From Alphaproteobacteria bacterium (GTDB lineage: Bacteria > Pseudomonadota > Alphaproteobacteria > Rhodobacterales > Rhodobacteraceae): a stretch of DNA of 64,000 bases. Below are positions 1-64,000 of the stretch, in pieces (position 1 is the stretch's first letter; each line of letters begins with the position of its first letter). Under the pieces are notes generated by a model, which saw only the letters and a program-made list of their open reading frames with translations, was not told the DNA's origin and ran no database searches. The stretch lies in the NCBI GenBank assembly GCA_030429495.1, contig JAUIFH010000002.1:1-64000 (forward strand), read 5' to 3'. Made by a program: the position numbers and the translations under genes.

Positions 1-1512
<1,512 letters not shown>

Positions 1513-1578
1513 CAGCAGAAGCTAGACTTCTCTGGTCAAAAAGCGGCTTGGACCGTTGATTGTTGTGCTTCTTTCTCG

Positions 1579-1695
1579 GTTTGGTGGTCATAGCGACGGC
1601 TAAACACCCGATCCCATCCCGAACTCGGCCGTTAAGGGCCGTCACGCCAATGGTACTGCGTCTTAAGACGTGGGAGAGTAGGTCACCGCCAAACC
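1579..1695 (+). rRNA. rrf: 5S ribosomal RNA
   Basis: The gene lies about 65 bases after the 23S end. The 5' strand TTTGGTGGTCATAGCGA and the 3' strand GGTCACCGCCAAA pair to form the terminal helix I. The internal motif CACCCGATCCCATCCCGAAC is the classic 5S loop B/C sequence, and GGGAGAGTAGGTC belongs to the loop E arm. The length of about 117 nt is normal. The exact ends are read from the helix and may be off by one to three bases. Confidence 0.95.
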
Positions 1696-1768
1696 TAGTA
1701 AGAAGCACGAAAGTATCTCTCTTCGATGTGGCCCCATACAATTGTCGATTGTTCCGGGCCGGAATTGG

Positions 1769-1845
<77 letters not shown>

Positions 1846-1872
1846 AAATAAACAAACAAATCAAATAGATAG

Positions 1873-1896
1873 AACCCGATGCAAACCGTCGGGCTT
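1873..1896 (+). terminator. possible terminator hairpin after the rrn operon
   Basis: CCCGA at 1875-1879 can pair with TCGGG at 1889-1893 across a 9-nt loop, and outer bases add a little more. It lies about 30 bases after tRNA-fMet, behind an A-rich stretch. The downstream side is only modestly T-rich (CTTCCTG), so a strong intrinsic terminator is not certain. Confidence 0.4.
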
Positions 1897-1985
1897 CCTG
1901 CGTTGCAGTTCTTGTCAACGCCGAGTCAACGTTTTGCGAGCCCCCCTGCGCCCGTGCTTCCGATCTTCCGCCAGGGCCGAGCCGA

Positions 1986-2201
1986 TCATCCCGGAAGGTC
2001 ATCGCGAAGCCGGTCCATCTGGTGCGCGAAGGATGGCGCAATGAGACTCATCGTTGCCTTCTTCGGCGCGCCTGCCGTCAGTTTGGCAATCACGGTGCTG
2101 GTCCCGGCGTAGCTTTCTCGCAGCGGGTCCTTCCAGTCGCGATCCGCGATGAGTTTCGACATCGAAGACGTGTCAAAGTCCAGGAGCTGGGTTGCGGTCA
2201 A
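1986..2201 (-). CDS. small unassigned reading frame, possibly a gene remnant
   Basis: This 71-codon frame would start at a TTG and matches no family I recognise. Its only support is position. It lies about 50 bases downstream of a MerR-type promoter that reads into it (2250-2280), where a metal-resistance gene would be expected. It may be the left-over 3' piece of a damaged gene, or chance. The rest of 1897-2249 shows no other credible gene. Confidence 0.25.
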   Translation of the reverse strand: MTATQLLDFDTSSMSKLIADRDWKDPLRESYAGTSTVIAKLTAGAPKKATMSLIAPSFAHQMDRLRDDLPG

Positions 2202-2249
2202 GTGACGGTCGACGGGGCCAGGGGTGTCTGCTCGAATCGTTTGCGGGGA

Positions 2250-2280
2250 AATGTGGCCTCTACAGTGATTGTAGCTTCAA
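2250..2280 (-). promoter_or_regulatory. MerR-family type promoter/operator reading leftward
   Basis: On the minus strand a -35 box TTGAAG (2275-2280) is followed by a 19-bp spacer and a weak -10 box CACATT (2250-2255). Inside the spacer lies the dyad CTACAGTGATTGTAG (2260-2274). The unusually long 19-bp spacer with a central dyad is the hallmark of MerR-activated promoters. The dyad closely resembles the one upstream of the MerR gene at 3066-3082, so the same regulator could bind both. The gene it once drove appears lost or reduced to the small frame at 1986-2201. Confidence 0.6.
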
Positions 2281-2289
2281 GCTTTTTCC

Positions 2290-2637
2290 TCATGCGCCGC
2301 GCGGAGCAGCAAGGATAATCGCAGCGCCCACAAGGCAGATAGCGGTTCCGAGCATATCCCACCTGTCCGGCCTGTGTCCTTCCGCCAACCACATCCACAG
2401 TACCGAAGTCGCGATATAGACCCCGCCATAAGCTGCGAAGGCACGGCCTGCTGCAACAGTCTCGACCTGAGCGAGCAGCCATCCGAAAACCACCAAAGCG
2501 GCTATGCCGGGCACGATCCAAAGTGCGGAGGCCCCGAGGCGCCACCAGACCCAGATGGCGAAGCACCCGGCGATTTCGGCCACGGCCGCGAGCGGATAAG
2601 CGAGCGCCGCCGGCATTTCAGGCGCCGATCTCTTCAT
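2290..2637 (-). CDS. ynfA: YnfA-family (UPF0060) small membrane protein
   Basis: The product has 115 aa and four predicted membrane helices. The motif [16 protein letters not shown] and the ending GAAIILAAP match the YnfA/UPF0060 family, which is related in fold to small multidrug resistance exporters. The length is normal for the family (about 108-115 aa). The start codon overlaps the last 20 bases of the upstream merR-like gene, so the two are almost certainly co-transcribed and translationally coupled. A role in export of metals or cationic toxins is inferred from this pairing; no substrate can be read from the sequence. Confidence 0.85.
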
Positions 2638-3046
2638 GATCGGTCAGGCATTCGGAATGATCACGCAGCACTTCGAGCACCCGGCAATCGGAAGTCTGTC
2701 CGCCGCTGCACTCATGCACCATCCGCTTCAATTCCGTCCGCAGCGCCTCTAGCCGCGCCAATCGCTGCTCTACTTGCTTAAGCTGTCGACGGGCGATTGC
2801 ATCCGCCTCTGCGCAGGACTTTCCTGGATGATCGCTGAGGTCGAGCAGTTCACGGATCGTGTCCAACGAGAACCCCAGTTGCCGCGCGTGCCGGACAAAT
2901 GACAATCGGTCGAGTTCGGCATTGCCATAGCGCCGCTGCCCGCCTTCGGTCCTGCCGGGCTCCGGCATAAGCCCGATCTGCTCGTAATACCGGATGGTCT
3001 GAACTTTCGTTCCGGTCTTTTTCGCCAGCGTCCCAATCGTCAGCAC
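2618..3046 (-). CDS. MerR-family metal-responsive regulator (ZntR/CadR/PbrR-like)
   Basis: This is a 142-aa activator-type regulator. The N-terminal winged helix shows [14 protein letters not shown] and [15 protein letters not shown] (residues about 18-52), followed by the MerR dimerisation helix. Cysteines at 78, 113, 121 and 133 fit the Zn/Cd/Pb-sensing branch: a Cys near 78 and a C-terminal cysteine loop. CueR has only two loop cysteines. It heads a two-gene operon with ynfA. A 17-bp dyad just upstream (3066-3082) suggests autoregulation. Similar dyads before the zntA-like ATPase (11019-11033) make it the best candidate regulator for that gene. Confidence 0.85.
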
Positions 3047-3065
3047 TTGCAGGCTCTCTACATTA

Positions 3066-3082
3066 ACTACAGTGAGTGTAGT
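3066..3082 (-). promoter_or_regulatory. MerR-type operator upstream of merR-ynfA
   Basis: The dyad ACTACAGTGAGTGTAGT (arms ACTAC/GTAGT) lies 20 bases before the merR start. On the minus strand it sits between TTAAAA and a poor -10 candidate, close to the 19-bp spacing expected of MerR-type promoters. It shares CTACAGTGA with the operator at 2260-2274. Confidence 0.6.
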
Positions 3083-3188
3083 TTTAAGCAGCGCGCATCA
3101 CAAGGTGCACCTGACATTCATAGATCGGCGATTGAAAGCCGATCTATGATAATGACGCTTGAACCTGCGGTAGTTAGAGGTTGAGTGA

Positions 3189-3647
3189 TCACGTCTGATT
3201 GAGCTTCTTTTCGAATGCCGCCAAGGTCATGTCGCTCACGTGATGCTCAATTCCCTCCGCGTCGCGTTCCGCGATCTCCTCATCGATACCCAGGCTCATG
3301 AGGAACGCCACGACGATCCTGTGGCGCCGCCGACAGGCCTCCGCCAGCTCCTGCCCGGCATCGGTCAGGAATATGGCGCGGTAGGGTTCTCGTCGGACCA
3401 GTCCCGCAGTCTTGAGCCGCGAGATATTCTTGGTGACGGTCGGCGGTTTCACTCCAAGCCGCTCGGCGATGTCGACCGGTCGAGCCTCTCCGCGTGTCTC
3501 GATCAGTTCCGCGATTAACTCGACGTAATCCTCCGCCACCTCGCTCTCGTGCGCCTGACGCACGGTCGCAAACCCCTCGGCCTGCGCCTCGGGAGCCCTG
3601 TCGACAGCTTCGAACGGTTCACGTCCATGTGACTGCGGCTTTGTCAT
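3189..3647 (-). CDS. mntR: manganese-responsive transcriptional regulator MntR
   Basis: This is a 152-aa DtxR/MntR-family repressor. The order is as in E. coli MntR: an N-terminal extension, a winged helix (EDYVELIAELIETRGEARPV, then ERLGVKPPTVTKNISRLK), and the dimerisation part RRRHRIVVAFLMSLGIDEEI ... AERDAEGIEHHVSDMTLAAF, which carries the metal-binding Asp/Glu/His residues. The frame is open further upstream and offers an ATG at 3713, but that codon lies inside the palindromic operator. The ATG at 3647 gives the family length and is preferred. It is divergent from the di-heme cytochrome gene, with the operator between. Confidence 0.9.
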   Translation of the reverse strand: MTKPQSHGREPFEAVDRAPEAQAEGFATVRQAHESEVAEDYVELIAELIETRGEARPVDIAERLGVKPPTVTKNISRLKTAGLVRREPYRAIFLTDAGQELAEACRRRHRIVVAFLMSLGIDEEIAERDAEGIEHHVSDMTLAAFEKKLNQT

Positions 3648-3702
3648 ATCCGGACTTTGCAGCGAGTCCGCGGGATTGACAACTTGTTTGCTTAGGATAG
3701 AT

Positions 3703-3722
3703 AAGTTAGCCATGTCTAACTT
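3703..3722. promoter_or_regulatory. putative MntR box between mntR and the di-heme cytochrome operon
   Basis: The 20-bp palindrome AAGTTAGCCATGTCTAACTT has a single mismatched pair (3710/3715). It sits 15 bases before the start of the rightward gene at 3738 and about 55 bases before the mntR start. Binding here could block both promoters at once. Assignment to MntR is inferred from its position next to mntR and from the general form of MntR sites, which are inverted repeats of about 20 bp. Confidence 0.75.
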
Positions 3723-3737
3723 TAGGCACTGGAGGAC

Positions 3738-5621
3738 GTGGTGATACGAAATTTCGTGAGAGTGGTGCTCGCCACGTTTGCAACTGTGCTCATATTCACC
3801 GGACCGGTTGCAGCGACGCCAGCCAAGGAGGCCCCCTGGCTTCCCGAGGCGGCGGCCTACCGGCTGACGCTCTTTCTGGGTAATCTCGAGCCACTGCCTT
3901 GGAACGAAGTCGAGACCGCATGGACCGAACCCTACAGTGGCTCGGAATTCTCGAGCGGTGCGCTGGACTGGCTGGACCACGAAAGCGATGTCGAGCCCGA
4001 CGCTCTTCTGAACGCGATTATGCGGAAGGACCGGCAGGAGGTCTTCGCCGAGACGACGCGGCTCATCGCGCTCAGGATCGAAGAGGAACTGGACCGGGCT
4101 CTCGCGGCCGAAGAGCCTGCGGCAGCACAGCAGGCCGTGCGAACGGCACGCGAACTCTATCGTTCGTTTGAGGACGGAGTCGCGGCCGCCGATCCAGAGG
4201 CTGCGAGGCGGCTCGGCCTAGCCTGGCTGGAATTGAACAGCAGTACGGGTTCCGCCGGCGTCCTCGGCGCGGGTGCCACATCCGCCGACCGCGACACGAT
4301 GGTGGCCGCGCGCAGTGTCATCTCCACCTATCTCGCGGGGAACTACCTCATCGATGATTTTGCTCCGCGTCGGACGCTCAGCGCCTTACCGGAAACCGCC
4401 GTCCTCCGTAGCCGCACCGTCGAAGTGCCGCCCAGCCTGCCGCCGGGATCCGACATCTTCGATCAGGATCCCCTACCGCTGCTCGTTCTCAACTTCGAGG
4501 AGCAGGGCATCGAAGAGACCGAGCTGCCGCTGGTGGCTTACGGCGACATGCTGTTCGACAGCGCGCAAATCTTCGGAAGCCCGGCGCAGAATCTTGGGAT
4601 CGCCTGCTCGACCTGTCACAACCGCTCTGACGTCAACCAGCGACTCTTCATTCCGGGTGCCAGCCACCAACCGGGTGCGATCGATGTGGATGGCGCCTTT
4701 TTCAACCCGATCTTCAATGACCGGCGCGACGACCCGCTCGACATTCCGAGTCTGCGCGGTCTGCGCTTTACCGGGCCTTATGGCCGCGATGGTCGATTCG
4801 CCTCCCTGCGCGACTTCACCCGCAACGTGATCGTCAACGAGTTCGGCGGCACGGAGCCGACGCCCTTCATGCTGGACGCGCTGGTCGCCTACATGCTGGA
4901 ATTCGACTTTCTGCCCAACTCCATGCTGACGACCAATGGCCGCTTGACTAACGCTGGCCCTGTGGCTGCGCAGCGTGGCGAAGCGATCTTCAACCGGCCT
5001 TTCGCGGGGCTGGACGACCGCTCCTGCGCCAGCTGCCACGTCCCGGGCGCCAACTTCCTCGACCGGCAGGCACACGACATCGGCTCCGTCGCGCCGGCCT
5101 ACGAGGGCGCCCGCACCGGTGCGATGGACACCCCGACGCTGCTCGGAACCGCCTACACTGCACCCTATTTTCATGACGGATCGCTGCCGACCCTGGCCGC
5201 TGTCGTGGACTGGTTCGACGAGACGAAATCGCTCGGACTGTCCGAGGCGGAACGGGCCGACCTGACTGCCTATCTCGAGACCGTGGGCGCGGCGGACGAA
5301 CCCTATGAAGCCTTTGACACCGAGAACACCGCCTTCCGGCTGGCATTCTCCGAACTGACGACCTTCGCCTCGACTTTGGACACGCTACTGCCCCGGCGCG
5401 ATGCGGAGCATATCCTGCTCCTGACCGACACCGTCGCCGCGGACCTATCGGCGGACGCCAGTACCATGTCGAACCTCACCGCACGGCCCGACGTCTACGC
5501 GCTGGCGGAGCGGCTGGCCGAGGTCGGCGCTGCCGTGCGTGACGAGGACTGGGCAGCGGCCGAAGCAAGCTGGACCGCGTTCAAATCCGAGGCCGATGCA
5601 ATTGAAGAGAGGGCCTTCTGA
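3738..5621 (+). CDS. secreted di-heme cytochrome c peroxidase/MauG-like protein
   Basis: This 627-aa protein has an N-terminal signal peptide (VVLATFATVLIFTGPVAAT). Residues about 25-240 form a region I do not recognise. A di-heme peroxidase-like part follows, with heme motifs CSTCH (290-294) and CASCH (430-434) and the family signatures SLRGLRFTGPYGRDGRF and DTPTLLGTAYTAPYFHDGS. A helical tail of about 110 residues follows. It probably acts in the periplasm on peroxide or as an oxidase. At the start, the Shine-Dalgarno GGAGGA (3731-3736) is only one base from the GTG at 3738, so the next GTG (3741) may be used. The stop overlaps the next start (TGATG). The upstream MntR box suggests expression under manganese shortage. 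Confidence 0.85.
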   Translation: MVIRNFVRVVLATFATVLIFTGPVAATPAKEAPWLPEAAAYRLTLFLGNLEPLPWNEVETAWTEPYSGSEFSSGALDWLDHESDVEPDALLNAIMRKDRQEVFAETTRLIALRIEEELDRALAAEEPAAAQQAVRTARELYRSFEDGVAAADPEAARRLGLAWLELNSSTGSAGVLGAGATSADRDTMVAARSVISTYLAGNYLIDDFAPRRTLSALPETAVLRSRTVEVPPSLPPGSDIFDQDPLPLLVLNFEEQGIEETELPLVAYGDMLFDSAQIFGSPAQNLGIACSTCHNRSDVNQRLFIPGASHQPGAIDVDGAFFNPIFNDRRDDPLDIPSLRGLRFTGPYGRDGRFASLRDFTRNVIVNEFGGTEPTPFMLDALVAYMLEFDFLPNSMLTTNGRLTNAGPVAAQRGEAIFNRPFAGLDDRSCASCHVPGANFLDRQAHDIGSVAPAYEGARTGAMDTPTLLGTAYTAPYFHDGSLPTLAAVVDWFDETKSLGLSEAERADLTAYLETVGAADEPYEAFDTENTAFRLAFSELTTFASTLDTLLPRRDAEHILLLTDTVAADLSADASTMSNLTARPDVYALAERLAEVGAAVRDEDWAAAEASWTAFKSEADAIEERAF

Positions 5622-6496
5622 TGGCGATCCACCTGAACCGCAGAACGGTCCTGATCCTGGGTGGCGCAAGCGCAGTGACCCTGGCGACCCCGCTCGCCGC
5701 GCAGGATGACAGATTGCGCCTCGCCTTCATCCCGCAGGAGAACCCGGAGAAGCTGCTGGGCGATATCGAAGCCATCACCGGCTGGCTGGCCAGTGAGATC
5801 GGCGTCCGCGTCGAAGGATTCGTCACCATCGACCATGCGGCGGCGGTCGAGGCGCTGCGGAACCGCGACGCGGACATCTCCTTCATGGGCGCGCTGCCCT
5901 TCGTTCTGGCCGAGGCCGAGATCGGTGCCGTCCCGCTCCTGTCCGAGGTCTACCGCGACGCGCCGAGTTACACGGGCCGTATCTTCGTGCGCCGAGATAG
6001 TGGCATCAGCTCGCTCGCTGACCTGCGCGGGCGCAACATCGCATTCGCCGATCCGATCTCGGAATCGGGCTATCTCTATCCGCTCGCCGAATTCGTAGAG
6101 GCCGGGCTGATTGAGAGTCCCGGGGAGGCGGAGGCATTCTTCGGCCGCGTCTTCTTCGCGGGTGGCTACCAGCAGGCGATGCAGGCGATGGCCGAGGGTC
6201 TGGTCGATGCCGCGGGCGCCAGCCAGTATGCCGACTTGCTTCTGACCCCGGCGCAGCAGGCAGAGGTGATCTGGATCGCGGAAAGCGAGCCGATCCCGAG
6301 CCACTTGGTGATCGCGCGCCCGGGGCTTGGCGCTGACCTGCAGGATCGGTTCGTCGACGCGATGCTGCGGCTCAACGCGCCGGAGAACCGCGACAAACTG
6401 CGTTACCTCTACGGCCCGGATGGCTATGTCAGGGCCGATTCCACTGCCTATGACGGCGTGCGCGAGATGGCGCGGCGATACGGGCTACTGGGATGA
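5621..6496 (+). CDS. PhnD-like ABC transporter substrate-binding protein
   Basis: This 291-aa periplasmic protein starts with a twin-arginine-like signal (NRRTVLILGGASAVTLATPLAA). The body LRLAFIPQENPEKLL, then RNRDADISFMGALPFVLAE and LADLRGRNIAFADPISESGY, is the phosphate/phosphite/phosphonate-binding (PhnD) fold. The family binds oxyanions such as phosphonate or phosphite, but members with other ligands exist. Neighbouring genes do not include C-P lyase or phosphite dehydrogenase. The start overlaps the previous stop by one base and the end overlaps the ATPase gene by four, so four genes form one translationally coupled operon. Confidence 0.82.
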   Translation: MAIHLNRRTVLILGGASAVTLATPLAAQDDRLRLAFIPQENPEKLLGDIEAITGWLASEIGVRVEGFVTIDHAAAVEALRNRDADISFMGALPFVLAEAEIGAVPLLSEVYRDAPSYTGRIFVRRDSGISSLADLRGRNIAFADPISESGYLYPLAEFVEAGLIESPGEAEAFFGRVFFAGGYQQAMQAMAEGLVDAAGASQYADLLLTPAQQAEVIWIAESEPIPSHLVIARPGLGADLQDRFVDAMLRLNAPENRDKLRYLYGPDGYVRADSTAYDGVREMARRYGLLG

Positions 6497-7275
6497 GTGC
6501 CGCCGCGCAGATCGACGATCTTAGCTTTTCCCATTCGGGCGCCGACCTTCCGGCGCTGGAGCGGGTGTCGCTGCTTGTCCCGGCCGGCGAAAGCATCGCT
6601 CTGCTCGGCCCGTCCGGGGCGGGAAAAACGACGCTCCTGACACTGCTCGACGGCAGGCTCCGGGGCTGGCGCGGGCGGGTTTCGGTTCTGGGTGCGTCGC
6701 TCGATCCAGATCAACCGCCGCCGCGCGTGCGCCGCCCGGATACAGGCTTCGTGTTTCAGGAATTCGCCCTGGTGGAGCGTTCGTCGGTTCTGCGCAATGT
6801 CCTCAACGGCCGTCTGGGACGAATGTCACCACTCCGCGCCTTGCTGGGGTCGCCGACCTCGCACGATCTGGAGATTGCGCGCAGAGCGCTCAGCGATTGC
6901 GACATTTCCGATCTTGCCGAGCGCAGGGCCGACAGCCTCAGCGGCGGGCAACGGCAGCGCGTTGCCATCGCGCGCTGCCTGGCGCAGGAGCCGCGGCTGA
7001 TCCTTGCCGACGAGCCGGTGAGCAATCTCGACCCCGCACGCGCAGGCGAAATCCTGTCGCTGCTGACCGGCGCGGCGCGCGTGCGCGGGGCGACGGCGCT
7101 GTTTTCATCGCACCAGCCCGACCTGGCGCGGCGTTTCGCGCAGCGCATCGTCGGCATGCGTGGCGGGCGGATCGTCTTCGACGTCCCGACCTCCGAGTTG
7201 AACGAGGATGCGACAGCGGAACTCTATCGGGAGGCAGAGCCAATGCCCGGTAGCGGACTCAGGGTGGTGTCCTGA
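6493..7275 (+). CDS. PhnC-like ABC transporter ATP-binding protein
   Basis: This 260-aa ATPase has a Walker A GPSGAGKT (residues about 36-43), a Q-loop in TGFVFQEFALV, the signature LSGGQRQRVAIARCLAQ, a Walker B LILADEP and an H-loop in FSSHQPD. It would sit on the cytoplasmic face and power the permease encoded next. ATGA overlaps at the 5' end and TGATG at the 3' end show coupling with the substrate-binding protein and permease. The length and order (binding protein, ATPase, permease) match PhnDCE-type transporters. Confidence 0.87.
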   Translation: MSAAAQIDDLSFSHSGADLPALERVSLLVPAGESIALLGPSGAGKTTLLTLLDGRLRGWRGRVSVLGASLDPDQPPPRVRRPDTGFVFQEFALVERSSVLRNVLNGRLGRMSPLRALLGSPTSHDLEIARRALSDCDISDLAERRADSLSGGQRQRVAIARCLAQEPRLILADEPVSNLDPARAGEILSLLTGAARVRGATALFSSHQPDLARRFAQRIVGMRGGRIVFDVPTSELNEDATAELYREAEPMPGSGLRVVS

Positions 7276-8033
7276 TGCGGTTTCGCAGGTTCGGCAGCTT
7301 CGCGACCAGCGCGCTGATTGCAGGTGCGATTCTGTGGTCCTTCGCCACGACTGACGTCGAGTTGTCGCGCCTCATGTCGGCCGGTCCGCGGATCGCCGAT
7401 TTCCTCGGCCGGATGTTCCCGCCCGACCCGACGGTGGTGGCTGAGATCAAGAAGGGCAGCGCGGAAACGCTGAGGATCGCGATCCTCGGTTCCCTCGGCG
7501 CGGTGATCCTGTCGGTCCCGCTCGGCATTCTCGCGTCCGAGACGATGGTATCGCCTGCGCTCTACCGGCCGGTTCGAATGCTGCTTGCCTTCATCCGGGC
7601 GATTCCGCTGATCCTGGTGGCCATGCTCATGGTGGGCGCTGTCGGCCTCGGTCCGCTGCCCGGCATCATAGCGGTCGCGTTTCATGCGACGGGGATGCTC
7701 GCCAAATTCTATGCCGAGGCGATCGACGGTGTGTCCCGCGCGCCGATCGCCGCGCTGGAAAGCGCGGGCGCCGGACCGCTCGCGCGGCTCAGATACGCGA
7801 TCTGGCCGCAGATGGCGCCGGTCGTCGCCCGGGACACGATCTTCCGGTTCGAGTTGAACCTGCGAGAATCGCTGATCCTCGGCATCGTCGGGGCGGGCGG
7901 GATCGGCTTCTACATCCAGACCTACGTGCGCTCGTTCCAGTATGACAAGGCGGCCAGTGTCACGATTGCCGTTGTCGTCATGGTCATCGCCATCGAGGCG
8001 ATCAACGTCGCGCTGCGTCGTCGCTTTGCCTGA
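7275..8033 (+). CDS. PhnE-like ABC transporter permease
   Basis: This 252-aa inner-membrane permease has about five or six hydrophobic helices. The EAA loop region ESAGAGPLARLRYAIWPQMA (coupling with the ATPase) and ESLILGIVGAGGIGFYIQ are typical of PhnE-type subunits. It is the last gene of the di-heme cytochrome/PhnD/PhnC/PhnE chain and ends three bases before the convergent L,D-transpeptidase gene. The substrate is not revealed by sequence. Placement behind a MntR site suggests uptake of something needed when manganese is scarce. Confidence 0.85.
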   Translation: MRFRRFGSFATSALIAGAILWSFATTDVELSRLMSAGPRIADFLGRMFPPDPTVVAEIKKGSAETLRIAILGSLGAVILSVPLGILASETMVSPALYRPVRMLLAFIRAIPLILVAMLMVGAVGLGPLPGIIAVAFHATGMLAKFYAEAIDGVSRAPIAALESAGAGPLARLRYAIWPQMAPVVARDTIFRFELNLRESLILGIVGAGGIGFYIQTYVRSFQYDKAASVTIAVVVMVIAIEAINVALRRRFA

Positions 8034-8036
8034 TCA

Positions 8037-8549
8037 TCACGCGTAGATGTCGATGGGCGTCCCGTCCCGCACCATCGCGTATATTTCCTCGATCTGTCGG
8101 TCCGTGACCGAGATGCAACCCGCTGTCCAGTCGCGGACATTCATGGGGTCGATCCCGCGCCGCGGACCGCCGTGAATGAAGATGTCCTTCCCGGGAGATC
8201 GGCGTTGTGCCTCCGCGAATGCGATGTCGGCCTCGTTGGGATATGAAATACCGATGGAGAGGTGGAAGAGGCTGTCGGGGTTGCGCCGATCGATCAGGTA
8301 GGAGCCCTCCGGCGTCTTCCCGTCCCCCTCGTACTGCTTGTGACCTTCGGGTGCGAAGCCCAATCCGATGGGATAGGTCCGCAAGACGCCATCCGCACCG
8401 TCAAGGACCAGGAACCGCTGTGACTTGTAGATCCGCAGCCGGGCAACTTCCGGCCCATTATACGACCGGAACTTGCTGGCACAGCCCGACAGGAAGGCGG
8501 CCAATCCACCCAACAGCAAAGTCCGCCGCGGAAATCTGATATTTGTCAC
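8037..8549 (-). CDS. L,D-transpeptidase (YkuD) lipoprotein
   Basis: This 170-aa protein has a lipoprotein signal (RRTLLLGGLAAFLSGC) and a YkuD domain. The catalytic region reads DIFIHGGPRRG ... DWTAGCISVTD, where His and the Cys of AGCIS form the active site of 3-3 peptidoglycan cross-linking or lipoprotein attachment enzymes. It stands between the ABC operon (convergent) and the zntA-like gene, which is upstream on the same strand with a gap of 63 bases. It could therefore be read through from the zntA promoter. Confidence 0.85.
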   Translation of the reverse strand: MTNIRFPRRTLLLGGLAAFLSGCASKFRSYNGPEVARLRIYKSQRFLVLDGADGVLRTYPIGLGFAPEGHKQYEGDGKTPEGSYLIDRRNPDSLFHLSIGISYPNEADIAFAEAQRRSPGKDIFIHGGPRRGIDPMNVRDWTAGCISVTDRQIEEIYAMVRDGTPIDIYA

Positions 8550-8612
8550 TGCTCGAGGCCCCTTATGCGAGGTCTGGTTAATCTCCGACGCTACTCTGCC
8601 AATAACAGCTGA

Positions 8613-10976
8613 TCAATGCCCGTGTGCCATCGCGCCCTGCGCCATCTTCTCGCCAACCGGTTCGCCGCCCGAAGGCCCTGTCTCGACCCGATGGCCGTTC
8701 AGAAGCCGAAGCGCATTGGCGACCACCAGCAGGGACACGCCCACATCTGCGGCGATGGCGCCCCACATCGAGGCCATGCCGAACGCGGTCAATCCGACGA
8801 ACAGCGCCTTGGTCGCCAGCGAGATGCCGATGTTCTGGCGGATGATCGTCATGGCTCGGCGCGAATGGCTGATGAGCCAGGGCACCTTGCCGATGTCGTC
8901 CGTCATTAGCGCGATGTCGGCAGTCTCGATGGCCGCGTCCGATCCGACAGCACCCATGGCGATGGCATAGTGCGCCCGCGCCATGGCTGGCGCATCGTTC
9001 ACACCGTCACCGATCATAGCCACCATGTCGTGGTCGGCGACCAGTTCCTCGATGGCCGTCACCTTGTCCTCTGGCAAGAGTTCAGCGCGCACCTCGTCAA
9101 TGCCGACCTCGGCCGCCACAGCGCGTGCGGTGCGTTCGTTGTCGCCTGTCAGCATGATGATGGTCTTCACACCCTGCGCGTGAAGTCGCGCGACGATGCC
9201 CTTGGCATCCGGACGGATGCGGTCGCGCAGTTCCAGAACGCCGGTCACGCCGGTCTCGTCACCCACGGCCACGAGCGTGCTGCCAGCCCCTTCGATCCGA
9301 TCACGGAGATCACTCGGAATGGCGCTGCCGAAACCTTTCTCCTCGGCGAAACGATCCGAGCCCAGCCAGATGGAACGGCCATCGACACGACCTTCCAGTC
9401 CTCGCCCGGGCACAGTGCGCGTGTCCTCCGCCGCAGACACGGCGATGCCATCCGCTTCGGCCCGTGCGAGAATGGCGCGTGCGAGCGGGTGCGAGGACCG
9501 CGCCTCCAGGCCCGCCGCCAGCGTCATGAGATCACGTGCGGAGGCTCCGCCCAGCGGATGAATGGTAGCCACCTCGGGCTCGCCCATGGTGATCGTCCCG
9601 GTCTTGTCCATTGCCAGCGCCGTGGTGCGCCCCGGCGCTTCGACGTAGGCGCCGCCCTTGATGAGCACCCCCGCCCGCGCCGAGGCCGTGAGCGCCGCGA
9701 CGATGGAAACCGGCGTCGAAATGACCAGAGCGCATGGGCAGGCGATGACCAGAAGCACCAGCGCATTGTAGAACCAGTAATCCAAGGCGCCGCCAAGAAG
9801 GAGTGGCGGCACCAGCGCGATGGCGATCGCCAGAACCATCACGATCGGCGTGTAGATGCGCGCGAACTTCGCCACCCACTGCTCGACAGGCGCGCGGCGG
9901 GCATGGGCATCGCCCACCATGCGGATGATTTTCGCGAGCACCGTGTCCGACGCTGCCTTGGTCGCCCGCACTGTCAGCGTGCCCTCGCCGTTGATCGTGC
10001 CGGCATAGACTTCGTCGCCGGGTTCCTTGGGTATCAACGCGCTTTCGCCGGTGATCGGCGCTTGGTCGACAGCGCCAGCGCCCTCAATGACTTCACCATC
10101 GAGCGGAATGCGGTCGCCCCCTCTCACGATGAACTTTGCATCGACCGCTACGGCAGAGGCCGGGACGTCCGCTTCCGAGCCATCATCATAAAGCACCCGC
10201 GCCGTTGGCGGCGCGAGATCGAGGAGGGCAGAGACCGCGTTACGCGCACGGCCGACGCTCCAGCCCTCCAGGTAGAGCGAGAGCGAAAAGAAGAACGCGA
10301 CCGTCGCGGCCTCGAAAAACTCGCCGAGCCCGATTGCGCCGGCGACGGCCACAACCATCAGCAGGTTCATGTCGGGTGAAAGCCGTCGCGCCGAGGACCA
10401 TGCCTTGGGCGCCACGAGCCAGACACCAAAGAGGATCGCAACCGCGAAGAGCCCCGCTTCCGCCAAGGGCATCGACGCTTCGCCATGCCCCGCGAAAAGC
10501 CCGAGCGCCCCTCCTATTCCGGTCTCAACGATATGGTACAGGAAACCTGCCGCCCAGAATCCACCGCTCAGCGCGGTGAATCTCTTCTGACGCGCCAGAT
10601 GCGCCGCCTGATCTTCGGCCGCTTTGTCGGCATCCCACGGCTTTGCGCTCATCCCGGCGCTTCCGACCAGTTTTACGACTTCAGCTTCGGATAAGGCTCT
10701 TGCAGAATTGAGGATCGTCATCCGTCCGTTGATTACATCGAACGCAAGATGCTCGGTTCCGCCGACCTTCGGCCCCACGACCCGGTTCAGGATCGCCACC
10801 TCTTCGGCACAATCCAGACCGGAGACCTGGAAATGTCTTCCGCTGGTTGGCGCGGGGGATTGCGGAGCAATGTCTCCACACGTTCCCCCGCCCCGGCAAC
10901 CAGACGCCTCTTGGTCGTGGCCGCATTTCTCGGCATCTGCGTGGTCGTGATCGTGGTGGTGGTTTTCGGACGGCAT
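8613..10976 (-). CDS. zntA: Zn2+/Cd2+/Pb2+-exporting P1B-type ATPase
   Basis: This 787-aa inner-membrane pump starts with a His/Cys-rich metal-binding tail (HHHDHDHADAEKCGHD). A degenerate heavy-metal-associated domain with GLDCAEEV follows. Further on are the transmembrane CPC motif (413-415), the phosphorylation site DKTGT (Asp 457), a HP locus in ARSSHPLARAI and [14 protein letters not shown] with the His-rich tail and the CAEE HMA form point to divalent soft metals rather than Cu+. A MerR-type promoter with a 19-bp spacer lies just upstream (11009-11039). Its regulator is probably the MerR-like gene at 2618-3046. Confidence 0.9.
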   Translation of the reverse strand: MPSENHHHDHDHADAEKCGHDQEASGCRGGGTCGDIAPQSPAPTSGRHFQVSGLDCAEEVAILNRVVGPKVGGTEHLAFDVINGRMTILNSARALSEAEVVKLVGSAGMSAKPWDADKAAEDQAAHLARQKRFTALSGGFWAAGFLYHIVETGIGGALGLFAGHGEASMPLAEAGLFAVAILFGVWLVAPKAWSSARRLSPDMNLLMVVAVAGAIGLGEFFEAATVAFFFSLSLYLEGWSVGRARNAVSALLDLAPPTARVLYDDGSEADVPASAVAVDAKFIVRGGDRIPLDGEVIEGAGAVDQAPITGESALIPKEPGDEVYAGTINGEGTLTVRATKAASDTVLAKIIRMVGDAHARRAPVEQWVAKFARIYTPIVMVLAIAIALVPPLLLGGALDYWFYNALVLLVIACPCALVISTPVSIVAALTASARAGVLIKGGAYVEAPGRTTALAMDKTGTITMGEPEVATIHPLGGASARDLMTLAAGLEARSSHPLARAILARAEADGIAVSAAEDTRTVPGRGLEGRVDGRSIWLGSDRFAEEKGFGSAIPSDLRDRIEGAGSTLVAVGDETGVTGVLELRDRIRPDAKGIVARLHAQGVKTIIMLTGDNERTARAVAAEVGIDEVRAELLPEDKVTAIEELVADHDMVAMIGDGVNDAPAMARAHYAIAMGAVGSDAAIETADIALMTDDIGKVPWLISHSRRAMTIIRQNIGISLATKALFVGLTAFGMASMWGAIAADVGVSLLVVANALRLLNGHRVETGPSGGEPVGEKMAQGAMAHGH

Positions 10977-11008
10977 GAACTGACCTCGGGATTCGGTGAG
11001 ATCAGACG

Positions 11009-11039
11009 GACATAGCCCCTACAGCAACTAGAGCTTCAA
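11009..11039 (-). promoter_or_regulatory. MerR-type promoter of the zntA-like gene
   Basis: On the minus strand TTGAAG (11034-11039) and TATGTC (11009-11014) are 19 bp apart. The dyad CTACAGCAACTAGAG (11019-11033) lies against the -35 box. The -10 box is about 33 bases before the ATG. This is the standard geometry for a promoter that is underwound by a metal-bound MerR-family activator. Confidence 0.8.
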
Positions 11040-11158
11040 GAGGCTAGATGCGTTTCTTGATCAGAAGGGGGAAATGCCCCACACAGACAAGGATCGCGCG
11101 CTCTGCTTGAAGCTGGAGATAGCGGATGACAGATTACTCAGGAGGAAACAAACATGAA

Positions 11159-11446
11159 ATGACAGAGGTTTGGATGCAGAAACGAACTGTAAGTCTTGCG
11201 ACAGCACTGCTGATCACTGCCGGGTGTACGGCGCAACCGATCGACCCCGTGAACGCCACGAGCCGGATCGGGAATGTCTCTGAAGCGGTCGTCGCACTCG
11301 CCGCTCCCGGCCAGGACCTCGCGTCGGCACGGCTTGTGCCAGAAGATGGCTGCTACTGGTATGAGCATCGCGGGCCGGTCGAAACGACCCTGGTGCCCCT
11401 TCGCAGCGTCAACGGAAATCCAATCTGTACCGCTCGCGACACGTAG
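11159..11446 (+). CDS. small putative lipoprotein, family unknown
   Basis: The product is about 95 aa. After MQKRTVSLATALLITAGC a lipobox-like LITAGC suggests export and lipidation, with a mature part of about 70 aa that has two cysteines and a GCYWYEHRGPVETTLVPLR stretch. I do not recognise a family. Start choice is unusual: a good Shine-Dalgarno (AGGAGG, 11140-11145) precedes a three-codon mini-frame ATGAAATGA at 11154, whose stop overlaps the ATG at 11159. ATG 11174 is another option that places the signal peptide at the very N-terminus. Confidence 0.6.
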   Translation: MTEVWMQKRTVSLATALLITAGCTAQPIDPVNATSRIGNVSEAVVALAAPGQDLASARLVPEDGCYWYEHRGPVETTLVPLRSVNGNPICTARDT

Positions 11447-11495
11447 TCTCGAGACGAGGCAACACGACTCCCGCTTCCAATTCGGGGCTGTCGGC

Positions 11496-12161
11496 TCAAC
11501 TCTGCGCAGTCACGCTGTCCTCGGCGGAATAGAGGAACGCTGTCGAACCGATCGCGACCTTCGGGTAGAGGCCGTTGATATGGGCCATGACCATCCGGAC
11601 GCATCCCGAACTTGCCCGGGTTCCGATAGAACGTGGATGCGGCGTCCCATGGATTCTCAGATAGGTATCCCGATCCCCGACATAGAGGTAGAGCGCGCGC
11701 GACCCGAGCGCGTTGCGCGGCCCGGGCTCCATGCCATCCTCATACTGTGCGTAGATCTCCGGTTCCCGCTCGATCATGCTTTGAGTCGGCGTCCAGTGCG
11801 GCCATTCGACCTTGCGCCGGATCGAGTAGACTCCGGGCTCGTAAAGGTCACCTCGTCCGATGGCCACCCCGTAGCGCAATGCCGTGCCGCCTTCCTCGAT
11901 GTGGTAAAGGTATCGGGCGACGGCATCCACGTGAATGTCGCCCGGCACGAGCCCAGCGTTTGCAATGACCCGCTGAGGCAGGAATCGAGGGTGCAGGCCC
12001 CACGGGTTGGACGTCGCCGGGTCGTAGCCTGAGGGCGTGACTTGCGCGTCCCATGCGGTTTTTTCCGCATCGTTGGGCCAAGTCCCGGCAACGAGAGGAC
12101 CTGCTACCGACGCTGAAAACAGCGCGGTGGTTGTCTGGACGAAATGGCGTCTTGTCAGCAT
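11496..12161 (-). CDS. exported L,D-transpeptidase (ErfK/YbiS-like)
   Basis: This 221-aa protein has a twin-arginine-like signal (TRRHFVQTTTALFSASVAG). The YkuD catalytic core is complete: RIHGTPHPRSIGTRASSGCV, with His and the Cys of SSGCVRM, and GEPGVYSIRRKVEWPHW-like strands earlier (DLYEPGVYSIRRK). This family attaches Braun-type lipoprotein or makes 3-3 cross-links in the periplasm. ATG 12161 follows AGGAAAG at good spacing. About 115 bases further up lies a MerR-type promoter (12283-12313), so this gene may be metal-induced. It is the second YkuD enzyme within 4 kb. Confidence 0.86.
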   Translation of the reverse strand: MLTRRHFVQTTTALFSASVAGPLVAGTWPNDAEKTAWDAQVTPSGYDPATSNPWGLHPRFLPQRVIANAGLVPGDIHVDAVARYLYHIEEGGTALRYGVAIGRGDLYEPGVYSIRRKVEWPHWTPTQSMIEREPEIYAQYEDGMEPGPRNALGSRALYLYVGDRDTYLRIHGTPHPRSIGTRASSGCVRMVMAHINGLYPKVAIGSTAFLYSAEDSVTAQS

Positions 12162-12282
12162 CTTTCCTGATCCCCTCACGAGTTGGACAGCAGCCTGAGC
12201 CACGCCATGAACGATTTGCTCTTCGTCCAGGAATGAGTAAGGCTGGTATCGACTACGTCCCAGGCGTCGTTCTTTGTCTTTG

Positions 12283-12313
12283 GTCCTAACTCCTAAAGCT
12301 CCTAGAAGTTCAA
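12283..12313 (-). promoter_or_regulatory. MerR-type promoter upstream of the L,D-transpeptidase
   Basis: On the minus strand TTGAAC (12308-12313) and TAGGAC (12283-12288) are separated by exactly 19 bp. The spacer carries an interrupted dyad with arms ACTCCTA (12289-12295) and TAGAAGT (12303-12309), six of seven positions paired. The dyad differs from the CTACAG type near zntA and from the CueR type near copA, so the cognate regulator is unclear. Confidence 0.55.
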
Positions 12314-12539
12314 GAAAAATCTCTGTTACTAGGATACGTCGGTGGCCCTTGGATCTATCCGATCCGTCCCCTTCTTGTCGTTTGATCGCAATTGTTTTTG
12401 CCGGCAATGGGGTTTATCGGACGGCCAAAAGACGTTGCATCGCTTCGAGAAGGTGCTGGGGTGACCGAGCGCCGCGGGAATACAATCCGCCGTCCGGTCT
12501 TGGCGTCGCCCTGCTGACCGCGATGCACCTGACCCAGGG

Positions 12540-12737
12540 TATCGAAGTGGGGCGAGTTCCTGCCGCCGCCGGATATCACCTTTGTTTCTCGCACGCGGCA
12601 CAAAAACAGGACCGCCCGAGTAAAGGTAAAGGCACTGGTCGGGGAAATCGCGCGTGAATTCCAAACAGCCGACTTGTTGCGAGCGGCAGGATGTTACCGA
12701 AACCAGGCCTTTGATTCCTCATCACAAACGGAAGCAA
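12540..12737 (+). pseudogene. 3' remnant of a gene cut by the IS481-type element
   Basis: One rightward frame starting inside this stretch has protein-like content (FLPPPDITFVSRTRHKNRTA, then VKALVGEIAREFQTADLL). It runs without a start straight into the TGTAGG border of the insertion element, where it meets a stop. The wording resembles the C-terminal end of LysR-type regulators, but that is a weak impression. No upstream part of such a gene is present in 12314-12539, where I see no gene. Confidence 0.3.
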
Positions 12738-13015
12738 TGTAGGATCGTACGATTCAGCGAGACATCTTCGATAATCTCCATTTCGGAGAGGGTGGGTGTA
12801 TTCGATGATCAGCGATCAGCGCGAGATCCGTCGCATGCGGCGCATTCTTGAGCATGCCGAAGCGACCGGGAATGTTGGCAAGACCTGCAGGTATCCTGGG
12901 ATCGGCCGCGCCAGCTTCTATCGATGGCGACATGTCTACCAGGCGCAGGGAGAAGCCGGGCTGACCAATAAACGGTCGGCGCCACACAATCATCCCAATA
13001 AGACCGCCGCCGGCG
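12738..13015 (+). pseudogene. IS481-family transposase, N-terminal fragment
   Basis: A TGT-starting terminal sequence (TGTAGGATCGTACGATTCAG, from 12738) precedes a reading frame from about 12805. Its first 65-70 residues match the helix-turn-helix N-terminus of IS481-type transposases: ATGNVGKTCRYPGIGRASFY, RWRHVYQAQGEAGLTNKR. Homology stops near 13015. The frame continues into unrelated sequence, and the DDE catalytic part and right inverted repeat are absent. This is an inactive remnant marking a past insertion or recombination. Confidence 0.75.
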
Positions 13016-13152
13016 GTCGCGATGGCGAAGGGCGCACCTATGTCAGTCAGAGCCGCCGCGCCGCTGGCGTCATTGGCGACCAGCTGCCGGTTGGCATGGG
13101 TGCAGCGCTGGAAGCCGATGCCGATGCAGTTCAGGGCCGCGCCGAGGGTCAG

Positions 13153-13173
13153 CTACAGCAACTAGAGCTTTAA
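13153..13173 (-). promoter_or_regulatory. orphan MerR-type operator copy
   Basis: CTACAGCAACTAGAGCTT at 13153-13170 is identical over 18 bases to the zntA operator (11019-11036) and in the same orientation, with a -35-like TTAAAG on the minus strand (13168-13173). The expected -10 position, 19 bases on, holds unrelated GC-rich sequence. It therefore looks like the surviving half of a metal promoter whose gene was lost. The region between it and the transposase fragment (13016-13152) holds no gene I can name. Confidence 0.6.
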
Positions 13174-13219
13174 GGGCAAAGCGGAGCAAAGCCTGAAACT
13201 CCGTCCAGCCGGCCGCCCC

Positions 13220-13948
13220 TCATCCGATGCGCGCGAGGATCGGGAAGGCGTCGAGCAGCCAGTAGGACAGGGCACTGAGCCTGCCGGTCATCATCGCGAC
13301 GCCCATCAGGATCATGACGCCTCCTGCTGCCTGGTGAAGCCGGCGTCCGATACGCCCCAAGTGCCTTAGCCGTCCGGCGAGCCTGTCGGTGAAGCCCGCG
13401 ACGATCAGGAACGGCACACCGAGCCCTGCCGAGTAGACCGCGAGCAGGGCCACGCCCTCGCCGACTGTCGCGCTCGCCGCGCTGGCCGTCAGGATGGCGC
13501 CGAGGATGGGGCCGATGCATGGTGTCCAGCCGAACCCGAAGGCGAGGCCGAGCACGTAGGCGCCGACCGGCTCTCCCCCCGGCAGGTCGACATGAAAGCG
13601 CAAATCCCGCTGCATGGCTGAGAGACGCGCCGCCCCGATCATGAACAGCCCGAACAGGATCACGATGGCGCCACCGACGAGGTTGAGCTCGTAGCGCCAG
13701 CGCAGCAGGCCCTGACCGAGCGCCGTGGCCGAGGCGCCGAGGGTGATGAAGATGGTCGAGAAGCCGAGAACGAAGCAGAAGCTGAGCCAGACCGCCCGAC
13801 CGCGGGACGCCGCCGCCGCGCCCGAGACCGTGCGCCCGGCGATATAGGAGACGTAGCCGGGCACCAGCGGCAGCACGCAGGGCGACACGAAAGAAATCGC
13901 CCCGGCCAGGAGCGCGGCGAAAAGTCCGAGGAGGGAAAGCTCGACCAT
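13220..13948 (-). CDS. ccdA: CcdA-type cytochrome c biogenesis/thiol-electron transfer membrane protein
   Basis: This 242-aa protein has six membrane helices. Conserved cysteines occur in ISFVSPCVLPLVPGYVSYIA (helix 1) and FGFGWTPCIGPILGAIL (helix 4), the pair that carries electrons from cytoplasmic thioredoxin to periplasmic thiol proteins. The length fits the short CcdA form of the DsbD family. It is the last gene of the leftward copper/thiol cluster, overlapping the preceding gene at ATGA. It would supply reductant to the TlpA, DsbE, ScsC and SCO proteins encoded upstream. Confidence 0.9.
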   Translation of the reverse strand: MVELSLLGLFAALLAGAISFVSPCVLPLVPGYVSYIAGRTVSGAAAASRGRAVWLSFCFVLGFSTIFITLGASATALGQGLLRWRYELNLVGGAIVILFGLFMIGAARLSAMQRDLRFHVDLPGGEPVGAYVLGLAFGFGWTPCIGPILGAILTASAASATVGEGVALLAVYSAGLGVPFLIVAGFTDRLAGRLRHLGRIGRRLHQAAGGVMILMGVAMMTGRLSALSYWLLDAFPILARIG

Positions 13949-14439
13949 CAGCGGCCCCTTACGTTGATCAGATCGCGCGGCCGGAATCCCAGTGCGGCCA
14001 TGTAAGCGGTCGACGGAACCACGACCCACTGGAGCAGTGGTGTCAGCCCCGCGTCGAGCACCGGAACGACGGGCATGATGTCGCGATAGGCCCAGGCCGC
14101 GCGGATGACGATGTTCAGCCATTCGCTGAAGACCGTGTAGGTGACGCCGAGGATCAGTGCCACGCCCAAGACCCATCGCACGCGCTCGAAGGGCCAAGCC
14201 GAGCTTCCAACGACGAACAGCGACAGAAGCATGGTGCTCATCGCGATGAGAAGATCACCACCGGTGCAGTGCAGGATGGCGAAGCCGATTTCGCGCCAGC
14301 TGTCCTCAACCCAGATCGTATAGAGCGGGATATGACCGGTTTCCCATATGAGATGCCCGAGGGCTGAGAAAAGAATATAGCGGCGAAGGACCCTGATCCA
14401 GTTCTGGCCTTCGAACTCGACACTCGCGGCGGAAGTCAT
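13948..14439 (-). CDS. conserved four-helix membrane protein of unknown function
   Basis: The product is 163 aa if the ATG at 14439 is used. That ATG overlaps the stop of the upstream SCO-like gene, which supports it. About four hydrophobic helices are visible (for example LLIAMSTMLLSLFVVGSSAW and WVLGVALILGVTYTVFSEW), with an acidic/His N-terminal loop (LGHLIWETGHIPLYTIWVED). No family is recognised. Position between an SCO-like protein and CcdA suggests a role in copper or thiol handling at the inner membrane. Confidence 0.75.
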   Translation of the reverse strand: MTSAASVEFEGQNWIRVLRRYILFSALGHLIWETGHIPLYTIWVEDSWREIGFAILHCTGGDLLIAMSTMLLSLFVVGSSAWPFERVRWVLGVALILGVTYTVFSEWLNIVIRAAWAYRDIMPVVPVLDAGLTPLLQWVVVPSTAYMAALGFRPRDLINVRGR

Positions 14440-15047
14440 CGGAATGCCTCCAGAAGGCTGTCCCAAAACCCCGGCTCGGGCGGGCGCGCATTGGTCAGGC
14501 CGTTGATGTAGAGGATCATGTTGACATGGCCGAACTGCGTGCCGTGGAAGATGCCTGCATGGCGTCCACGTCGGTCGATCACGTGTATCTGCGGGCCGCC
14601 CCCGCTGCGCGAGGAAAGCGCCGCAAATCGCGCGACGAGCGACGCCACGGTCGCCTCACCCGCCGGCGTGACGGTGACGAGATTGAGTTCGGAAGCCGCC
14701 GCGCCTCCGCCGCCCGCGTTCGCGATCCCGACGAACATCACCATGTCGCGCATCGGCGTGATGTTCACCGCGTCCCGAACCCTGGACAGCAATGCCTGCG
14801 GCTCGTCGCAAGGCGAGCCGCAATCTTCGGGGACGAAGCTCAGAACGACGATCTTGTCCTCGAACCGGTCGAGGTCGAAGGCGCCGCCTGAAGCATCGCG
14901 CAGCGCGAGGTCGGGCAGCCGTCGGAGGTCGGTCGCCTCGAAAGCGGGCTCCTTTGTCATCATGACCTCATCGAGCCGGTCCTCCGGGTGATGGGCGAAC
15001 GCCGGGCCGGACATGAGCATCGCCGCGAAGAAAAGAGCCGCCCTCAT
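14436..15047 (-). CDS. SCO1/thioredoxin-fold periplasmic protein
   Basis: This 203-aa protein starts with a signal peptide ending MSGPAFAHH. The thioredoxin-like fold shows KIVVLSFVPEDCGSPCDEPQ, where CGSPC replaces the usual SCO CPDVC but keeps two cysteines three apart. A later GRHAGIFHGTQFGHVNMILY holds His residues near the position of the SCO copper His. It may carry copper or act as a thiol oxidoreductase for cytochrome oxidase assembly. ATG 15047 follows the PCuAC stop closely. Confidence 0.75.
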   Translation of the reverse strand: MRAALFFAAMLMSGPAFAHHPEDRLDEVMMTKEPAFEATDLRRLPDLALRDASGGAFDLDRFEDKIVVLSFVPEDCGSPCDEPQALLSRVRDAVNITPMRDMVMFVGIANAGGGGAAASELNLVTVTPAGEATVASLVARFAALSSRSGGGPQIHVIDRRGRHAGIFHGTQFGHVNMILYINGLTNARPPEPGFWDSLLEAFR

Positions 15048-15049
15048 GG

Positions 15050-15487
15050 TCACTCCCCCGCCGGTCCGGTCGCGCCGGGGCCAAGCACGGGTACGTCCAC
15101 CGTTAATTCTCCCGCAGTTTCCAGGACGAGTGTCAGGGGGAAATGTTCGCCTTCCTCGAGTTTGCGCGACAGGTCCATCAGCATCAGGTGCATGTCGCCT
15201 GGCGCAAATGTCACAGGCACTCCCGGGGCAAGCTCCAGCGCGTCCACTGGCACCATGCGGCTGACACCCGCGCCGTCCGTCTCGACCCCGTGCATCATCA
15301 CCTGCCCGGCCACTGGCGTCGTGACGCCGATCACTCGATCGGCCCGGTCGCTGGTCAGCGTGAGATAGGCGGCGGCGGGACGCGAGGCGAGGATGCTGGC
15401 ACGCGCCCACGGGTCCGTCACTGCGACCTCGGCCCGCGCAGCGTATGGCAATGCGGCGGCGAGTATCATTCCGGCGAGAAGCTTCAT
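15050..15487 (-). CDS. PCu(A)C periplasmic copper chaperone
   Basis: This 145-aa protein has a signal peptide ending AARAE. The family motif, with Met/His ligands spaced along the chain, is present: GQVMMHGVETDGAGVSRM and, about 20 residues on, APGDMHLMLMDL. PCuAC proteins bind Cu(I) in the periplasm and pass it, with SCO, to the CuA centre of cytochrome oxidase. The gene overlaps the upstream SCO gene at its start and precedes the SCO-like gene, matching the known PCuAC-SCO pairing. Confidence 0.9.
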   Translation of the reverse strand: MKLLAGMILAAALPYAARAEVAVTDPWARASILASRPAAAYLTLTSDRADRVIGVTTPVAGQVMMHGVETDGAGVSRMVPVDALELAPGVPVTFAPGDMHLMLMDLSRKLEEGEHFPLTLVLETAGELTVDVPVLGPGATGPAGE

Positions 15488-16128
15488 TACTGTCTGTCGT
15501 CCTTTGCGATCCGCATTTGAATTTCCTCGGCCAGCGCCTCCGGCGGCTGATCACCCTCGCGGAAGACGGCCTCGAAACGTCCGCCCGGGCGCATCAGGTA
15601 GATGTAGCCGGAATGCGCCATAAGGTAGCCGTTCGGCGCGGCCGTATCTTCACGCTGCTCGAAGTAGACCTTGAACTCCTGCGCCGCCGCGGCGACCTGC
15701 TCCGGGCTTCCGGTCAATCCGACGAGGCGGGGATGGAAGGCCGAGACATACTCCGCCATCACGTCGACCGTGTCGCGCACCGGATCGACGGTGATGAAGA
15801 GCGGCGCGACACTATCGGCGCGCTCACCGAGACTGTCGAGCACGCCCGCCATGTAGGCCAGCGTGGTCGGACAGATGTCGGGGCAATGGGTGAAGCCGAA
15901 GAAGACCAGCTGCCAGCGCCCGGAGAAGTCGACTTCGGTGACGGCGCGGCCACGGTGGTCCACCAGCGAGAATTTCGAGCGTACCAAGGCTTCGCCGCTG
16001 ACCTGGACATTGTGCGGTTGCCGGGACGCATATTCACGCAACAGGAATGCCCCGCCGAGCGAAGCGGAAAGCAATGCGACGCTTCCCCACAGGACGATAC
16101 GGAGGATGCGAGTTCTGGCGGGAGCCAT
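15487..16128 (-). CDS. SCO1/SenC family copper metallochaperone
   Basis: This 213-aa protein has an N-terminal membrane anchor (VLWGSVALLSASLGGAFLL). The thioredoxin fold carries FFGFTHCPDICPTTLAYM, the canonical CPDIC copper site, DPVRDT and NGYLMAHSGYIYLM with the third ligand His. It would deliver copper to cytochrome oxidase or act as a periplasmic redox chaperone. It is followed immediately by the PCuAC gene, and the upstream DsbA-like gene ends one base before it. Confidence 0.92.
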   Translation of the reverse strand: MAPARTRILRIVLWGSVALLSASLGGAFLLREYASRQPHNVQVSGEALVRSKFSLVDHRGRAVTEVDFSGRWQLVFFGFTHCPDICPTTLAYMAGVLDSLGERADSVAPLFITVDPVRDTVDVMAEYVSAFHPRLVGLTGSPEQVAAAAQEFKVYFEQREDTAAPNGYLMAHSGYIYLMRPGGRFEAVFREGDQPPEALAEEIQMRIAKDDRQ

Positions 16129-16129
16129 C

Positions 16130-16894
16130 TTATCGCTCTCCTTCCTGGCCGCCGGCTTCGGCGATCAGATCGGCGAGATCCTCTTTCGTCATCAGGCCCG
16201 GAACCAGGGTTTCGCCAATCACGAAGGATGGCGTGCCGGTGATCCCGAGCTGCTGGGCCAGCGTGCGGGATTGCGCCAGATGGGCATCGACCTCGGCAGC
16301 GCCCATATCCGCCTGCAGCCGGTCGTAGTTCAGTCCCGCCTGCTCGGCCGCACGCCGGATGGTAGCGACGTTCGCGCGCGGCTGGGCCATCAATGCCTCA
16401 TGGAACGCCGCGTAGCTGCCTTGAGCGCGGGCGGCGAGCGAGGCACGCGCCGCCTCTTCGGAATCCGCTCCAAGGACCGGCCATTCGCGCATGACCACGC
16501 GCAAGTCGGGGTTCTCCTCGATGAGCGACATCACGATCGGCGCCGAACGCCGGCAATAGGGGCAGTTGTAGTCGAAGAATTCGACCACAATACTTTGTCC
16601 GTCCGGATTTCCCAGCACCGGTGCGTTCGGATCGGCCCGCAGATCATTCGCAAGGGCCGCGATCGTCTCGCGGCGCCGGGACTCGGCGTCAGCCTGGGCC
16701 TGCTCCTGATAGGCAATGATCGCCTCGACAATGACCGCCGGATTGTCGCGGATGGTCTCGAGGATCAGAGCGCGCACGGCATCCTGCTCCACCTCGGTCA
16801 GCGGCGAGGATTGCTGCGCCGCCGCAGGCAGGACGTGCAGTGCGAACGCGAGCAACAGGGCGCTCGGCCTCAATGATTGTCTGACATTCATCAC
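16130..16894 (-). CDS. DsbA-family thiol oxidoreductase/isomerase (ScsC-like)
   Basis: This 254-aa exported protein has a signal peptide ending LPAAAQQ. An N-terminal helical segment (VRALILETIRDNPAVIVEAI) is of the kind that trimerises ScsC/Com1-type proteins. The DsbA fold follows with EFFDYNCPYCRRSAPIVM (CPYC active site) and cis-Pro in GITGTPSFVIGE. ScsC-type proteins repair or protect thiols under copper stress, which fits the neighbouring copper genes. ATG 16891, one codon on, is an equally possible start. Confidence 0.88.
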   Translation of the reverse strand: MMNVRQSLRPSALLLAFALHVLPAAAQQSSPLTEVEQDAVRALILETIRDNPAVIVEAIIAYQEQAQADAESRRRETIAALANDLRADPNAPVLGNPDGQSIVVEFFDYNCPYCRRSAPIVMSLIEENPDLRVVMREWPVLGADSEEAARASLAARAQGSYAAFHEALMAQPRANVATIRRAAEQAGLNYDRLQADMGAAEVDAHLAQSRTLAQQLGITGTPSFVIGETLVPGLMTKEDLADLIAEAGGQEGER

Positions 16895-16947
16895 GATCTC
16901 CGATGGTCGTTGAGTTGCGCCGCCCTTTCAGGCCCGGCGTTGATCGA

Positions 16948-17259
16948 TCAGCCCTTTCTCGCCTCGGGCGCGCCGTCTTCGATCTGGTCGGTCATGCTCT
17001 GCATCATTTTGGTGCAAGCTTCCATCATTGGCATCATCTGCTGCATCATGTTCATCATCGGCATCATGCCCTCCATGCCCTCCATGCCCTCCATGCCGCT
17101 CATGCCCGATGCATCGCCCTGCATCATCTGGCCGGTCATGTCGCTCTCGCCCTGCATCATCGGGTCGGACGAGCTGGACGTATCCTGCGCGACCGCGGCA
17201 GCCGCCAGGAAGGCCCCCGTCACGGAGCCGGTAAGTGCGAACGTCGTGATCTTTTTCAT
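16948..17259 (-). CDS. secreted methionine-rich small protein, probable copper binder
   Basis: This 103-aa protein has a signal peptide (MKKITTFALTGSVTGAFLAA, cleavage near AVAQ). The mature part is unusually rich in Met and acidic residues: MMQGESDMTGQMMQGDASGM, then three or four MEG units and MMPMMNMMQQMMPMMEACTK. One Cys is near the end. Met clusters of this kind bind Cu(I) or Ag(I) in periplasmic copper proteins. I know no exact family. It sits alone between the ScsC-like gene and a small Cys-rich membrane protein, in the same direction. Confidence 0.75.
   Translation of the reverse strand: MKKITTFALTGSVTGAFLAAAAVAQDTSSSSDPMMQGESDMTGQMMQGDASGMSGMEGMEGMEGMMPMMNMMQQMMPMMEACTKMMQSMTDQIEDGAPEARKG
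17065..17100. repeat. four 9-bp tandem units inside the Met-rich gene
   Basis: CATGCCCTC occurs three times in perfect tandem, with a fourth diverged copy (CATGCCGCT). On the coding (minus) strand each unit encodes Glu-Gly-Met, giving the MEG run. Unit number could change by slippage and alter the metal-binding length. The period is far too short for a CRISPR array. Confidence 0.8.
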
Positions 17260-17283
17260 TTTGTACTCCTTTCGATGGGGCGT

Positions 17284-17559
17284 TCAGCCCCTTTGGATTT
17301 CCGACCCGCGGGCCGAATTGGTCTTGGCCGGGCAAGATTTCGAGCCGCCCGTCATACAGAGCCCGAGCGCGCACATGGCGGCGCAGGGCACCACCGCCAG
17401 GATCACGGGGGCAAGGCCGACCGCGGTGAGCCAACCCCAGTTCAAGACGGCGCCGGCGGCAGTGACGGACAGCGCCGCCAGAACAAGGCCGCGCCGACCC
17501 AACGGAAGACGCATCCAGACCCGCTTCGTGGGCCGGGCCAGTTCGGGTGTATCGCTCAT
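17284..17559 (-). CDS. small Cys-rich two-helix membrane protein
   Basis: This 91-aa protein has two hydrophobic helices (LVLAALSVTAAGAVLNWGWL and VGLAPVILAVVPCAAMCALG) followed by CMTGGSKSC. Four cysteines cluster at and after the second helix (CAAMCALGLCMTGGSKSC), which could bind copper or form redox pairs near the membrane surface. No family name is known to me. It is in the leftward copper/thiol cluster, four bases after the TlpA-like gene. Confidence 0.7.
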   Translation of the reverse strand: MSDTPELARPTKRVWMRLPLGRRGLVLAALSVTAAGAVLNWGWLTAVGLAPVILAVVPCAAMCALGLCMTGGSKSCPAKTNSARGSEIQRG

Positions 17560-17562
17560 GTC

Positions 17563-18087
17563 TCAGTTTCTCCTTTCCCGGATGACGGATTCGAACAATT
17601 CCACAGCCTCGGAGCTGTCCCACTCGGCCGGTCCCGCAAGGCGGGAGATCTCGCGCCCCTTGCGGTCGACGAGCAGCGTCGTCGGCAAGCCCAACACCGC
17701 GAAGGCGAGCATCGCCCGCAGGCTTTCCGCGACATAGAGGTCGAGATGCCGGATGCCGATCTCGTCGTAGAAGCGGCGGACCGCCGGCAACCCTGCCCGG
17801 TCGATCGACAGCGGCAGCACATGGAATTCGTCGCCTCCAAGCCGCGCCTGCAGCCGGTCGAGTGTCGGCATCTCCTCGCGACAGGGCACGCACCAGGTTG
17901 CCCAGACATTCACGAGGACGACCCTTCCGCGGAAATCCTCAAGCGTCAGATCGCGCCCTTCGCCGTCCACGAATGGCGGGGAAAGCAGCTCTTGCGGGGC
18001 TTCGTGAAGCCGCATCACCGGGCGTGCAAAGGCCGGGCCAACGGCACCGATCGCTGCTGCACCGGCCAGAAACGCGCGCCGTCTCAT
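17563..18087 (-). CDS. TlpA/ResA-type thiol-disulfide oxidoreductase
   Basis: This 174-aa protein has a twin-arginine-like signal (MRRRAFLAGAAAIGAVGPAFA). The thioredoxin fold shows VVLVNVWATWCVPCREEMPT (WCVPC active site), then LPLSIDRAGLPAVRRFYDE and VLGLPTTLLVDRKGREI with cis-Pro. This group reduces apo-cytochromes or SCO/CuA sites in the periplasm, with CcdA as electron donor. It overlaps the upstream DsbE-like gene by four bases. Confidence 0.88.
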   Translation of the reverse strand: MRRRAFLAGAAAIGAVGPAFARPVMRLHEAPQELLSPPFVDGEGRDLTLEDFRGRVVLVNVWATWCVPCREEMPTLDRLQARLGGDEFHVLPLSIDRAGLPAVRRFYDEIGIRHLDLYVAESLRAMLAFAVLGLPTTLLVDRKGREISRLAGPAEWDSSEAVELFESVIRERRN

Positions 18088-18656
18088 GCCTCGCCTCCTT
18101 CCTGAAGTTGCCGCACGACGGGAAGGATATCCTCCTCGAGCGAGCGCCGGTTGAAGGGACCGACATGCTTGTAGGCGACCCGGCCCTGCGCATCGATCAC
18201 GAAGGTCTCAGGCAGGCCGTAGACCCCCCAGTCGATGGCGACGCGTCCCGACCGGTCCGCGCCGATCCGCGAATATGGGTCGCCGAGTTCCTTCAGGAAG
18301 GACAAGGCCGCGCCGGGATCGTCCTTGTAGTTGATGCCGTAGACCGGCACGCTGCCGGTCTCGGCCAGCTCCACGAGGAGCGGCATCTCAACCCGGCAGG
18401 GCACGCACCAAGAGGCCCAGACGTTGACGATCGACACCTCGCCGCGCAGGTCGGCGGAGGACAGCCCATCCTGTCTTCCCGCGATCGGAGGCAGGCCGAA
18501 TTCCGGGACCGGAGTGCCGATGAGCGTGGATGGCAGACGGTCGTCATTGTTCCGCAGACCCCAGTAGAACGCGCCTCCGAGCGCGCCGAAGGCGGCGACC
18601 GGAAGCAGCGCAAGCAAACTGCGCCGACCGGGTTTGGGATCGGATTCCGCACTCAT
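18084..18656 (-). CDS. CcmG/DsbE-like thioredoxin
   Basis: The product is 190 aa from ATG 18656, which overlaps the cytochrome c stop (ATGA). A membrane anchor (LLALLPVAAFGALGGAFYWG) is followed by VSIVNVWASWCVPCRVEMPL (WCVPC), VYGINYKDDPGAALSFLKEL and YGLPETFVIDAQGRVAYKHV, the DsbE/CcmG pattern. It would reduce heme-binding cysteines during cytochrome c maturation. The cytochrome c gene directly upstream fits that role. Confidence 0.88.
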   Translation of the reverse strand: MSAESDPKPGRRSLLALLPVAAFGALGGAFYWGLRNNDDRLPSTLIGTPVPEFGLPPIAGRQDGLSSADLRGEVSIVNVWASWCVPCRVEMPLLVELAETGSVPVYGINYKDDPGAALSFLKELGDPYSRIGADRSGRVAIDWGVYGLPETFVIDAQGRVAYKHVGPFNRRSLEEDILPVVRQLQEGGEA

Positions 18657-19138
18657 GATCCGCCCTCCGAGTTCGCTGTCACCTGGGCCTGGAATGTTCT
18701 CTGGCGCTCCGGCCACGTGCTCTTGATGTAGACGAGCACCGCAGCGATTTCGGCGTCGCTCAGCGTGCCTCCGAAGCCCGGCATGTCGCTCTCGTAGCCC
18801 GGCACGACCCCGCCGACGCCGAGCTTGGTGATCCTGAACAAATCTTTGTCCGCGTGATGCCAGGTATGCCCGGTCTCATCATGCGGCGGGGCGGGCATCC
18901 GGCCGTTGTCGAGCCGGCGTTTCCAGTCGGGCTGCCCCTCGAGCTTTGCGCCGTGGCAGGAGGCGCAGGTCTCGGCGTAGATATCCCGTCCCGTGGCGAT
19001 TTCTTCGGCGGTGACGGCCTTGCCGAGCACGGTCAGGCCCTCCACGCTCTCGGCACCATCCTGTTGTTGCGCGATCGCCGCGAGTCCGACCAGCGCCGCG
19101 AGAGAGGCGCCGGCCGCAATGGCTGTTTTCTGCTTCAT
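18653..19138 (-). CDS. mono-heme class I cytochrome c
   Basis: This 161-aa secreted protein has a signal peptide (AIAAGASLAALVGLAAIAQQ). The heme motif CASCH lies in GRDIYAETCASCHGAKLEGQ, and a Met ligand is likely in GYESDMPGFGGTLSDAEIAA, the usual cytochrome c ending before the last helix. It probably carries electrons in the periplasm, perhaps for the multicopper oxidase or the thiol system encoded nearby. The genes on either side overlap it. Confidence 0.9.
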   Translation of the reverse strand: MKQKTAIAAGASLAALVGLAAIAQQQDGAESVEGLTVLGKAVTAEEIATGRDIYAETCASCHGAKLEGQPDWKRRLDNGRMPAPPHDETGHTWHHADKDLFRITKLGVGGVVPGYESDMPGFGGTLSDAEIAAVLVYIKSTWPERQRTFQAQVTANSEGGS

Positions 19139-19275
19139 CGCGGCCCCCGAAGATATTTGACCAGCGCCGCGAGGCTGAGGATCAGAACCGCCGTGACAAG
19201 CAGCAGCAGGAGCCCGCCGCCGATCATCATGGCACCCAACATCGATCCGTTCATCAGGCCCATGTGCTCACTCAT
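19135..19275 (-). CDS. 46-aa single-helix membrane protein
   Basis: A short frame fills the gap between the cytochrome c and DUF411 genes. It starts at ATG 19275 (or 19263) inside the end of the DUF411 gene and stops at 19135-19137, overlapping the cytochrome start as ATGA. The N-terminus is Met/His-rich (MSEHMGLMNGSMLGAMMIGG), followed by one long helix (LLLLLVTAVLILSLAALVKY) and a basic end. The tight overlaps on both sides argue that it is real. It resembles other tiny membrane peptides of copper operons, but no family is known to me. Confidence 0.7.
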   Translation of the reverse strand: MSEHMGLMNGSMLGAMMIGGGLLLLLVTAVLILSLAALVKYLRGPR

Positions 19276-19771
19276 CGGAATAGACGGTGATCCCGTCCTC
19301 GCCGAACGCGTAGGTCTTCAGCGTGCCGGTCTTGGCGGGTGCCATGCCGGGGGCGTTCGCCGGCATGCCGGGAAGCGTAATGCCCGCGATCTCCGGCCGC
19401 TCGGTCACCAGCCGCTCGATGATCTCCACCGGCACCAGCCCGCTGACATAGTAGCCGTCGATCTCGGCCAGATGGCAGCCGATGCCCTGCTGCGGAACGC
19501 CGACCGCAACGGAGCGCTCGTCGAATTTCCGGTCGTCGATGCGCGTGACCTGATAGCCATTCGCCTCCATGTATTCGGCATAGGCATCGCAGCATCCGCA
19601 GCCGGGATCGCGCCAGATCGTGATCTGTTTCGAATCATCGGTGGCCGCCGGTGCCGCCGTTCCGTCCGTGCCTTGCGCCGAGGTGAGCGTCGTGAAACCG
19701 AGAGTTCCCGCAACCGCGAGGGCAGTGAGCGCGCCAAAAACGATGGTCTTTTTCATTATAAGCTCCTTCAT
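19268..19771 (-). CDS. DUF411 periplasmic metal-binding protein
   Basis: The product is 167 aa (or 162 from ATG 19756), with a signal peptide. The DUF411 core is clear: ITIWRDPGCGCCDAYAEYME, VTRIDDRKFDERSVAVGVPQ, IGCHLAEIDGYYVSGLVPVE and EIAGITLPGMPANAPGM. The CGCC pair with the later Cys-His are probable copper ligands. DUF411 proteins occur in many copper and silver resistance clusters; the exact role is unproven. It overlaps the BNR-repeat gene by four bases. Confidence 0.9.
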   Translation of the reverse strand: MKELIMKKTIVFGALTALAVAGTLGFTTLTSAQGTDGTAAPAATDDSKQITIWRDPGCGCCDAYAEYMEANGYQVTRIDDRKFDERSVAVGVPQQGIGCHLAEIDGYYVSGLVPVEIIERLVTERPEIAGITLPGMPANAPGMAPAKTGTLKTYAFGEDGITVYSDE

Positions 19772-20712
19772 GCGGCCGCGAGTACGGACCAGGTTACGCC
19801 GCCGTCGCGACTCTGTTGCAGGGCGCCGTCGACAGCGGCGACCACTCTCATCTCGTCGTCAGGGTGAACCGCCACGGCTGAGGCTGCGCCGCTGAGCATG
19901 CGGGCCCAGATGACGCCGCCGTCGCCGGAAGCCCAGATCCCCGACGGCAGCGCGGCATAGAGCGTGCCGGGGGGCGCAGGCGCACTGGCCAGCGCCTGAA
20001 CCGGCTCCCCCGGCGGAAGCGGCGCGGTGCTCGGTGGTGCGTCGCCCGCGGCGAGCGCGTCCATCGCATTGCCGGGTTGAACGTCCTGCCAGCGGCAGAA
20101 GCAGTCGGGAACGCGCGTCAGGCCCGTCTCGGTGCCGGCGTAGATCCAGATCCCGCCCATGCCCGAGGCGAGATCGACCGAGGCGAGCGCCAGAACATCG
20201 CGCTCGGCCTCGTCGAGCCAAGGACGGTCCATGGCGAAGGCCCATGTGCGGCCAGCGTCCTCGCTCTTCCAGAGCCCGTCGCCCCGGACGGCGGCGTAGA
20301 TCATGTCGGAGTTGCCGGCGGCCACGCTGACGGCGGCGACCTCGCCTTCGGCCAGCGCGACGTTGCGGGCTTCCCAGCTGCGCCCGCCGTCCTCGGACAG
20401 GGCGACGCCACCCTCGGCCAGACCGGCGACGATCCGGCCGGGCCTTTCGGGATGTGTCGCGAGCGCGAGAATGCCGGAGGGTGCCGGCGAGGCCGTCCAG
20501 TTGCCGCCGGCATCTTCGCGCCGATAGAGACCCGGCCCAGCGGCAAGCAGCGCGTCCCCGTCGAAGGTGAGCGCTGTCATCGGAGCCTCGCCCGGCCCGG
20601 CGGCGCGCAGGCGCCTCGGCAGGACGAGAAGTCCCACTCCCGCCAGGCCGGCGCCGAGCATGCCGCGGCGGGAGATGTCGGTAGAATGTATTCGCATTTC
20701 GGAACCCATCAT
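19768..20712 (-). CDS. exported BNR-repeat beta-propeller protein
   Basis: This 314-aa protein has a twin-arginine signal (SRRGMLGAGLAGVGLLVLP). The body contains several BNR/sortilin-type units with the Asp-box pattern: RREDAGGNWTAS, LSEDGGRSWEAR, KSEDAGRTWAFA, ASGDGGVIWARM and QSRDGGVTWSVL. These build a propeller like that of Ycf48 or exo-sialidases. In copper clusters such a protein could act as an assembly or binding scaffold for the adjacent multicopper oxidase; that is inference. Confidence 0.8.
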   Translation of the reverse strand: MMGSEMRIHSTDISRRGMLGAGLAGVGLLVLPRRLRAAGPGEAPMTALTFDGDALLAAGPGLYRREDAGGNWTASPAPSGILALATHPERPGRIVAGLAEGGVALSEDGGRSWEARNVALAEGEVAAVSVAAGNSDMIYAAVRGDGLWKSEDAGRTWAFAMDRPWLDEAERDVLALASVDLASGMGGIWIYAGTETGLTRVPDCFCRWQDVQPGNAMDALAAGDAPPSTAPLPPGEPVQALASAPAPPGTLYAALPSGIWASGDGGVIWARMLSGAASAVAVHPDDEMRVVAAVDGALQQSRDGGVTWSVLAAA

Positions 20713-20725
20713 TGTCGTGAATGCC

Positions 20726-22174
20726 TCAGGCGACCCGTATGACGCCCATCATCCCCGCGGCCTGATGCTCGAGGATGTGGCAGTGGAACATCCAGTCGCC
20801 GGGATTGTCGGCGACGAGGGCGATCTCGACCCGCTCGCGCGGCGCCACGAGCACCGTGTCCTGCCATTCGCGATGCAGCGTGGCCTGACCATTCCGGCTG
20901 ATCACCCGGAATGAATGGCCGTGCAGGTGGATCGGGTGGTGGAAGGCGGTCGCGTTGGTCATTGCCAGAACGTGGCTTGCGCCGCGTTCGAGCATGAGCA
21001 TCGGCTCGAGCACATGCCCCTCGGCCGCCTTGCCATTGATGAACCAGATTCCCTGGTCATGCATCATGCCCATCATGCCACTCCCCATCGCGCTCCCCGG
21101 CTGATCGAGCCCCATCTCTCGCATCACCATCCCGCCCATCATGCCGCCCGAGAACGTCACCTCGTGGCGGCGGGCTGCGGCAATGTCGGGCTCGGCCAGG
21201 GGGTTGGCGGGGAGCGTCACGGGCCAGTCGGGCGCGAAGCTGCGCAGGGGCGTCTCGCCATAGGCAAGGTCGACCAGGCGGTACTCGTTGCCTCGGTGGA
21301 AACGGTCGATCACGGGCGTTCCGGATCCCGGATCCTGTCCGAAATCGAGAATGAGATCGGCGCGCATCGCCGGCCCGAGCACGACGAGGCCGCCTTCCGG
21401 GACGTGCGGCGCGACGGGCTGCCCGTCGAGGGCGATCACCTGCGGTTCATGCCCCTCGAAGTCGAGCGCGAAGATCCGCGCATTGGCGGCATTGACGAGC
21501 CGCAGCCTGATGCGCTCACCCGTCTGCACCGCAAAGGTTTCCGGCACCCGGCCATTGATCGTCACCGTGTTGCCGAGACGCCCGGCATGGCTCATGTCGT
21601 GGGCGTTCTCGAAGTCGCCGGCGATCTCGGCCTCGGGCGTCAGCCGCCAGTCATCGAGTACCCAGACCACGTCCCTGTCCACGCGGGGCGGGTTCGGCTC
21701 TTCCACGATGAGCGGACCGTAAAGCCCGCGGCCGACCTGCTCGAAGCTGCGCTGGTGCGGGTGATACCAGAAGGTTCCCGCGTCGAGCGCCTCGAATTCG
21801 TAGACAAACCGATCGCCGGGCGCGATCGGAGGCTGCGTCAGGTGTGGCACGCCATCCATCGCGTTCGGCACCCGCAGCCCGTGCCAGTGAACCGTCGTCT
21901 CCTCGGCGAGCGCGTTTTCGACAATCGCGCGAAGGCGCTGGCCCTGCATCAGGCGAATTTCCGGCCCGGGCACGGAGCCGTTGTAGCACCAGGCGGCGGT
22001 TTCCGGGTACGGTTCGGGTACGAGCCGGGCGCGTGCCGGGGCGGCGCGGAGCGCGATTTCCCGCAAAGCGGGAGCCCCTCGGCCGGCATGCGGCAGGCTC
22101 GCCGCGGCGGTGCCTGCCAGCGCCGTGGCGATGAAACCGCGACGCGAGAGCGCCGGCATCTGGAAATGGGACAT
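20726..22174 (-). CDS. multicopper oxidase (CopA/CueO-like)
   Basis: This 482-aa protein has a twin-arginine signal (SRRGFIATALAGTAAASLP). All copper-site motifs are present: VHWHGLRVP, WYHPHQRS, HHPIHLHGHSF and HCHILEHQAAGM. A Met-rich loop (VTFSGGMMGGMVMREMGLD, GSAMGSGMMGMMHDQG) resembles the CueO methionine-rich insert that binds extra Cu(I). It would oxidise Cu(I) to the less toxic Cu(II) in the periplasm. It precedes the BNR-protein gene with a 13-base gap. Confidence 0.92.
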   Translation of the reverse strand: MSHFQMPALSRRGFIATALAGTAAASLPHAGRGAPALREIALRAAPARARLVPEPYPETAAWCYNGSVPGPEIRLMQGQRLRAIVENALAEETTVHWHGLRVPNAMDGVPHLTQPPIAPGDRFVYEFEALDAGTFWYHPHQRSFEQVGRGLYGPLIVEEPNPPRVDRDVVWVLDDWRLTPEAEIAGDFENAHDMSHAGRLGNTVTINGRVPETFAVQTGERIRLRLVNAANARIFALDFEGHEPQVIALDGQPVAPHVPEGGLVVLGPAMRADLILDFGQDPGSGTPVIDRFHRGNEYRLVDLAYGETPLRSFAPDWPVTLPANPLAEPDIAAARRHEVTFSGGMMGGMVMREMGLDQPGSAMGSGMMGMMHDQGIWFINGKAAEGHVLEPMLMLERGASHVLAMTNATAFHHPIHLHGHSFRVISRNGQATLHREWQDTVLVAPRERVEIALVADNPGDWMFHCHILEHQAAGMMGVIRVA

Positions 22175-22312
22175 GATCTTTCCCTATCTGATCGTCCTGT
22201 CGATGCCGTGCGGCTCGTTATGCCGAGGCAACGGAACGGGACCGTGCGACCGGATGTGGCCACCGGCAAGCACGGCAAGACGACCTCGGCGCCTATGCGC
22301 CGGGCGTCCGGA

Positions 22313-22657
22313 TCAGATGAGGGTACGTGGAGGGCGCTTTGCGGGCGGGCTGGTGAGGCCCCGGAATTCCCGCGCCTGCGCAAATTTAACGGCCTGGCCC
22401 GGAAGCCGCGTGATGCCGTCGCAGGAAGGTGCAGGCAGGGCCGCCAATGCACCGATCCCGCAGACGAAATCGCAGGCGATACCTCCCGCGCTCGCGTCGG
22501 AGCCGCCGCAAGCCTCGCAATCGGCCATCGCCATCGCCGGGTCATTCGCGGTGATCATGCTCGCCGCCATTGCCGCCGATCCCGTCGTATGCGCAACCGT
22601 GCTCGCCGCGAACACGGCAAGAAACACGACGAGAATCAGGCGGGTGATCGACTTCAT
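22313..22657 (-). CDS. small exported Cys-rich protein of a copper cluster
   Basis: This 114-aa protein has an N-terminal signal (SITRLILVVFLAVFAASTVA). The mature part has a Met/Cys region (DPAMAMADCEACGGSDASAG, then GIACDFVCGIGALAAL and PSCDG), giving three cysteine pairs. The layout resembles small periplasmic copper-island proteins of the DUF2946 kind, though I cannot confirm the family. It is the first gene after cueR in the leftward direction. A 138-base gap with no visible gene separates it from the oxidase gene. Confidence 0.6.
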   Translation of the reverse strand: MKSITRLILVVFLAVFAASTVAHTTGSAAMAASMITANDPAMAMADCEACGGSDASAGGIACDFVCGIGALAALPAPSCDGITRLPGQAVKFAQAREFRGLTSPPAKRPPRTLI

Positions 22658-22757
22658 CGCGCGATCTTAGCTTTCGCCTGGGCGGATGCCCAGCGGGGCG
22701 CGTTCCCGATTTGGTGAACGCTGCCGGCAACGTCTCTGTCATTTCCGCGCATGAACA

Positions 22758-23153
22758 TCATTTGGTTCCAGCCTGGGCGAGGTCGTCCATGATCGGACAT
22801 TCTGGCCGCTCGTCGCCATGGCAGCGCACGACGAGATCACGAAGGGTCGCGCTCAGTGCCTGCAATTCGGCGAGTTTGCGGTCGATCCGTGCGAGATGCC
22901 GTTCCGCGATCGCCCGGACGTCCGCGCTCGCGCGATCCCGGTCCTCGTAAAGCGACAGGAGCGTTCGGCATTCCTCGATGCTGAATCCCAGCGACCGGGC
23001 GCGGCCGACGAAGGCCAGCTTGTGAAGATCATAGGATGCGAAATCGCGATAGCCGTTGGTGCCCCGCGCGGGGCGGACGAGACCGATATCCTCGTAGTAT
23101 CGTATGGTCTTCGCGGGAAGCCCGCTTCGTTCAGCCACATTTCCGATGTTCAC
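22758..23153 (-). CDS. cueR: copper-responsive MerR-family activator CueR
   Basis: This 131-aa regulator opens with the winged helix GLPAKTIRYYEDIGLVRPAR and RDFASYDLHKLAFVGRARSL. The C-terminal metal loop reads VVRCHGDERPECPIMDDL: two cysteines eight apart, as in CueR. The Cu(I)/Ag(I) sensors have only these two, and no Cys near residue 78 is present. Two CueR-type promoters lie in the 150-bp gap to copA, one facing each way. It probably controls itself, the copper/thiol cluster downstream and copA. Confidence 0.93.
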   Translation of the reverse strand: MNIGNVAERSGLPAKTIRYYEDIGLVRPARGTNGYRDFASYDLHKLAFVGRARSLGFSIEECRTLLSLYEDRDRASADVRAIAERHLARIDRKLAELQALSATLRDLVVRCHGDERPECPIMDDLAQAGTK

Positions 23154-23184
23154 GACGCGATCCTTCCCGGCATCCGCTGATCGA

Positions 23185-23215
23185 CAATTAGGGCTTCCAC
23201 CCGCTGGAAGGTCAA
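23185..23215 (-). promoter_or_regulatory. CueR-type promoter facing cueR
   Basis: On the minus strand TTGACC (23210-23215) and TAATTG (23185-23190) are 19 bp apart. The spacer holds the dyad CTTCCACCCGCTGGAAG (23194-23210), the same CTTCCA(C/G)-N3-CTGGAAG plan as the copA site. This suggests that CueR activates its own gene and perhaps the leftward operon. Confidence 0.8.
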
Positions 23216-23243
23216 GAGGGCAGCCGGATTTCTTTTCCGCCCC

Positions 23244-23274
23244 TTGACCTTCCAGTAACTGGAAGCGCTATCTG
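23244..23274 (+). promoter_or_regulatory. CueR-type promoter of copA
   Basis: TTGACC (23244-23249) and TATCTG (23269-23274) are 19 bp apart and enclose the perfect dyad CTTCCAGTAACTGGAAG (23249-23265). This is the textbook form of a Cu(I)-responsive CueR promoter. The ATG of copA follows about 30 bases on, behind GGAGGA. Confidence 0.88.
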
Positions 23275-23304
23275 CTGTCTCATAGAAGGAACGGAGGACG
23301 AATC

Positions 23305-25758
23305 ATGGATGCCGCGCAGGACAAGGCTGGACTTCTTCGGGACCCCGTCTGCGGCATGGTCGTAGACCCGGTCCCCGGCGCACCGCATAGCGAGCACCGG
23401 GGCCATCTGTATCACTTCTGTTCGGAGAAATGCCGATCCAGCTTCGCAGCCGCGCCCGAGGCTTACGTGGAAGCGCGCGACCCGGTCTGCGGAATGGCGG
23501 TCGATCGCTCGACCGCCACGCACCTGACCAGCCACGCAGGCGAGCGGTTCTACTTCTGCTCCGGCCGCTGCAAGGAAAAGTTCGAAGCCGAGCCAGAAGC
23601 CTATCGGGAAGGACGCGCCGCCCCGGAGCCGATGCCGGTGGGCACGATCTACACCTGTCCGATGCACCCCGAAATCGAGCAGGTCGGTCCCGGCGATTGC
23701 CCGATCTGCGGGATGGCGCTGGAGCCCAAGGGCGTTCCCGCCGGCGATGAGGGGCCCAACCCCGAGCTGGTCGATTTCACCCGGCGATTCCGCGTCGGTG
23801 CGATCCTCACGGTGCCGCTTTTGGTGCTGACCATGGGACCGCTTCTCGGCCTGCCGGTGCGGGAATGGATCGGCGAACGCCCGACACTCTGGCTCGAACT
23901 CGCTCTCGGCACGCCGGTGATCCTCTGGGTCGGCTGGCCGCTTCTCGTCCGTGGCTGGAAGAGCTTCCGGACGATGAATCTCAACATGTTCAGCCTCATC
24001 GCCATGGGCATCGCCGCGGCCTGGGTTTTCAGCGTCGCCGCCGTGCTGGCTCCGGGTCTCTTTCCCGATGGCTTTCGCGATGCGGAGGGCAATGTCGGCG
24101 TGTATTTCGAGGCTGGCGCGGTGATCACGGTGCTGGTGCTGCTCGGGCAGATCCTGGAGTTGCGCGCCCGCGAGCGCACCGGGTCGGCGATTCGCGCCCT
24201 GCTCGACCTCGCCGCCAAGACAGCGCGACTGATCCGCGAGGATGGCAGCGAGGAGGATGTTCCGCTCGAGGAGGTGCTGGTCGGCGACCGGTTGCGGGTC
24301 CGCCCGGGCGAGAAAGTTCCGGTGGACGGCGTGGTCGCCGAAGGTCGCTCCTCGGTCGACGAATCGATGCTAACCGGCGAACCGGTGCCCGTCGAAAAAG
24401 TGGCGGGCGACTCCGTGACCGGCGCCACGATCAACGGAACCGGCAGCCTGGTGATCGAGGCGAAGCGCGTCGGCAAGGATACGATGCTCGCACGGATCGT
24501 CGAGATGGTAGCGGCGGCACAGCGTTCCCGTGCGCCGATCCAGAAACTTGCCGACGCGGTGGCGGGCTATTTCGTTCCGGCGGTCATCCTGATCGCGCTG
24601 CTCTCCTACGTGGCGTGGGCGGTCTGGGGGCCAACGCCGGCGCACGCCTACGCGTTGGTCTCCGCCATCGCAGTATTGATCATCGCTTGCCCCTGCGCGC
24701 TCGGCCTGGCCACACCGATGTCGATCATGACGGCGACCGGCCGCGGCGCGCAGGCGGGTGTTCTGATCAAGAATGCGGAAGCATTGGAGACGTTCGCCAA
24801 GGTCGACACGCTGATCGTGGACAAGACCGGTACTCTGACGGTGGGTAAGCCCGAACTCGCCGCCGTCTTGCCCGAGACCGGATATGCCGAGACTGACATC
24901 CTGAGACTTGCGGCGAGCCTCGAACGGGGTTCGGAGCACCCGCTTGCCGAGGCCATCGTTCGTGGCGCAGAGGTGCGCGGCCTCGCGCTCGCCAAGGTAG
25001 AGGACTTCGAGGCGATCACCGGCAAGGGCGTGAAAGGTGTCGTCGAGGGCAAGGCGATCGCCCTTGGCAACATCCGGATGCTCGCCGAACTGGGGATGGA
25101 AGCGCCGTCCGCCAAAGAGGCGGCAGACTCGCGCCGCGACGCGGGTGAAACGGTCATGTTCATGATCGTGGACGGAGCGGTCGCGGGCCTCGTGAGCGTC
25201 GCGGACCCAGTCAAGGAGACCACCCCGGCGGCGCTCGAAGCGCTGCACGCGCTCGGATTCCGCATCGTCATGGCGACTGGTGATAACGAGCGCACAGCCC
25301 GCGCGGTGGCGGGCCGGCTCGGCATCGACGAGATACGCGCCGATGTGCTACCCGAAGACAAGGCGCGGATCATCGGCGACTTGCAGGCGGAGGGCCGCAA
25401 GGTAGCTATGGCCGGAGACGGCGTAAACGACGCGCCGGCGCTGGCGCAGGCTGATGTCGGAATCGCGATGGGCACCGGCGCCGACGTGGCGATTGAAAGC
25501 GCCGGGTTTACGCTGGTGAAAGGCGACTTAAACGGGATCGTCAGGGCACGCCGCCTCTCGCTCGCCACGATGCGGAACATCCGGCAAAACCTGTTCTTTG
25601 CCATGATCTACAACACCGCCGGAGTGCCCGTCGCCGCAGGCATTCTTTACCCGTTCTTCGGCATCCTGATTTCGCCAATCTTCGCGGCCGCGGCGATGAG
25701 CCTGTCCTCGGTGTCCGTGATCGTCAACGCGCTACGGCTAAGATCGGCGCGAATCTGA
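23305..25758 (+). CDS. copA: Cu+-exporting P1B-type ATPase with two YHS domains
   Basis: This 817-aa copper pump begins with two YHS metal-binding domains ([14 protein letters not shown] near residue 12; [13 protein letters not shown] near 59) instead of ordinary HMA domains. A heavy-metal-binding domain, [20 protein letters not shown], follows near 115. The transmembrane CPC motif is at 462-464, the phosphorylation site DKTGT at Asp 506, then SEHPLAEAI and [20 protein letters not shown]. It is driven by the CueR-type promoter just upstream and is divergent from cueR. Export of Cu(I) from the cytoplasm is the expected role. Confidence 0.92.
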
Positions 25759-25865
25759 TGGCCGAGCACAGAACCAGAGCAGACCTGAGATTGCCTGTTG
25801 CCGAGCGCGCCATCTCGCGGCCTTGCGCCCGGATGGCAGTTGGCCGCGCCAGGCATGCGCCGGTA

Positions 25866-26120
25866 TCAGTTCTCGTTGCACCTCGCCGCGCCTTCGTTCG
25901 CCGCGAACATCGTCCTGAGCACCATTTCGGCCCGGGCAAGGCCCTCTTTCGTGAGCATCAGGGATTTCGCCTTGCCTTTCGGGTCCCCGATCAGCCCCTT
26001 TTCGAACAGCCGATCGGTGATCGCCCAGTCGAGCCCCTTCCAGACACGGTCGCCGTCATGCAGCGTCAGGCTCAGGATCGCCAGCGCCGCGTCGTCGAGC
26101 TTTTCGGTGTCGAGTTCCAT
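25866..26120 (-). CDS. DUF6429-family small protein
   Basis: From ATG 26120 the product has 84 aa. The sequence (LDDAALAILSLTLHDGDRVW, KGLIGDPKGKAKSLMLTKEG) matches the DUF6429 family, short soluble proteins common in proteobacteria and often found beside mobile elements. No biochemical role is known to me. It stands alone between copA and the lysis end of the prophage. The 26163-26364 gap beyond it shows no gene. Confidence 0.75.
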   Translation of the reverse strand: MELDTEKLDDAALAILSLTLHDGDRVWKGLDWAITDRLFEKGLIGDPKGKAKSLMLTKEGLARAEMVLRTMFAANEGAARCNEN

Positions 26121-26364
26121 TGACTGCCGCCTTCCGGGATCGCGGGTCGGATATCCGGCCACATCCCGAAGGGTGCAACATGTTGCCCATTTCCGGAAAG
26201 GCCATTCCGGCCCGTTCCGCCGTGCGGTCAGGCTGGGAGATTTGCCCTGCGGCGCTTTGACAGCGTGAAGTGAAGAAGACCGGTCCGGCGCGGTGGGCTG
26301 TCGATGCGTGCAGCGCGTCCGGCTGAGCCCCGGCCGGTCATTCTCCTCCTGTACCCGGAACGAA

Positions 26365-26619
26365 CTATTCCAGACACGCCCGCGCCTGTTCCCGCATCAC
26401 CGTGTAGTCGGCCATCATTTCCGCAATCGTCGAGCCCTCCGGTAGCAGGGCCAGCTCCTCCGCCACCCGCGCCTGTAACGCCCGCTCATACTCGACGACG
26501 GGCGGACATGTGCCGACCACGCCCCCGTCAGAACCGACCGTCGCGCAGCCGCTCAACCAGCTCGCCGCGAGAGCGAGGACGATGCGTCGCCGCCTCCAGC
26601 ATCCGTCGTTGTGCGTCAT
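26365..26619 (-). CDS. Rz1-like outer-membrane spanin lipoprotein
   Basis: This 84-aa protein has a lipobox SWLSGCATVG, so it would be an outer-membrane lipoprotein. A short mature part (VVEYERALQARVAEELALLP) follows. It overlaps the upstream membrane-anchored gene by 92 bases in another frame, the classic embedded Rz/Rz1 arrangement. Together they would bridge and fuse inner and outer membranes at the last step of lysis. Confidence 0.7.
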   Translation of the reverse strand: MTHNDGCWRRRRIVLALAASWLSGCATVGSDGGVVGTCPPVVEYERALQARVAEELALLPEGSTIAEMMADYTVMREQARACLE

Positions 26620-26782
26620 GGGTCTTCTCCATGGTTTCTAACCGTTCGCCCAGCCGTCCGGCACGTTCACCGCCGCGACGAAGGTTCAGCAAAAACATCA
26701 GGACGGTGAGTCCCGCCAGAACACAGCCCAGCGCCCTGCGCGCTGGGCCGCTGGCGAGGATCCGGAGGAGAACGCCCGTCAC
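26528..26782 (-). CDS. Rz-like inner-membrane spanin subunit
   Basis: This 84-aa protein has one N-terminal membrane helix (ALGCVLAGLTVLMFLLNL) and a charged helical part (RAGRLGERLETMEKTHDAQR) that could form a coiled coil. Signal anchor plus periplasmic coil is the i-spanin layout, though it is short for the class. It overlaps the endolysin gene stop by four bases and the Rz1-like lipoprotein gene out of frame. Confidence 0.65.
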   Translation of the reverse strand: MTGVLLRILASGPARRALGCVLAGLTVLMFLLNLRRGGERAGRLGERLETMEKTHDAQRRMLEAATHRPRSRGELVERLRDGRF

Positions 26783-27453
26783 CGCCGCCCCCGTTTCCAG
26801 TCGTCGATCCGGGCATGGATCGCCACCGCGATGCCGGCGAGCGCTGTGGCGATGAACACCCAGCGCAACGTATCGAGATAGGGCACCAGCGGCAGGATTG
26901 CGGACTGGGTCTCGGCCAGCACCTCTTGTGCCACCTCCACCCCGGCGGCCCCGAGCGTCGCCATGCCGGCCGCCCCGCCGCCCTTCAGGGTGCGGCTTTC
27001 GGCCAGCACTTCGCGCGCGGGCGGGGTCTCGGTGGCGAAGGGCACGACCCGCACCGGAAAGCGCTCGCCCCAGCTGCGCGCGGGCCCGAGGTCGACATGC
27101 ATGAAGCCCGAGCGCGGATAATAGCCGAAGCCCAAGAACCCGCCCTCCCGCGCCGCTGCCTCGAAGGCCTCGGGATCATGGTTCGCCATGGCGATGTCGA
27201 AGGCGGTGCCTTCCATGTGCTTCGAGGCCGGCGCGCCGCCGACCGCGCGGTTGTGCTCGGGGCTGCGGTAGGCCGAGCGCACGATGAGCGGTCTGCCGAG
27301 CCGGTCGCGCAGGGCCTGCAGCCGGTCGAGCGCCGGTTCGTTCACCAGCAATTTGCCGGTCCCCCGACAGGCGATTTCGGCCGGCGAGAAGCTCGGCCAG
27401 TGCCAGGCACTCTCGGGCACGTCGCGCCAGTGGCTGTAAGTGGTGGTCGTCAT
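26779..27453 (-). CDS. phage endolysin, M15-type peptidase with C-terminal membrane helix
   Basis: The product is 224 aa from ATG 27453. The M15A zinc site is complete: SKHMEGTAFDI (SxHxxGxAxD) and FMHVDLG, preceded by RSAYRSPEHNRAVGG. It cleaves peptide bonds in peptidoglycan. After residue 140 an Ala/Gly linker leads to a hydrophobic helix (WVFIATALAGIAVAIHARID) and a basic end. This suggests a membrane-tethered enzyme or a fused holin-like segment, which is unusual for M15 endolysins. Confidence 0.85.
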   Translation of the reverse strand: MTTTTYSHWRDVPESAWHWPSFSPAEIACRGTGKLLVNEPALDRLQALRDRLGRPLIVRSAYRSPEHNRAVGGAPASKHMEGTAFDIAMANHDPEAFEAAAREGGFLGFGYYPRSGFMHVDLGPARSWGERFPVRVVPFATETPPAREVLAESRTLKGGGAAGMATLGAAGVEVAQEVLAETQSAILPLVPYLDTLRWVFIATALAGIAVAIHARIDDWKRGRR

Positions 27454-27520
27454 GATGCACTCCTCGGATGCAAAAACCCGCCTGAATGGCGGGCGGGTTG
27501 GTTGGTTCCGGTCAGTTCGG

Positions 27521-27829
27521 TCAGTCGGCGCGCCCGCGCTGGAACGCCTCGAAGAGAAGCTCTCGCACAGCACGGATGTCGATCTCGATACGCTCGAGCC
27601 GGGCGGCATCGGCGCCGCGGTCCTCGCTGCGCTGGTGCTCGGCCCGGGCCCGCTCGGCGGCGAGTTCGCGATCGAGCCGGGCGAGCAGCGCCTCGTTGGT
27701 GAAGGCCTTGCGGGTGACGCTGGCCGCGAGCGCCAGCGCGCCGCCGGTGAGCGCGGTGATCGCGGCGGTCGGGCCATGGTCGCGGAAGAGCTGGGCCAGG
27801 GCCTGCAGGGGTGTCGGCTGTTCGGACAT
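27521..27829 (-). CDS. small phage membrane protein, possible holin
   Basis: From ATG 27829 the product has 102 aa. One hydrophobic segment (AITALTGGALALAASVTRKA) is followed by a charged helical stretch (LLARLDRELAAERARAEHQR). The position just before the endolysin in the late operon suits a holin or lysis regulator, but there is only one clear helix. No family is recognised. Confidence 0.55.
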   Translation of the reverse strand: MSEQPTPLQALAQLFRDHGPTAAITALTGGALALAASVTRKAFTNEALLARLDRELAAERARAEHQRSEDRGADAARLERIEIDIRAVRELLFEAFQRGRAD

Positions 27830-27866
27830 GGAAGCGATTCCGGGGCTGATCGTGGGGGAGGGCAGG

Positions 27867-28331
27867 TCAGACGGCGGCGAAGCCGGTCCAGATCGTGTCG
27901 ATCGCCGCGTCATCGAGCCCGCCGGCGGTGGCGATCATCGTGGTGAGCGGATCGAGCCGGTAGGCGACCTGGAAGGCGGCGAAGGTCACGCGGGCATCGG
28001 TGGCCTCGGGCTCGGGGAGGCCTGCGAAGACCGGCTCGAGGGCGGCCGGCACCGCCCCGGTCGCCGCGGCGGCGACCGCCTCCGCGGCTGTGATCAGACC
28101 CAGCCGGTGAAGTGCGATGAAGACCTGGCGACGCGAGAGCGGCGGCAACGCGGCGCGGATCTCCTCGGGCGTGGGCTCCGGCACGATCGGCGCCACGAAG
28201 GCCGCGATGTCGCTGCGGCCGGCATGGAGATCCCAGAGCGGATGGCCGGGATCGGCGATCACGACATGGCCTGAGCCTTCGTCGATCAGGGCAAGGATGG
28301 TCTTCTCTTGATTGCGCCATTCGGCCAGCAT
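27867..28331 (-). CDS. phage protein of unknown function downstream of the tail fibre
   Basis: This 154-aa soluble protein starts MLAEWRNQEKTILALIDEGS and has no recognised domain. It lies three bases after the fibre-like gene and before the lysis genes. Such genes after the fibre may encode fibre chaperones or tail accessory proteins; nothing in the sequence proves that. Confidence 0.6.
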   Translation of the reverse strand: MLAEWRNQEKTILALIDEGSGHVVIADPGHPLWDLHAGRSDIAAFVAPIVPEPTPEEIRAALPPLSRRQVFIALHRLGLITAAEAVAAAATGAVPAALEPVFAGLPEPEATDARVTFAAFQVAYRLDPLTTMIATAGGLDDAAIDTIWTGFAAV

Positions 28332-28334
28332 GGG

Positions 28335-29210
28335 TCAGATCCCGATGAGTGAGCGTTGATTGGCGAGGTAGCGGACATTGCGGATGAGCGAGATTCCGGT
28401 ATAGGGCGTCGCCTCCTGGCCCGCAGAGGCACCGGTGGCGCCGAGGCGGATCGAGAGCGTCTGTCCGGGGACGAGCGTCACATCGAGGCTGCGGGCGACA
28501 AAGCTGGTGCTCGTCGTGCTCCATTCCTGCAGCACGGTGCCGTCTCGCATGATCGCGGCATATTGGGTGCCATAGGAATTGCCCCGCGCCTGCTCGAAGG
28601 CGACGCGCAGGGCACAGGACCGCGTGGCGGTGAGCCCGGTCTCGCCGAGCATCAGCTGATGTAGGATGCCACCCCCAGCCTTCGTGAGCGCGATCGTCGA
28701 GGTACCATCGCCGCCCGAACAGTGTTTCAGGACCACCGCATTGTCCGCCACCGTCGTCGCCATGGCGCCGGCCAGAAGATCGGAGGCGCCGGCCGCGAGA
28801 GCCGCGATAGCCTCGGCCACCCGCAGCGGCGTCATCAGCACCGCATTGTTCGTGCCGGCCTGCGCCTGGGCCTGGCTTGCGAGCGCCAGCGTGGCGCCAG
28901 CCCCCAGCCCGAGGGCGGCCCGCTGCGCCGCCACGGTTGTGGCCGCGAGGAGCGTCCGGCCGGCGGCCGAAGATCCGGCGAGTTCGAAGCCCGCGGCTCC
29001 GAGCGTGCCGATCGTGATCCAGCCGGCGTTCAGCGCATCGCGGATGCGCAGCACCGGGTCGGTGCCCGCGGCATCGACCCAGAGCTGGCCCGCAGTGGTG
29101 GTTGTCGGTGCCGTGACCCCCCAGGCACAGGACTGGAGGGCGGCGAGGATCAGGTTCAGCTCGGCGCGGAACTGCGCGCCGGACTGGTTGGCGAGATTGT
29201 AGTCGACCAT
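28335..29210 (-). CDS. tail fibre-like/receptor-binding protein
   Basis: This 291-aa protein opens with VDYNLANQSGAQFRAELNLI, like the N-terminal part of several siphophage fibre proteins. A low-complexity Ala/Gly-rich middle (AAGRTLLAATTVAAQRAALG, then LGLGAGATLALAS) is of the type seen in trimeric shafts. The C-terminal half is beta-rich (TLVPGQTLSIRLGATGASAG). It is encoded directly after the tip attachment protein, overlapping it by one base. Confidence 0.7.
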   Translation of the reverse strand: MVDYNLANQSGAQFRAELNLILAALQSCAWGVTAPTTTTAGQLWVDAAGTDPVLRIRDALNAGWITIGTLGAAGFELAGSSAAGRTLLAATTVAAQRAALGLGAGATLALASQAQAQAGTNNAVLMTPLRVAEAIAALAAGASDLLAGAMATTVADNAVVLKHCSGGDGTSTIALTKAGGGILHQLMLGETGLTATRSCALRVAFEQARGNSYGTQYAAIMRDGTVLQEWSTTSTSFVARSLDVTLVPGQTLSIRLGATGASAGQEATPYTGISLIRNVRYLANQRSLIGI

Positions 29211-31750
29211 CAGAGCACCTCTTCGGCATGGATGCGCAGCCGTGTGAGCAGCAGGTTGTAATCGGGACTGGCCGAGTGCATCCGCGCCCGGAACTCGGCG
29301 GCGCGGATCTCGTCCTCGGTGGCATCGAGCCGCGACCAGGGCGTCCAGGCGGGCGTTCCGGCCGGATTGTCATCGGTGACGCGGGCCTCGACCACGACGT
29401 CGATCTCGGCGCCGTTGGTGTCATCGACATCGAGCCAGCTGTCGATCGGGGCCAGACGTTCGTCGACCGTGCCGGAGAGGCTGAGCGCCGCCGCCTCGAT
29501 CTCGGAGCGGAGGCGAATGCGCCGGAGCGCGCCGAAGTCCATGCCGAGGGGGAAGTCGTAGCGCCCCTCGACCGCGACATCGGTGAGCTTCAGCGCGGCG
29601 CCGTCCAGTGTGAGGTTCACGCGTGTTCCCGCCCAGAGGGGATCGGCGGCAAGGCTCAGGACCGGGGCGAAGGGCAGAACCTGGGCGCCGCGCGTCGCCG
29701 CCGTGGTGACCGGGCCGAAGTTGCCGGAGTTGTCGCGGGCGCGCAGGAGATAGGTGCCGGGTTTCAGGGGGACGATCGCGACGGCATCGGAGCCCGCCAC
29801 CTCGTCCATGCTGACCGAGGTAGCCCAGGTGGCGGTGGGCGCATTCGCATGGCGGATCACGATACGGCCCCCGATCCGCACGTCGAGATCGGCAGACGGC
29901 GTCCACTTGAGGATCGCGAGCCCGCCCGCGGTCTGCAGCGTGAGATTCGCAAGCGCGGCCGGCGGCGCCGTGAGGCCGAGCACCTCGATGATGGCCGCGG
30001 CATAGGGCGAGGAGACGCCGAGACCCGAGAGTGCCTTCACCGCCACCTCCCAGCGACCGGCCTTCACGTCGCGGACCTCCCAGTAGAGCTGGTCGGTGCG
30101 CCCGAGCGTGATCCAGTCCTCGGCAAGCACGTTGCCGTCGGGATCCTCGATGCGCCGCGCCCGGATCTGGTAATCGCGCACGAAGTCGGACGGCGCCGCG
30201 GTCCAGGTTGAGCGGATCAGCGTCCGGACCCCGGTGCCGCTGCGTGTCTCGTAGAGCTCCTCGGTAAGCGACGGCGTGCCGGGGGCGGGCACATTGGCCG
30301 GGCCCGGCAGGCTGGTGCGCGGGGCCGCGGCGTAGATCGCCTCTTCCGAGGCCTGCCAGTCATAGACGAGGGGCGAGGTCTCGCGGAGCACGAGCTCGGG
30401 CAGCAGGAGCGCACCTTCGCCCGAGGCGGTGAGGTCGAGACTCACGCCCTGGACCTCGAAGGGTTTGGCTTCAAAGCCCCAGCGCGCGTAGGAGAGCGTC
30501 ACGGTCCCGCCGACCTCGGCGGCCCAGGTGTTGAGCTTGCCCGCGAGCTTCACGGTCATCTGGCGGCGCGCACGTTCGAGCTCGATCTTCGCCAGCCTTT
30601 GCGCCATCGCGGCTGAGATGGTGAAGGGGAGCGAGAGGTCGCGCCAGCGTTGCTCGCCACCATCCTCGGCGAGATAGGTGGCACTCGTCACCGCCGGAAA
30701 GTCGTCGGGCTGCCAGTCATTCTCGGGGGAGACGAACTGGCCGCGCACCGCGTTGAAGTTCGAGGACATCGAGACCCGCGTCGCGAGCGTGAGCCCGCCC
30801 TCGCGGACATCATCCGCGGTCAGCGCCAGGTCCGGCACCTGCCAGGCGCCGGCATGAAGATGCCAGACCCCGGCGGACCAGGCCGAGCGGCCGGCCATGG
30901 CGGTGAGCATCGCCTCGATGACGACCTTCGGGCTTTCACTGAGCGAGATGACGCCATTGAGGCTGTAGCGCGGCTCGACCCCGCCGGCGGATTTCGGGAC
31001 CACCTCGTCGCAGACATTGGCGGCGGCGATGAGATCGGCGGTATCGATGCCGTCCTCGGCGCCGATCGCCGCGCCCAAGCCGAAGGTGGGATCACCCATG
31101 TAATCGGCAAGACAGAGGGCGGCATTCTCGCTGTAGCCGCGGGATCCGCTGCGGGGATCGAGGATGTCGTTCTTGCCGCGGATATCGACGGTGATGTTTG
31201 GGATGCCGCCCGGAAAGGCATCGGCGTCATAGCTGAGGCGGAGCGCGATCGCGGCGCATCCCGCAAGTCGGTGTTCGGCGCTCCATTTGTCGGGTGCTGC
31301 GGCGAGGAGCCCGTCGAAGGCGGTCTGATCCGCGTCCCCGAGGCGCTTCTCGACGGTGACCTTGCCGGCCCAGCGCCCCTGCGCGATGCCGGTCTCATTC
31401 ACCGCCTCCTCTCCCTCGAAGAACACCGCACCGATCGCCTCGACGGGATGGGCGGCGAGCACGATCACCAGGTACAGGTATTGCCGCCTCGCGCCTGTGA
31501 CGTGCAGGAAGACGATCACCCCGCCCTTGCGCGCCCGGCCATAGACCAGGTCGCGCGGCATCACCGGCTCGCGCAGCGTCACCGTGCGGGCCTGCAGGCT
31601 TGTCTTCGGCTTCGGCATCAGCGCCTGGGAGGCGTAGGACAGAAGCAGCGTGCCGCCGAGCCGGATCAGCGCGCCGGCAATGCCGCCGGCGGCGAGTGCG
31701 CCGCCGATGGCGCCGGCCACCGCGGTGACGGCGGAGACGATGAAGGGCAT
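29210..31750 (-). CDS. tail tip attachment protein (lambda J-like)
   Basis: This 846-aa protein has a hydrophobic N-terminus (VSAVTAVAGAIGGALAAGGI) and a J-like middle (PVMPRDLVYGRARKGGVIVF, then DILDPRSGSRGYSENAALCL ADYMGD region), followed by fibronectin type III-like modules (RDYQIRARRIEDPDGNV; LKWTPSADLDVRI). This order is typical of host-specificity proteins that sit at the tail tip and contact the receptor. The end (ARMHSASPDYNLLLTRLRIH) is conserved in Rhodobacterales prophages as far as I recall. Confidence 0.85.
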   Translation of the reverse strand: MPFIVSAVTAVAGAIGGALAAGGIAGALIRLGGTLLLSYASQALMPKPKTSLQARTVTLREPVMPRDLVYGRARKGGVIVFLHVTGARRQYLYLVIVLAAHPVEAIGAVFFEGEEAVNETGIAQGRWAGKVTVEKRLGDADQTAFDGLLAAAPDKWSAEHRLAGCAAIALRLSYDADAFPGGIPNITVDIRGKNDILDPRSGSRGYSENAALCLADYMGDPTFGLGAAIGAEDGIDTADLIAAANVCDEVVPKSAGGVEPRYSLNGVISLSESPKVVIEAMLTAMAGRSAWSAGVWHLHAGAWQVPDLALTADDVREGGLTLATRVSMSSNFNAVRGQFVSPENDWQPDDFPAVTSATYLAEDGGEQRWRDLSLPFTISAAMAQRLAKIELERARRQMTVKLAGKLNTWAAEVGGTVTLSYARWGFEAKPFEVQGVSLDLTASGEGALLLPELVLRETSPLVYDWQASEEAIYAAAPRTSLPGPANVPAPGTPSLTEELYETRSGTGVRTLIRSTWTAAPSDFVRDYQIRARRIEDPDGNVLAEDWITLGRTDQLYWEVRDVKAGRWEVAVKALSGLGVSSPYAAAIIEVLGLTAPPAALANLTLQTAGGLAILKWTPSADLDVRIGGRIVIRHANAPTATWATSVSMDEVAGSDAVAIVPLKPGTYLLRARDNSGNFGPVTTAATRGAQVLPFAPVLSLAADPLWAGTRVNLTLDGAALKLTDVAVEGRYDFPLGMDFGALRRIRLRSEIEAAALSLSGTVDERLAPIDSWLDVDDTNGAEIDVVVEARVTDDNPAGTPAWTPWSRLDATEDEIRAAEFRARMHSASPDYNLLLTRLRIHAEEVL

Positions 31751-31783
31751 GGAGGCGGTGGTATCCCTTGAGAAAGGATCGGA

Positions 31784-32248
31784 TCAGATGCGCCAGGCCA
31801 ATGTGCAGGCGGCGAGCGGGGCGAAGGTGAGACCCGCGGGTGCGATCCCGGCCGCGCGCGCGCCGAGACAGATGCCAAAGCCGAGACCGGTGCCGGCAAG
31901 GAGAAGATCGCCGCGGCGGGCGAGATGGACCGAGGGCACGGGCTCTCCGAGGAGCGCGCGGCCTGCGGCCTCGAGCGACGGCCAGCCGAGCCGGCGCATC
32001 ATCCGCGCGGCGCCCAGCGCGGTGCGGTAGCGCCCGCGCCAGAGCGCCGCGACATCGGCACCACCGGTCAGATCGCGGCGGAGATCGAAGGCCCAGATGG
32101 CGCAGTCATGACTGCCCCAGGCGAAGGGGCGGGCGCGGGCGGCCTCGATGGCCTCGGCGAGGCGGCGCTCCCAGCCGGGGATGCGTATCGGGGACTCGGG
32201 CATGCCCGTGGCTGTCATGCCCATCGCCGTCATCGGTGACTCCGTCAT
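31784..32248 (-). CDS. phage tail assembly cysteine hydrolase-like protein
   Basis: This 154-aa protein has a Cys-His-like core: RPFAWGSHDCAIWAFDLRRD and later RGDLLLAGTGLGFGICLGAR. This is the pattern of NlpC/P60-related DUF6950 tail proteins that process the tip or open peptidoglycan during DNA entry (compare lambda K). A second Met cluster at the N-terminus leaves the start uncertain (32248, or ATGs up to 45 bases downstream). It overlaps the upstream gene by four bases. Confidence 0.65.
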   Translation of the reverse strand: MTESPMTAMGMTATGMPESPIRIPGWERRLAEAIEAARARPFAWGSHDCAIWAFDLRRDLTGGADVAALWRGRYRTALGAARMMRRLGWPSLEAAGRALLGEPVPSVHLARRGDLLLAGTGLGFGICLGARAAGIAPAGLTFAPLAACTLAWRI

Positions 32249-32805
32249 CCCCGCCCCCAGGTGATCTCGCGATCCTGGATCGCGGTGACATATTCGAAGC
32301 CGCGATCGCCGGGATGGAGCGCCTGCTGGCTCTCATGGGTGTAGCGCCAGGTGCGGGGCGTATTGAGATCGATGAGGCGGCTCTCGTAGCTGATGGTGAT
32401 GGTGCAGGTCCCGACATCATCGGTGATCTCCGGGACATCGAGGCGGCCGGAGAAGGCCTGCACCGGATCGGCGATGATCGTGCCGTCCTCGGCGAGAAGC
32501 CCGATCCAGACCCGGCCCGGCAGGCCCTGGCGCGCCTCGGCGATGACGAGCTGGACAAGCGCCGTCGGCACGCCCGAGAGCGAGACCGCGGTGCCGGTCG
32601 CCACCACCGCGCCGGTCTCCTCGATGGCGCCGAGCCCGAGAAGCGTACCGGCCCCGGCCCAGCTCTCGCCGGCCCAGCCGATCTCGCCGAGGCCCGACCA
32701 GAGCCGGACGGTCTCGGTGGCAAATACCCCCTCGAAGAAGATGACCGGCCGCAGGTCGCGCGCGGCAAGCGCTGCCGCGAAGTCGGGTGTGAGATTGCGG
32801 CTCAT
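32245..32805 (-). CDS. phage minor tail protein
   Basis: This 186-aa protein (SRNLTPDFAAALAARDLRPV, ending FEYVTAIQDREITWGRG) sits between the tape-measure side and the tip genes, where lambda encodes M and L. The C-terminal SYESRLIDLNTPRTWRYTHE part resembles conserved tail-tip proteins of Rhodobacterales phages. No specific activity can be read. It overlaps its neighbours on both sides by four bases. Confidence 0.65.
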   Translation of the reverse strand: MSRNLTPDFAAALAARDLRPVIFFEGVFATETVRLWSGLGEIGWAGESWAGAGTLLGLGAIEETGAVVATGTAVSLSGVPTALVQLVIAEARQGLPGRVWIGLLAEDGTIIADPVQAFSGRLDVPEITDDVGTCTITISYESRLIDLNTPRTWRYTHESQQALHPGDRGFEYVTAIQDREITWGRG

Positions 32806-33395
32806 AGCGCCTCTCTTGCGGTCAGGCTGAAGCGGAACAGGTCGGCGCGGGTAATCAGGCTCGGCACCGGGGCGGTGAGGCGAAGGAGCACGGCCGGGCT
32901 CACGATCTCGATCGGATCGCCGTCCCCGGGTGCGGCACGGAGTCGCGGCACCAGCTGAAGCGTGGCGCGGCCGGCATAGTCGGGGAGCACATCGGCGGTG
33001 AGCTGGTGCAGACGTGTTTGCGCATCCGTTCCGAGCGAGATGAGATCGCCGGTCCGGAGCGTGGGCAGGGACGGCGCCCAGCCCGCGCTCATGAGCGTAG
33101 TACCGGTCTGGAAGCCGCCGGCGACCACGGGGGCACCGAAGCTCCCCGCCTGCAGCACCGAAGGGTCACGGAAGAGGAAGCAGCCGCGGATCCCGCCCAA
33201 GGCTGCAAAGAAGGCCGAGAGCCGGCGGCCGTCGCGACCGGGGCGCTGAGCGAGCTCGATCGCGTAGTCCCACCATTCACCGCCCCAGTCCTGGACCTGT
33301 TCGGTGCCGGTGAAGGGCGAGGTGGAAACGGCCGTCGCGGTGACGAGACGGCGCTCGAGACGGGTGACGAGCGTCAGCGGCAATTCGGGGATCAT
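32802..33395 (-). CDS. phage minor tail protein
   Basis: This 197-aa protein has the conserved-looking core VQDWGGEWWDYAIELAQRPG and GGIRGCFLFRDPSV. It is beta-rich with no catalytic motif. Its position immediately after the tape measure gene matches distal-tail or adaptor proteins (compare lambda M). The 4-base overlap with the next gene indicates coupled translation. Confidence 0.65.
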   Translation of the reverse strand: MIPELPLTLVTRLERRLVTATAVSTSPFTGTEQVQDWGGEWWDYAIELAQRPGRDGRRLSAFFAALGGIRGCFLFRDPSVLQAGSFGAPVVAGGFQTGTTLMSAGWAPSLPTLRTGDLISLGTDAQTRLHQLTADVLPDYAGRATLQLVPRLRAAPGDGDPIEIVSPAVLLRLTAPVPSLITRADLFRFSLTAREAL

Positions 33396-33413
33396 GGTTC
33401 AGGTCCATCTGTC

Positions 33414-35864
33414 TCAAAGCGCCTGGCCGCGGCGCCGGCCATCGGCGACGCTGGCCTTGGCGAGCCTTGCGATCTCGGGGATCGCGGCGCGCAGCTTGGC
33501 ATCGACCTGCTCGGCAACGCCCGCCTGCGCGCCGCGGGCATCGATGCTGATCGTGACGGCGCCACTTCCGCCACCTGAGCCCAGCCCGCGCGCCACTTCG
33601 GCCCGCGACAGCACCCGCTCGCCGCGCTGCAGGATCGCCGGCACTTCGTCAGGGCGCAGTCCAGCCCAGCCGCCGGCGTGGAGCCGCGGCGCACCCGCGA
33701 AGGCGAGCGCCGGTACGGTTCTGCCAGGGCCCGGCGCGCCGACCATGCCGCCCGCGTGATGGACAGGCGCGAAGACCCCGCCCAGCGCCCCCGAGAGCCA
33801 GCTCGCGAGCGGTCCCAGCACCGAGGTCTTGAACGCCAGCGTCGCGAGATCGGCGAGGATCGAGGCGATCAACCCCTTGAAGTCGAGCTTGCCGGTGGTG
33901 ACGAAGGTCCGGAAGGCGCTCTCGGCTGAGCGGAAGGCACCGGTCAGTGTCTCCCCGAGCCCCTTGCCCCAGTCCATCGCCTCGGCCGCGTAGGCCGAGA
34001 GCGAGTCCGTCACCGCCCGCCAGCCCGTGGCCGCTGCCTCTGCTGCGGATTTCGCGGAATCGCCGGCACCCGACGCCGCGCGGCCGGCCGCCTCAAAAGC
34101 CTCGGTCACCTCATCCGCGGCGGTACCGGTCGCGGCAAGCGCCTCTTCGGCGCCGGTGCCGCCGGCGCTGATCGCCGCCGTCAGGGCCTGCCAGCTTGCC
34201 AGTGGCCGGGTCGCGGCCTCGGCCAGGATGCCGGCGGCTTCGCGATAGCCCTCGGCCCGGGCGCGGGCCTCCTCCTCCAGACCCCCGAAGAGATCCGGCG
34301 GCGCGATATAGGTCTGCGAGAGAGCTGCCGCGAAGGCCTCGGCCGCCGCCGTGCCCGCGGCCGTTGCCGCCCCCGCGAAGGGGTTGTCGATGCGGCCAAG
34401 ATCGACGGCCTCCAGCGTGCCGATCCGCACCCCGCCCTCGCCCACCGCCCAGTCAGGGAGCAGCGCCAGCGCGGCATTGAGTCCATCGATGAAGCGGTTG
34501 ATCCGGGTGACGACACCGTTCAGCATCGCCTCGACGCCGGAGATGAGCCCGTTCGCGGCCCCATAGGCGAAGTCGCCGATCGCGGCCGGCAGCCGGGTCC
34601 AGATCGCCACGGCACCGTCGAAGGCGCCCTGAAAGATCGCCGCGCTGCGATCGCCGAAGGTGAAGACACCGGCAATGGCCCCGCCGAGCGCCGAGAGCGC
34701 CGTGGCCTTCAGTCCTTCCCAGCCGGCGGCGATGCGGGAGAGCGACCCATCGAGTGCCAGCCCCAGACGCGACCAAACCTCCGCGCCGAGATCCGCGAGG
34801 AGCCGGAAGGCCGCGCCCACGCCGCCGACCCGGGCGACGAGGAGCGAGAGCTGATACGCCAGCTCCCCGGCGCCGACGATCAGCGCCCCGATGCCGGTGC
34901 GGATGAGCGCGCCGCGCAGGAAGACCAGAGCCGTGGCGAGCCCCCGCACCGAAAGCGTGGCCACGGCAAGACCCCCGACCCAGCGCCCCGCAAGGAAGGT
35001 GGCGAAGCTCGCGGCATAGGAAGCGAGACGCCCGACCTGGTCGAAGAGCCCGCGGATCGCTGTGCCGAGCGGACCGGTGCGGCTGGCGATGGCGGCCATG
35101 GCATTGGCAACCGCCTCGAGGGCCGGGGCCGCGGAAACGGCGAGCTGGTTGGCGAGCCCCTTCCAGATCAGCCCCAGCCGCGAGATCGCGTCATTCGTGC
35201 GCTCGATCTGCCCGGCATCGACCTCCGAGACCACCACCCCGAAGGCGTGCACATCCTCGGTCGCCTGGCGGAGCGTCGCGGAATCGATCCGGGCCATGGC
35301 GATCGAGCCCTCCTCGCCGAAGAGTTGGCCCGCCACGGCGGCGCGCTCGGCCGCGGGCACGAAGGCCTCGATCGCGGCATTGATCGCACCGACACGGGCG
35401 TCCAGCGGCAGCGCGATGAGCTCCGTGGCCGAAAGCCCGAGCCGCTTGAGCGCGTCCGCCGCGGGACCTGTGCCGGAGGCCGCCTGGCTCAGGCGACGCG
35501 TGAGATCCTTCGTCGCCTGTTCGATGCCGGACATCGACACGCCCGCGAGTTCTCCGGCGCGCTCCAGGGTCTGGATCGAGGCCACCGTGGTCCCCAGGGA
35601 CTGCGCGAGCTTGGCCTGCGCGTCGATGCTCGCGAGGCCCGAGCGCACCATGGCGACGCCGGCCGCCATGGCGGCGGCGACTGCGGCGGCCGCCGCGATG
35701 CCGACGCGCCGCGAGAAGGCCGCAAGCCGCGCGCTCGCGGCGTCCATCTCTCGACTGAGCCGGCCGAAGCCGCGGGCGCCGGCCTCGCCCACGCCTTCGA
35801 GCTCGGCACGGACCTGGCGGCCGCCCACCGCGGCGAGGCGGACGGAGACGCGTTTTTCGGCCAT
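33414..35864 (-). CDS. tail tape measure protein
   Basis: This 816-aa, mostly helical Ala-rich protein starts MAEKRVSVRLAAVGGRQVRA and has several hydrophobic stretches (AAAAAVAAAMAAGVAMVRSG; LVFLRGALIRTGIGALIVGA). The phage tail tape-measure pattern LAQSLGTTVASIQTLERAGE lies near residue 90. It sets tail length and is probably ejected with the DNA. A rough guide of 0.15 nm per residue predicts a tail of about 120 nm. It is divergent from vapB, 65 bases away. Confidence 0.88.
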   Translation of the reverse strand: MAEKRVSVRLAAVGGRQVRAELEGVGEAGARGFGRLSREMDAASARLAAFSRRVGIAAAAAVAAAMAAGVAMVRSGLASIDAQAKLAQSLGTTVASIQTLERAGELAGVSMSGIEQATKDLTRRLSQAASGTGPAADALKRLGLSATELIALPLDARVGAINAAIEAFVPAAERAAVAGQLFGEEGSIAMARIDSATLRQATEDVHAFGVVVSEVDAGQIERTNDAISRLGLIWKGLANQLAVSAAPALEAVANAMAAIASRTGPLGTAIRGLFDQVGRLASYAASFATFLAGRWVGGLAVATLSVRGLATALVFLRGALIRTGIGALIVGAGELAYQLSLLVARVGGVGAAFRLLADLGAEVWSRLGLALDGSLSRIAAGWEGLKATALSALGGAIAGVFTFGDRSAAIFQGAFDGAVAIWTRLPAAIGDFAYGAANGLISGVEAMLNGVVTRINRFIDGLNAALALLPDWAVGEGGVRIGTLEAVDLGRIDNPFAGAATAAGTAAAEAFAAALSQTYIAPPDLFGGLEEEARARAEGYREAAGILAEAATRPLASWQALTAAISAGGTGAEEALAATGTAADEVTEAFEAAGRAASGAGDSAKSAAEAAATGWRAVTDSLSAYAAEAMDWGKGLGETLTGAFRSAESAFRTFVTTGKLDFKGLIASILADLATLAFKTSVLGPLASWLSGALGGVFAPVHHAGGMVGAPGPGRTVPALAFAGAPRLHAGGWAGLRPDEVPAILQRGERVLSRAEVARGLGSGGGSGAVTISIDARGAQAGVAEQVDAKLRAAIPEIARLAKASVADGRRRGQAL

Positions 35865-35928
35865 GGCTCAGGCTCCTTGCATTCGCCACAATGGCGTCTT
35901 ACGTTTTGGCTATCGATCATTGAGGCGT

Positions 35929-36147
35929 ATGAACATGGCCGAGACCGCGACGCTGTCCGCGAAGTTCCAGATCTCGATCCCGAAGGCGATCCGTACCGCT
36001 CAGCACTGGGAGGCGGGGCTTACCTTTGCCTTCATTCCGAAGGGCACGGGCGTACTTCTGGTTCCCGTCCCGAAGCGGCAGAGCCTGAAGGGGCTCGCGA
36101 AGGGGGCGAATCCGGACGACTACCGCGACCGCTCGGACCGGGTCTGA
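35929..36147 (+). CDS. vapB: VapB-type antitoxin (AbrB/SpoVT DNA-binding fold)
   Basis: This 72-aa protein has a swapped-hairpin AbrB motif: ATLSAKFQISIPKAIRTAQH, then AGLTFAFIPKGTGVLLVPVP. The C-terminal tail (KGANPDDYRDRSDRV) would wrap the toxin. GAGG (35922-35925) lies three bases from ATG 35929 and nine from ATG 35935, so the shorter 70-aa form is at least as likely. The stop overlaps the toxin start (TGATG). It is on the strand opposite to the phage late genes. Confidence 0.88.
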   Translation: MNMAETATLSAKFQISIPKAIRTAQHWEAGLTFAFIPKGTGVLLVPVPKRQSLKGLAKGANPDDYRDRSDRV

Positions 36148-36527
36148 TGATCCTCGTCGATACCTCGGCCTGGATCGAATGGCTCATCGGTTCCGCGACC
36201 GGCGAGCAGCTCGCTGACCGGCTGCCCGAACAGGCCGACTGGCTGGTGCCGACCATGGTGCAGCTCGAGCTTGCCAAATGGCTCACCCGCGAGGTCGGCG
36301 AGGACAAGGCCGACCAGGTCATCGCCTTCACCCAGGTCTGCCAGGTCGTGGAGCTCGACACCGCGATCGCGCTTGGCGCCGCCGAGGCCTGCCGGGACCA
36401 CCGCCTCGCCACGGCCGACGCGATCATCTTCGCGACGGCGCGGGCCCGGGGCGCCGCGCTTCTGACCTGTGACGGGCATTTCGAAGGCCTGCCTGGCGTG
36501 ACGCTGATCGAGAAGGTCAGGAACTGA
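36147..36527 (+). CDS. vapC: VapC-type PIN-domain toxin
   Basis: This 126-aa ribonuclease carries the PIN acidic residues: MILVDTSAWIEWL (Asp 5), a Glu in MVQLELAKWL, and TADAIIFATARA followed by ALLTCDGHFEGL (Asp pair). VapC toxins cleave tRNA or rRNA when VapB is lost. The gene ends on top of the end of the leftward tail chaperone frame (11-base overlap). Placed inside a late operon, it may stabilise the prophage or act against rival phages. Confidence 0.9.
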   Translation: MILVDTSAWIEWLIGSATGEQLADRLPEQADWLVPTMVQLELAKWLTREVGEDKADQVIAFTQVCQVVELDTAIALGAAEACRDHRLATADAIIFATARARGAALLTCDGHFEGLPGVTLIEKVRN

Positions 36528-36859
36528 AGGATCCCGTACCCGATGTCTCCATCTGTTCGTTGATCTTCGCGACCATCACCGCCTCGAGGACGGGCAGAAG
36601 TTCGGCCGCCGCAATGGCTGGCACGCCCAGCGCCTGCGCCATGGACAGCGCCGCACCCATGTCCCAGCCGATGACGGCGCCAGGCAGCACCCGGAGCTGG
36701 CCACCGAGACGGCCGACCAGATCCCAGACCTGCCAGCCTTCGAAGGTTTCCGGCTGGTTCAGCCGCGACGGGCAGTCCGGGCACGGCCCCTGGCAGGCGT
36801 CGCAGTAGCGCTCGCCCCCGCCGAAGGACCAGTCGGCGAGGGCGCGGAGACGTTTTTTT
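36517..36859 (-). CDS. tail assembly chaperone, downstream (T-like) frame reached by -1 frameshift
   Basis: From the A-run at 36853-36859 the -1 frame runs open for about 110 codons to the stop at 36517-36519. It encodes a Zn-finger-like stretch (ERYCDACQGPCPDCPSRL) and a conserved-looking part (TFEGWQVWDLVGRLGGQLRV, PAIAAAELLPVLEAVMVAKI). No good start codon exists near its beginning, so it is probably made only as an extension of the upstream chaperone, like lambda gpGT. The T-like product would recruit the tail tube and tape measure proteins. Confidence 0.75.
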
Positions 36860-37196
36860 CCTGCTCCAGCAGCAGGCCCTTCGAGACATAGGTCAGCTGG
36901 AAGGCCTCGAAGATCGGCCAGATGTCCAGAGCCGCGTCGATGGCCTCGTCGCTCGGATCTATCGCGTTGCCGTCGGCATCGCCGATGCCTTCCCAGGCGA
37001 GGATCGCCCGGCGCGCCAGCGCCTTGGCAAAGGCCACCGCGCGTTCCTCGTCGGAGGCCGTCTCGGGCAGGGCCTCGACGGCCGGATCGGCGCGCGTCGC
37101 TACCATCAGAGCGGTGGTCAGCGGCAGGAGCTGCAGCTTCAGCCCGGGCAGGAGTGTGTGCCAGAAAGGCACAGCGGAGAGGTTGAGACGGATCAT
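36759..37196 (-). CDS. tail assembly chaperone, upstream (G-like) frame
   Basis: From ATG 37196 the unshifted product is about 145 aa. Its first part (MIRLNLSAVPFWHTLLPGLK, then DIWPIFEAFQLTYVSKGLLL) is followed, after the slippery run, by a low-complexity Ser/Pro/Ala/Arg tail that looks non-native. That suggests most of the useful sequence after residue 113 lies in the -1 frame. Its position between tail tube and tape measure genes is where lambda-like phages encode G/GT. Confidence 0.78.
   Translation of the reverse strand: MIRLNLSAVPFWHTLLPGLKLQLLPLTTALMVATRADPAVEALPETASDEERAVAFAKALARRAILAWEGIGDADGNAIDPSDEAIDAALDIWPIFEAFQLTYVSKGLLLEQEKNVSAPSPTGPSAGASATATPARGRARTARRG
36853..36859 (-). other. 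slippery heptamer for programmed -1 ribosomal frameshift
   Basis: On the coding strand the context is CAG GAA AAA AAC: seven As preceded by a G. Slipping back one base changes GAA-AAA-AAC to GAA-AAA-AAA-CGT without loss of pairing in the A sites. The downstream frame then reads on for about 110 codons of protein-like sequence. Such A- or G-rich slips are conserved in tail chaperone genes of long-tailed phages. Confidence 0.75.
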
Positions 37197-37260
37197 GATC
37201 TTGCCTTGTCGTGGTTGGCGCGTAACGTCGGCGCGGGTGAAGGAGCGAAACGGGTTTCCG

Positions 37261-37500
37261 ATGAACGAGGACGGGCGACGATCGGGGCGTAAACTTTGCG
37301 AGCTGCGGCGCGACGATGGCAGTCTCACCGCCCGTGGCATCCTGGCGGACGGCGAGCAGACCGGTTACTGGGAATGGTACCGCAGGGACGGCACGCTCCT
37401 GCGCTCGGGCTATTTCGAGACCGGTCGGCCGATCGGGCCACTGACCGAATATGACGAGGCGGGACGGCCGCAGCGGGCGGGCGCCATCGCCTGGGGCTGA
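37261..37500 (+). CDS. MORN-like repeat small protein (prophage cargo)
   Basis: This 79-aa protein contains MORN-variant repeat units: DGSLTARGILADGEQTGYWE, WYRRDGTLLRSGYFETGRPI. Such repeats form beta-hairpin ladders used in protein or lipid binding. The antitoxin or immunity partner of some toxins has this form, but no partner is seen here. It reads opposite to the late genes, starts 64 bases from the divergent chaperone start and ends 10 bases before the convergent tail tube stop. An AGGAG-like site lies at 37240-37245. Confidence 0.65.
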   Translation: MNEDGRRSGRKLCELRRDDGSLTARGILADGEQTGYWEWYRRDGTLLRSGYFETGRPIGPLTEYDEAGRPQRAGAIAWG

Positions 37501-37509
37501 GCCGCGACC

Positions 37510-38463
37510 TCAGTAGCTCTCCACATCATTGACGAGGGTGGCGGTGCACATCCGGCCGAGGACACTGTCGCGCGCGGCCTGCCAATCGAACTTCGCCTGG
37601 ATGCCCTGCGGCCCGGTGATCTCGATCCTGGGGCGCGGCAGATAGACCGCATGCACGGTGAAGGCAAAGCTCTCGCCCGAGGGCAGTGCGTAGCCGAATT
37701 CGAGCGCGCTGGGATCGCCATTGATGGCCTGGGTGACGAGTGTGCTATCCGCGAAGCGTACCTCGATCGAGCCCGTCAGCGCCGCGATCGAGGGATCCGC
37801 GCCGTCGATGCGGCCGTCGGCGCGGATCGTCTCGATCCGGTCGAGGTTGTTGGCATAGGTGATCTCGGCCGAGACCACGTTGCCCAGCGCTGTACCGTTC
37901 CGGGTGATCGCCCCGTTGAAATGGCCGAAACGCTTCAGCTCCAGTTCCGCCGGCGGTAGGGCGGGGTCTCCGAAGGCCGCCGTCGCCGTGCCCACCGCCT
38001 CGCCCTGCGCCACGAGCCGCGCCGTGGCGGTCAGGAGCCCCGAGCGCTGCACCTGCCAGCTGAACTGGTCGAGTACGCAGCCGGAATACATCGCATAGCG
38101 CGGCACCTCGGGCATACCGGTCTCGATCGCGAGGCTCGGCAGTGCCCAGGCCCCGGAGCGGAATTCGTGGGTCCAGGGACCGGTGCCGGTGGTTGCAGGC
38201 TCCCCGAAGGCGGCCTTCAGCCAGAAGCCGAATCCCGCCGCGTCGATCGGCACGACCACATCGCCGTCGGCCGTCACCGCGTCCTTGATCGGTGCGAGCG
38301 GATCGCGACCGTAACCCAAGAGCTCCGAACTCAGGAGCGGCTGCTCGGCCCCGAGCGTGGTGCTCGCAAAGGGCATCCGCGTGAAGCCGCTCGCAGGCGG
38401 TGTGCCATAGGTGGTCTCGAACGCCAGCGCCATCTGCGCTCGCGCCCCCTGAGCTCGTGCCAT
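37510..38463 (-). CDS. major tail tube protein
   Basis: The product is 317 aa from ATG 38463, preceded by AAGGAA. The sequence is beta-rich (GFTRMPFASTTLGAEQPLLS; GYGRDPLAPIKDAVTADGDV; ALTGSIEVRFADSTLVTQAI), like the tail-tube proteins of Rhodobacterales siphophages. It is longer than lambda V's core and may include an Ig-like end. Its position upstream of the chaperones and tape measure fits. It forms the tail tube around the tape measure. Confidence 0.75.
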   Translation of the reverse strand: MARAQGARAQMALAFETTYGTPPASGFTRMPFASTTLGAEQPLLSSELLGYGRDPLAPIKDAVTADGDVVVPIDAAGFGFWLKAAFGEPATTGTGPWTHEFRSGAWALPSLAIETGMPEVPRYAMYSGCVLDQFSWQVQRSGLLTATARLVAQGEAVGTATAAFGDPALPPAELELKRFGHFNGAITRNGTALGNVVSAEITYANNLDRIETIRADGRIDGADPSIAALTGSIEVRFADSTLVTQAINGDPSALEFGYALPSGESFAFTVHAVYLPRPRIEITGPQGIQAKFDWQAARDSVLGRMCTATLVNDVESY

Positions 38464-38569
38464 GTTCAAAATTCCTTCTTCCTGGGACTTGCGAAACTGC
38501 GCGTTGCCTGAGGACATCCATCCCGATACTCAGTCTCTGCCTGAGCCCAGACCGGTCGGAGAACGGCAG

Positions 38570-38794
38570 ATGATCGAAACACTCTTGCCGCTGCTCTTTG
38601 GACTCGTTGCGCTCTACTTCGTGGTTTGGGTCCTGATCCTGCTTCCAGCCAGAATGGCGACGTCGCGCGGGCGCAGCGCCCTGGTGTGGGTGCTGGTAAG
38701 CCTCCTGTTTTCTCCGGTTCTGGCCTGCCTTCTTCTCCTGCTGCTCGGAGGCGGGCCACAACGGGCGCGGGAGCGCGCGAGCGGCCGATCCTGA
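38570..38794 (+). CDS. small two-helix membrane protein (prophage cargo)
   Basis: From ATG 38570 the product has 74 aa with two clear membrane helices (LLPLLFGLVALYFVVWVLIL and ALVWVLVSLLFSPVLACLLL) and basic ends. No family is recognised. It is on the cargo strand, divergent from the tail tube gene, and is the first of a group with the bactofilin and thermonuclease genes. Small inner-membrane proteins in such places often block superinfection, but nothing here proves it. The 38795-38955 gap shows no gene. Confidence 0.6.
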   Translation: MIETLLPLLFGLVALYFVVWVLILLPARMATSRGRSALVWVLVSLLFSPVLACLLLLLLGGGPQRARERASGRS

Positions 38795-38955
38795 TGCTCG
38801 CCCTGGCGGGGCGGAAACCGGCAGAGTTCGCCGATCGGGCCAATGGGTCAGAGATCTATTGTGCAACACCACGGGCATGACCGCTGTCTTCAGGCTTGAC
38901 CGGTACCGTCATTCCGAAGAACTGGTCCGAATGCCCCTCAAGAGCGCCCCGTGCC

Positions 38956-39330
38956 ATGTCTGACCCGTTCACGCGCCCTCACGCCGCCGGTCGTGATCTT
39001 CCGCCCGCCGAACGACGGCGCTCGGTCCTCCATGAGGGTAACGTCCTCAAGGGCGAATGGATCACCGAGGGGATCACCGAGCTTGGCGGGACGTTCAGCG
39101 GCGATCTGCAGACCGACACGCTGGTGCTGACCCGCACCGGCCGGATCGAGGGAACCGTCCGCGCGCGCAACGTGATGATCGAAGGCACGCTGACCGGAAC
39201 GGTTTCAGCACAGAGCGTGACCATGCGGTCCACCGCCATGGTGGCGGCAGATATCACCTGCCAGATCCTCACCGTGGAGCCCGGGGCCGGGATCGAGGGT
39301 CGGCTCTCCTGCCACCCCGAGGGTCGGTGA
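38956..39330 (+). CDS. bactofilin (DUF583) cytoskeletal protein
   Basis: This 124-aa protein shows the bactofilin beta-helix core with regular short strands: VLKGEWITEGITELGGTFSG, DLQTDTLVLTRTGRIEGTVR, NVMIEGTLTGTVSAQSVTMR, ending AGIEGRLSC. Bactofilins polymerise without nucleotide at the membrane and organise cell wall or appendage enzymes. The flexible N-terminal tail (about 30 residues) is typical. A phage-encoded copy is unusual. The next gene, a secreted thermonuclease, follows after two bases. Confidence 0.85.
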   Translation: MSDPFTRPHAAGRDLPPAERRRSVLHEGNVLKGEWITEGITELGGTFSGDLQTDTLVLTRTGRIEGTVRARNVMIEGTLTGTVSAQSVTMRSTAMVAADITCQILTVEPGAGIEGRLSCHPEGR

Positions 39331-39332
39331 AC

Positions 39333-39761
39333 ATGTTGGGTCACTTCCGGGCGCGTCACTTGCGTGGCGGAGTGGTCGGCCTCCTGGGACTGGCCGCGCT
39401 CCTGCTCCTGGTCCTGATCTCGCCGGTCGATGCCCGCGAGATCCAGTCGGTCGAAGCCCGCGTCAGCAAGGTGCTCGACGGTGATACCTTCACTCTCAAG
39501 GGACTATCGCGCCGGATCCGCGTCTGGGGTCTCGACGCACCCGAGTGGAACCATCCGGGTGGCTCGGCGGCGACCGCCACGATGCGCGCGATGATCGCGG
39601 GCAAAACCCTGCACTGCGATCTCCGGGACCTCGACCGCTACGGCCGCCTCGTCATGCAATGCTTCCTGCCTGACGGGCGCGACATCGCCGCGGAGATGAT
39701 CCGCATTGGGGTTGCCACCGAATACTGCCGCTACTCCCGCGGCTATTACGGCACCTGCTGA
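39333..39761 (+). CDS. secreted or membrane-anchored thermonuclease (SNase)
   Basis: This 142-aa protein has an N-terminal signal or anchor (GGVVGLLGLAALLLLVLISP). The SNase fold shows VLDGDTFTLKGLSRRIRVWG, LDAPEWNHPGG and LRDLDRYGRLVMQCFLPDG, with catalytic Arg/Asp/Glu candidates in RVWGLDAPEW. The end GVATEYCRYSRGYYGTC is typical. It would degrade DNA or RNA in the periplasm or outside. As cargo it could attack incoming phage DNA or release nucleotides. Confidence 0.86.
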   Translation: MLGHFRARHLRGGVVGLLGLAALLLLVLISPVDAREIQSVEARVSKVLDGDTFTLKGLSRRIRVWGLDAPEWNHPGGSAATATMRAMIAGKTLHCDLRDLDRYGRLVMQCFLPDGRDIAAEMIRIGVATEYCRYSRGYYGTC

Positions 39762-39783
39762 TACGGAACCTGCCGGCCCAGGC

Positions 39784-40209
39784 TCAGGCGAGCGGATCCG
39801 CCGTCGTATAATGCAGGACGATAGAGATCACCGCCGCTTTCAGTGTCGCCGCGCCCTCGACGGCCAGATCGACCGGCCTCGGCGCCTCGGCCTCCACCCA
39901 GTCGCAGAGATCGCCGAGCGTGCGGTCGGCCGCGAGCGCCGTACCGATCCCGGCGCAGAGCGCGTCGAAGGCGGCATCACGGTCGGCACCTTGAACGATG
40001 GCCTCGATCTCGGCGCGGTGCTGGTAGTGGTAAGCAAGCGGCGAGAGCGTGACCTCGGGCTCGCCGGGCTCGCCGTCGCGCAGGATCAGAAGACCGTCGG
40101 TGGGTATACGCTCGGGCAGGACCTCGCCGCGGAGCGCGGTGGCGGGCAGCGTTGTGAGCCGCGCTTGCAAGGCGGAGAGGATGGTTTCGCGGGTGGTGGG
40201 CATCTTCAT
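39784..40209 (-). CDS. tail terminator-like protein
   Basis: This 141-aa protein (TTRETILSALQARLTTLPAT, YHYQHRAEIEAIVQGADRDA, ending TLKAAVISIVLHYTTADPLA) has the size and alternating strand-helix pattern of lambda U-type tail terminators. Its place between the gp10-like and tail tube genes supports this. It caps the tail tube and joins tail to head. ATG 40209 and the ATG two codons on are both possible. Confidence 0.7.
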   Translation of the reverse strand: MKMPTTRETILSALQARLTTLPATALRGEVLPERIPTDGLLILRDGEPGEPEVTLSPLAYHYQHRAEIEAIVQGADRDAAFDALCAGIGTALAADRTLGDLCDWVEAEAPRPVDLAVEGAATLKAAVISIVLHYTTADPLA

Positions 40210-40375
40210 GACCTTGCTTGAGCGTTACCTTCGGCGCTTGGCGAAGAATGGGGCTTGAGTTGCAGCAAACGCGTATGCCGAGCGCGACCCATCTAGAGTT
40301 AGGCGCGCTGGAAACATTGACGAAGGTTACGACAAGGCTAACCTGTTGATGCAGATAAGGTCGGAGGGGACGGAT

Positions 40376-40741
40376 ATGGCAAAAGGCGGGTACCTTGGCG
40401 GTTCAATAACAATTGGGCCGCGGTCCGGATGGTTCTCTGACGACGATGCGCGCGTGGAGCGACTTCATGCTGTTGGAAAGCTTGAAGGGGAAACCGCACG
40501 ACTGCGTGCACAAAGGTTGGCAGCGGAGAAGTCCGCCAAGCTTGCAAACGCAAACGAGAAGAGAGCCAAGGCGGATCTTCGTCAACGTGAGCGAGCTGCG
40601 GCCCAGAAGGAGCGACTTCTATCGGTCAAGTCTGGCGAACTTGTATCCGAACCTGTGACCAAGTCGGAGATCAAACAGCGGCAGAACATGGAGCGGGTAC
40701 AGGTGGTCAAGAAGAGGAAGAAAGCAACGAAGCCAGCTTGA
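40376..40741 (+). CDS. small basic protein, unknown (prophage cargo)
   Basis: From ATG 40376 the product has 121 aa. After a Gly-rich start (MAKGGYLGGSITIGPRSGWF) it is a highly charged helix (RLRAQRLAAEKSAKLANANE) with a Lys-rich end (VVKKRKKATKPA), suggesting a coiled coil that may bind nucleic acid. Base composition is visibly less GC-rich than that of the phage genes, a sign of separate origin. It is divergent from the tail terminator gene (about 165 bases). Confidence 0.55.
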   Translation: MAKGGYLGGSITIGPRSGWFSDDDARVERLHAVGKLEGETARLRAQRLAAEKSAKLANANEKRAKADLRQRERAAAQKERLLSVKSGELVSEPVTKSEIKQRQNMERVQVVKKRKKATKPA

Positions 40742-40927
40742 AACGGGCGGAGCTGCGTGGGCGGTTTCGCGGGTGTTTGGTATGCTCATTCCTGGGACCA
40801 ATACACAGCGTTTCGGCTTCGGCGAGCGGTGAGCAACCTCCACCCAAAATGGTAAGTCTCAAGTGCCTTTGATGGCGGCACGCGCTGACACGGCTTAGTC
40901 TGGATACTGCGTGAGTGGGAGAGAAAT

Positions 40928-42283
40928 ATGCCAGCAGATCGAAGCAATCCTGATGACAACACTGGCTCGACCCCACAAAGTGAGGCCGCCGATGCGCTTG
41001 TTCTTGAAGGATGGAATGCCCTGAACCCCAGTGCGGCTGAGGCGAATTTTCGCAAAGCCATCGATACCGCGCCTGATCACTGGCGAGGGTACTACGCGCT
41101 CGGCAACCACTTCAGTTCCCTCAATCGATATGATGAGGCAGCCGATTACCTCTACAAAGCGGCGCGGCGCGCACTTGACGAGCCTGCGGTCCACCATGCA
41201 CTGGGCGTTGTCCTCTTCGCACGAGATGAAATCGATGCCTCAGTCGGAGCATTTCATTACGCGGCAAAGCTTGATCGGAAAAACCCACTGTTGCAGAGAT
41301 CGCTTGCCCTCGCTCTTGCGCGCAACGGCGAGTCCAACAAGGCGGAACAGATCTTTCGTGACCTCCTTCTACAGGAGCCTTCGGACTACGAAACGTTCAA
41401 GCACTATGCCGATCACCTGACCGCTATCGGTCGGATATCAGACCTGGAAGGCCTCTCGGCCGAGTTCATAGACAGGAACCCCGAAGAGCGGTCTGCGTGG
41501 GGTCACTATGCGCGGTCGCAATACCTTCTTGGTCGGTACAACGTCGCAAAGGTAATTTGCGAACAGATTGACCGCGATTTCCCAGACTGGTCTTTCAACG
41601 CGCTTGTTCTGGGACAAGTCCATGGCAAGCTCGGGCAAAGGGAGGTTGCCAGAAGGCAGTACCTGCGTACCCTAGAACTCGATCCAAGCGAGGCGGCCGC
41701 GCATGTCGAGCTTGGAAATCTGCACCTTGCAGACAAGAAGAACGTCGAAGGTGGGCGCTGCTACCTGCAAGCCATAGGTGCTGATCACCGGTCCGCCCAC
41801 GGACATTCGGGGATCGGCTGGGTGTTTCTCCGAGCCAACCTCTACGATCCCGCCGCGCAAGCTTTTCGACGCGCACTTTCCTATGACCCATACCTCGCTG
41901 ATGGATGGACGGGCCTCGGCATTGTTGCCCTTCACCGCAGCGATGCATTTCTCTCCCTGTTCTACTTTTCACGCGCACTCGCGCAGAATCCCATGCACGA
42001 GATTGCAAATTGCGGTCTTGGAGACTCCCACCTGCAGCTCGGCTCCGATGAACTGGCAGAGTCGGCGTTTCGATCCGCCGTCGCCGCAGCGCCGTTCAGT
42101 ACAATCTCGCTCACAAGATTGGCCGATCTCCTTGATCGAACTGGCAGGGCAGAAGAAGCAAGAGATGTTCGCAAGCGCATGGCTGGCTTCACGCCACCTC
42201 CGTCGATGGCACTCGTGGAAGAGATCGATGCCGGCATCAACGAGATCCGCGATCTTGTGGAGCAATACCTGAATCGACAGTAG
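40928..42283 (+). CDS. TPR-repeat protein, 451 aa (prophage cargo)
   Basis: At least eight tetratricopeptide-like units are visible, for example WRGYYALGNHFSSLNRYDEA, AVHHALGVVLFARDEIDASV and AHVELGNLHLADKKNVEGGR. There is no signal peptide and no enzyme motif, so it is a cytoplasmic helical scaffold. The C-terminus (EIDAGINEIRDLVEQYLNRQ) looks like a coiled end. Codon use is less GC-rich than in neighbours. It ends 15 bases before the convergent gp10-like gene, deep in the structural genes. A peptide-binding, sensor or anti-phage role is possible but unproven. Confidence 0.75.
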   Translation: MPADRSNPDDNTGSTPQSEAADALVLEGWNALNPSAAEANFRKAIDTAPDHWRGYYALGNHFSSLNRYDEAADYLYKAARRALDEPAVHHALGVVLFARDEIDASVGAFHYAAKLDRKNPLLQRSLALALARNGESNKAEQIFRDLLLQEPSDYETFKHYADHLTAIGRISDLEGLSAEFIDRNPEERSAWGHYARSQYLLGRYNVAKVICEQIDRDFPDWSFNALVLGQVHGKLGQREVARRQYLRTLELDPSEAAAHVELGNLHLADKKNVEGGRCYLQAIGADHRSAHGHSGIGWVFLRANLYDPAAQAFRRALSYDPYLADGWTGLGIVALHRSDAFLSLFYFSRALAQNPMHEIANCGLGDSHLQLGSDELAESAFRSAVAAAPFSTISLTRLADLLDRTGRAEEARDVRKRMAGFTPPPSMALVEEIDAGINEIRDLVEQYLNRQ

Positions 42284-42297
42284 AGCATACTTCTCAA

Positions 42298-42936
42298 TCA
42301 CCCCTTCGCGACCTTGGCGCCCACCCACCCCGCCACAATCCGCCCCGGCAGCCCATCCACCGCGCGCTCGGCATCCCACGCCAGATCGAGCCGCTTGCGG
42401 AGCTGCACCTGCGGCACCAGCAGGAAGATCGGCACCGTGGTCAGCCCGCGGCCCGTCTTCGCCCGCGACACCACCGCCCGTCCCTTCGAGTTCAGCCGCC
42501 CTTCGGCCACGAGCAGGCTCGGCCCGCGGCGGCGGTAGATGAAGCGCAGTCGAAGTCCGGTACGACGTTCCCATTCGGCGGGGGTGATGCGGCCGCCGCG
42601 GGTGGATTTGCCGGCCGCCGGCGTGGGGATCGCCAGCCAGAACCCGTGCTTCGAGCGAATGAGCGGCCCGGTGTCATGCGCCCCGACGATCACCGGCGCG
42701 TTCGACCACACGAGGGCGGCGGCGTTGAGGCTCTCGCCCGCCTTCGGATAGGTCGTGAGCCGGATCGAATTGCCGAGCCGGGATCCCAGCCCGGCCCCGG
42801 CGATCTGCCGGCGCCAGGCAGTCTTCAGATCGATGCCCGCCGCGCGCATGGCATCGGTCACCGCCTTTTCGCCGGCGCGGATCTCGGCCCGCATCCGGGC
42901 GACGATGTCCGCGGTGATCTCGAGCTTCAGCTTCAT
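42298..42936 (-). CDS. head-tail joining protein of the HK97 gp10/DUF6441 kind
   Basis: This 212-aa protein starts MKLKLEITADIVARMRAEIR, with AWRRQIAGAGLGSRLGNSIR and PVIVGAHDTGPLIRSKHGFW in the middle. It resembles DUF6441 proteins of Rhodobacterales prophages, found where lambda-like phages encode the Z/gp10 neck protein. It overlaps the upstream gene by four bases. The 15-base gap to the convergent TPR gene marks the insertion point of that cargo. Confidence 0.7.
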   Translation of the reverse strand: MKLKLEITADIVARMRAEIRAGEKAVTDAMRAAGIDLKTAWRRQIAGAGLGSRLGNSIRLTTYPKAGESLNAAALVWSNAPVIVGAHDTGPLIRSKHGFWLAIPTPAAGKSTRGGRITPAEWERRTGLRLRFIYRRRGPSLLVAEGRLNSKGRAVVSRAKTGRGLTTVPIFLLVPQVQLRKRLDLAWDAERAVDGLPGRIVAGWVGAKVAKG

Positions 42937-43247
42937 GCGGGCCTCAGATCGAGCGTCCAGATCAACCGCTCACGATCGCGAAGCGGCTCCCCCTGGATGA
43001 GGAAGCTCTCGGTGCCGATCACGATGAGGTCGCGCGGGCGCGGGGCGGGCAGGTCGGCGACCCGCACATCCACCACGGTGGTGTCGCTGACAAAGCGTCC
43101 CGCGCCGAAGTCGGTGACGCGGTCGGGCGCGCGGGCGATGATGCGGATCGGGCGCTCCTCGGAGGTGCCGGCCGAGATCCAGAGCGCCGGCTCCGCCAAC
43201 GCGGCATGGGTGAAGAGGCGGTCCAGGGCACCGGCAAAGACGGACAT
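42933..43247 (-). CDS. head-tail connector/stopper protein
   Basis: This 104-aa protein (SVFAGALDRLFTHAALAEPA, RDLIVIGTESFLIQGEPLRD) resembles small FII-like adaptors: a beta-barrel with a conserved region before the C-terminal strand. Its place between the capsid and gp10-like genes fits a stopper that closes the portal after packaging. Confidence 0.65.
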   Translation of the reverse strand: MSVFAGALDRLFTHAALAEPALWISAGTSEERPIRIIARAPDRVTDFGAGRFVSDTTVVDVRVADLPAPRPRDLIVIGTESFLIQGEPLRDRERLIWTLDLRPA

Positions 43248-43268
43248 GGGGGCTCCGGGTCTCGTCCG

Positions 43269-44291
43269 TCAGTTCGAGCTGTGGAGCCGGACGGCGAGGC
43301 GCGGCCGCTTGTTCACCGGCAGGATCGAGGCCTCGGTCATCACGTCGATCCAGCGGCCCTTCTCGTCGAGATGCTGACGGGCATAGAGCGGCAGGCCGAT
43401 GGTGTTGGCGGTCTCGAGAAGGTTCGCCGGCCCGCCATAGGTGGTGAAGGTATCAAAGGTCCCGAGCGGGAAGGCGATACCCTCGCCCGCCGGGATCAGG
43501 CGCTCGGCTGTCCCGTTCGCGAGCGTGACCGAGCCGTTGTATTCCTCGAAGAGGATGCCGGCGAAGGGGAAGGCGCGGCGGGTATCCTCGCGCAAGGGCT
43601 GGCCGCCGGTCGCCGAGAAGAACTTGTAGGCGTCCTCGGTTTTCGGATGGCTGATAAGCTTGTCGAAGAACTCTGAGCTGACCAGCGCATGGGCGGTGGT
43701 CATGGTCTCGCCGAGAAGGTTGTCCTCGATCGCGCGCAGCACCGTGCGCACCTTGGACTGGATGCTGGTCCCGGCGGTGCCGAAGACGAAGTCGACGGCG
43801 ATCTGCTCGAGCCCGAACTCGGTGAAGTAGTTGTAGAGCGTGGTGCCGCCGCCGTCCTTCACGATGCCGCGGAGCGCGTTCATCTCCATGTATTCGCGGG
43901 TCTGGGCATGCTTGCGGCGCATGAGCGTGAGCTTGCGGCTCATCACCTCGACGAGCGGATCGGCGGCGTCCGAGACCCCGAGTGCCGGCTGCCCCTGGAT
44001 GTCGGCGGGCAGGATCACGTCGTCATGCGGGATCCACGGGAGCGCGAAGGACCGCATCGAGCGGCCCTCGCGGGTGCCGACGGTGGCGGGGCCGCCCAAG
44101 GGGACCGAGGGCAGGAGGCTGAGGACGCCTTCGTATTGTTCGATGATGACGGCGCGCTGGCTGACGCCCTCGAAGCGGAAGAGGCCGATCTGGCCGAGGC
44201 GGGTGTAGAGGTTCGGCAGGATGTTGATGGCCTGTGTCATCTCGGCCAGCGAATAGCCGCCGGCGTCGAAGGGATTGCGGATCAGGGTCAT
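43269..44291 (-). CDS. major capsid protein (lambda gpE-like)
   Basis: This 340-aa protein matches the lambda E family: NILPNLYTRLGQIGLFRFEG, RSMRSFALPWIPHDDVILPA, then EYMEMNALRGIVKDGGGTTL and the C-terminal PANLLETANTIGLPLYARQH. It builds the icosahedral head. The decoration protein gene upstream and the joining genes downstream give the usual order. Confidence 0.9.
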   Translation of the reverse strand: MTLIRNPFDAGGYSLAEMTQAINILPNLYTRLGQIGLFRFEGVSQRAVIIEQYEGVLSLLPSVPLGGPATVGTREGRSMRSFALPWIPHDDVILPADIQGQPALGVSDAADPLVEVMSRKLTLMRRKHAQTREYMEMNALRGIVKDGGGTTLYNYFTEFGLEQIAVDFVFGTAGTSIQSKVRTVLRAIEDNLLGETMTTAHALVSSEFFDKLISHPKTEDAYKFFSATGGQPLREDTRRAFPFAGILFEEYNGSVTLANGTAERLIPAGEGIAFPLGTFDTFTTYGGPANLLETANTIGLPLYARQHLDEKGRWIDVMTEASILPVNKRPRLAVRLHSSN

Positions 44292-44354
44292 GGGAAGGCT
44301 CCGGGGGAAAGGGAAAGGGCCGGCAGGGGCTGCGGCAGCCTGCGTGGGTCCGCG

Positions 44355-44735
44355 TCAGGCACCGTCGCGGGCTATGATGCCCAAAGCGGCGAGCTCAGTG
44401 AGTTTGGCGGTGATCTTGGCCGCATCATCGACAGAGCCGTCGTAGAAGAGCGCCGCACGCGAGACGATCGCGGGTCCGCGCGCCAGGATGATGCCGGTCG
44501 CATCGGCGAGCGTCGCATCGACCGGGTAGAGGAGCACGGCGGCGGCGGTCTCGGCGCCATCCGCGCCGGCGGCGCTCGAGAGCGTGTATTTGCCGCTGGC
44601 GGTGATCTTCCCCAGCACCGAGCCGGCCGGATAGGGCAGGCCCGCGAGGAGCGTGATGTCTTCGCGGGTGTAGTTCGGGGTGACCTCGTATTTGAGGACA
44701 TCGCCCATCGAGGGCGGTTGCGTCAGGACGGGCAT
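44355..44735 (-). CDS. head decoration protein (lambda gpD-like)
   Basis: This 126-aa protein has the gpD pattern: YTREDITLLAGLPYPAGSVL, GKITASGKYTLSSAAGADGA and AAVLLYPVDATLADATGIIL. It binds as trimers on the expanded capsid and stabilises it. It lies between the protease/scaffold and capsid genes, as in lambda. Confidence 0.88.
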   Translation of the reverse strand: MPVLTQPPSMGDVLKYEVTPNYTREDITLLAGLPYPAGSVLGKITASGKYTLSSAAGADGAETAAAVLLYPVDATLADATGIILARGPAIVSRAALFYDGSVDDAAKITAKLTELAALGIIARDGA

Positions 44736-44777
44736 GGGTCAGGCTCCGGAGTGTCGGGATCGGGGAAGGTGCTGGGA

Positions 44778-46199
44778 TCAGCGTGGGGCAGCGGCGGACT
44801 TCTTCGCGGCCGCAATGAGCGGGCTTTCCTTCGCCACCACGGCCGGCGCGGTGGCGAGGATGCCGGCGGCATCGCTGCGCGCCGCGAGATCGGCGAGGAC
44901 GCGGGCGCGGAGCGCCTCGGGTTTCAAGCCCCGCGCCACGGCATCGGCGGCGTCGATCTGGACGCCAAGCCGCGCGGCCTGGGCGCAGACCTGCGCCACT
45001 TGTGCCGCCTCGGCACGGATGGCCTCCGGCGTGGGGGCCGCTTGCGCTGGTGCCGATGTACCCGCCGCGATCGGGGTCTGTGCCGACGCCGGTGCCGGTA
45101 CGGGCGCGGGGGCGGCCGCGGCGGTAGGTGCAGTCTCGATCGGTGCAATCCCGGTCGGTGCCGTCGGAAGCGTCGGCGCCGCCGCCGGGGTGGCGGGCGG
45201 CGTTTCGGCCAGCGTTTCGGCCGACATTTTTGGCGAGGTCTCGGCGGGGCTGGTGGTCATCAGGGGGACCTTTCTGGGGCTGGGGGTGATGCCGCGGGAC
45301 GCGGCGGCGAAGGCGCGGAAGGCGGTGGCGGGATCGGCCAGCTCGTCGGCAAGACCGGCGGCCAGGGCCTCGGCGCCGCGGTAGACGGCGGCCTCCGTTC
45401 CGAGCGCGGCCGCCTGGCTCAGGCGAGCCCCGCGGCCGGCGGCGACGGTCTCGGCGAAGAGGAAGCGGGTGATCTCGAGCTCGCGCTGGATCCGTTCGCG
45501 CACAGCCTCGGGGAGCGGTGCGTAGGGATTGGCATCGACCTTGTGGGCGCCGGCATGGATCAGGGTGACGGCGACGCCTTCCCGGTCGAGCGCCGCGCTC
45601 CTGTCGCTGTGGATCGCGAGGACGCCGATACTTCCGACCGCCCCGGTGCGCGGCAGGATGATCCGGTCGGCCTGGGAGGCGAGCGCATAGCCGGCCGAGA
45701 GCGCATGTTCGGCGACGAAGGCCTGGACGGGTTTCTGCGCGCGGGCCGCGCGGATGCGGTCGGCGAGATCGAAGGCGCCCGCCACCTCGCCGCCGAAACT
45801 GTCGACATCAAGCGCGATACCGCGGATGGCGGGATCCGCGATGGCCGCCTGCAGCTGGGCCGCGATGCCCTCGTAGGAGGTCAGGCCCGAGGACTGCCCG
45901 ATCCAGGCGCCGCGATGCACGAGCGTGCCGGCGATCTCAATGACGGCAATGCCGTCGACCATCGCGAAGGGATGGCCGGGGTCGCGTTCATCGCGCTTCG
46001 CCAGGCCGTCGCCGAAGAGCGAGGCCCGGACGGGCCGGGACGCCGCCGCCTGATCCACAACCGAAGTTTCAAATCCCGCGACACTGATTTCCTTTCCGGT
46101 GATCCGCGGCCCGAGCCCCGCGAGGAAGGCCAGCGCCTTGGCGGGCTCGACCATGAGGGGGGTGTTGAAGACCCGCTGGGCGATCTGGACGTGGTGCAT
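44778..46199 (-). CDS. prohead S49 protease with C-terminal scaffold region
   Basis: From ATG 46199, which overlaps the portal stop, the product has 473 aa. The S49 (SppA/lambda C) protease shows GIALDVDSFGGEVAGAFDLA, the catalytic Ser in HALSAGYALASQAD and the Lys in HAGAHKVDANPYAPLP. After residue about 315 comes a long Ala/Pro/Thr-rich linker and a helical end. An internal ATG at 45260 behind AAAGG could start a separate scaffold protein, as Nu3 does within lambda C. Confidence 0.87.
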   Translation of the reverse strand: MHHVQIAQRVFNTPLMVEPAKALAFLAGLGPRITGKEISVAGFETSVVDQAAASRPVRASLFGDGLAKRDERDPGHPFAMVDGIAVIEIAGTLVHRGAWIGQSSGLTSYEGIAAQLQAAIADPAIRGIALDVDSFGGEVAGAFDLADRIRAARAQKPVQAFVAEHALSAGYALASQADRIILPRTGAVGSIGVLAIHSDRSAALDREGVAVTLIHAGAHKVDANPYAPLPEAVRERIQRELEITRFLFAETVAAGRGARLSQAAALGTEAAVYRGAEALAAGLADELADPATAFRAFAAASRGITPSPRKVPLMTTSPAETSPKMSAETLAETPPATPAAAPTLPTAPTGIAPIETAPTAAAAPAPVPAPASAQTPIAAGTSAPAQAAPTPEAIRAEAAQVAQVCAQAARLGVQIDAADAVARGLKPEALRARVLADLAARSDAAGILATAPAVVAKESPLIAAAKKSAAAPR

Positions 46200-47722
46200 C
46201 AGGTCTCCTCCCGGCAACGGGGCTCCCGGCCCTCGGCGTCGTCGGTCTCTTCGGTTTCTTCGTCCGGGTTGGTTTCGTCTGCGGCACCGGCCGGCCCCTC
46301 GCCTGCGGCCGCCGGGCCCGCGCCCTTTGCCGGCGATCCCGGCCGGCGGAAATCGAGGCCGAGCGCTGCCTCGCGCCTCCGTTCCGCGGCAATTTCCCGG
46401 TCGACCTGTTCGGCATCAAAGCCGCGCTCGGAGATCGCCTGGCTGCGGGACTTGAGCCCCGCCTCGATCTGCAGGATCTCGGCCGAGGCGTCCTTCGCCG
46501 GATCGATCCAGTCCCACCTTGTGGGGAGCCAGTCGCAGGCGAGGTATTGGCGCCGGTCCCTGGCGTAGCCCGGCAGGTCGAGGCTTCCGGCCAGCACGGC
46601 CATGTCCATCCAGCGCGTCCAGACCGCCCGGCAGAGCTGGTAGACCATCACCGAATGCTGGAAGGCCGAGATCCGGCGGCGGAAGTCGACGAGCGCAATC
46701 CGGGTGTTCGAGAAGTTGCCCCGTGCGGTGTCGCCGGTGAGGTACCCATAGGGCACGCCGAGCGCCGCGCCGATCTGCAGGAGCGTGCGGTACTGGAAGG
46801 GTTCATAGGTGGACCCGGAGTCCGGCGTCGCCGGCGTGGTGACATCCTCGCCCGGATCGAGGCGGACCACCTGGCCGGGCTCGACCTCGAGATCCTCCTC
46901 CGCCGGGTCGAGCGCGGTCTCCGGGGCGGGCGAGGTGATGAACATCGCAAACATCGCCGCGGTCTTCTTCCGCTCGAGCTCGGCATCATCATAGAGATCG
47001 AGGGTGAAGAGTTTCACGATGGCGGCGGCGAAGCGCGAGACGCCCCTGAGCTGGCCGGCTTCCAGCGGATCGAGGATGTGGATCACCTCGGAGGCCGGCA
47101 CCCGGGCGGTTTCGCCGGAAAGTCCCGGATCGGTCAGGTCGCCGGGATGGCGGCGCAGGAAGTGATAGGCGGTGCGGCGGCCGATACCATCGAACTCGAT
47201 GCCAGCCCGGATTGACCCCGCGCCGGGCAGGGCACGGTTCAGATCGAGGGGCAGCATTTCCGAAGGAAGCATCTGCAGTTGCATCGGCACGGTCAGCCCG
47301 TCTTCGGGGCGACGGGTGCGGACGCGCAGGAAGACCTCGCCCGCGAGAAACACCTCGCGCGCCGCCCGGCGCTGCAGCCCATAGAAATCGGTCAGCCCCT
47401 CGGCATCGGCCTCGTCGGTCCAGGCGAGCCAGAGCTTCTGCAGCTCTTCCTTCGTCGTCGCATCGGCGGTCCGCGACGAGGGCTTGATCCCGTCGCCCAC
47501 GACATGGTTGGCGAAGGCATCGACCGCGTTCGCGGCATAGCCGTTGTTCCTAGCCAGCCAGCGGGCGCGGGCGGTGATGGTCTCGCCCGAGGCGGCGATC
47601 AGCGTGTTCACATGCGCCCGGCTCGCGCGGAAGCCGCGCATGCGGCGGTGCGACTGCGCCGCATCAAACCCGCCGATGATCGATCCGAGCCGGGCGCGGA
47701 AGGCGTCGAACACCATCGTCAC
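46199..47722 (-). CDS. portal protein (lambda gpB-like)
   Basis: This 507-aa protein has the lambda-type portal pattern: TITARARWLARNNGYAANAV, GLQRRAAREVFLAGEVFLRV, SEVIHILDPLEAGQLRGVSR and LQIGAALGVPYGYLTGDTAR. It ends in an acidic Gly/Ala tail. The dodecamer forms the DNA entry channel. It overlaps both the gpW-like gene and the protease gene by a few bases. Confidence 0.92.
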   Translation of the reverse strand: MTMVFDAFRARLGSIIGGFDAAQSHRRMRGFRASRAHVNTLIAASGETITARARWLARNNGYAANAVDAFANHVVGDGIKPSSRTADATTKEELQKLWLAWTDEADAEGLTDFYGLQRRAAREVFLAGEVFLRVRTRRPEDGLTVPMQLQMLPSEMLPLDLNRALPGAGSIRAGIEFDGIGRRTAYHFLRRHPGDLTDPGLSGETARVPASEVIHILDPLEAGQLRGVSRFAAAIVKLFTLDLYDDAELERKKTAAMFAMFITSPAPETALDPAEEDLEVEPGQVVRLDPGEDVTTPATPDSGSTYEPFQYRTLLQIGAALGVPYGYLTGDTARGNFSNTRIALVDFRRRISAFQHSVMVYQLCRAVWTRWMDMAVLAGSLDLPGYARDRRQYLACDWLPTRWDWIDPAKDASAEILQIEAGLKSRSQAISERGFDAEQVDREIAAERRREAALGLDFRRPGSPAKGAGPAAAGEGPAGAADETNPDEETEETDDAEGREPRCREET

Positions 47723-47934
47723 AGACCCTTGGTCGCGACCGTGCCCCAGCGACGCCGGCGCGGGATGCCCGAACTGGCCGTGGCGATCCGACCTTCCAGA
47801 TCGGCAATAGCATTGGCGAGTTCCGTGTCCGAGCTATAGGTCACGGTCTTGCCGTCATAGCTCACGCTGCGCAGCCCCGCGTAGCGCGCCTCCTGCAGCG
47901 CGGTGAGGAGCGCCCGCATCCGGTCGAGTTCCAT
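47719..47934 (-). CDS. gpW-like head-tail joining protein
   Basis: This 71-aa protein (RMRALLTALQEARYAGLRSV, SYDGKTVTYSSDTELANAIA, then LEGRIA) has the strand-hairpin between two helices of lambda gpW and related proteins. ATG 47934 overlaps the terminase stop (ATGA). The position between terminase and portal is standard for gpW. Confidence 0.85.
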   Translation of the reverse strand: MELDRMRALLTALQEARYAGLRSVSYDGKTVTYSSDTELANAIADLEGRIATASSGIPRRRRWGTVATKGL

Positions 47935-50063
47935 CAGTCCCTCATGAAGTTCGGCGTGTAAGCCCGGCGCTTCCGCCGCGGCGTCGTCAGGGTTCCGGCC
48001 CTGGGCTCGGCCGGATCGGCCTTCCTGGGTTCGGTTGGCCCCGCGACGGGCATCCGGGTCTCCACCCCGGCCTGCGCCTCGAGCCGCCGCCAGGTGGCCT
48101 CGTCCCAGCGGTCGGCGCCGAGGATCCAGGCCGCCGCGCGGGCATAGACGCGGGTATCGAGCGCCTCGTTCCGCTCGCGCATCTTCTGCCATTCCTGGCG
48201 GGCATAGCCGCGCCGGTCGCGGATCGTGACGAGCTGCTCGGCCACCAGCTGCTTCAGCCATTCGCTGTCGGCCCAGGTGGGAAGGTGGACCGTGCCGGGC
48301 GCATCGCGCACGCCCACGGCGCGGTCTTCGTCCGAGGGTCGCTCGATCCTGAGGAAGCGGTAGGTCTCGGTCTTGAAGGTGGCGGTCGCCACTGACCAAA
48401 GTCGCGCGCCGCGGCGCAGGCGACGCCCGGCTACGGTCGCATCGACATAGGTCGGGCCCGAGACGGGCGTCGCGCGGTTGAAGCTTTCGAGGCCCTTCAG
48501 AGGTGCCACCTGTTCAAAGCCGACCTTGCGCGACCAGGCATAGACGGCCGCCGCCTCGTAGCCGGTGTCGATGCCAAGCCGCGCCATGGTCATGTGGGCG
48601 CCATTGGCATGCTGCCAGGTCTGACCCAGAAGCGCGGTGAGCTTCTCCCAGGCGGCCGGATCGTCGGGCCCGCCCGGAATGACGATGTGATCGACGAGCC
48701 AGCTCTCGAGCCCACGGCCCCAGCCCCAGACATCGACCTCGATCCGGTCCTTCTGCACATCGGCACCCGCAGTGAGGAACAAGCCGCTTGCCGGTACGCT
48801 GCCAGGTTTCCAGGCCTCGCGGCGATCCGCCAGCCGCTGCCATTCCGGCGCGTCGCCACTCTCGACCCAGGTCTCGCCCAGAAGCGTGTTGCGCGCGGCG
48901 CGCAGCATCTCGTCCGACCCCTGCGCCGCGAGCCAGTCCCGCGCGATCTCGGCCCAGCTCTTCCACCCGAGCGGCGAATAGAGCGCCGAGAGATGAAAGC
49001 CGATCGACTGCGGATCGGCGGACACGGCCGTGGCCCGCCACTCGCCGCGCGCCAGCATCGCGGTCTTGTGATGCTCGGCGATCGGCCGCTCGCAGTTCTC
49101 GCAGTGATAGGCTGCGGTCTCCGGCCGCCCCTTCGCCCAGCGCAGCCGGTCGAACTGCAGCCACTGCATCGCCCCGCAGTGCGGGCAGGGGACAAAATAG
49201 CGCCGCTGGTCGGAGGCCTCGAACTCGCGCTCGATCCGGGAAAGCCCCCGGATCGTCGGGGTCGAGACCATGAAGACCTTGCGCCGATGCGCGAAGGTGG
49301 TGGTGCGCGCTTCCGCGAGCGTGACCGGATCACCCTCCTCATCGGCCGAGGCCGGATAGGCGTCGACCTCGTCGAGGAAGACATAGCGCGCCGGCATCGA
49401 GCGCAGGCCCGTGGCCGAGTTGGCCCCGGTCAGCACCAGGATGCCGCCCGGAAACTCCTTCGACAGCATCGAGTTGCCGGCATCGCGCGAGCGGGCGGGA
49501 TTGACTCGTTCCCGGAGCGCGGGGCTGTCCGCGATCAGCGGATCGATCCGACCGCGTGAGGAGCGCTTGGCCATCTCGACGGTGGGCAGCACCGCGAGCA
49601 TCGGGCCCGGTGCATGGTGGATGACAAAGCCGATCCAGTTGTTGCCGGCCTCCGTGGCGCCGACCTGCGCGGCCTTCATGAAGCTGATCCGCTGCGCCGT
49701 ATGGCCGGGCGAGAGCGCCTCCATGATGCCTCGCAGATAGGGCGTCCGCGCGGTCCTGTAGCGTCCCGGTTCGGCCGAGGCCCGCGAGGAGAGCCAGCGG
49801 TGCTGATCCGCCCAGTCCGCGACCGTCAGATCCGGATCGGGCCGCATCCCGCGCGACCAGGAGCGCAGGATGTCTTCGGCACCGTCGAAGCCAAGCTCGA
49901 GGGTCGTGGTCAGGTCGTTGTCGTCACGCCCTGTGCTTGCGCTTCGGGCATTCGTCCCTCGCGAAGGTCCACTGGACCTTTGCGTTTCGGTGTCACGAAA
50001 CCGGGCCTCATCATCCGAGCGAGACCCGGAGATCGGCGAGGGCGTCGAGCTGTTGGCGGACAT
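47934..50063 (-). CDS. terminase large subunit (lambda gpA family)
   Basis: This 709-aa packaging motor has an ATPase Walker A-like SFMKAAQVGATEAGNNWIG and Walker B in ARYVFLDEVDAYPA, with the motif III region VFMVSTPTIRG. A Zn-finger-like pair PCPHCGAMQW and HCENCERPIA follows, then a nuclease domain with Asp residues in AGADVQKDRIEVDVWGWG and LGIDTGYEAAAVYAW. The first 50 residues overlap the small subunit gene and look unstructured. It cuts and packages DNA at cos-type ends, judging by family. Confidence 0.92.
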   Translation of the reverse strand: MSANSSTPSPISGSRSDDEARFRDTETQRSSGPSRGTNARSASTGRDDNDLTTTLELGFDGAEDILRSWSRGMRPDPDLTVADWADQHRWLSSRASAEPGRYRTARTPYLRGIMEALSPGHTAQRISFMKAAQVGATEAGNNWIGFVIHHAPGPMLAVLPTVEMAKRSSRGRIDPLIADSPALRERVNPARSRDAGNSMLSKEFPGGILVLTGANSATGLRSMPARYVFLDEVDAYPASADEEGDPVTLAEARTTTFAHRRKVFMVSTPTIRGLSRIEREFEASDQRRYFVPCPHCGAMQWLQFDRLRWAKGRPETAAYHCENCERPIAEHHKTAMLARGEWRATAVSADPQSIGFHLSALYSPLGWKSWAEIARDWLAAQGSDEMLRAARNTLLGETWVESGDAPEWQRLADRREAWKPGSVPASGLFLTAGADVQKDRIEVDVWGWGRGLESWLVDHIVIPGGPDDPAAWEKLTALLGQTWQHANGAHMTMARLGIDTGYEAAAVYAWSRKVGFEQVAPLKGLESFNRATPVSGPTYVDATVAGRRLRRGARLWSVATATFKTETYRFLRIERPSDEDRAVGVRDAPGTVHLPTWADSEWLKQLVAEQLVTIRDRRGYARQEWQKMRERNEALDTRVYARAAAWILGADRWDEATWRRLEAQAGVETRMPVAGPTEPRKADPAEPRAGTLTTPRRKRRAYTPNFMRD

Positions 50064-50547
50064 GGGCTTCCAGCACCCTCTGCAGCACCGCGGTCCCGAT
50101 CGTCACCGATGCCCCGGTCTCCCGTTCCACCTCCGCCATGATCTCGGCCGCCATCGTTGCGGCCACCCGCCCGGGCCAGGTCACCCAGTGATCCCGCGCC
50201 TCGCGGGCGAGCCGGAACACCAGCGTCTCCGCCCGCGCCCGATCGACGAGCACGCCCTTCTTCTTCTGGATCGCGAGCTGGCGCTCCTGCGCCTGGTAGA
50301 CCGTGAGCGCGGTGCGGGCCTTGAGGTACGACGTGCTGTCGCCCGGACCGCTCACCATGCCGTCGCCGCCGAGACTGCGGCGCTGCTGGTCGGGATCGGT
50401 CATCCCCGCGCGCCGCGCGTCCGAGGCTTCCGCGTCGATCGAGCCGTCGTCGTGGAGCACCAGCCGTCCGGTCTTGCGCGCCTTCTGCACGCCGCCGCGC
50501 GAGAGCCCGGCATGGGCGGCATAGTCCCGTTCGCTCATGCCCTTCAT
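50011..50547 (-). CDS. terminase small subunit (Nu1-like)
   Basis: From ATG 50547 the product has 178 aa (ATG 50538 is also possible). The N-terminal DNA-binding helix-turn-helix reads SERDYAAHAGLSRGGVQKAR, followed by a long helical region (TALTVYQAQERQLAIQKKKG, VFRLAREARDHWVTWPGRVA). This resembles the Nu1/DUF1441 group that recognises the packaging site and recruits the large subunit. It overlaps the large subunit gene by 53 bases. Confidence 0.8.
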   Translation of the reverse strand: MKGMSERDYAAHAGLSRGGVQKARKTGRLVLHDDGSIDAEASDARRAGMTDPDQQRRSLGGDGMVSGPGDSTSYLKARTALTVYQAQERQLAIQKKKGVLVDRARAETLVFRLAREARDHWVTWPGRVAATMAAEIMAEVERETGASVTIGTAVLQRVLEAHVRQQLDALADLRVSLG

Positions 50548-50741
50548 GGGGAGGATGATCCGATCAAGGTGATGATATCGTTCGAAGTTCAGTTGATTGT
50601 GTTCCGCGTCAGAGCGAAGTTGATCGCGACGGATCGATGCAACGCGCCCGCTCGAGTACTGCATCGGCCCGCCCCCGCATTCCGCGGGGCCCGCCTCCGT
50701 AGAAGGCGCCGCATGTCGGACGCCAGCCTACGGAGCAAGCG

Positions 50742-51278
50742 ATGACCACCCCCACCGAGACCCAGTCCCCGATCCTCTCCCGCGCAGCAACGCGGCCGGG
50801 TAACCTCGCGCTGCCGCTGCCCGAGGGGCTGCACGGCGCCGCCGCGAAGATGGTGATCGGCAAGATGGTCGACCGCGGCTGGATCGAGGAGGTCGAGGCC
50901 AATCTGCGCCGAGGCGAACCCCTCTGGCGCGAGACCGGTGACGGTCAGGGAACCACGCTGATCGCCACCGCGGCTGGCTTGGAGGCGATCGGGATCGACC
51001 CTTTGGTGGCGAGTGCGGTCGTCAGCGCGCGGAAGGCACGGGTGGAGCCGCAGCCGGACCCCGCGCCGATCCCCGGTCGCACAGGCACCAAGCAGGCTCA
51101 GATTATCGCGCTCTTGCAGCGGCCCGAGGGTGCCTCAATCTCCGAGATCGTCGCGGCGACGGGCTGGCAGGCGCATACCGTGCGCGGGGCGATTTCCGGG
51201 GCACTGAAGAAGCGGCTGGGGTTGGACATCAGGACGGAGAAGGTCGAGGGCAGGGGGATGGTGTACCTGCTGCCCTAA
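50742..51278 (+). CDS. DUF3489-family protein
   Basis: This 178-aa protein has a C-terminal winged helix typical of DUF3489: GTKQAQIIALLQRPEGASIS, EIVAATGWQAHTVRGAISGA, then KKRLGLDIRTEKVEGRGMVY. Its N-terminal half (PLPEGLHGAAAKMVIGKMVD) is a second helical module. Such proteins are common in alphaproteobacterial prophages and mobile elements and probably bind DNA. It is divergent from the small terminase gene, with about 195 bases between the two starts. Confidence 0.8.
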   Translation: MTTPTETQSPILSRAATRPGNLALPLPEGLHGAAAKMVIGKMVDRGWIEEVEANLRRGEPLWRETGDGQGTTLIATAAGLEAIGIDPLVASAVVSARKARVEPQPDPAPIPGRTGTKQAQIIALLQRPEGASISEIVAATGWQAHTVRGAISGALKKRLGLDIRTEKVEGRGMVYLLP

Positions 51279-51291
51279 GGCAGTAGATGCA

Positions 51292-52296
51292 TCAGCAGTA
51301 GTCGTCCATGCAGTCGTCGTAGCTTTCGCCGGTCAGCTCGCAGAAGGTTTTCAGAGCGCCCTGCAAGCTGAAGTATTGGTGTTCACTACGGTGATAGAAG
51401 AACTCACCCCGAACACCGACATGTGCGACCGCCCAGTCCTTGATAGCGTTGTCGCTTGGATCGTGCGTGAGGATAACGATGCTGTCCTCCGTCAGGCCAT
51501 GTTGTACGACGAGGCTCTGATAGAGATGATTTCTGGCGAAGACCTGGCCAAATTTCAGGTTGGCGGAATATCGTTCCAGCGCGTCCTCAGTCACCGTTTC
51601 CGGGCAAAGAGGGAATTCGGTTGGCACCCTCCACTTGACCTGAATTGCAACGGGCGTCAGCGACTCGTATTCTTCTGGCGGTGGTTCGTAACTCGCCCTC
51701 TCTCGGGTGCCATACAGCCATTCACCGAGCGCGCCACCGCTCGGAACCGACCCACTGTTCGCCCATGTTTGAAGACGAGCCTTTGCGGATGCAGCTTCCT
51801 CTTTGGACAGAGTTCGCATCCAGGAAATGTCGGGGAAGACCTTTTCGCTTTGGACCCGGCTGGGGTCCGCGAAGAAGGCTTCAATCGATCCGTAGACCAG
51901 TTCGATACGCCGTGCAGAGATTTCGTTCAGCAACACGTTTTCAAGGCGTGTGACCCAGCGCAAGTTTTCGGGCCGATTGTTCGCCCTGTTCGTGTCGATA
52001 TGATCGACGACATGCCGATCCGTGGGTGGCTCGCCATGAAACGCCACGCACACAACTCGGTGGACCGGCACGCCGCTCAAATACATGTAACCGGTCGAAA
52101 GACCCTGGCGCCCAAAGGTCCACTGGTCGTCAAGCGGCCTCGACCTCTGCCGTTTCTGTGGCAGGCGATGCGCAGAGCCATTGTCGCGAACCCTGTATCG
52201 CTCGCCCCTGTATTCGACCTCCACCTCGCGCTCGAAGATGTCGAGCAGCCGTGCGGCGTCGCCATTGCGGGAAGATGAATTGGACGGGCTACGCAT
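51292..52296 (-). CDS. HNH endonuclease (homing/mobile type)
   Basis: From ATG 52296, which follows GGAG at good spacing, the product has 334 aa. The HNH fold is clear: VPVHRVVCVAFHGEPPTDRH, VVDHIDTNRANNRPENLRWV, like phage HNH_3 endonucleases. The C-terminal 200 residues are not recognised. Base composition is lower in GC than that of neighbours, a sign of recent transfer. It could be a free-standing homing enzyme or a packaging helper. The 52297-52557 gap shows no gene. Confidence 0.82.
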   Translation of the reverse strand: MRSPSNSSSRNGDAARLLDIFEREVEVEYRGERYRVRDNGSAHRLPQKRQRSRPLDDQWTFGRQGLSTGYMYLSGVPVHRVVCVAFHGEPPTDRHVVDHIDTNRANNRPENLRWVTRLENVLLNEISARRIELVYGSIEAFFADPSRVQSEKVFPDISWMRTLSKEEAASAKARLQTWANSGSVPSGGALGEWLYGTRERASYEPPPEEYESLTPVAIQVKWRVPTEFPLCPETVTEDALERYSANLKFGQVFARNHLYQSLVVQHGLTEDSIVILTHDPSDNAIKDWAVAHVGVRGEFFYHRSEHQYFSLQGALKTFCELTGESYDDCMDDYC

Positions 52297-52557
52297 CAAC
52301 GACTCCGGGGTACAGCGGCCTTGCACATGCTGAAGGCGGCAGACCGGGTTCCCTTTCTCCTTCGGCGCGAACATTCGCAAGTTCGAACCACCTGGTCAAT
52401 CGCGGCGGGCCCTCTTTGCCGTCGCCAGGCAACACCGCCGCAAGAGGCTGTGTCCGGCACTATTTCGAAGCAGCACCGCCTGTTTTGCTCCGCGGCAATT
52501 GGCTGGGTGTGTCGTATTTGGGTCAATGCTCGATCCTGCCGGGCAGGAGGGGCGCGT

Positions 52558-53820
52558 TCATTCCGCGAGCCGTTTGGCCTTAAGGGCGGCGAAGCTCTCG
52601 CCAGTGTTGGCCAGCACCGCCTCCAAGCCCGTGAAGGACTGCCAGCGCTCGATGGCGACATCGACATAGGCCGGGTTCAGCTCGACGCCGAAGCAGACAC
52701 GCCCGGTGGTCTCGGCCGCGATCAGCGTGGTGCCGGATCCCATGAACGGCTCATAGATTGCCTGGCCGGGGCTCGAGTTGTTGAGGATCGGGCGGCGCAT
52801 GCATTCCACTGGCTTCTGCGTGCCATGGACCGTGTCGGCATCCTGGTCCCGGTTGGCGATCTGCCACAGCGTCGTCTGCTTCCGATCGCCCGCCCAATGC
52901 CCCTTGCCCTTTGCGCGCACCGCATACCAGCAGGGTTCGTGCTGCCAGTGATAGTCGCCGCGGCTGAGAACGAGGCGGTCCTTGGCCCAGATGATCTGCG
53001 AGCGGATGGCAAAGCCGGCAGCCGTCAGGCTGTCGGCCACGGTCGCGGCATGCAGCGCCCCGTGCCAGACATAGGCGACGTCGCCCGGAAACAGTGCCCA
53101 GGCTTCAAGCCAGTCGGCGCGGTCATCATTCAGCACCTTGCCGGTCCGCCTGGTCTTCGCGGCCCCTGCCTGGTTGCGCCAGGACGGATCGTATTCCACC
53201 CCATAGGGCGGGTCGGTGACCATAAGCAGCGGCTTCACATCGCCCAACAGACGGCCGACCACATCGGCTGCAGTGCTGTCACCGCAGATCAGCCGATGCA
53301 CGCCGAGCTGCCAGAGGTCGCCCGGGACCGATACCGGCGTAACCGGCAGCTCCGGCACATCGTCCTCTCCCTCGACCGGGCCGTCCCCGCCCAGCACATC
53401 GGGATCGCGCAAGAGCGCGTCCAGTTCCTCGTCGCCGATGCCGAGGAGCGCCAGGTCGAAATCCTCGGCCAAGAGCCCCGCGATCTCGTCGCGCAGCAAG
53501 GCCTCGTCCCAGTCGCCAAGCTCGGTCAGCTTGTTGTCGGCGATCCGGTAGGCCCGGCGCTCCGCCTCGTCCAGATGGCTGAGCCGGATCACCGGCACTT
53601 CCGCCAGTCCCAGCAAGGTCGCGGCGAGTACTCGACCGTGGCCGGCGATCAGCTCACCGTCATCGGCGACCATGCAGGGCACGGTCCAGCCGAACTTCGC
53701 CATGCTGGCGGCGATCTTCGCCACCTGGTCGTCGGCGTGCATCTTGGCATTGCGTGCATAGGGCCGCAGCCGGTCGATCGGCCAGCTCTCGATCTGGCTC
53801 GGCGCGAAGACGAGGCTCAT
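52558..53820 (-). CDS. fused ParB-like domain and DNA methyltransferase
   Basis: This 420-aa protein has an N-terminal ParB/Srx-like domain (DRLRPYARNAKMHADDQVAK, ELIAGHGRVLAATLLGLAEV). A class beta amino-methyltransferase follows with LLMVTDPPYGVEYDPSWRN (motif IV DPPY) and EPFMGSGTTLIAAETTGRVC (motif I FMGSGTT). It would methylate adenine or N4-cytosine and probably protects phage DNA from restriction. No partner endonuclease is next to it. Confidence 0.9.
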   Translation of the reverse strand: MSLVFAPSQIESWPIDRLRPYARNAKMHADDQVAKIAASMAKFGWTVPCMVADDGELIAGHGRVLAATLLGLAEVPVIRLSHLDEAERRAYRIADNKLTELGDWDEALLRDEIAGLLAEDFDLALLGIGDEELDALLRDPDVLGGDGPVEGEDDVPELPVTPVSVPGDLWQLGVHRLICGDSTAADVVGRLLGDVKPLLMVTDPPYGVEYDPSWRNQAGAAKTRRTGKVLNDDRADWLEAWALFPGDVAYVWHGALHAATVADSLTAAGFAIRSQIIWAKDRLVLSRGDYHWQHEPCWYAVRAKGKGHWAGDRKQTTLWQIANRDQDADTVHGTQKPVECMRRPILNNSSPGQAIYEPFMGSGTTLIAAETTGRVCFGVELNPAYVDVAIERWQSFTGLEAVLANTGESFAALKAKRLAE

Positions 53821-53994
53821 GGGCGGGTTCCTGATGGGGGGAAAACGAAAGCGCCCGCGAGGGGTTTCCTCCGGGCGCTATTCTTCGATGATCAAGGGGT
53901 AGGTCAACGGGGGCAGCCTTGTCAATCGAAAAACGGAAGTGGATTCAATATGTTCCGGATCGGGTGGCTTCCGGCAGTAGGTGGATTCTCCGAA

Positions 53995-54027
53995 GGTGGA
54001 TTCCTGGATTCCTGCGAGGAATCCACC
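53995..54027. repeat. inverted repeat, arms GGTGGATTCC/GGAATCCACC (copy 1)
   Basis: The arm GGTGGATTCC at 53995-54004 pairs perfectly with GGAATCCACC at 54018-54027 across 13 bases that hold another GGATTCC. Related half copies (GTGGATTC) lie near 53939 and 53981. A second complete copy is at 54091-54128. The 53821-54200 stretch around them holds no gene. Confidence 0.8.
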
Positions 54028-54090
54028 CTGGCCGATCCGTGATTCCATAAGCCTTTGATTTGGAGTCGATTTTCCGGCCGGTGCCGGCGG

Positions 54091-54128
54091 GGTGGATTCC
54101 TACTGGATTCCCCGGTGAGGAATCCACC
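54091..54128. repeat. inverted repeat, arms GGTGGATTCC/GGAATCCACC (copy 2)
   Basis: The same 10-base arms as copy 1 stand at 54091-54100 and 54119-54128, with an 18-base loop that again contains GGATTCC. Two identical long palindromes 64 bases apart suggest protein-binding sites, a replication or recombination site, or a small mobile hairpin element. They lie at the edge between the prophage-linked methyltransferase and the nuclease-helicase genes. Confidence 0.8.
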
Positions 54129-54200
54129 CGCTAGCGAACTGCCGCGCTGCGCCCCCCCGCATACGTTCAGCGCCGGGGAGGAACCAGAGGAGGGGGCGGC

Positions 54201-54428
54201 CTAAGCCCGTATCAGTTGCCCCTGCGGGTTGTAAGCGACATCCGCATCGCGCCCGTGTCGTACATTTGACGGGGTATCCGAGAATGCTGGGGGCCGCCCT
54301 TCGTTAAGTTGCCCGTCGAACGCCGGGCCTATTGGTTTGGCAAAGGTGGCTTTTGTCACTGTGCCTGGGCTCGCCACGTCGAGGTGTTTCTCCGTCGTAA
54401 GCTTTTCAAAGCTCTCCGATAATGGCAA
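54201..54428 (-). CDS. short unassigned frame in the 53.8-54.5 kb gap
   Basis: A 75-codon frame (FEKLTTEKHLDVASPGTVTK, VRHGRDADVAYNPQGQLIRA) has normal composition but matches no family I know. It may be a remnant of a larger gene at the prophage border or a chance frame. It is the only candidate between the inverted repeats and the AddB-like gene. Confidence 0.25.
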   Translation of the reverse strand: MPLSESFEKLTTEKHLDVASPGTVTKATFAKPIGPAFDGQLNEGRPPAFSDTPSNVRHGRDADVAYNPQGQLIRA

Positions 54429-54501
54429 AATTTGATCGAAACCTCCGCCGAGGTCACGAGGGTGTTCGAGGAGTAGGGGCTAGACAGCGGGATGGGCAGG
54501 A

Positions 54502-57174
54502 ATGATGGACATCGTGTTCGGGCTGCACGCAGATGCAGGCGCCTGGCCGGATCACGGCGGGACCGGGACCGGCGCGTCCGGCGCGCCGGTCGTCGGGCCA
54601 AACGGCCTTGTCGAAATTCTGGAGACAGCGCGCGGTCTGGGATCCCCTTCGACTCCCAACGTTGTCCGCATCGCGGCCTTTCAAGCCGCACTTGATCGGC
54701 TAGAAAGCCCGCCGCGCTTTTGGAATAAGTCGCTCGAGGTGGACGGCTGGGCCGTCGCCCGTACCCTCTTGCACTGGCGCGACGAACTCGTGGACGCCGG
54801 CTGGAGTTCAGAAAGTAATTGGACCGAGCCACGGTTGGCGGATCTCGCTGCGGCCGATGGAGCCGCGACCGACCTGTCACCCGGCCTCGCAGATCGCGTT
54901 GCGGCGTTGGTGGCAGACCTGGCGAGTGAACCGAAGTTGCCGATCCGCCGAATCCGCCTCATTGACCCGCGTGCGGTCCATTCGGTCGGTTGGCGGAGAC
55001 TGCTCGATCGGTTGGAAGCGTGTGGCGTTGTGGTGGAGCAGCTCTCGCCAGCACCCGCGGCCCCAGCGGACACTGCACTCGGACGATTGCAGCGCTGGAT
55101 GACCGGCGCCGGGCCGATCGAGGGCCAACCGGACGGAACAGTCACCATTGCGACCTCTGCGAGTGCGGCGCTTGCCGCCGAGATTACCGGCCAATTGTTC
55201 GCCGAGTGTGGAGATCGAGCAGCCGTCCTGATCGCGCAGGATGCCGACACCCACCTCCTGGACCATGGTTTTTGCACTGCGGGTCAGCCACGGGCTGGGC
55301 GTAGCCGGTCGTCGGCGCACCGGGGATCGATGCAGATCCTCCTACTCGCGTTCAAGATTGCGTGGGTTCCTTTCGACCCGCGGGCGCTGATGGAGTTGCT
55401 CGCCTTCCCGACCTCGCCGATCGCCCCCCGGGCGGCCCGGCGGCTTGCCGAGGCGCTCGAGGAAGCGCCCGGGCGTGGGGGCGCCGCTTGGCAGGACGCA
55501 TGGGTTAAGATCGGCGAAGCGGAAATCGCCGCGGCCGAGGGCGATCCGGCCAAGCTCAGAAAGGCGCGTGCGCGGCTGGAGCGCTGGCGGGCTTGGGTCG
55601 AGCCGGAACCGACGGATCCGGTGGCTGGCATGTCTCTCGCCGCGGCGATCGCCGCCTGCGATCGAACGGTCGCTTGGGCGGGGGCGCGGCACGCCATCGA
55701 CCGGGATCAGCTTTATGCCGCTACCGTAGCGCTCGCCGGTGACGTGCGCGCCGCGCTCGTGAAGCTCGGCCGCGACGCTCTACCGCGAACGCTGATCGAG
55801 CGCATCATCGACCAGGCGCTCGACATCGGTCACGACAATCCCAACGCCGCGGCGGAGGCTGCGCGATGGCGTTGCGTTTCGCACCCGGGAAGCGTCTGGG
55901 CACCGGCGGAGATGGTGGTATGGTGGAACTTCCGAGCGACGCAGGAGGGTCTTCAGCGGCAGCCCTGGACGCAGAGCGAACGGGAAGAACTTGCGAAAAG
56001 GGGCTGCCCCGTCGACGACAAGGGCCTAGCCGGACGGGCAGCAAGCGCGGCCTGGGAGCGAGCCGTGCTCCAGGCGCGGGGGAACCTCCTCCTCATCGCC
56101 GGCGGTCTCGATTCGGGCGACGACGAGGCGTTGCACCCGTTGGCGCACCGCATAGCTCCCGCGACGGAGAAGCTGGCGTCGTGCGTCATGATCGAGGACG
56201 CGCTCGCACGTCCGAGCATCACGCTGGCCGGCGCAGAGCTGCGACAGGAGCCGGTGCCGATCTCGCCCCTGCCCGAAGCTCGCTCGATTTGGCTTGCACC
56301 GATAGGGTATCGGGACCGGCTCGAAGGTCTGGTCCACTCGGCCACCTCGTTCGAGGCGGGTCTCGGCTGCCATTTGAAGTGGGCCCTCAAGCACGTGGCC
56401 CGGCTGCGGCCGGGACGCGTGCGCTCGATCCCGGACGCCAACCAGTTGCTAGGTAACCTCGCGCACGCACTGGCGCAGGAGATCTTCGCACCGGGAGATC
56501 CTCCGCCCGTCGAAGCCGCGAGGGCGCGAGCCGCAGAACTGCTTGACGTGCTAATCGAACAAATAGCTGCGCCGCTTCACCTGCCCGAACTCGCAGCCCA
56601 GCTTGCCGAGGCGCACGGCCGACTTCCGGCCGCGATGGCCGAACTGGCGCGGACGTTGGCTGTCAACGAACTGACGGTGGAGGAGGCGGAAAAGCAAGTC
56701 AGCGCCACGTTCGAGAACGCGCTGTCGGTGCGCGGCGCCGTCGACCTGGTCGCTCGCGACAAGGACGGTCATCATGTGATCATCGACCTGAAGTGGACCC
56801 GCAGCGAAAAGAAGCGACGCGAGGAACTCGAGCAGGGTAACGCCGTCCAGCTCGCCACCTACGGAGCGATGACGGCGGGCGACGAGCCCTATCGCGCCGG
56901 TTACTTCCTACTCAATCAGCGCCAATTCGCGACGCTCGTCGAAGGCGGCCTTATCGGCCGCGCGGTGGAAGGTGCGCGGGGCTTTCCGGCCACTTGGGCC
57001 GCCGTGCGCGAAAGCTGGCGGAAGTTGGGCGAACTCGCCGATACGGGCCAGCTCGTGGCGTGCGGCGTGGAAGGACATGAAGAGCACCTTCCGGCCAATC
57101 TCCCGATCGTGCTCGAGGCCAACTGCAAGTGGTGCGACTATCAGACGCTCTGCCGCGTGAGGGGATTGGGATGA
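54502..57174 (+). CDS. AddB-like protein with PD-(D/E)XK nuclease and Fe-S cluster cysteines
   Basis: This 890-aa protein has an inactive helicase-like N-terminal half without a clear Walker A. A PD-(D/E)XK nuclease lies at the end: Asp 748 in [20 protein letters not shown], then Asp 762-Leu-Lys 764 and a Gln-rich QLATYGAM. Four cysteines, 623 (GLGCHLKW) and 875/878/884 ([10 protein letters not shown]), match the spacing that holds the [4Fe-4S] cluster in AddB. The N-terminus differs from chromosomal AddB. Its stop overlaps the start of the AddA-like gene (ATGA), so the two form one complex. Confidence 0.82.
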
Positions 57175-60100
57175 ACCAGGTGACCAGCAATACCCACAAG
57201 CAGGTCGACACGATCATCGCGTCGGCGGGCACAGGCAAGACCTACACGCTCGTCGAGCGGATCAGGTCCGCGGTCGACGCTGGCCTCGCTGCCGACCGAC
57301 TTCTCGCCACGACCTTTACGAAGAAGGCGGCGGCGGAGCTGGCAGGGCGCATCCGCTCCAAGCTAATCGAAGGCGGTCGGCCCGAGCTCGCGGCCGCGAT
57401 GCTTGTCGCCCGCATCGGTACAGTGAACAGCGTCTGCGGCTCGCTCATCTCCGAGTTCGCGTTCGAACTAGGCCGATCGCCCATCGCGGAAGTGATTCCA
57501 GAAGACCGACAGAAGGCCATCTTCGCTCGGGCCATCGGTCCGGCCATGTCGCACTTCGCCTCGTCGATCCAAGAATTTGCCGAGAGGTTCGACCTGCCGG
57601 CGCAGGGATACCTCCTGCACGGGCGCCGCATTCACGGATGGCAGGACCATCTTCGTCGCATCGTCGATCTGGCGCGATCCAACGGCATCGGGCCGGAGCG
57701 CATCGGCGCCTCTGCCGACCATTCGGTGACCAGCCTAACGCGGCTCCTGCCCATGGCTGCGCCTGGCCAGACCGGTGAGTCGCTCGACGCCGCGCTCTCC
57801 GAAGCGATCGTCGACTGCATGGCCGCCATCTCGGCGCGAAGACCGACCCTCAAGCAAGGCACGCTCAAAAAGGACGTCCCCTGCGTCGAGGCGGCGGCCG
57901 CACGGCTCCAGCGAGGTGAGCATTTGACGTGGGTGGAGTGGGCGCGCTTGTCGAAGCTTGGCGCAACCAAGGCCGACGAGGATCTATTCGTAGACGTGGT
58001 CGCCGCGGCCGCCGCCCATGCGCGGCACCCACGCTTGCGCCGCGACGTAGAAACCTTCATCCGGCTGCTATTTGAATGCGCCGCTCGGTGTCTCGCCGAC
58101 TACGCCGCGTTCAAGCACGCACGTGGTCTCGTGGACTTCGTTGACCAGGAAATGCTCGCCCTAGAGATTTTGCGTAGTTCCGACAACCACGCCCGCCTTG
58201 GCGAGCTGATCGGCGCCGTCTTCGTGGACGAATATCAGGATTCTAGTCCGATTCAGATTGCAATTTTCTCAGCCCTCGCCAGCATCGCTCCCGTGAACGT
58301 GTGGGTCGGCGACCCCAAGCAATCCATCTATGGCTTCCGCGATGCTGATCCCGCACTGACACAGGCCGCCGCCCGGACGATCACGACCGACACCGGTGGC
58401 ACGTTCGAGTTCTTGCGAAAGTCCTACAGGACGCGACCTACCCTCGGTCAGTTTGTCAACGCCGCTTTCGAGCCGAACTTCCGTCGCACCGGGATGGGGA
58501 CGAAAGAAATCACCTTCGACGACTACGACCGCACCGAGGCCGACGATGACGTTGCGCCGCTTTCTGTGTGGACACTGGCCGGGTCGAAAAAGGAAGACCG
58601 GACCGAGGACCTCGCCAGGCAGGTCGCCGGCCTTCTCCGCGACGGCTCCGCTTGGCCCGTCAACCCGAAAGGCGGAGAGACGAGAGCGGCACGCGGCGGA
58701 GACGTCGCCGTGCTCTGCCGGTCGAACGATCAGGTGCTGCAGCTCGCATCGGCGCTGTCGCGACGCGGCATACGGGTGGCTGTGGAGAGGACCGGACTGC
58801 TCGACCAGCCCGAAGTCGAGCTCGCCCTCGCCGCGTTGCGCTGGGTCGCCGATCCGAGCGACGGCTTGGCGCTCGCCGAGATTGCCCGCCTCGCATGCGA
58901 TGACGACAGGTGGCTTAATGCGGCCTTCGAGGAGAACAACGTCGTGGCTCTCGAAACCTGTGTTCCGTTCAAGGACGAGCTGAGGAAATTGCGCGCCCTA
59001 GCACCGCAGCTCACCCCGGGCGAAATGTTCGACGACGTGCTTTACGTGGAAGGCATACTGGCGACCGTCGCCCGCTGGGGCTTGGCAGAGCAGCGGCTGG
59101 CGAACCTCGAAGCCGTGCGTTCGCTTCTGGATGCCTACCAGGAGGAGCAGCGTTCTGAGCGGCAGGCCGCCACGCTCGCCGGGGCATGCGAGTGGCTCGC
59201 CGCCCTAGACGCGCCGGCGCAGCCCCAAAGCCGACACCCGGAGGCGGTGAACCTGCTCACCTACCACGGCGCCAAGGGTCTGGAGTGGCCTATTGTCGTG
59301 CTCACCGGGCTCGAACACGAGGTGAGGGGCAATCCGTTCGGCGTCTACGCGGAGGAGCTCGATCAGCCGGATTGGCGCGACCCCTTGGCCGGACGCGTGC
59401 TCCGCTACTGGCCATGGCCGTACGGAGCGCAGGCGAAGGACGTCGGCCTCGACCGCGCGGCCGCGTTAAGCTCCGAGGGCGAGCGGACCCTCAACGAGGA
59501 GAAACTGGAGAGGACCCGCCTACTATATGTTGGCATGACGCGCGCTCGCGATCATCTTGCATTCGCGACGTCTGGGAAGACCGACTGGCTGGACGAGCTG
59601 GCGACCGACGCCGGGCTGCCTCTGATCAACCTGGCAAGCAATCCGCTGGAGATCGGTGGGGAGGCGTTCGCGTTACGCTCAGCGCCGGGTATGGCGGAGC
59701 AGGACGACGCGCCGCCGCTTGAATTCGCCCGGCCGGCCGCGGTCCGGCAAGCTCATCCGCCGCTTCGATTGAGTCCTAGCAATCAGTCGTTTGCCGGAAC
59801 GGTGCGCGTAGCCGAGACCGTGCAGCTAGGCGCGCGCATACCCCTGGTTGGCAGTCCCGACGTGCAGGCTGTCGGCGAAGCCTTCCATCGCTTCTTCGCC
59901 TGCGATGATCCTGCGCGGCCCGCACCGTCACGCTTGGCGCTGGCTGGCGACATGCTGCGTCGCTGGGGTGCGCCTCAACTCGAGCCCAAAGCCCTGGTCG
60001 AGGCGGCGCACCGTCTCGACGCGTTTCTCGACCAGCGCTTCGGCGGCTCAGCGCGCCTGCGGGAGTGGCCGGTCTACGCGACTGAGGACCTTCAGGTCAT

Positions 60101-60341
60101 CTCGGGGAGGATTGACCTGCTGATCGACGACGGCGGCGGCTTCGTCGTCATTGATCACAAAAGTTTCCCTGGTGCGATGGATTTGGACGATGAACGCCTG
60201 AAAGCCCTTGGTGGCCAGGTCGATCTTTATTCCCGGGCTCTCCGCAATGCGACCGCGCGCGAGTGCCTTGAATATTGGATCCACCAGCCGATCGCGGGTG
60301 TGATGATCAGGGTCGACCTGGAGGCTGCTGAAGCCGTCTGA
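57171..60341 (+). CDS. AddA-like UvrD helicase with C-terminal nuclease domain
   Basis: From ATG 57171, which overlaps the AddB-like stop, the product has 1056 aa. SF1A helicase motifs are all visible: ASAGTGKT (17-24), [13 protein letters not shown] (II), [16 protein letters not shown] (III), [11 protein letters not shown] (IV), [18 protein letters not shown] (V) and [14 protein letters not shown] (VI). The C-terminal PD-(D/E)XK nuclease has Asp 982 in GRIDLLIDD, Asp 995 and Lys 997 in VIDHKSF. With the AddB-like partner it should unwind and cut double-strand ends. It may be a second, mobile AddAB used for recombination or against phage DNA. Confidence 0.87.
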
Positions 60342-60656
60342 CGAGCCCGGCCCGTCGAACCTTTTCTCGCTATCTGAAAGGAGCCGTCAAATTAGATGGG
60401 GACGTGGCGTAGTACCTGCTTTCCACCCGTTGCTGCCGGTTGGCGCGGCTTGTCGATCTTATGAGCGGAGCGTCCCTATTTGTGCCAAGAGGCAACGCAA
60501 GCGGACCGTCCGCTATCCTTGGTCGTTGTTGGGACCTTGTCCTACTCCACGCAATGTCCTCATTCAGAAGTTAGCTCCGTTCCGTGTTTGGTTCCATTCT
60601 GACCGGTTGAACCGCTCCATCAGGAACAGGGCAGATTCGCTAAGTTCATCCTCTGG
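60342..60656. other. 315-base gap between convergent genes, no gene seen
   Basis: Between the ends of the AddA-like gene and the convergent large helicase gene no open frame has protein-like content on either strand. No clear hairpin followed by a T-run was found either. The sequence is less GC-rich than the flanks and may hold transcription terminators or a recombination joint. Confidence 0.5.
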
Positions 60657-63600
60657 TCACCTGATCTCCAAGACCCGGACTTCCTTAATGTGCGAACCGA
60701 CCTGGTATTCGACCTCGTCGCCGACTTGGGCATCGAGCAAGGCCTGACCTAACGGCGTATGAACCCCGATTTTGCCCTCGTCTGGTGCATTCTCACCCTC
60801 GACCAAGGTGAATGCGAGCTTTTTGCCGTCGGTAATATGCTCGATCTTGACCTTCGAGCCCAGCGCCACGGTCGGCTCGGCCGCGACGCGGCTCGCGGCG
60901 GTGAAGAGATCGCTGCCGGCCGGCGGCTCGAAGGGCAGGCTCGCCTGTTCCGGCTTCGGTCGTGCCGGCGGCGGGGCGGGGTGGGCGGCCCGCGCCGGTG
61001 TTTTTTCGATCTCGGCCGCAGTATCTTCCGCGAGATGCGTCAGGAGCGCCATCGCGTCGAGGCGCTCGGAATGCTTCACTCCCTTCGCCTTGGCATGAAC
61101 CAGAGCGGCCTCGATCGCCTCCTTTAGGGTCTCGATTTCTTTCCTCGGGTTGCGGAACCAATCGGTCGACCAGATCCGGTGCAGACGCCAGCCAAGGCCT
61201 TCGAGTACCTCCTGGCGGAGTCTGTCGCGGTCACGGCTCGATCTCGAACTGTGGTAGGGCGCGCCATCGCATTCCACGCCGAGGATGTAGCCGTAGGGCC
61301 AGTCCGGGTGCCGGACGCCCAGATCGATGCGGAACCCGGCGACGCCCACCTGCGGGACCACCTCGCAGCCAAGCCGCTCGATCTGTGCGGCGACGAAATC
61401 CTCGAAAGGACTTTCGGTTCCGCCCTGGGGGCCTGCGGCGTCGGGGATGTGGCCGGTCTTCGAATATTCGAGCCACCCCCGGAACATCCGCACTCCGAGA
61501 CTCTTCGCGCCATCGACGAGGATGTCGGTCGGTTTCATTGAAGTAAATGTCACGATCTTCCGCTTGGCCCGGGTGAAGAGCACGTTAAGACGGCGATGGC
61601 CGTGCGCCGAATTGATCGGACCGAAGCGTTGGAGAACCTTGGCACCGGGCGCTTCCGGGCCGTAGAGCGTTGAGATGAACATTACGTCGCGCTCGTCGCC
61701 CTGGATCGTCTCGATGTTCTTGATGAAGAACTCCTCGAGCGCGTCGTTCTCCTCCTCCCATTTCTCGACGAAGGCCTGAACCTTGGGGTTGCGGTCACGC
61801 TCTCTTTCGAACTCCTCCAGAATCAGGTCTTTCTGGTCCGAGTTCATTGTGCAGATGCCGAGCGAGAGTTCCGGCCGGTGAGTCATGTGATGGACCGCAG
61901 CCGCGACGACGGCGCGGGCCTCGATCTCATTGCGGCGCCCCTTGTAGATGCCGGGCACCTCGACAAGTTCGACGCCGAGGTCAGGATGGTCCTCCTGCGC
62001 GGAGGGAAAGATCGTCAGCTCCCCCTTATACATCCATTGGTTCGAGAACTGGATCAGCGCCGAGTGCCGCGAACGGTAGTGCCAGCGGAGCTGGCGCACT
62101 GGCATAAACGCAACGTTCGCCATGTCGAGAATGCTCTCACTGTCCTCCCGCAGGTCGTCGTCGGTGTCGCTGTCGTCGAGCACCTTCTGGAAGAAGCTCG
62201 TAGGCGGTAGCTGCTTGGTGTCGCCGACGATCACCGACTGATCGGCGCGGCTGACTGCCCCGATCGCGTTCTCAGGTGTCATCTGCGAGGCCTCGTCGAT
62301 CACGACGAGATCGAACCGCATTTCTTGTTGCAGGTATTGGGCCACGGCCAGAGGCGACATCATCCAACAGGGTTTCAGCTCAAGGAGCGCGTGCCCGGCG
62401 CGACTTGTCAGTTCTCGAATGCTGATGCGCCGCTTCTTCTTGTACAGCTCGTTGTAAATCAGGCTCATGTCGGTGAAGCTCGACTTTCGTCCGATATTGT
62501 TGCCGGCCGGCGGATGAGCGTTCTCAAGGAGCTCCTGGACTACAACCGCCCGTGATAGCTCGATCAGTTCGCGGTCCTTCGAGCGGATCTCGCCGCGGAT
62601 GCGGTCGAAGTCCGGGCCGTCGTAGCCTTGTAGCGCAGCTCCCCACTCCTGGTAGGCAAGATCCGCCATCGAGCGTGCGATGAGCGCGCGGACGATCGGC
62701 GCAAGCCGCGCGGGGTCGAAGCCCTCGCCTTCGGCGACAGCCCAGTCGATCAGATCGCCTAGCCCCTGCCCCCGCAGACTGTCCTCGGCGCGTTTCAGCT
62801 GCGCCCTGTCGAGTAGTGACCGCGGATCGGCCGCGGCCTCCTTGAGCTCGCTCACGCGCACCGCGAGGCCGGCCAGGGTGGAAAGGTCTTCCGGCAGCCC
62901 GAGGTCGGAGGCGAAGTTCGCGACGCGGGTCTCGAGTCCACTGCGCCGCGCAGCGAAGCTCTCGAATTCCTGCGCCATCGCACCCACGCGGACGGAGCGG
63001 ATTGCCGTCAGCGCGAGATCCGCGTTATCGCTGGCGGCGATCGCCTCGGCGAGGTCGCACTCGACCCCGAGCACATCCGTGGGGGTGGTGATACCTGAAA
63101 AGCGCGAGCCGAGCACGCTCTGGGCAGAGCTCTTCTCGATCTCGCGGGTGAGTTCGGCCTCTGATGATTTCCTGGACAGTATCTCTTCGATGTCAGAAAG
63201 CGGCAGGCTGGTCTTGTCTCGGAAGAGTTGGAGATGGCTCTCCGCCTCTGTGATGTAGCGTTTCTCCGCCTCGGCCATGTCCTTAAGTTCACGGAGCTTC
63301 CGCTCGGCTTCGGCCAGGGTCATGGGAGGCGTCTCCTCCACTGCGGCAAAGACAAGCACCGGATCGAGTTCGCCTGTTTCAAGATAGGCCTTGAGATCGA
63401 CGCTGGAGCCGGCGACCTCCTTGCAGATCGCATGGAAGGTCACTACCCGGCCGATGGCGTCCATGTCGGTGTTGAAACCGCGAAAATGCGGTCCGAACCG
63501 TTCAGCGTACCGCGCCTCATTGTCGAAATTGCGCCGGCTATCGAGCCAGTCGGCGTATTCGCGCATCCGCCGCGCCATATCAGCCTGGCTATCCTCGCGC

Positions 63601-64000
63601 CGACCTCCGAGGGCGTTGGCATAGGTGTTTCGGGACGCCTTATAGGTGGAGCCCATGCGCCCGAAAAAGCCTGCGCGATGGATCGCGTCAGCGGCAGTCC
63701 TGAGCTCGCCAGCGTTGTGGGTACCGTCCGCTGAGGGCAGCGCTTGCCGAATGCGGCCGATGTCGCTCGACAGGCGCGACAGATGGCTCTCAATCTCGAC
63801 GGCGATCGCGGTGACCGATCCCATCGGGTCGCCGCGCCGCAGGGCCAGCACATCCGGCGCTTGAGCAGCGATCCTTTGCGCCGCGGTACATATCTCTGCA
63901 AGCGTCCGGCTCATGCCAGTCCAGCTCTGCGGCAGTCTTTGAGCCGCGGCCAGCACCTTGGTCGCGGCCGAGATCGCTTCCTCGATCTCGGCGAGGCGGT
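60657..64000 (-). CDS. very large SF1 helicase with Vsr-like nuclease and GreA/B-like domain (5' end outside window)
   Basis: At least 1,114 codons are open, continuing past the window edge. A GTG at 63956 is internal, since the coil AEIEEAISAAT is read upstream of it. A long helical part is followed by UPF1-type SF1 motifs (FDLVVIDEASQMTPENAIGA, VIVGDTKQLPP, LRWHYRSRH, ETIQGDERDVMFIS, LNVLFTRAKRKI). Then comes a Vsr/MTES_1575-like endonuclease (ESPFEDFVAAQIERLG, FRIDLGV, GVECDGAPYHSSRSSRDRDR, LHRIWSTDWFRNP). The last 70 residues (KIGVHTPLGQALLDAQVGDE) are a GreA/GreB-type C-terminal domain. This is the build of predicted anti-phage helicase-nucleases. Confidence 0.85.
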   Translation of the reverse strand, partial: RLAEIEEAISAATKVLAAAQRLPQSWTGMSRTLAEICTAAQRIAAQAPDVLALRRGDPMGSVTAIAVEIESHLSRLSSDIGRIRQALPSADGTHNAGELRTAADAIHRAGFFGRMGSTYKASRNTYANALGGRREDSQADMARRMREYADWLDSRRNFDNEARYAERFGPHFRGFNTDMDAIGRVVTFHAICKEVAGSSVDLKAYLETGELDPVLVFAAVEETPPMTLAEAERKLRELKDMAEAEKRYITEAESHLQLFRDKTSLPLSDIEEILSRKSSEAELTREIEKSSAQSVLGSRFSGITTPTDVLGVECDLAEAIAASDNADLALTAIRSVRVGAMAQEFESFAARRSGLETRVANFASDLGLPEDLSTLAGLAVRVSELKEAAADPRSLLDRAQLKRAEDSLRGQGLGDLIDWAVAEGEGFDPARLAPIVRALIARSMADLAYQEWGAALQGYDGPDFDRIRGEIRSKDRELIELSRAVVVQELLENAHPPAGNNIGRKSSFTDMSLIYNELYKKKRRISIRELTSRAGHALLELKPCWMMSPLAVAQYLQQEMRFDLVVIDEASQMTPENAIGAVSRADQSVIVGDTKQLPPTSFFQKVLDDSDTDDDLREDSESILDMANVAFMPVRQLRWHYRSRHSALIQFSNQWMYKGELTIFPSAQEDHPDLGVELVEVPGIYKGRRNEIEARAVVAAAVHHMTHRPELSLGICTMNSDQKDLILEEFERERDRNPKVQAFVEKWEEENDALEEFFIKNIETIQGDERDVMFISTLYGPEAPGAKVLQRFGPINSAHGHRRLNVLFTRAKRKIVTFTSMKPTDILVDGAKSLGVRMFRGWLEYSKTGHIPDAAGPQGGTESPFEDFVAAQIERLGCEVVPQVGVAGFRIDLGVRHPDWPYGYILGVECDGAPYHSSRSSRDRDRLRQEVLEGLGWRLHRIWSTDWFRNPRKEIETLKEAIEAALVHAKAKGVKHSERLDAMALLTHLAEDTAAEIEKTPARAAHPAPPPARPKPEQASLPFEPPAGSDLFTAASRVAAEPTVALGSKVKIEHITDGKKLAFTLVEGENAPDEGKIGVHTPLGQALLDAQVGDEVEYQVGSHIKEVRVLEIR

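Follow-up and report, generated by a model that had tools for sequence, protein, structure and literature searches.

What is an AddAB-like gene pair doing inside a prophage of a bacterium that encodes an AddAB of its own? Many phages block RecBCD and AddAB, which serve as housekeeping enzymes of DNA repair. In the window (the whole stretch of DNA that was analysed, 64,000 nucleotides at the start of Rhodobacteraceae contig C12), a gene for an AddB-like protein is followed by one for an AddA-like protein, and a giant helicase-nuclease gene is convergent with them (Table 1). The original prediction had joined the three genes into a single new defence module. From the present analysis the pair emerges as a strong candidate defence system, a reading that rests on its position and its neighbours. 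If it is correct, a core end-resection machine would itself have been recruited as a transferable immune system. This raises the question whether a second, Chi-blind or inhibitor-resistant AddAB aids survival against phages that disarm the resident enzyme.

Table 1. Features of the prophage region on contig C12
Feature	Position	Strand	Remarks
Terminase large subunit (TerL)	47934..50063	-	Prophage annotation
Terminase small subunit (TerS)	50011..50664	-	Prophage annotation
HNH endonuclease gene	51292..52380	-	In 4/38 sister prophage loci (among the matches listed)
N6_N4 DNA methyltransferase, weak ParB_N part	52558..53820	-	Left border of the slot
Variable cargo slot, 12.55 kb	C12:53821-66373 (in-window 53821..64000)		From the methyltransferase to the phrog_9306 gene, close to the terminase
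AddB-like subunit, 890 aa	54502..57174	+	N-terminal half SF1-type but degenerate, lacking Walker A; PD-(D/E)XK nuclease at the C-terminus; four Fe-S-type cysteines
AddA-like subunit, 1056 aa	57171..60341	+	SF1A helicase motifs; C-terminal PD-(D/E)XK nuclease; ATGA overlap with the AddB stop
Hhe-type giant, 1823 aa	60657 to C12:66128 (in-window 60657..64000, C-terminal 1113 residues)	-	ATG start at C12:66128

Architecture of the pair

The AddB-like subunit ends in a PDDEXK_1 domain (E 1.4e-25), whose nuclease residues D748, D762 and K764 are kept in all 70 aligned AddB-like rows. The four Fe-S-type cysteines of the window protein (C623, C875, C878 and C884) are all present in 57 of these rows. 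Fe-S-type cysteines are also a feature of AddB from Bacillus subtilis. A Walker A pattern occurs in one row out of 70 and is absent from the window protein, so that the predicted combination of an Fe-S nuclease with an inactive helicase half is borne out. In the AddA-like subunit the UvrD N, UvrD C and PDDEXK_1 domains were found. Its Walker A and DE residues are kept in 66/66 rows, and the nuclease residues D982, D995 and K997 in 64, the remaining two rows having gaps. The listing of open reading frames places the start of this gene at 57129; the ATG at 57171 shares bases with the AddB stop, in agreement with the coupling of an AddB-like protein to a helicase-nuclease that had been proposed.

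The identity of the AddB-like part was settled by the fold search, as a search of PDB sequences with the AddB profile returned weak nuclease matches only. For the AlphaFold model (pLDDT 92.5), the best PDB match in Foldseek is B. subtilis AddB (3u44_B, E 4.8e-19, TM 0.61/0.50), and the profile of the AddB-like family aligns to that of canonical AddB with a probability of 97.9 (hhalign, E 4e-13). As modelled, the AddB-like part has the AddB fold. The AddAB plan is thus found throughout: adjacent genes, an AddA with motor and nuclease residues, and an AddB with the predicted fold, Fe-S cysteines and no ATPase motif. Domain and fold searches of the pair found no domain outside this plan.

A mobile family beside the resident AddAB

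The pair is a two-gene family of its own. AddA adjoins AddB in 68 of the 70 genome loci with room to test, one of which (L035) is a fused ORF. The stop of one gene overlaps a possible start of the next in 53/67 loci having two separate genes, and a split-frame pair gene was seen in 4/76 genome loci (L037, L043, L046 and L053). In a tree of the AddA part, the mobile sequences form a single clade (66 rows, SH-aLRT 100) apart from the housekeeping AddA; the tree was built with a quick method (LG+G4), and the program warned of long branches.

The mobility that had been predicted for the pair is supported by its place within a prophage, its plasmid relatives and its patchy distribution. Among 385 genomes of Alphaproteobacteria, the class of the window, five contain it, and relatives are found on 26 plasmid records (17 conjugative; 22 with a coverage of at least 80%). 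Phage collections are nearly devoid of it, one search yielding a single match (78% covered) and another a single locus. The pair-bearing hosts are labelled as ten phyla; many of the non-alphaproteobacterial members are MAG contigs, and the host labels there may therefore be wrong.

The pair is not the sole addAB of its host. A canonical AddB-AddA pair is encoded elsewhere in the window's genome, on contig C6, and canonical AddA co-occurs with the pair more widely. Canonical AddA is represented by the equivalogs TIGR02784 and TIGR02785, for which the curated NCBIfam cut-offs were used. The window AddA remains below both of them (150.3 bits against 860.75 and 171.7 bits against 707.65, respectively). 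Of 32 pair-bearing genomes, 22 have a canonical AddA above the cut-off; among the alphaproteobacterial hosts tested the count is 22/23, and in the remaining one (G201) AddA is split over two contigs. In the 16 non-alphaproteobacterial pair genomes, AddA_Gpos (TIGR02785) is above the cut-off in two and RecB (TIGR00609) in none. A recent duplication of the resident addAB is ruled out as well, both by the separate AddA clades and by a C-terminal CxxC-C motif that is found in 57/70 mobile AddB proteins versus 0/18 canonical alphaproteobacterial ones.

A defence-rich slot in the prophage

The locus had been predicted to lie beside a prophage and to fit a defence hot spot. The second part stands, as the slot holds many defence genes, but the first has to be corrected: the pair and the giant lie within the prophage, flanked at one end by an integrase and an O-like replication gene and at the other by the genes for terminase, portal, tape measure and endolysin. 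Comparison of 71331-71760 with 1-48000 revealed no attachment-site repeat with an exact 14-base match. The sister prophages considered here are the 38 loci among the TerL matches listed. Among those matches, TerS is present in all 38 and the methyltransferase at the slot border is matched in 37, with 87-94% identity for matches of at least 350 aa. The slot ORF families of the sister prophages have a single member in 61 of 69 cases. The far border of the slot was located in 19 of 28 records, and in these the distance from the methyltransferase to phrog_9306 is 2.7-11.2 kb.

In the sister prophages, the slot is filled largely with genes for restriction and defence. On its methyltransferase side, 310 PADLOC families were matched among 83 ORFs from 24 of the 38 sister loci with at least 4 kb before TerL; two of these ORFs (in L252) fall past the far border of the slot. 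In an equal length past TerL of the same prophages, none were matched among 87 ORFs. Most sister loci cover just ~3-6.5 kb of the slot adjoining the methyltransferase. Of 20 slot proteins tested singly, large ones picked by hand, 14 match PADLOC (from 13 of 19 prophages) and six do not. The pair itself was seen in none of the 38 sister loci among the matches listed, most of which cover the methyltransferase side only.

The slot is therefore a prophage defence hotspot: a variable locus with conserved borders and an extra content of defence genes, relative to the equal length past TerL. According to the available text of PMC9122126, the hotspots of P2 and P4 prophages are fast-changing loci of ~1-5 kb with many defence genes between conserved phage genes. 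As described there, they resemble the present slot in being variable, defence-rich, close to the packaging end and bordered by conserved phage genes. The slot differs in its phage group, its borders (methyltransferase and phrog_9306) and its size (2.7-12.6 kb versus ~1-5 kb), and it is a place to seek further alphaproteobacterial defence genes.

A similar picture is obtained for the relatives of the pair. The ORFs for PADLOC were chosen mechanically (longest, non-overlapping, at least 200 aa). In a comparison covering 13 of the 20 matched genomes, 172 families were matched among 92 proteins near the pair and none among 103 near canonical AddA of the same genomes, the pair being removed or masked in the test set and canonical AddB in the control. 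A single protein can match many PADLOC models, and the methylase models are broad, so that family counts run higher than the true tally of defence proteins. Of ten large neighbours of the pair, hand-picked and tested singly, three are without a PADLOC match. Neighbour families recur little, each in at most 9 of 89 loci. This neighbour contrast and the content of the prophage slot agree with the proposal that the pair resides in defence-rich places.

Function of the pair and relation to known systems

The giant next to the pair matches the PDC-S37 and Hhe models; against NF042953 (cut-off 2000), its 1113-aa in-window part of 1823 aa scores 715.2 bits. Like the DUF4011 anti-phage protein Hhe, it contains DUF4011, an SF1 helicase and an MTES_1575 REase, but it differs from Hhe by a C-terminal GreA_GreB domain. 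The helicase and the Gre domain had been recognized correctly, while the nuclease described as Vsr-like is Pfam MTES_1575. A Gre tail is rare on Hhe-type proteins: of 361 plasmid records, two match the nuclease-plus-Gre query over 80% or more, one of them with Gre slightly below the Pfam cut-off (25.6 vs 26.9 bits). It is very improbable that the giant cooperates with the pair in one three-gene module. The genes share a slot and are convergent here, L045 has a Hhe-type gene near its pair, and in G183 a pair and part of a giant that extends into Gre are encoded on separate contigs. However, L045 is the only one of 90 pair loci (many of them short contigs) with a giant relative nearby, and that relative is without the Gre part. 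In another phage, the 8 kb downstream of a giant with 79% nucleotide identity are free of AddAB. The L100 giant is adjoined downstream by a serine recombinase rather than AddAB. Among 49 pair-bearing genomes, a Hhe-type C-terminus occurs in eight and a Gre-reaching one in two, against 29 and five of 385 genomes of the class. With a linkage of 1/90, the three-gene module fails, and the giant is read as defence cargo in its own right that shares the slot.

The pair might also be a spare repair or recombination engine that serves the mobile element, for instance in prophage or plasmid recombination or in plasmid stability. Its homology to AddAB, the retained catalytic residues and the 26 plasmid records speak for this, as does a UvrD plus Cas4-like operon interpreted as repair in the available text of PMC5704561. 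We consider it unlikely, since the alphaproteobacterial hosts already have a canonical AddA (22/23, G201 having the split gene), the other slot occupants are largely restriction and defence genes, and the neighbourhood is unlike that of housekeeping addAB. Somewhat less probable still is that the pair would guard the resident AddAB and act upon its inhibition by a phage, rather than plainly degrade DNA. Such a role would fit the co-occurrence with canonical AddA (22/32), and part of the literature reports defence systems that respond to the loss of RecBCD (OLD, Gabija); the lack of any detected domain outside the AddAB plan argues against it.

The reading that we favour, and regard as probable, is that of a mobile helicase-nuclease of the AddAB type, with two subunits, carried as cargo directed against phage or foreign DNA. 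Counting against it are the lack of the pair in the sister loci among the matches listed, its scarcity in phage collections, the split frames in four genome loci, the slot proteins and neighbours without a PADLOC match, and the Clostridiales operon of PMC5704561. As the slot is rich in defence genes in the sister prophages, the pair is probably anti-phage too. The two subunits would form a complex and load on free double-stranded ends of incoming or replicating competitor phage DNA. The AddA motor would then unwind the DNA, and the two nucleases would cut both strands. Because the pair has strongly diverged from the resident AddAB, it may disregard host Chi sites or evade phage inhibitors targeting the resident enzyme, and may in this way serve as a fallback for destroying linear foreign DNA. 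A bolder version has slightly less than an even chance: the pair would be an undescribed two-gene anti-phage system, a complete end-resection machine of the AddAB type that has shed its Chi and repair role in the host and travels on plasmids and prophages between hosts labelled as ten phyla. It would act as second-line destroyer of linear foreign DNA and might be immune to the inhibitors with which phages block the resident AddAB or RecBCD.

When compared to defence models, the pair resembles Gabija (GajAB) in having two genes for a nuclease and a UvrD-type helicase, and its AddA part matches GajB models. However, the partner is an AddB-type protein with PDDEXK_1 only and no GajA match at E 0.1, so that it is not a Gabija system. 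PADLOC 2023 was found to contain no AddB-like model (best match E 0.0035), and searches of open-licence PMC papers yielded no AddAB-type defence system. In the available text of PMC5704561, fusions of a pfam12705 Cas4-like nuclease with UvrD are found in defence contexts, whereas the contexts of a two-gene UvrD and Cas4-like operon of Clostridiales were judged not indicative of defence and repair was suggested. By description, these proteins are alike in tying a PF12705-type nuclease to a UvrD helicase; the fusions are single helicase-nuclease proteins, while the pair consists of two subunits.

Among the closest known systems is AddAB of the B. subtilis type, the top match in fold to the AddB part and, among PDB sequences, to the AddA part. 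As in B. subtilis AddAB (3U44/4CEJ), there are one SF1A motor, two PD-(D/E)XK nucleases and an AddB with a degenerate helicase half. The pair differs in its shorter AddB (890 aa versus a chain of 1141 residues), with 11% identity over the fold alignment, in its below-cut-off AddA (TIGR02785) and in its mobile, patchy occurrence in defence-rich surroundings. With the resident alphaproteobacterial AddAB (TIGR02784) it shares homology and host genomes, but its AddA belongs to a separate clade, and the 103 neighbours of the resident addAB are free of the PADLOC matches that surround the pair.

Architecture of the AddAB-type pair

The AddAB-type pair in the window has good support as a candidate for a new defence system of two genes, with putative anti-phage activity. 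The original prediction had recognized an AddB-like gene, an AddA-like gene and a convergent giant gene, all three of which proved to be real (see the table).

Features of the window and the adjoining part of contig C12
Feature	Position	Strand	Description
HNH endonuclease gene	51292-52380		
AddB-like gene	54502-57174	+	C-terminal PDDEXK_1 nuclease
AddA-like gene	57171-60341	+	UvrD N and UvrD C domains, C-terminal PDDEXK_1 nuclease
Giant gene	60657 to C12:66128	-	1823 aa; faces the pair, extends past the window end
Integrase gene	C12:70082-71350		Same side as the O-like replication gene and the phrog_9306 gene

The predicted coupling is borne out by an ATGA overlap at 57171-57174, which joins the AddB-like gene to that of the AddA-like helicase-nuclease. 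The AddB-like protein had been described as an Fe-S nuclease with an inactive helicase half, in agreement with its PDDEXK_1 domain, its four Fe-S-type cysteines (C623, C875, C878 and C884) and the lack of a Walker A motif upon inspection of the sequence and alignment. Residues H655, D748, D762, K764, Q783 and Y787 are invariant across the AddB-like alignment (70 rows). All 66 rows of the AddA alignment share the Walker A and DE residues; the D and K residues of the nuclease are retained in the 64 rows that have no gap at these positions. The structure model of the AddB-like protein (pLDDT 92.5, pTM 0.86) finds its best fold match in Bacillus subtilis AddB (3u44_B: E 4.8e-19, TM 0.61 for the query and 0.50 for the target, 11% identity). 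A profile-profile match between mobile and canonical AddB reached a probability of 97.9% (E 4e-13; 94.2% with the smaller profile A1), and the best PDB sequence match of the AddA part is B. subtilis AddA. Taken together, the conserved residues and these matches show that the pair follows the AddAB plan of one motor and two nucleases. By analogy with the AddAB biochemistry in an excerpt of PMC4824097, the pair would degrade DNA from its ends.

Spread of the pair and its relation to resident AddAB

A scan of GTDB genomes yielded 76 pair loci from the best 80 of 113 candidates. Among these, the AddA-like gene directly adjoins AddB in 68 of the 70 loci that extend 300 bp or more beyond AddB, the exceptions being L065 (a fragment) and L088. 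The stop overlaps a possible start in 53 of 67 loci with two separate genes, and a pair gene is split over frames in four loci. Counted among the 68 is a natural fusion in Beijerinckia sp. L45 (L035:9668-15790), where both parts form one open frame; judged from sequence, this suggests that the subunits may work as one complex.

Relatives of the pair occur in 26 PLSDB plasmid records, 17 of them conjugative and 17 from rhizobial genera; query coverage is at least 80% in 22, and four Variovorax records are weak matches. Phage records hold a single match (78% covered) and IMG/VR a single locus. The pair is present in 2/195 genomes of relatives and 5/385 of the class, own genome included in both counts. 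In the AddA tree (97 rows) all 66 rows from the pair group in a single clade (SH-aLRT 100), separate from 23 canonical alphaproteobacterial rows and 8 others. Their host labels span ten NCBI phyla, and many of them are MAGs. The branch between the pairs of a Rhizobium MAG (L055) and a Reyranella MAG (L061) is almost zero, reflecting either recent transfer or assembly contamination.

The pair is not the only addAB of its genome, a possibility that had been raised against the defence reading: contig C6 carries a second AddB-AddA pair, whose AddA falls inside the canonical clade. AddA scores above the TIGR02784 cut-off in 22 of 32 pair-bearing genomes; of the other ten, nine do not belong to the alphaproteobacteria and the tenth, G201, has its AddA gene split over two contigs. 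In 16 pair genomes from outside this class, AddA_Gpos is above cut-off in two and RecB in none, two coming close (683 and 620 vs 696 bits). Could the mobile pair have been copied recently from resident AddAB? This is ruled out by the C-terminal CxxC-C motif of Fe-S type, which most mobile AddB possess (57/70) whereas the canonical alphaproteobacterial AddB do not (0/18; set L153-L172). B. subtilis AddB has such a motif, unlike these 18 sequences.

The convergent giant

The predicted helicase, nuclease and GreA/GreB C-terminal domain were all found in the giant: it has SF1 helicase motifs, a restriction-type nuclease of the MTES_1575 family and the Gre tail, besides a DUF4011 domain. Its in-window part matches the Hhe, ProA and PDC-S37 models. 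The proposed three-gene module, however, is not supported. A relative of the giant lies in only 1/90 pair loci (L010-L099, many of them short), namely L045, where the match stops before the Gre part. An Hhe-type C-terminus occurs in 8 of 49 pair-bearing genomes (Gre-reaching in 2) and in 29 of 385 class genomes, own included (Gre-reaching in 5). A phage contig encodes a Gre-tailed Hhe-type giant (L100:418-5991, 79% nucleotide identity), followed by a serine recombinase and a repressor-like gene; no AddAB was found in the 8 kb downstream and 0.4 kb upstream covered. A nuclease-plus-Gre query was matched over at least 80% in only 2/361 plasmid records. The giant is therefore read as a cargo of its own, and its Gre tail as something that Hhe-type proteins seldom carry. 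As a guess, this tail might find stalled RNA polymerase.

Defence genes and the prophage slot

PADLOC (E 1e-10) matched 172 families among 92 proteins around the pair in 13 genomes, vs 0 among 103 proteins around canonical AddA in the same genomes; these are counts of families and not of proteins, as a single protein can match many models. When ten large neighbours were run singly, seven matched (HamB-like, BilD, REase/PDC-S02 type, dGTPase, HEC-06/Orf5, ZacA and SngA) and three did not. In Xanthobacter (L023), which has the closest relative, a CBASS-type cyclase lies near the pair. On annotated plasmids CBASS, multiubiquitin, AbiE, SIR2 and restriction genes are found close to the pair; of such genes, the Agrobacterium rubi locus has only toxin-antitoxin. 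The commonest neighbour is a UvrD-type helicase family of ~1145 aa (9/89 loci: L011, L015, L027, L032, L038, L045, L051, L077, L095), which adjoins multiubiquitin genes in L011 and L015. A Clostridiales two-gene operon of UvrD plus a Cas4-like gene is placed, in an excerpt of PMC5704561, in contexts not indicative of defence. This possibly related operon and the limits of the slot data slightly lower the confidence in the defence reading.

The prediction rightly associated the genes with a prophage but placed them beside it. Since phage genes lie on both sides (integrase on one; terminase, portal, tape measure and endolysin on the other), pair and giant are inside the prophage. PHROG matches were obtained for 8/10 proteins scanned; a search for attachment repeats at the prophage found none.

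TerL relatives (80-90% identity) were present in the best 80 IMG/VR loci listed. Of these, the 38 that include 4 kb or more before TerL form the sister set. TerS and a + strand 178-aa ORF occur in 38/38 and the DNA methyltransferase (MTase) in 37/38 (identity 87-94% for matches of at least 350 aa, 53-64% in five short ones); AddA, AddB and the giant have no match in the stretches covered. The HNH gene was found in 4/38 (86-87% identity) and not in the rest, a distribution like that of a putative mobile homing gene. On its far side the slot is bordered by the phrog_9306 gene, which was located in 19/28 records tested; in these 19 the slot measures 2,689-11,249 bp (median 8,549), vs 12,554 bp in the present prophage.

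ORFs before the MTase in 24 prophages fall into 69 families, 61 single-member. PADLOC (E 1e-8) matched 310 families among 83 slot ORFs (two, both in L252, lie past the far border) vs 0 among 87 ORFs from a stretch of the same size beyond TerL in these prophages. Singly, 14/20 hand-picked slot proteins from 13/19 prophages matched and 6/20 did not. The matches comprise type I restriction and methylase subunits, type III methylase and restriction, a DruM-type cytosine methylase, DISARM DrmA, MzaB, NsnA/PD-T4-2, PDC-M28B and C, a NERD-UvrD type helicase and, weakly, DpdE/ZorD. The slot (window 53821-64000, to C12:66373; L173-L252) is a fast-changing defence slot in a widespread alphaproteobacterial prophage family. 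A literature search on the phrog_9306-MTase slot found no description. It is read as a prophage defence hotspot, akin to those of the P2 and P4 prophages as outlined in an excerpt of PMC9122126.
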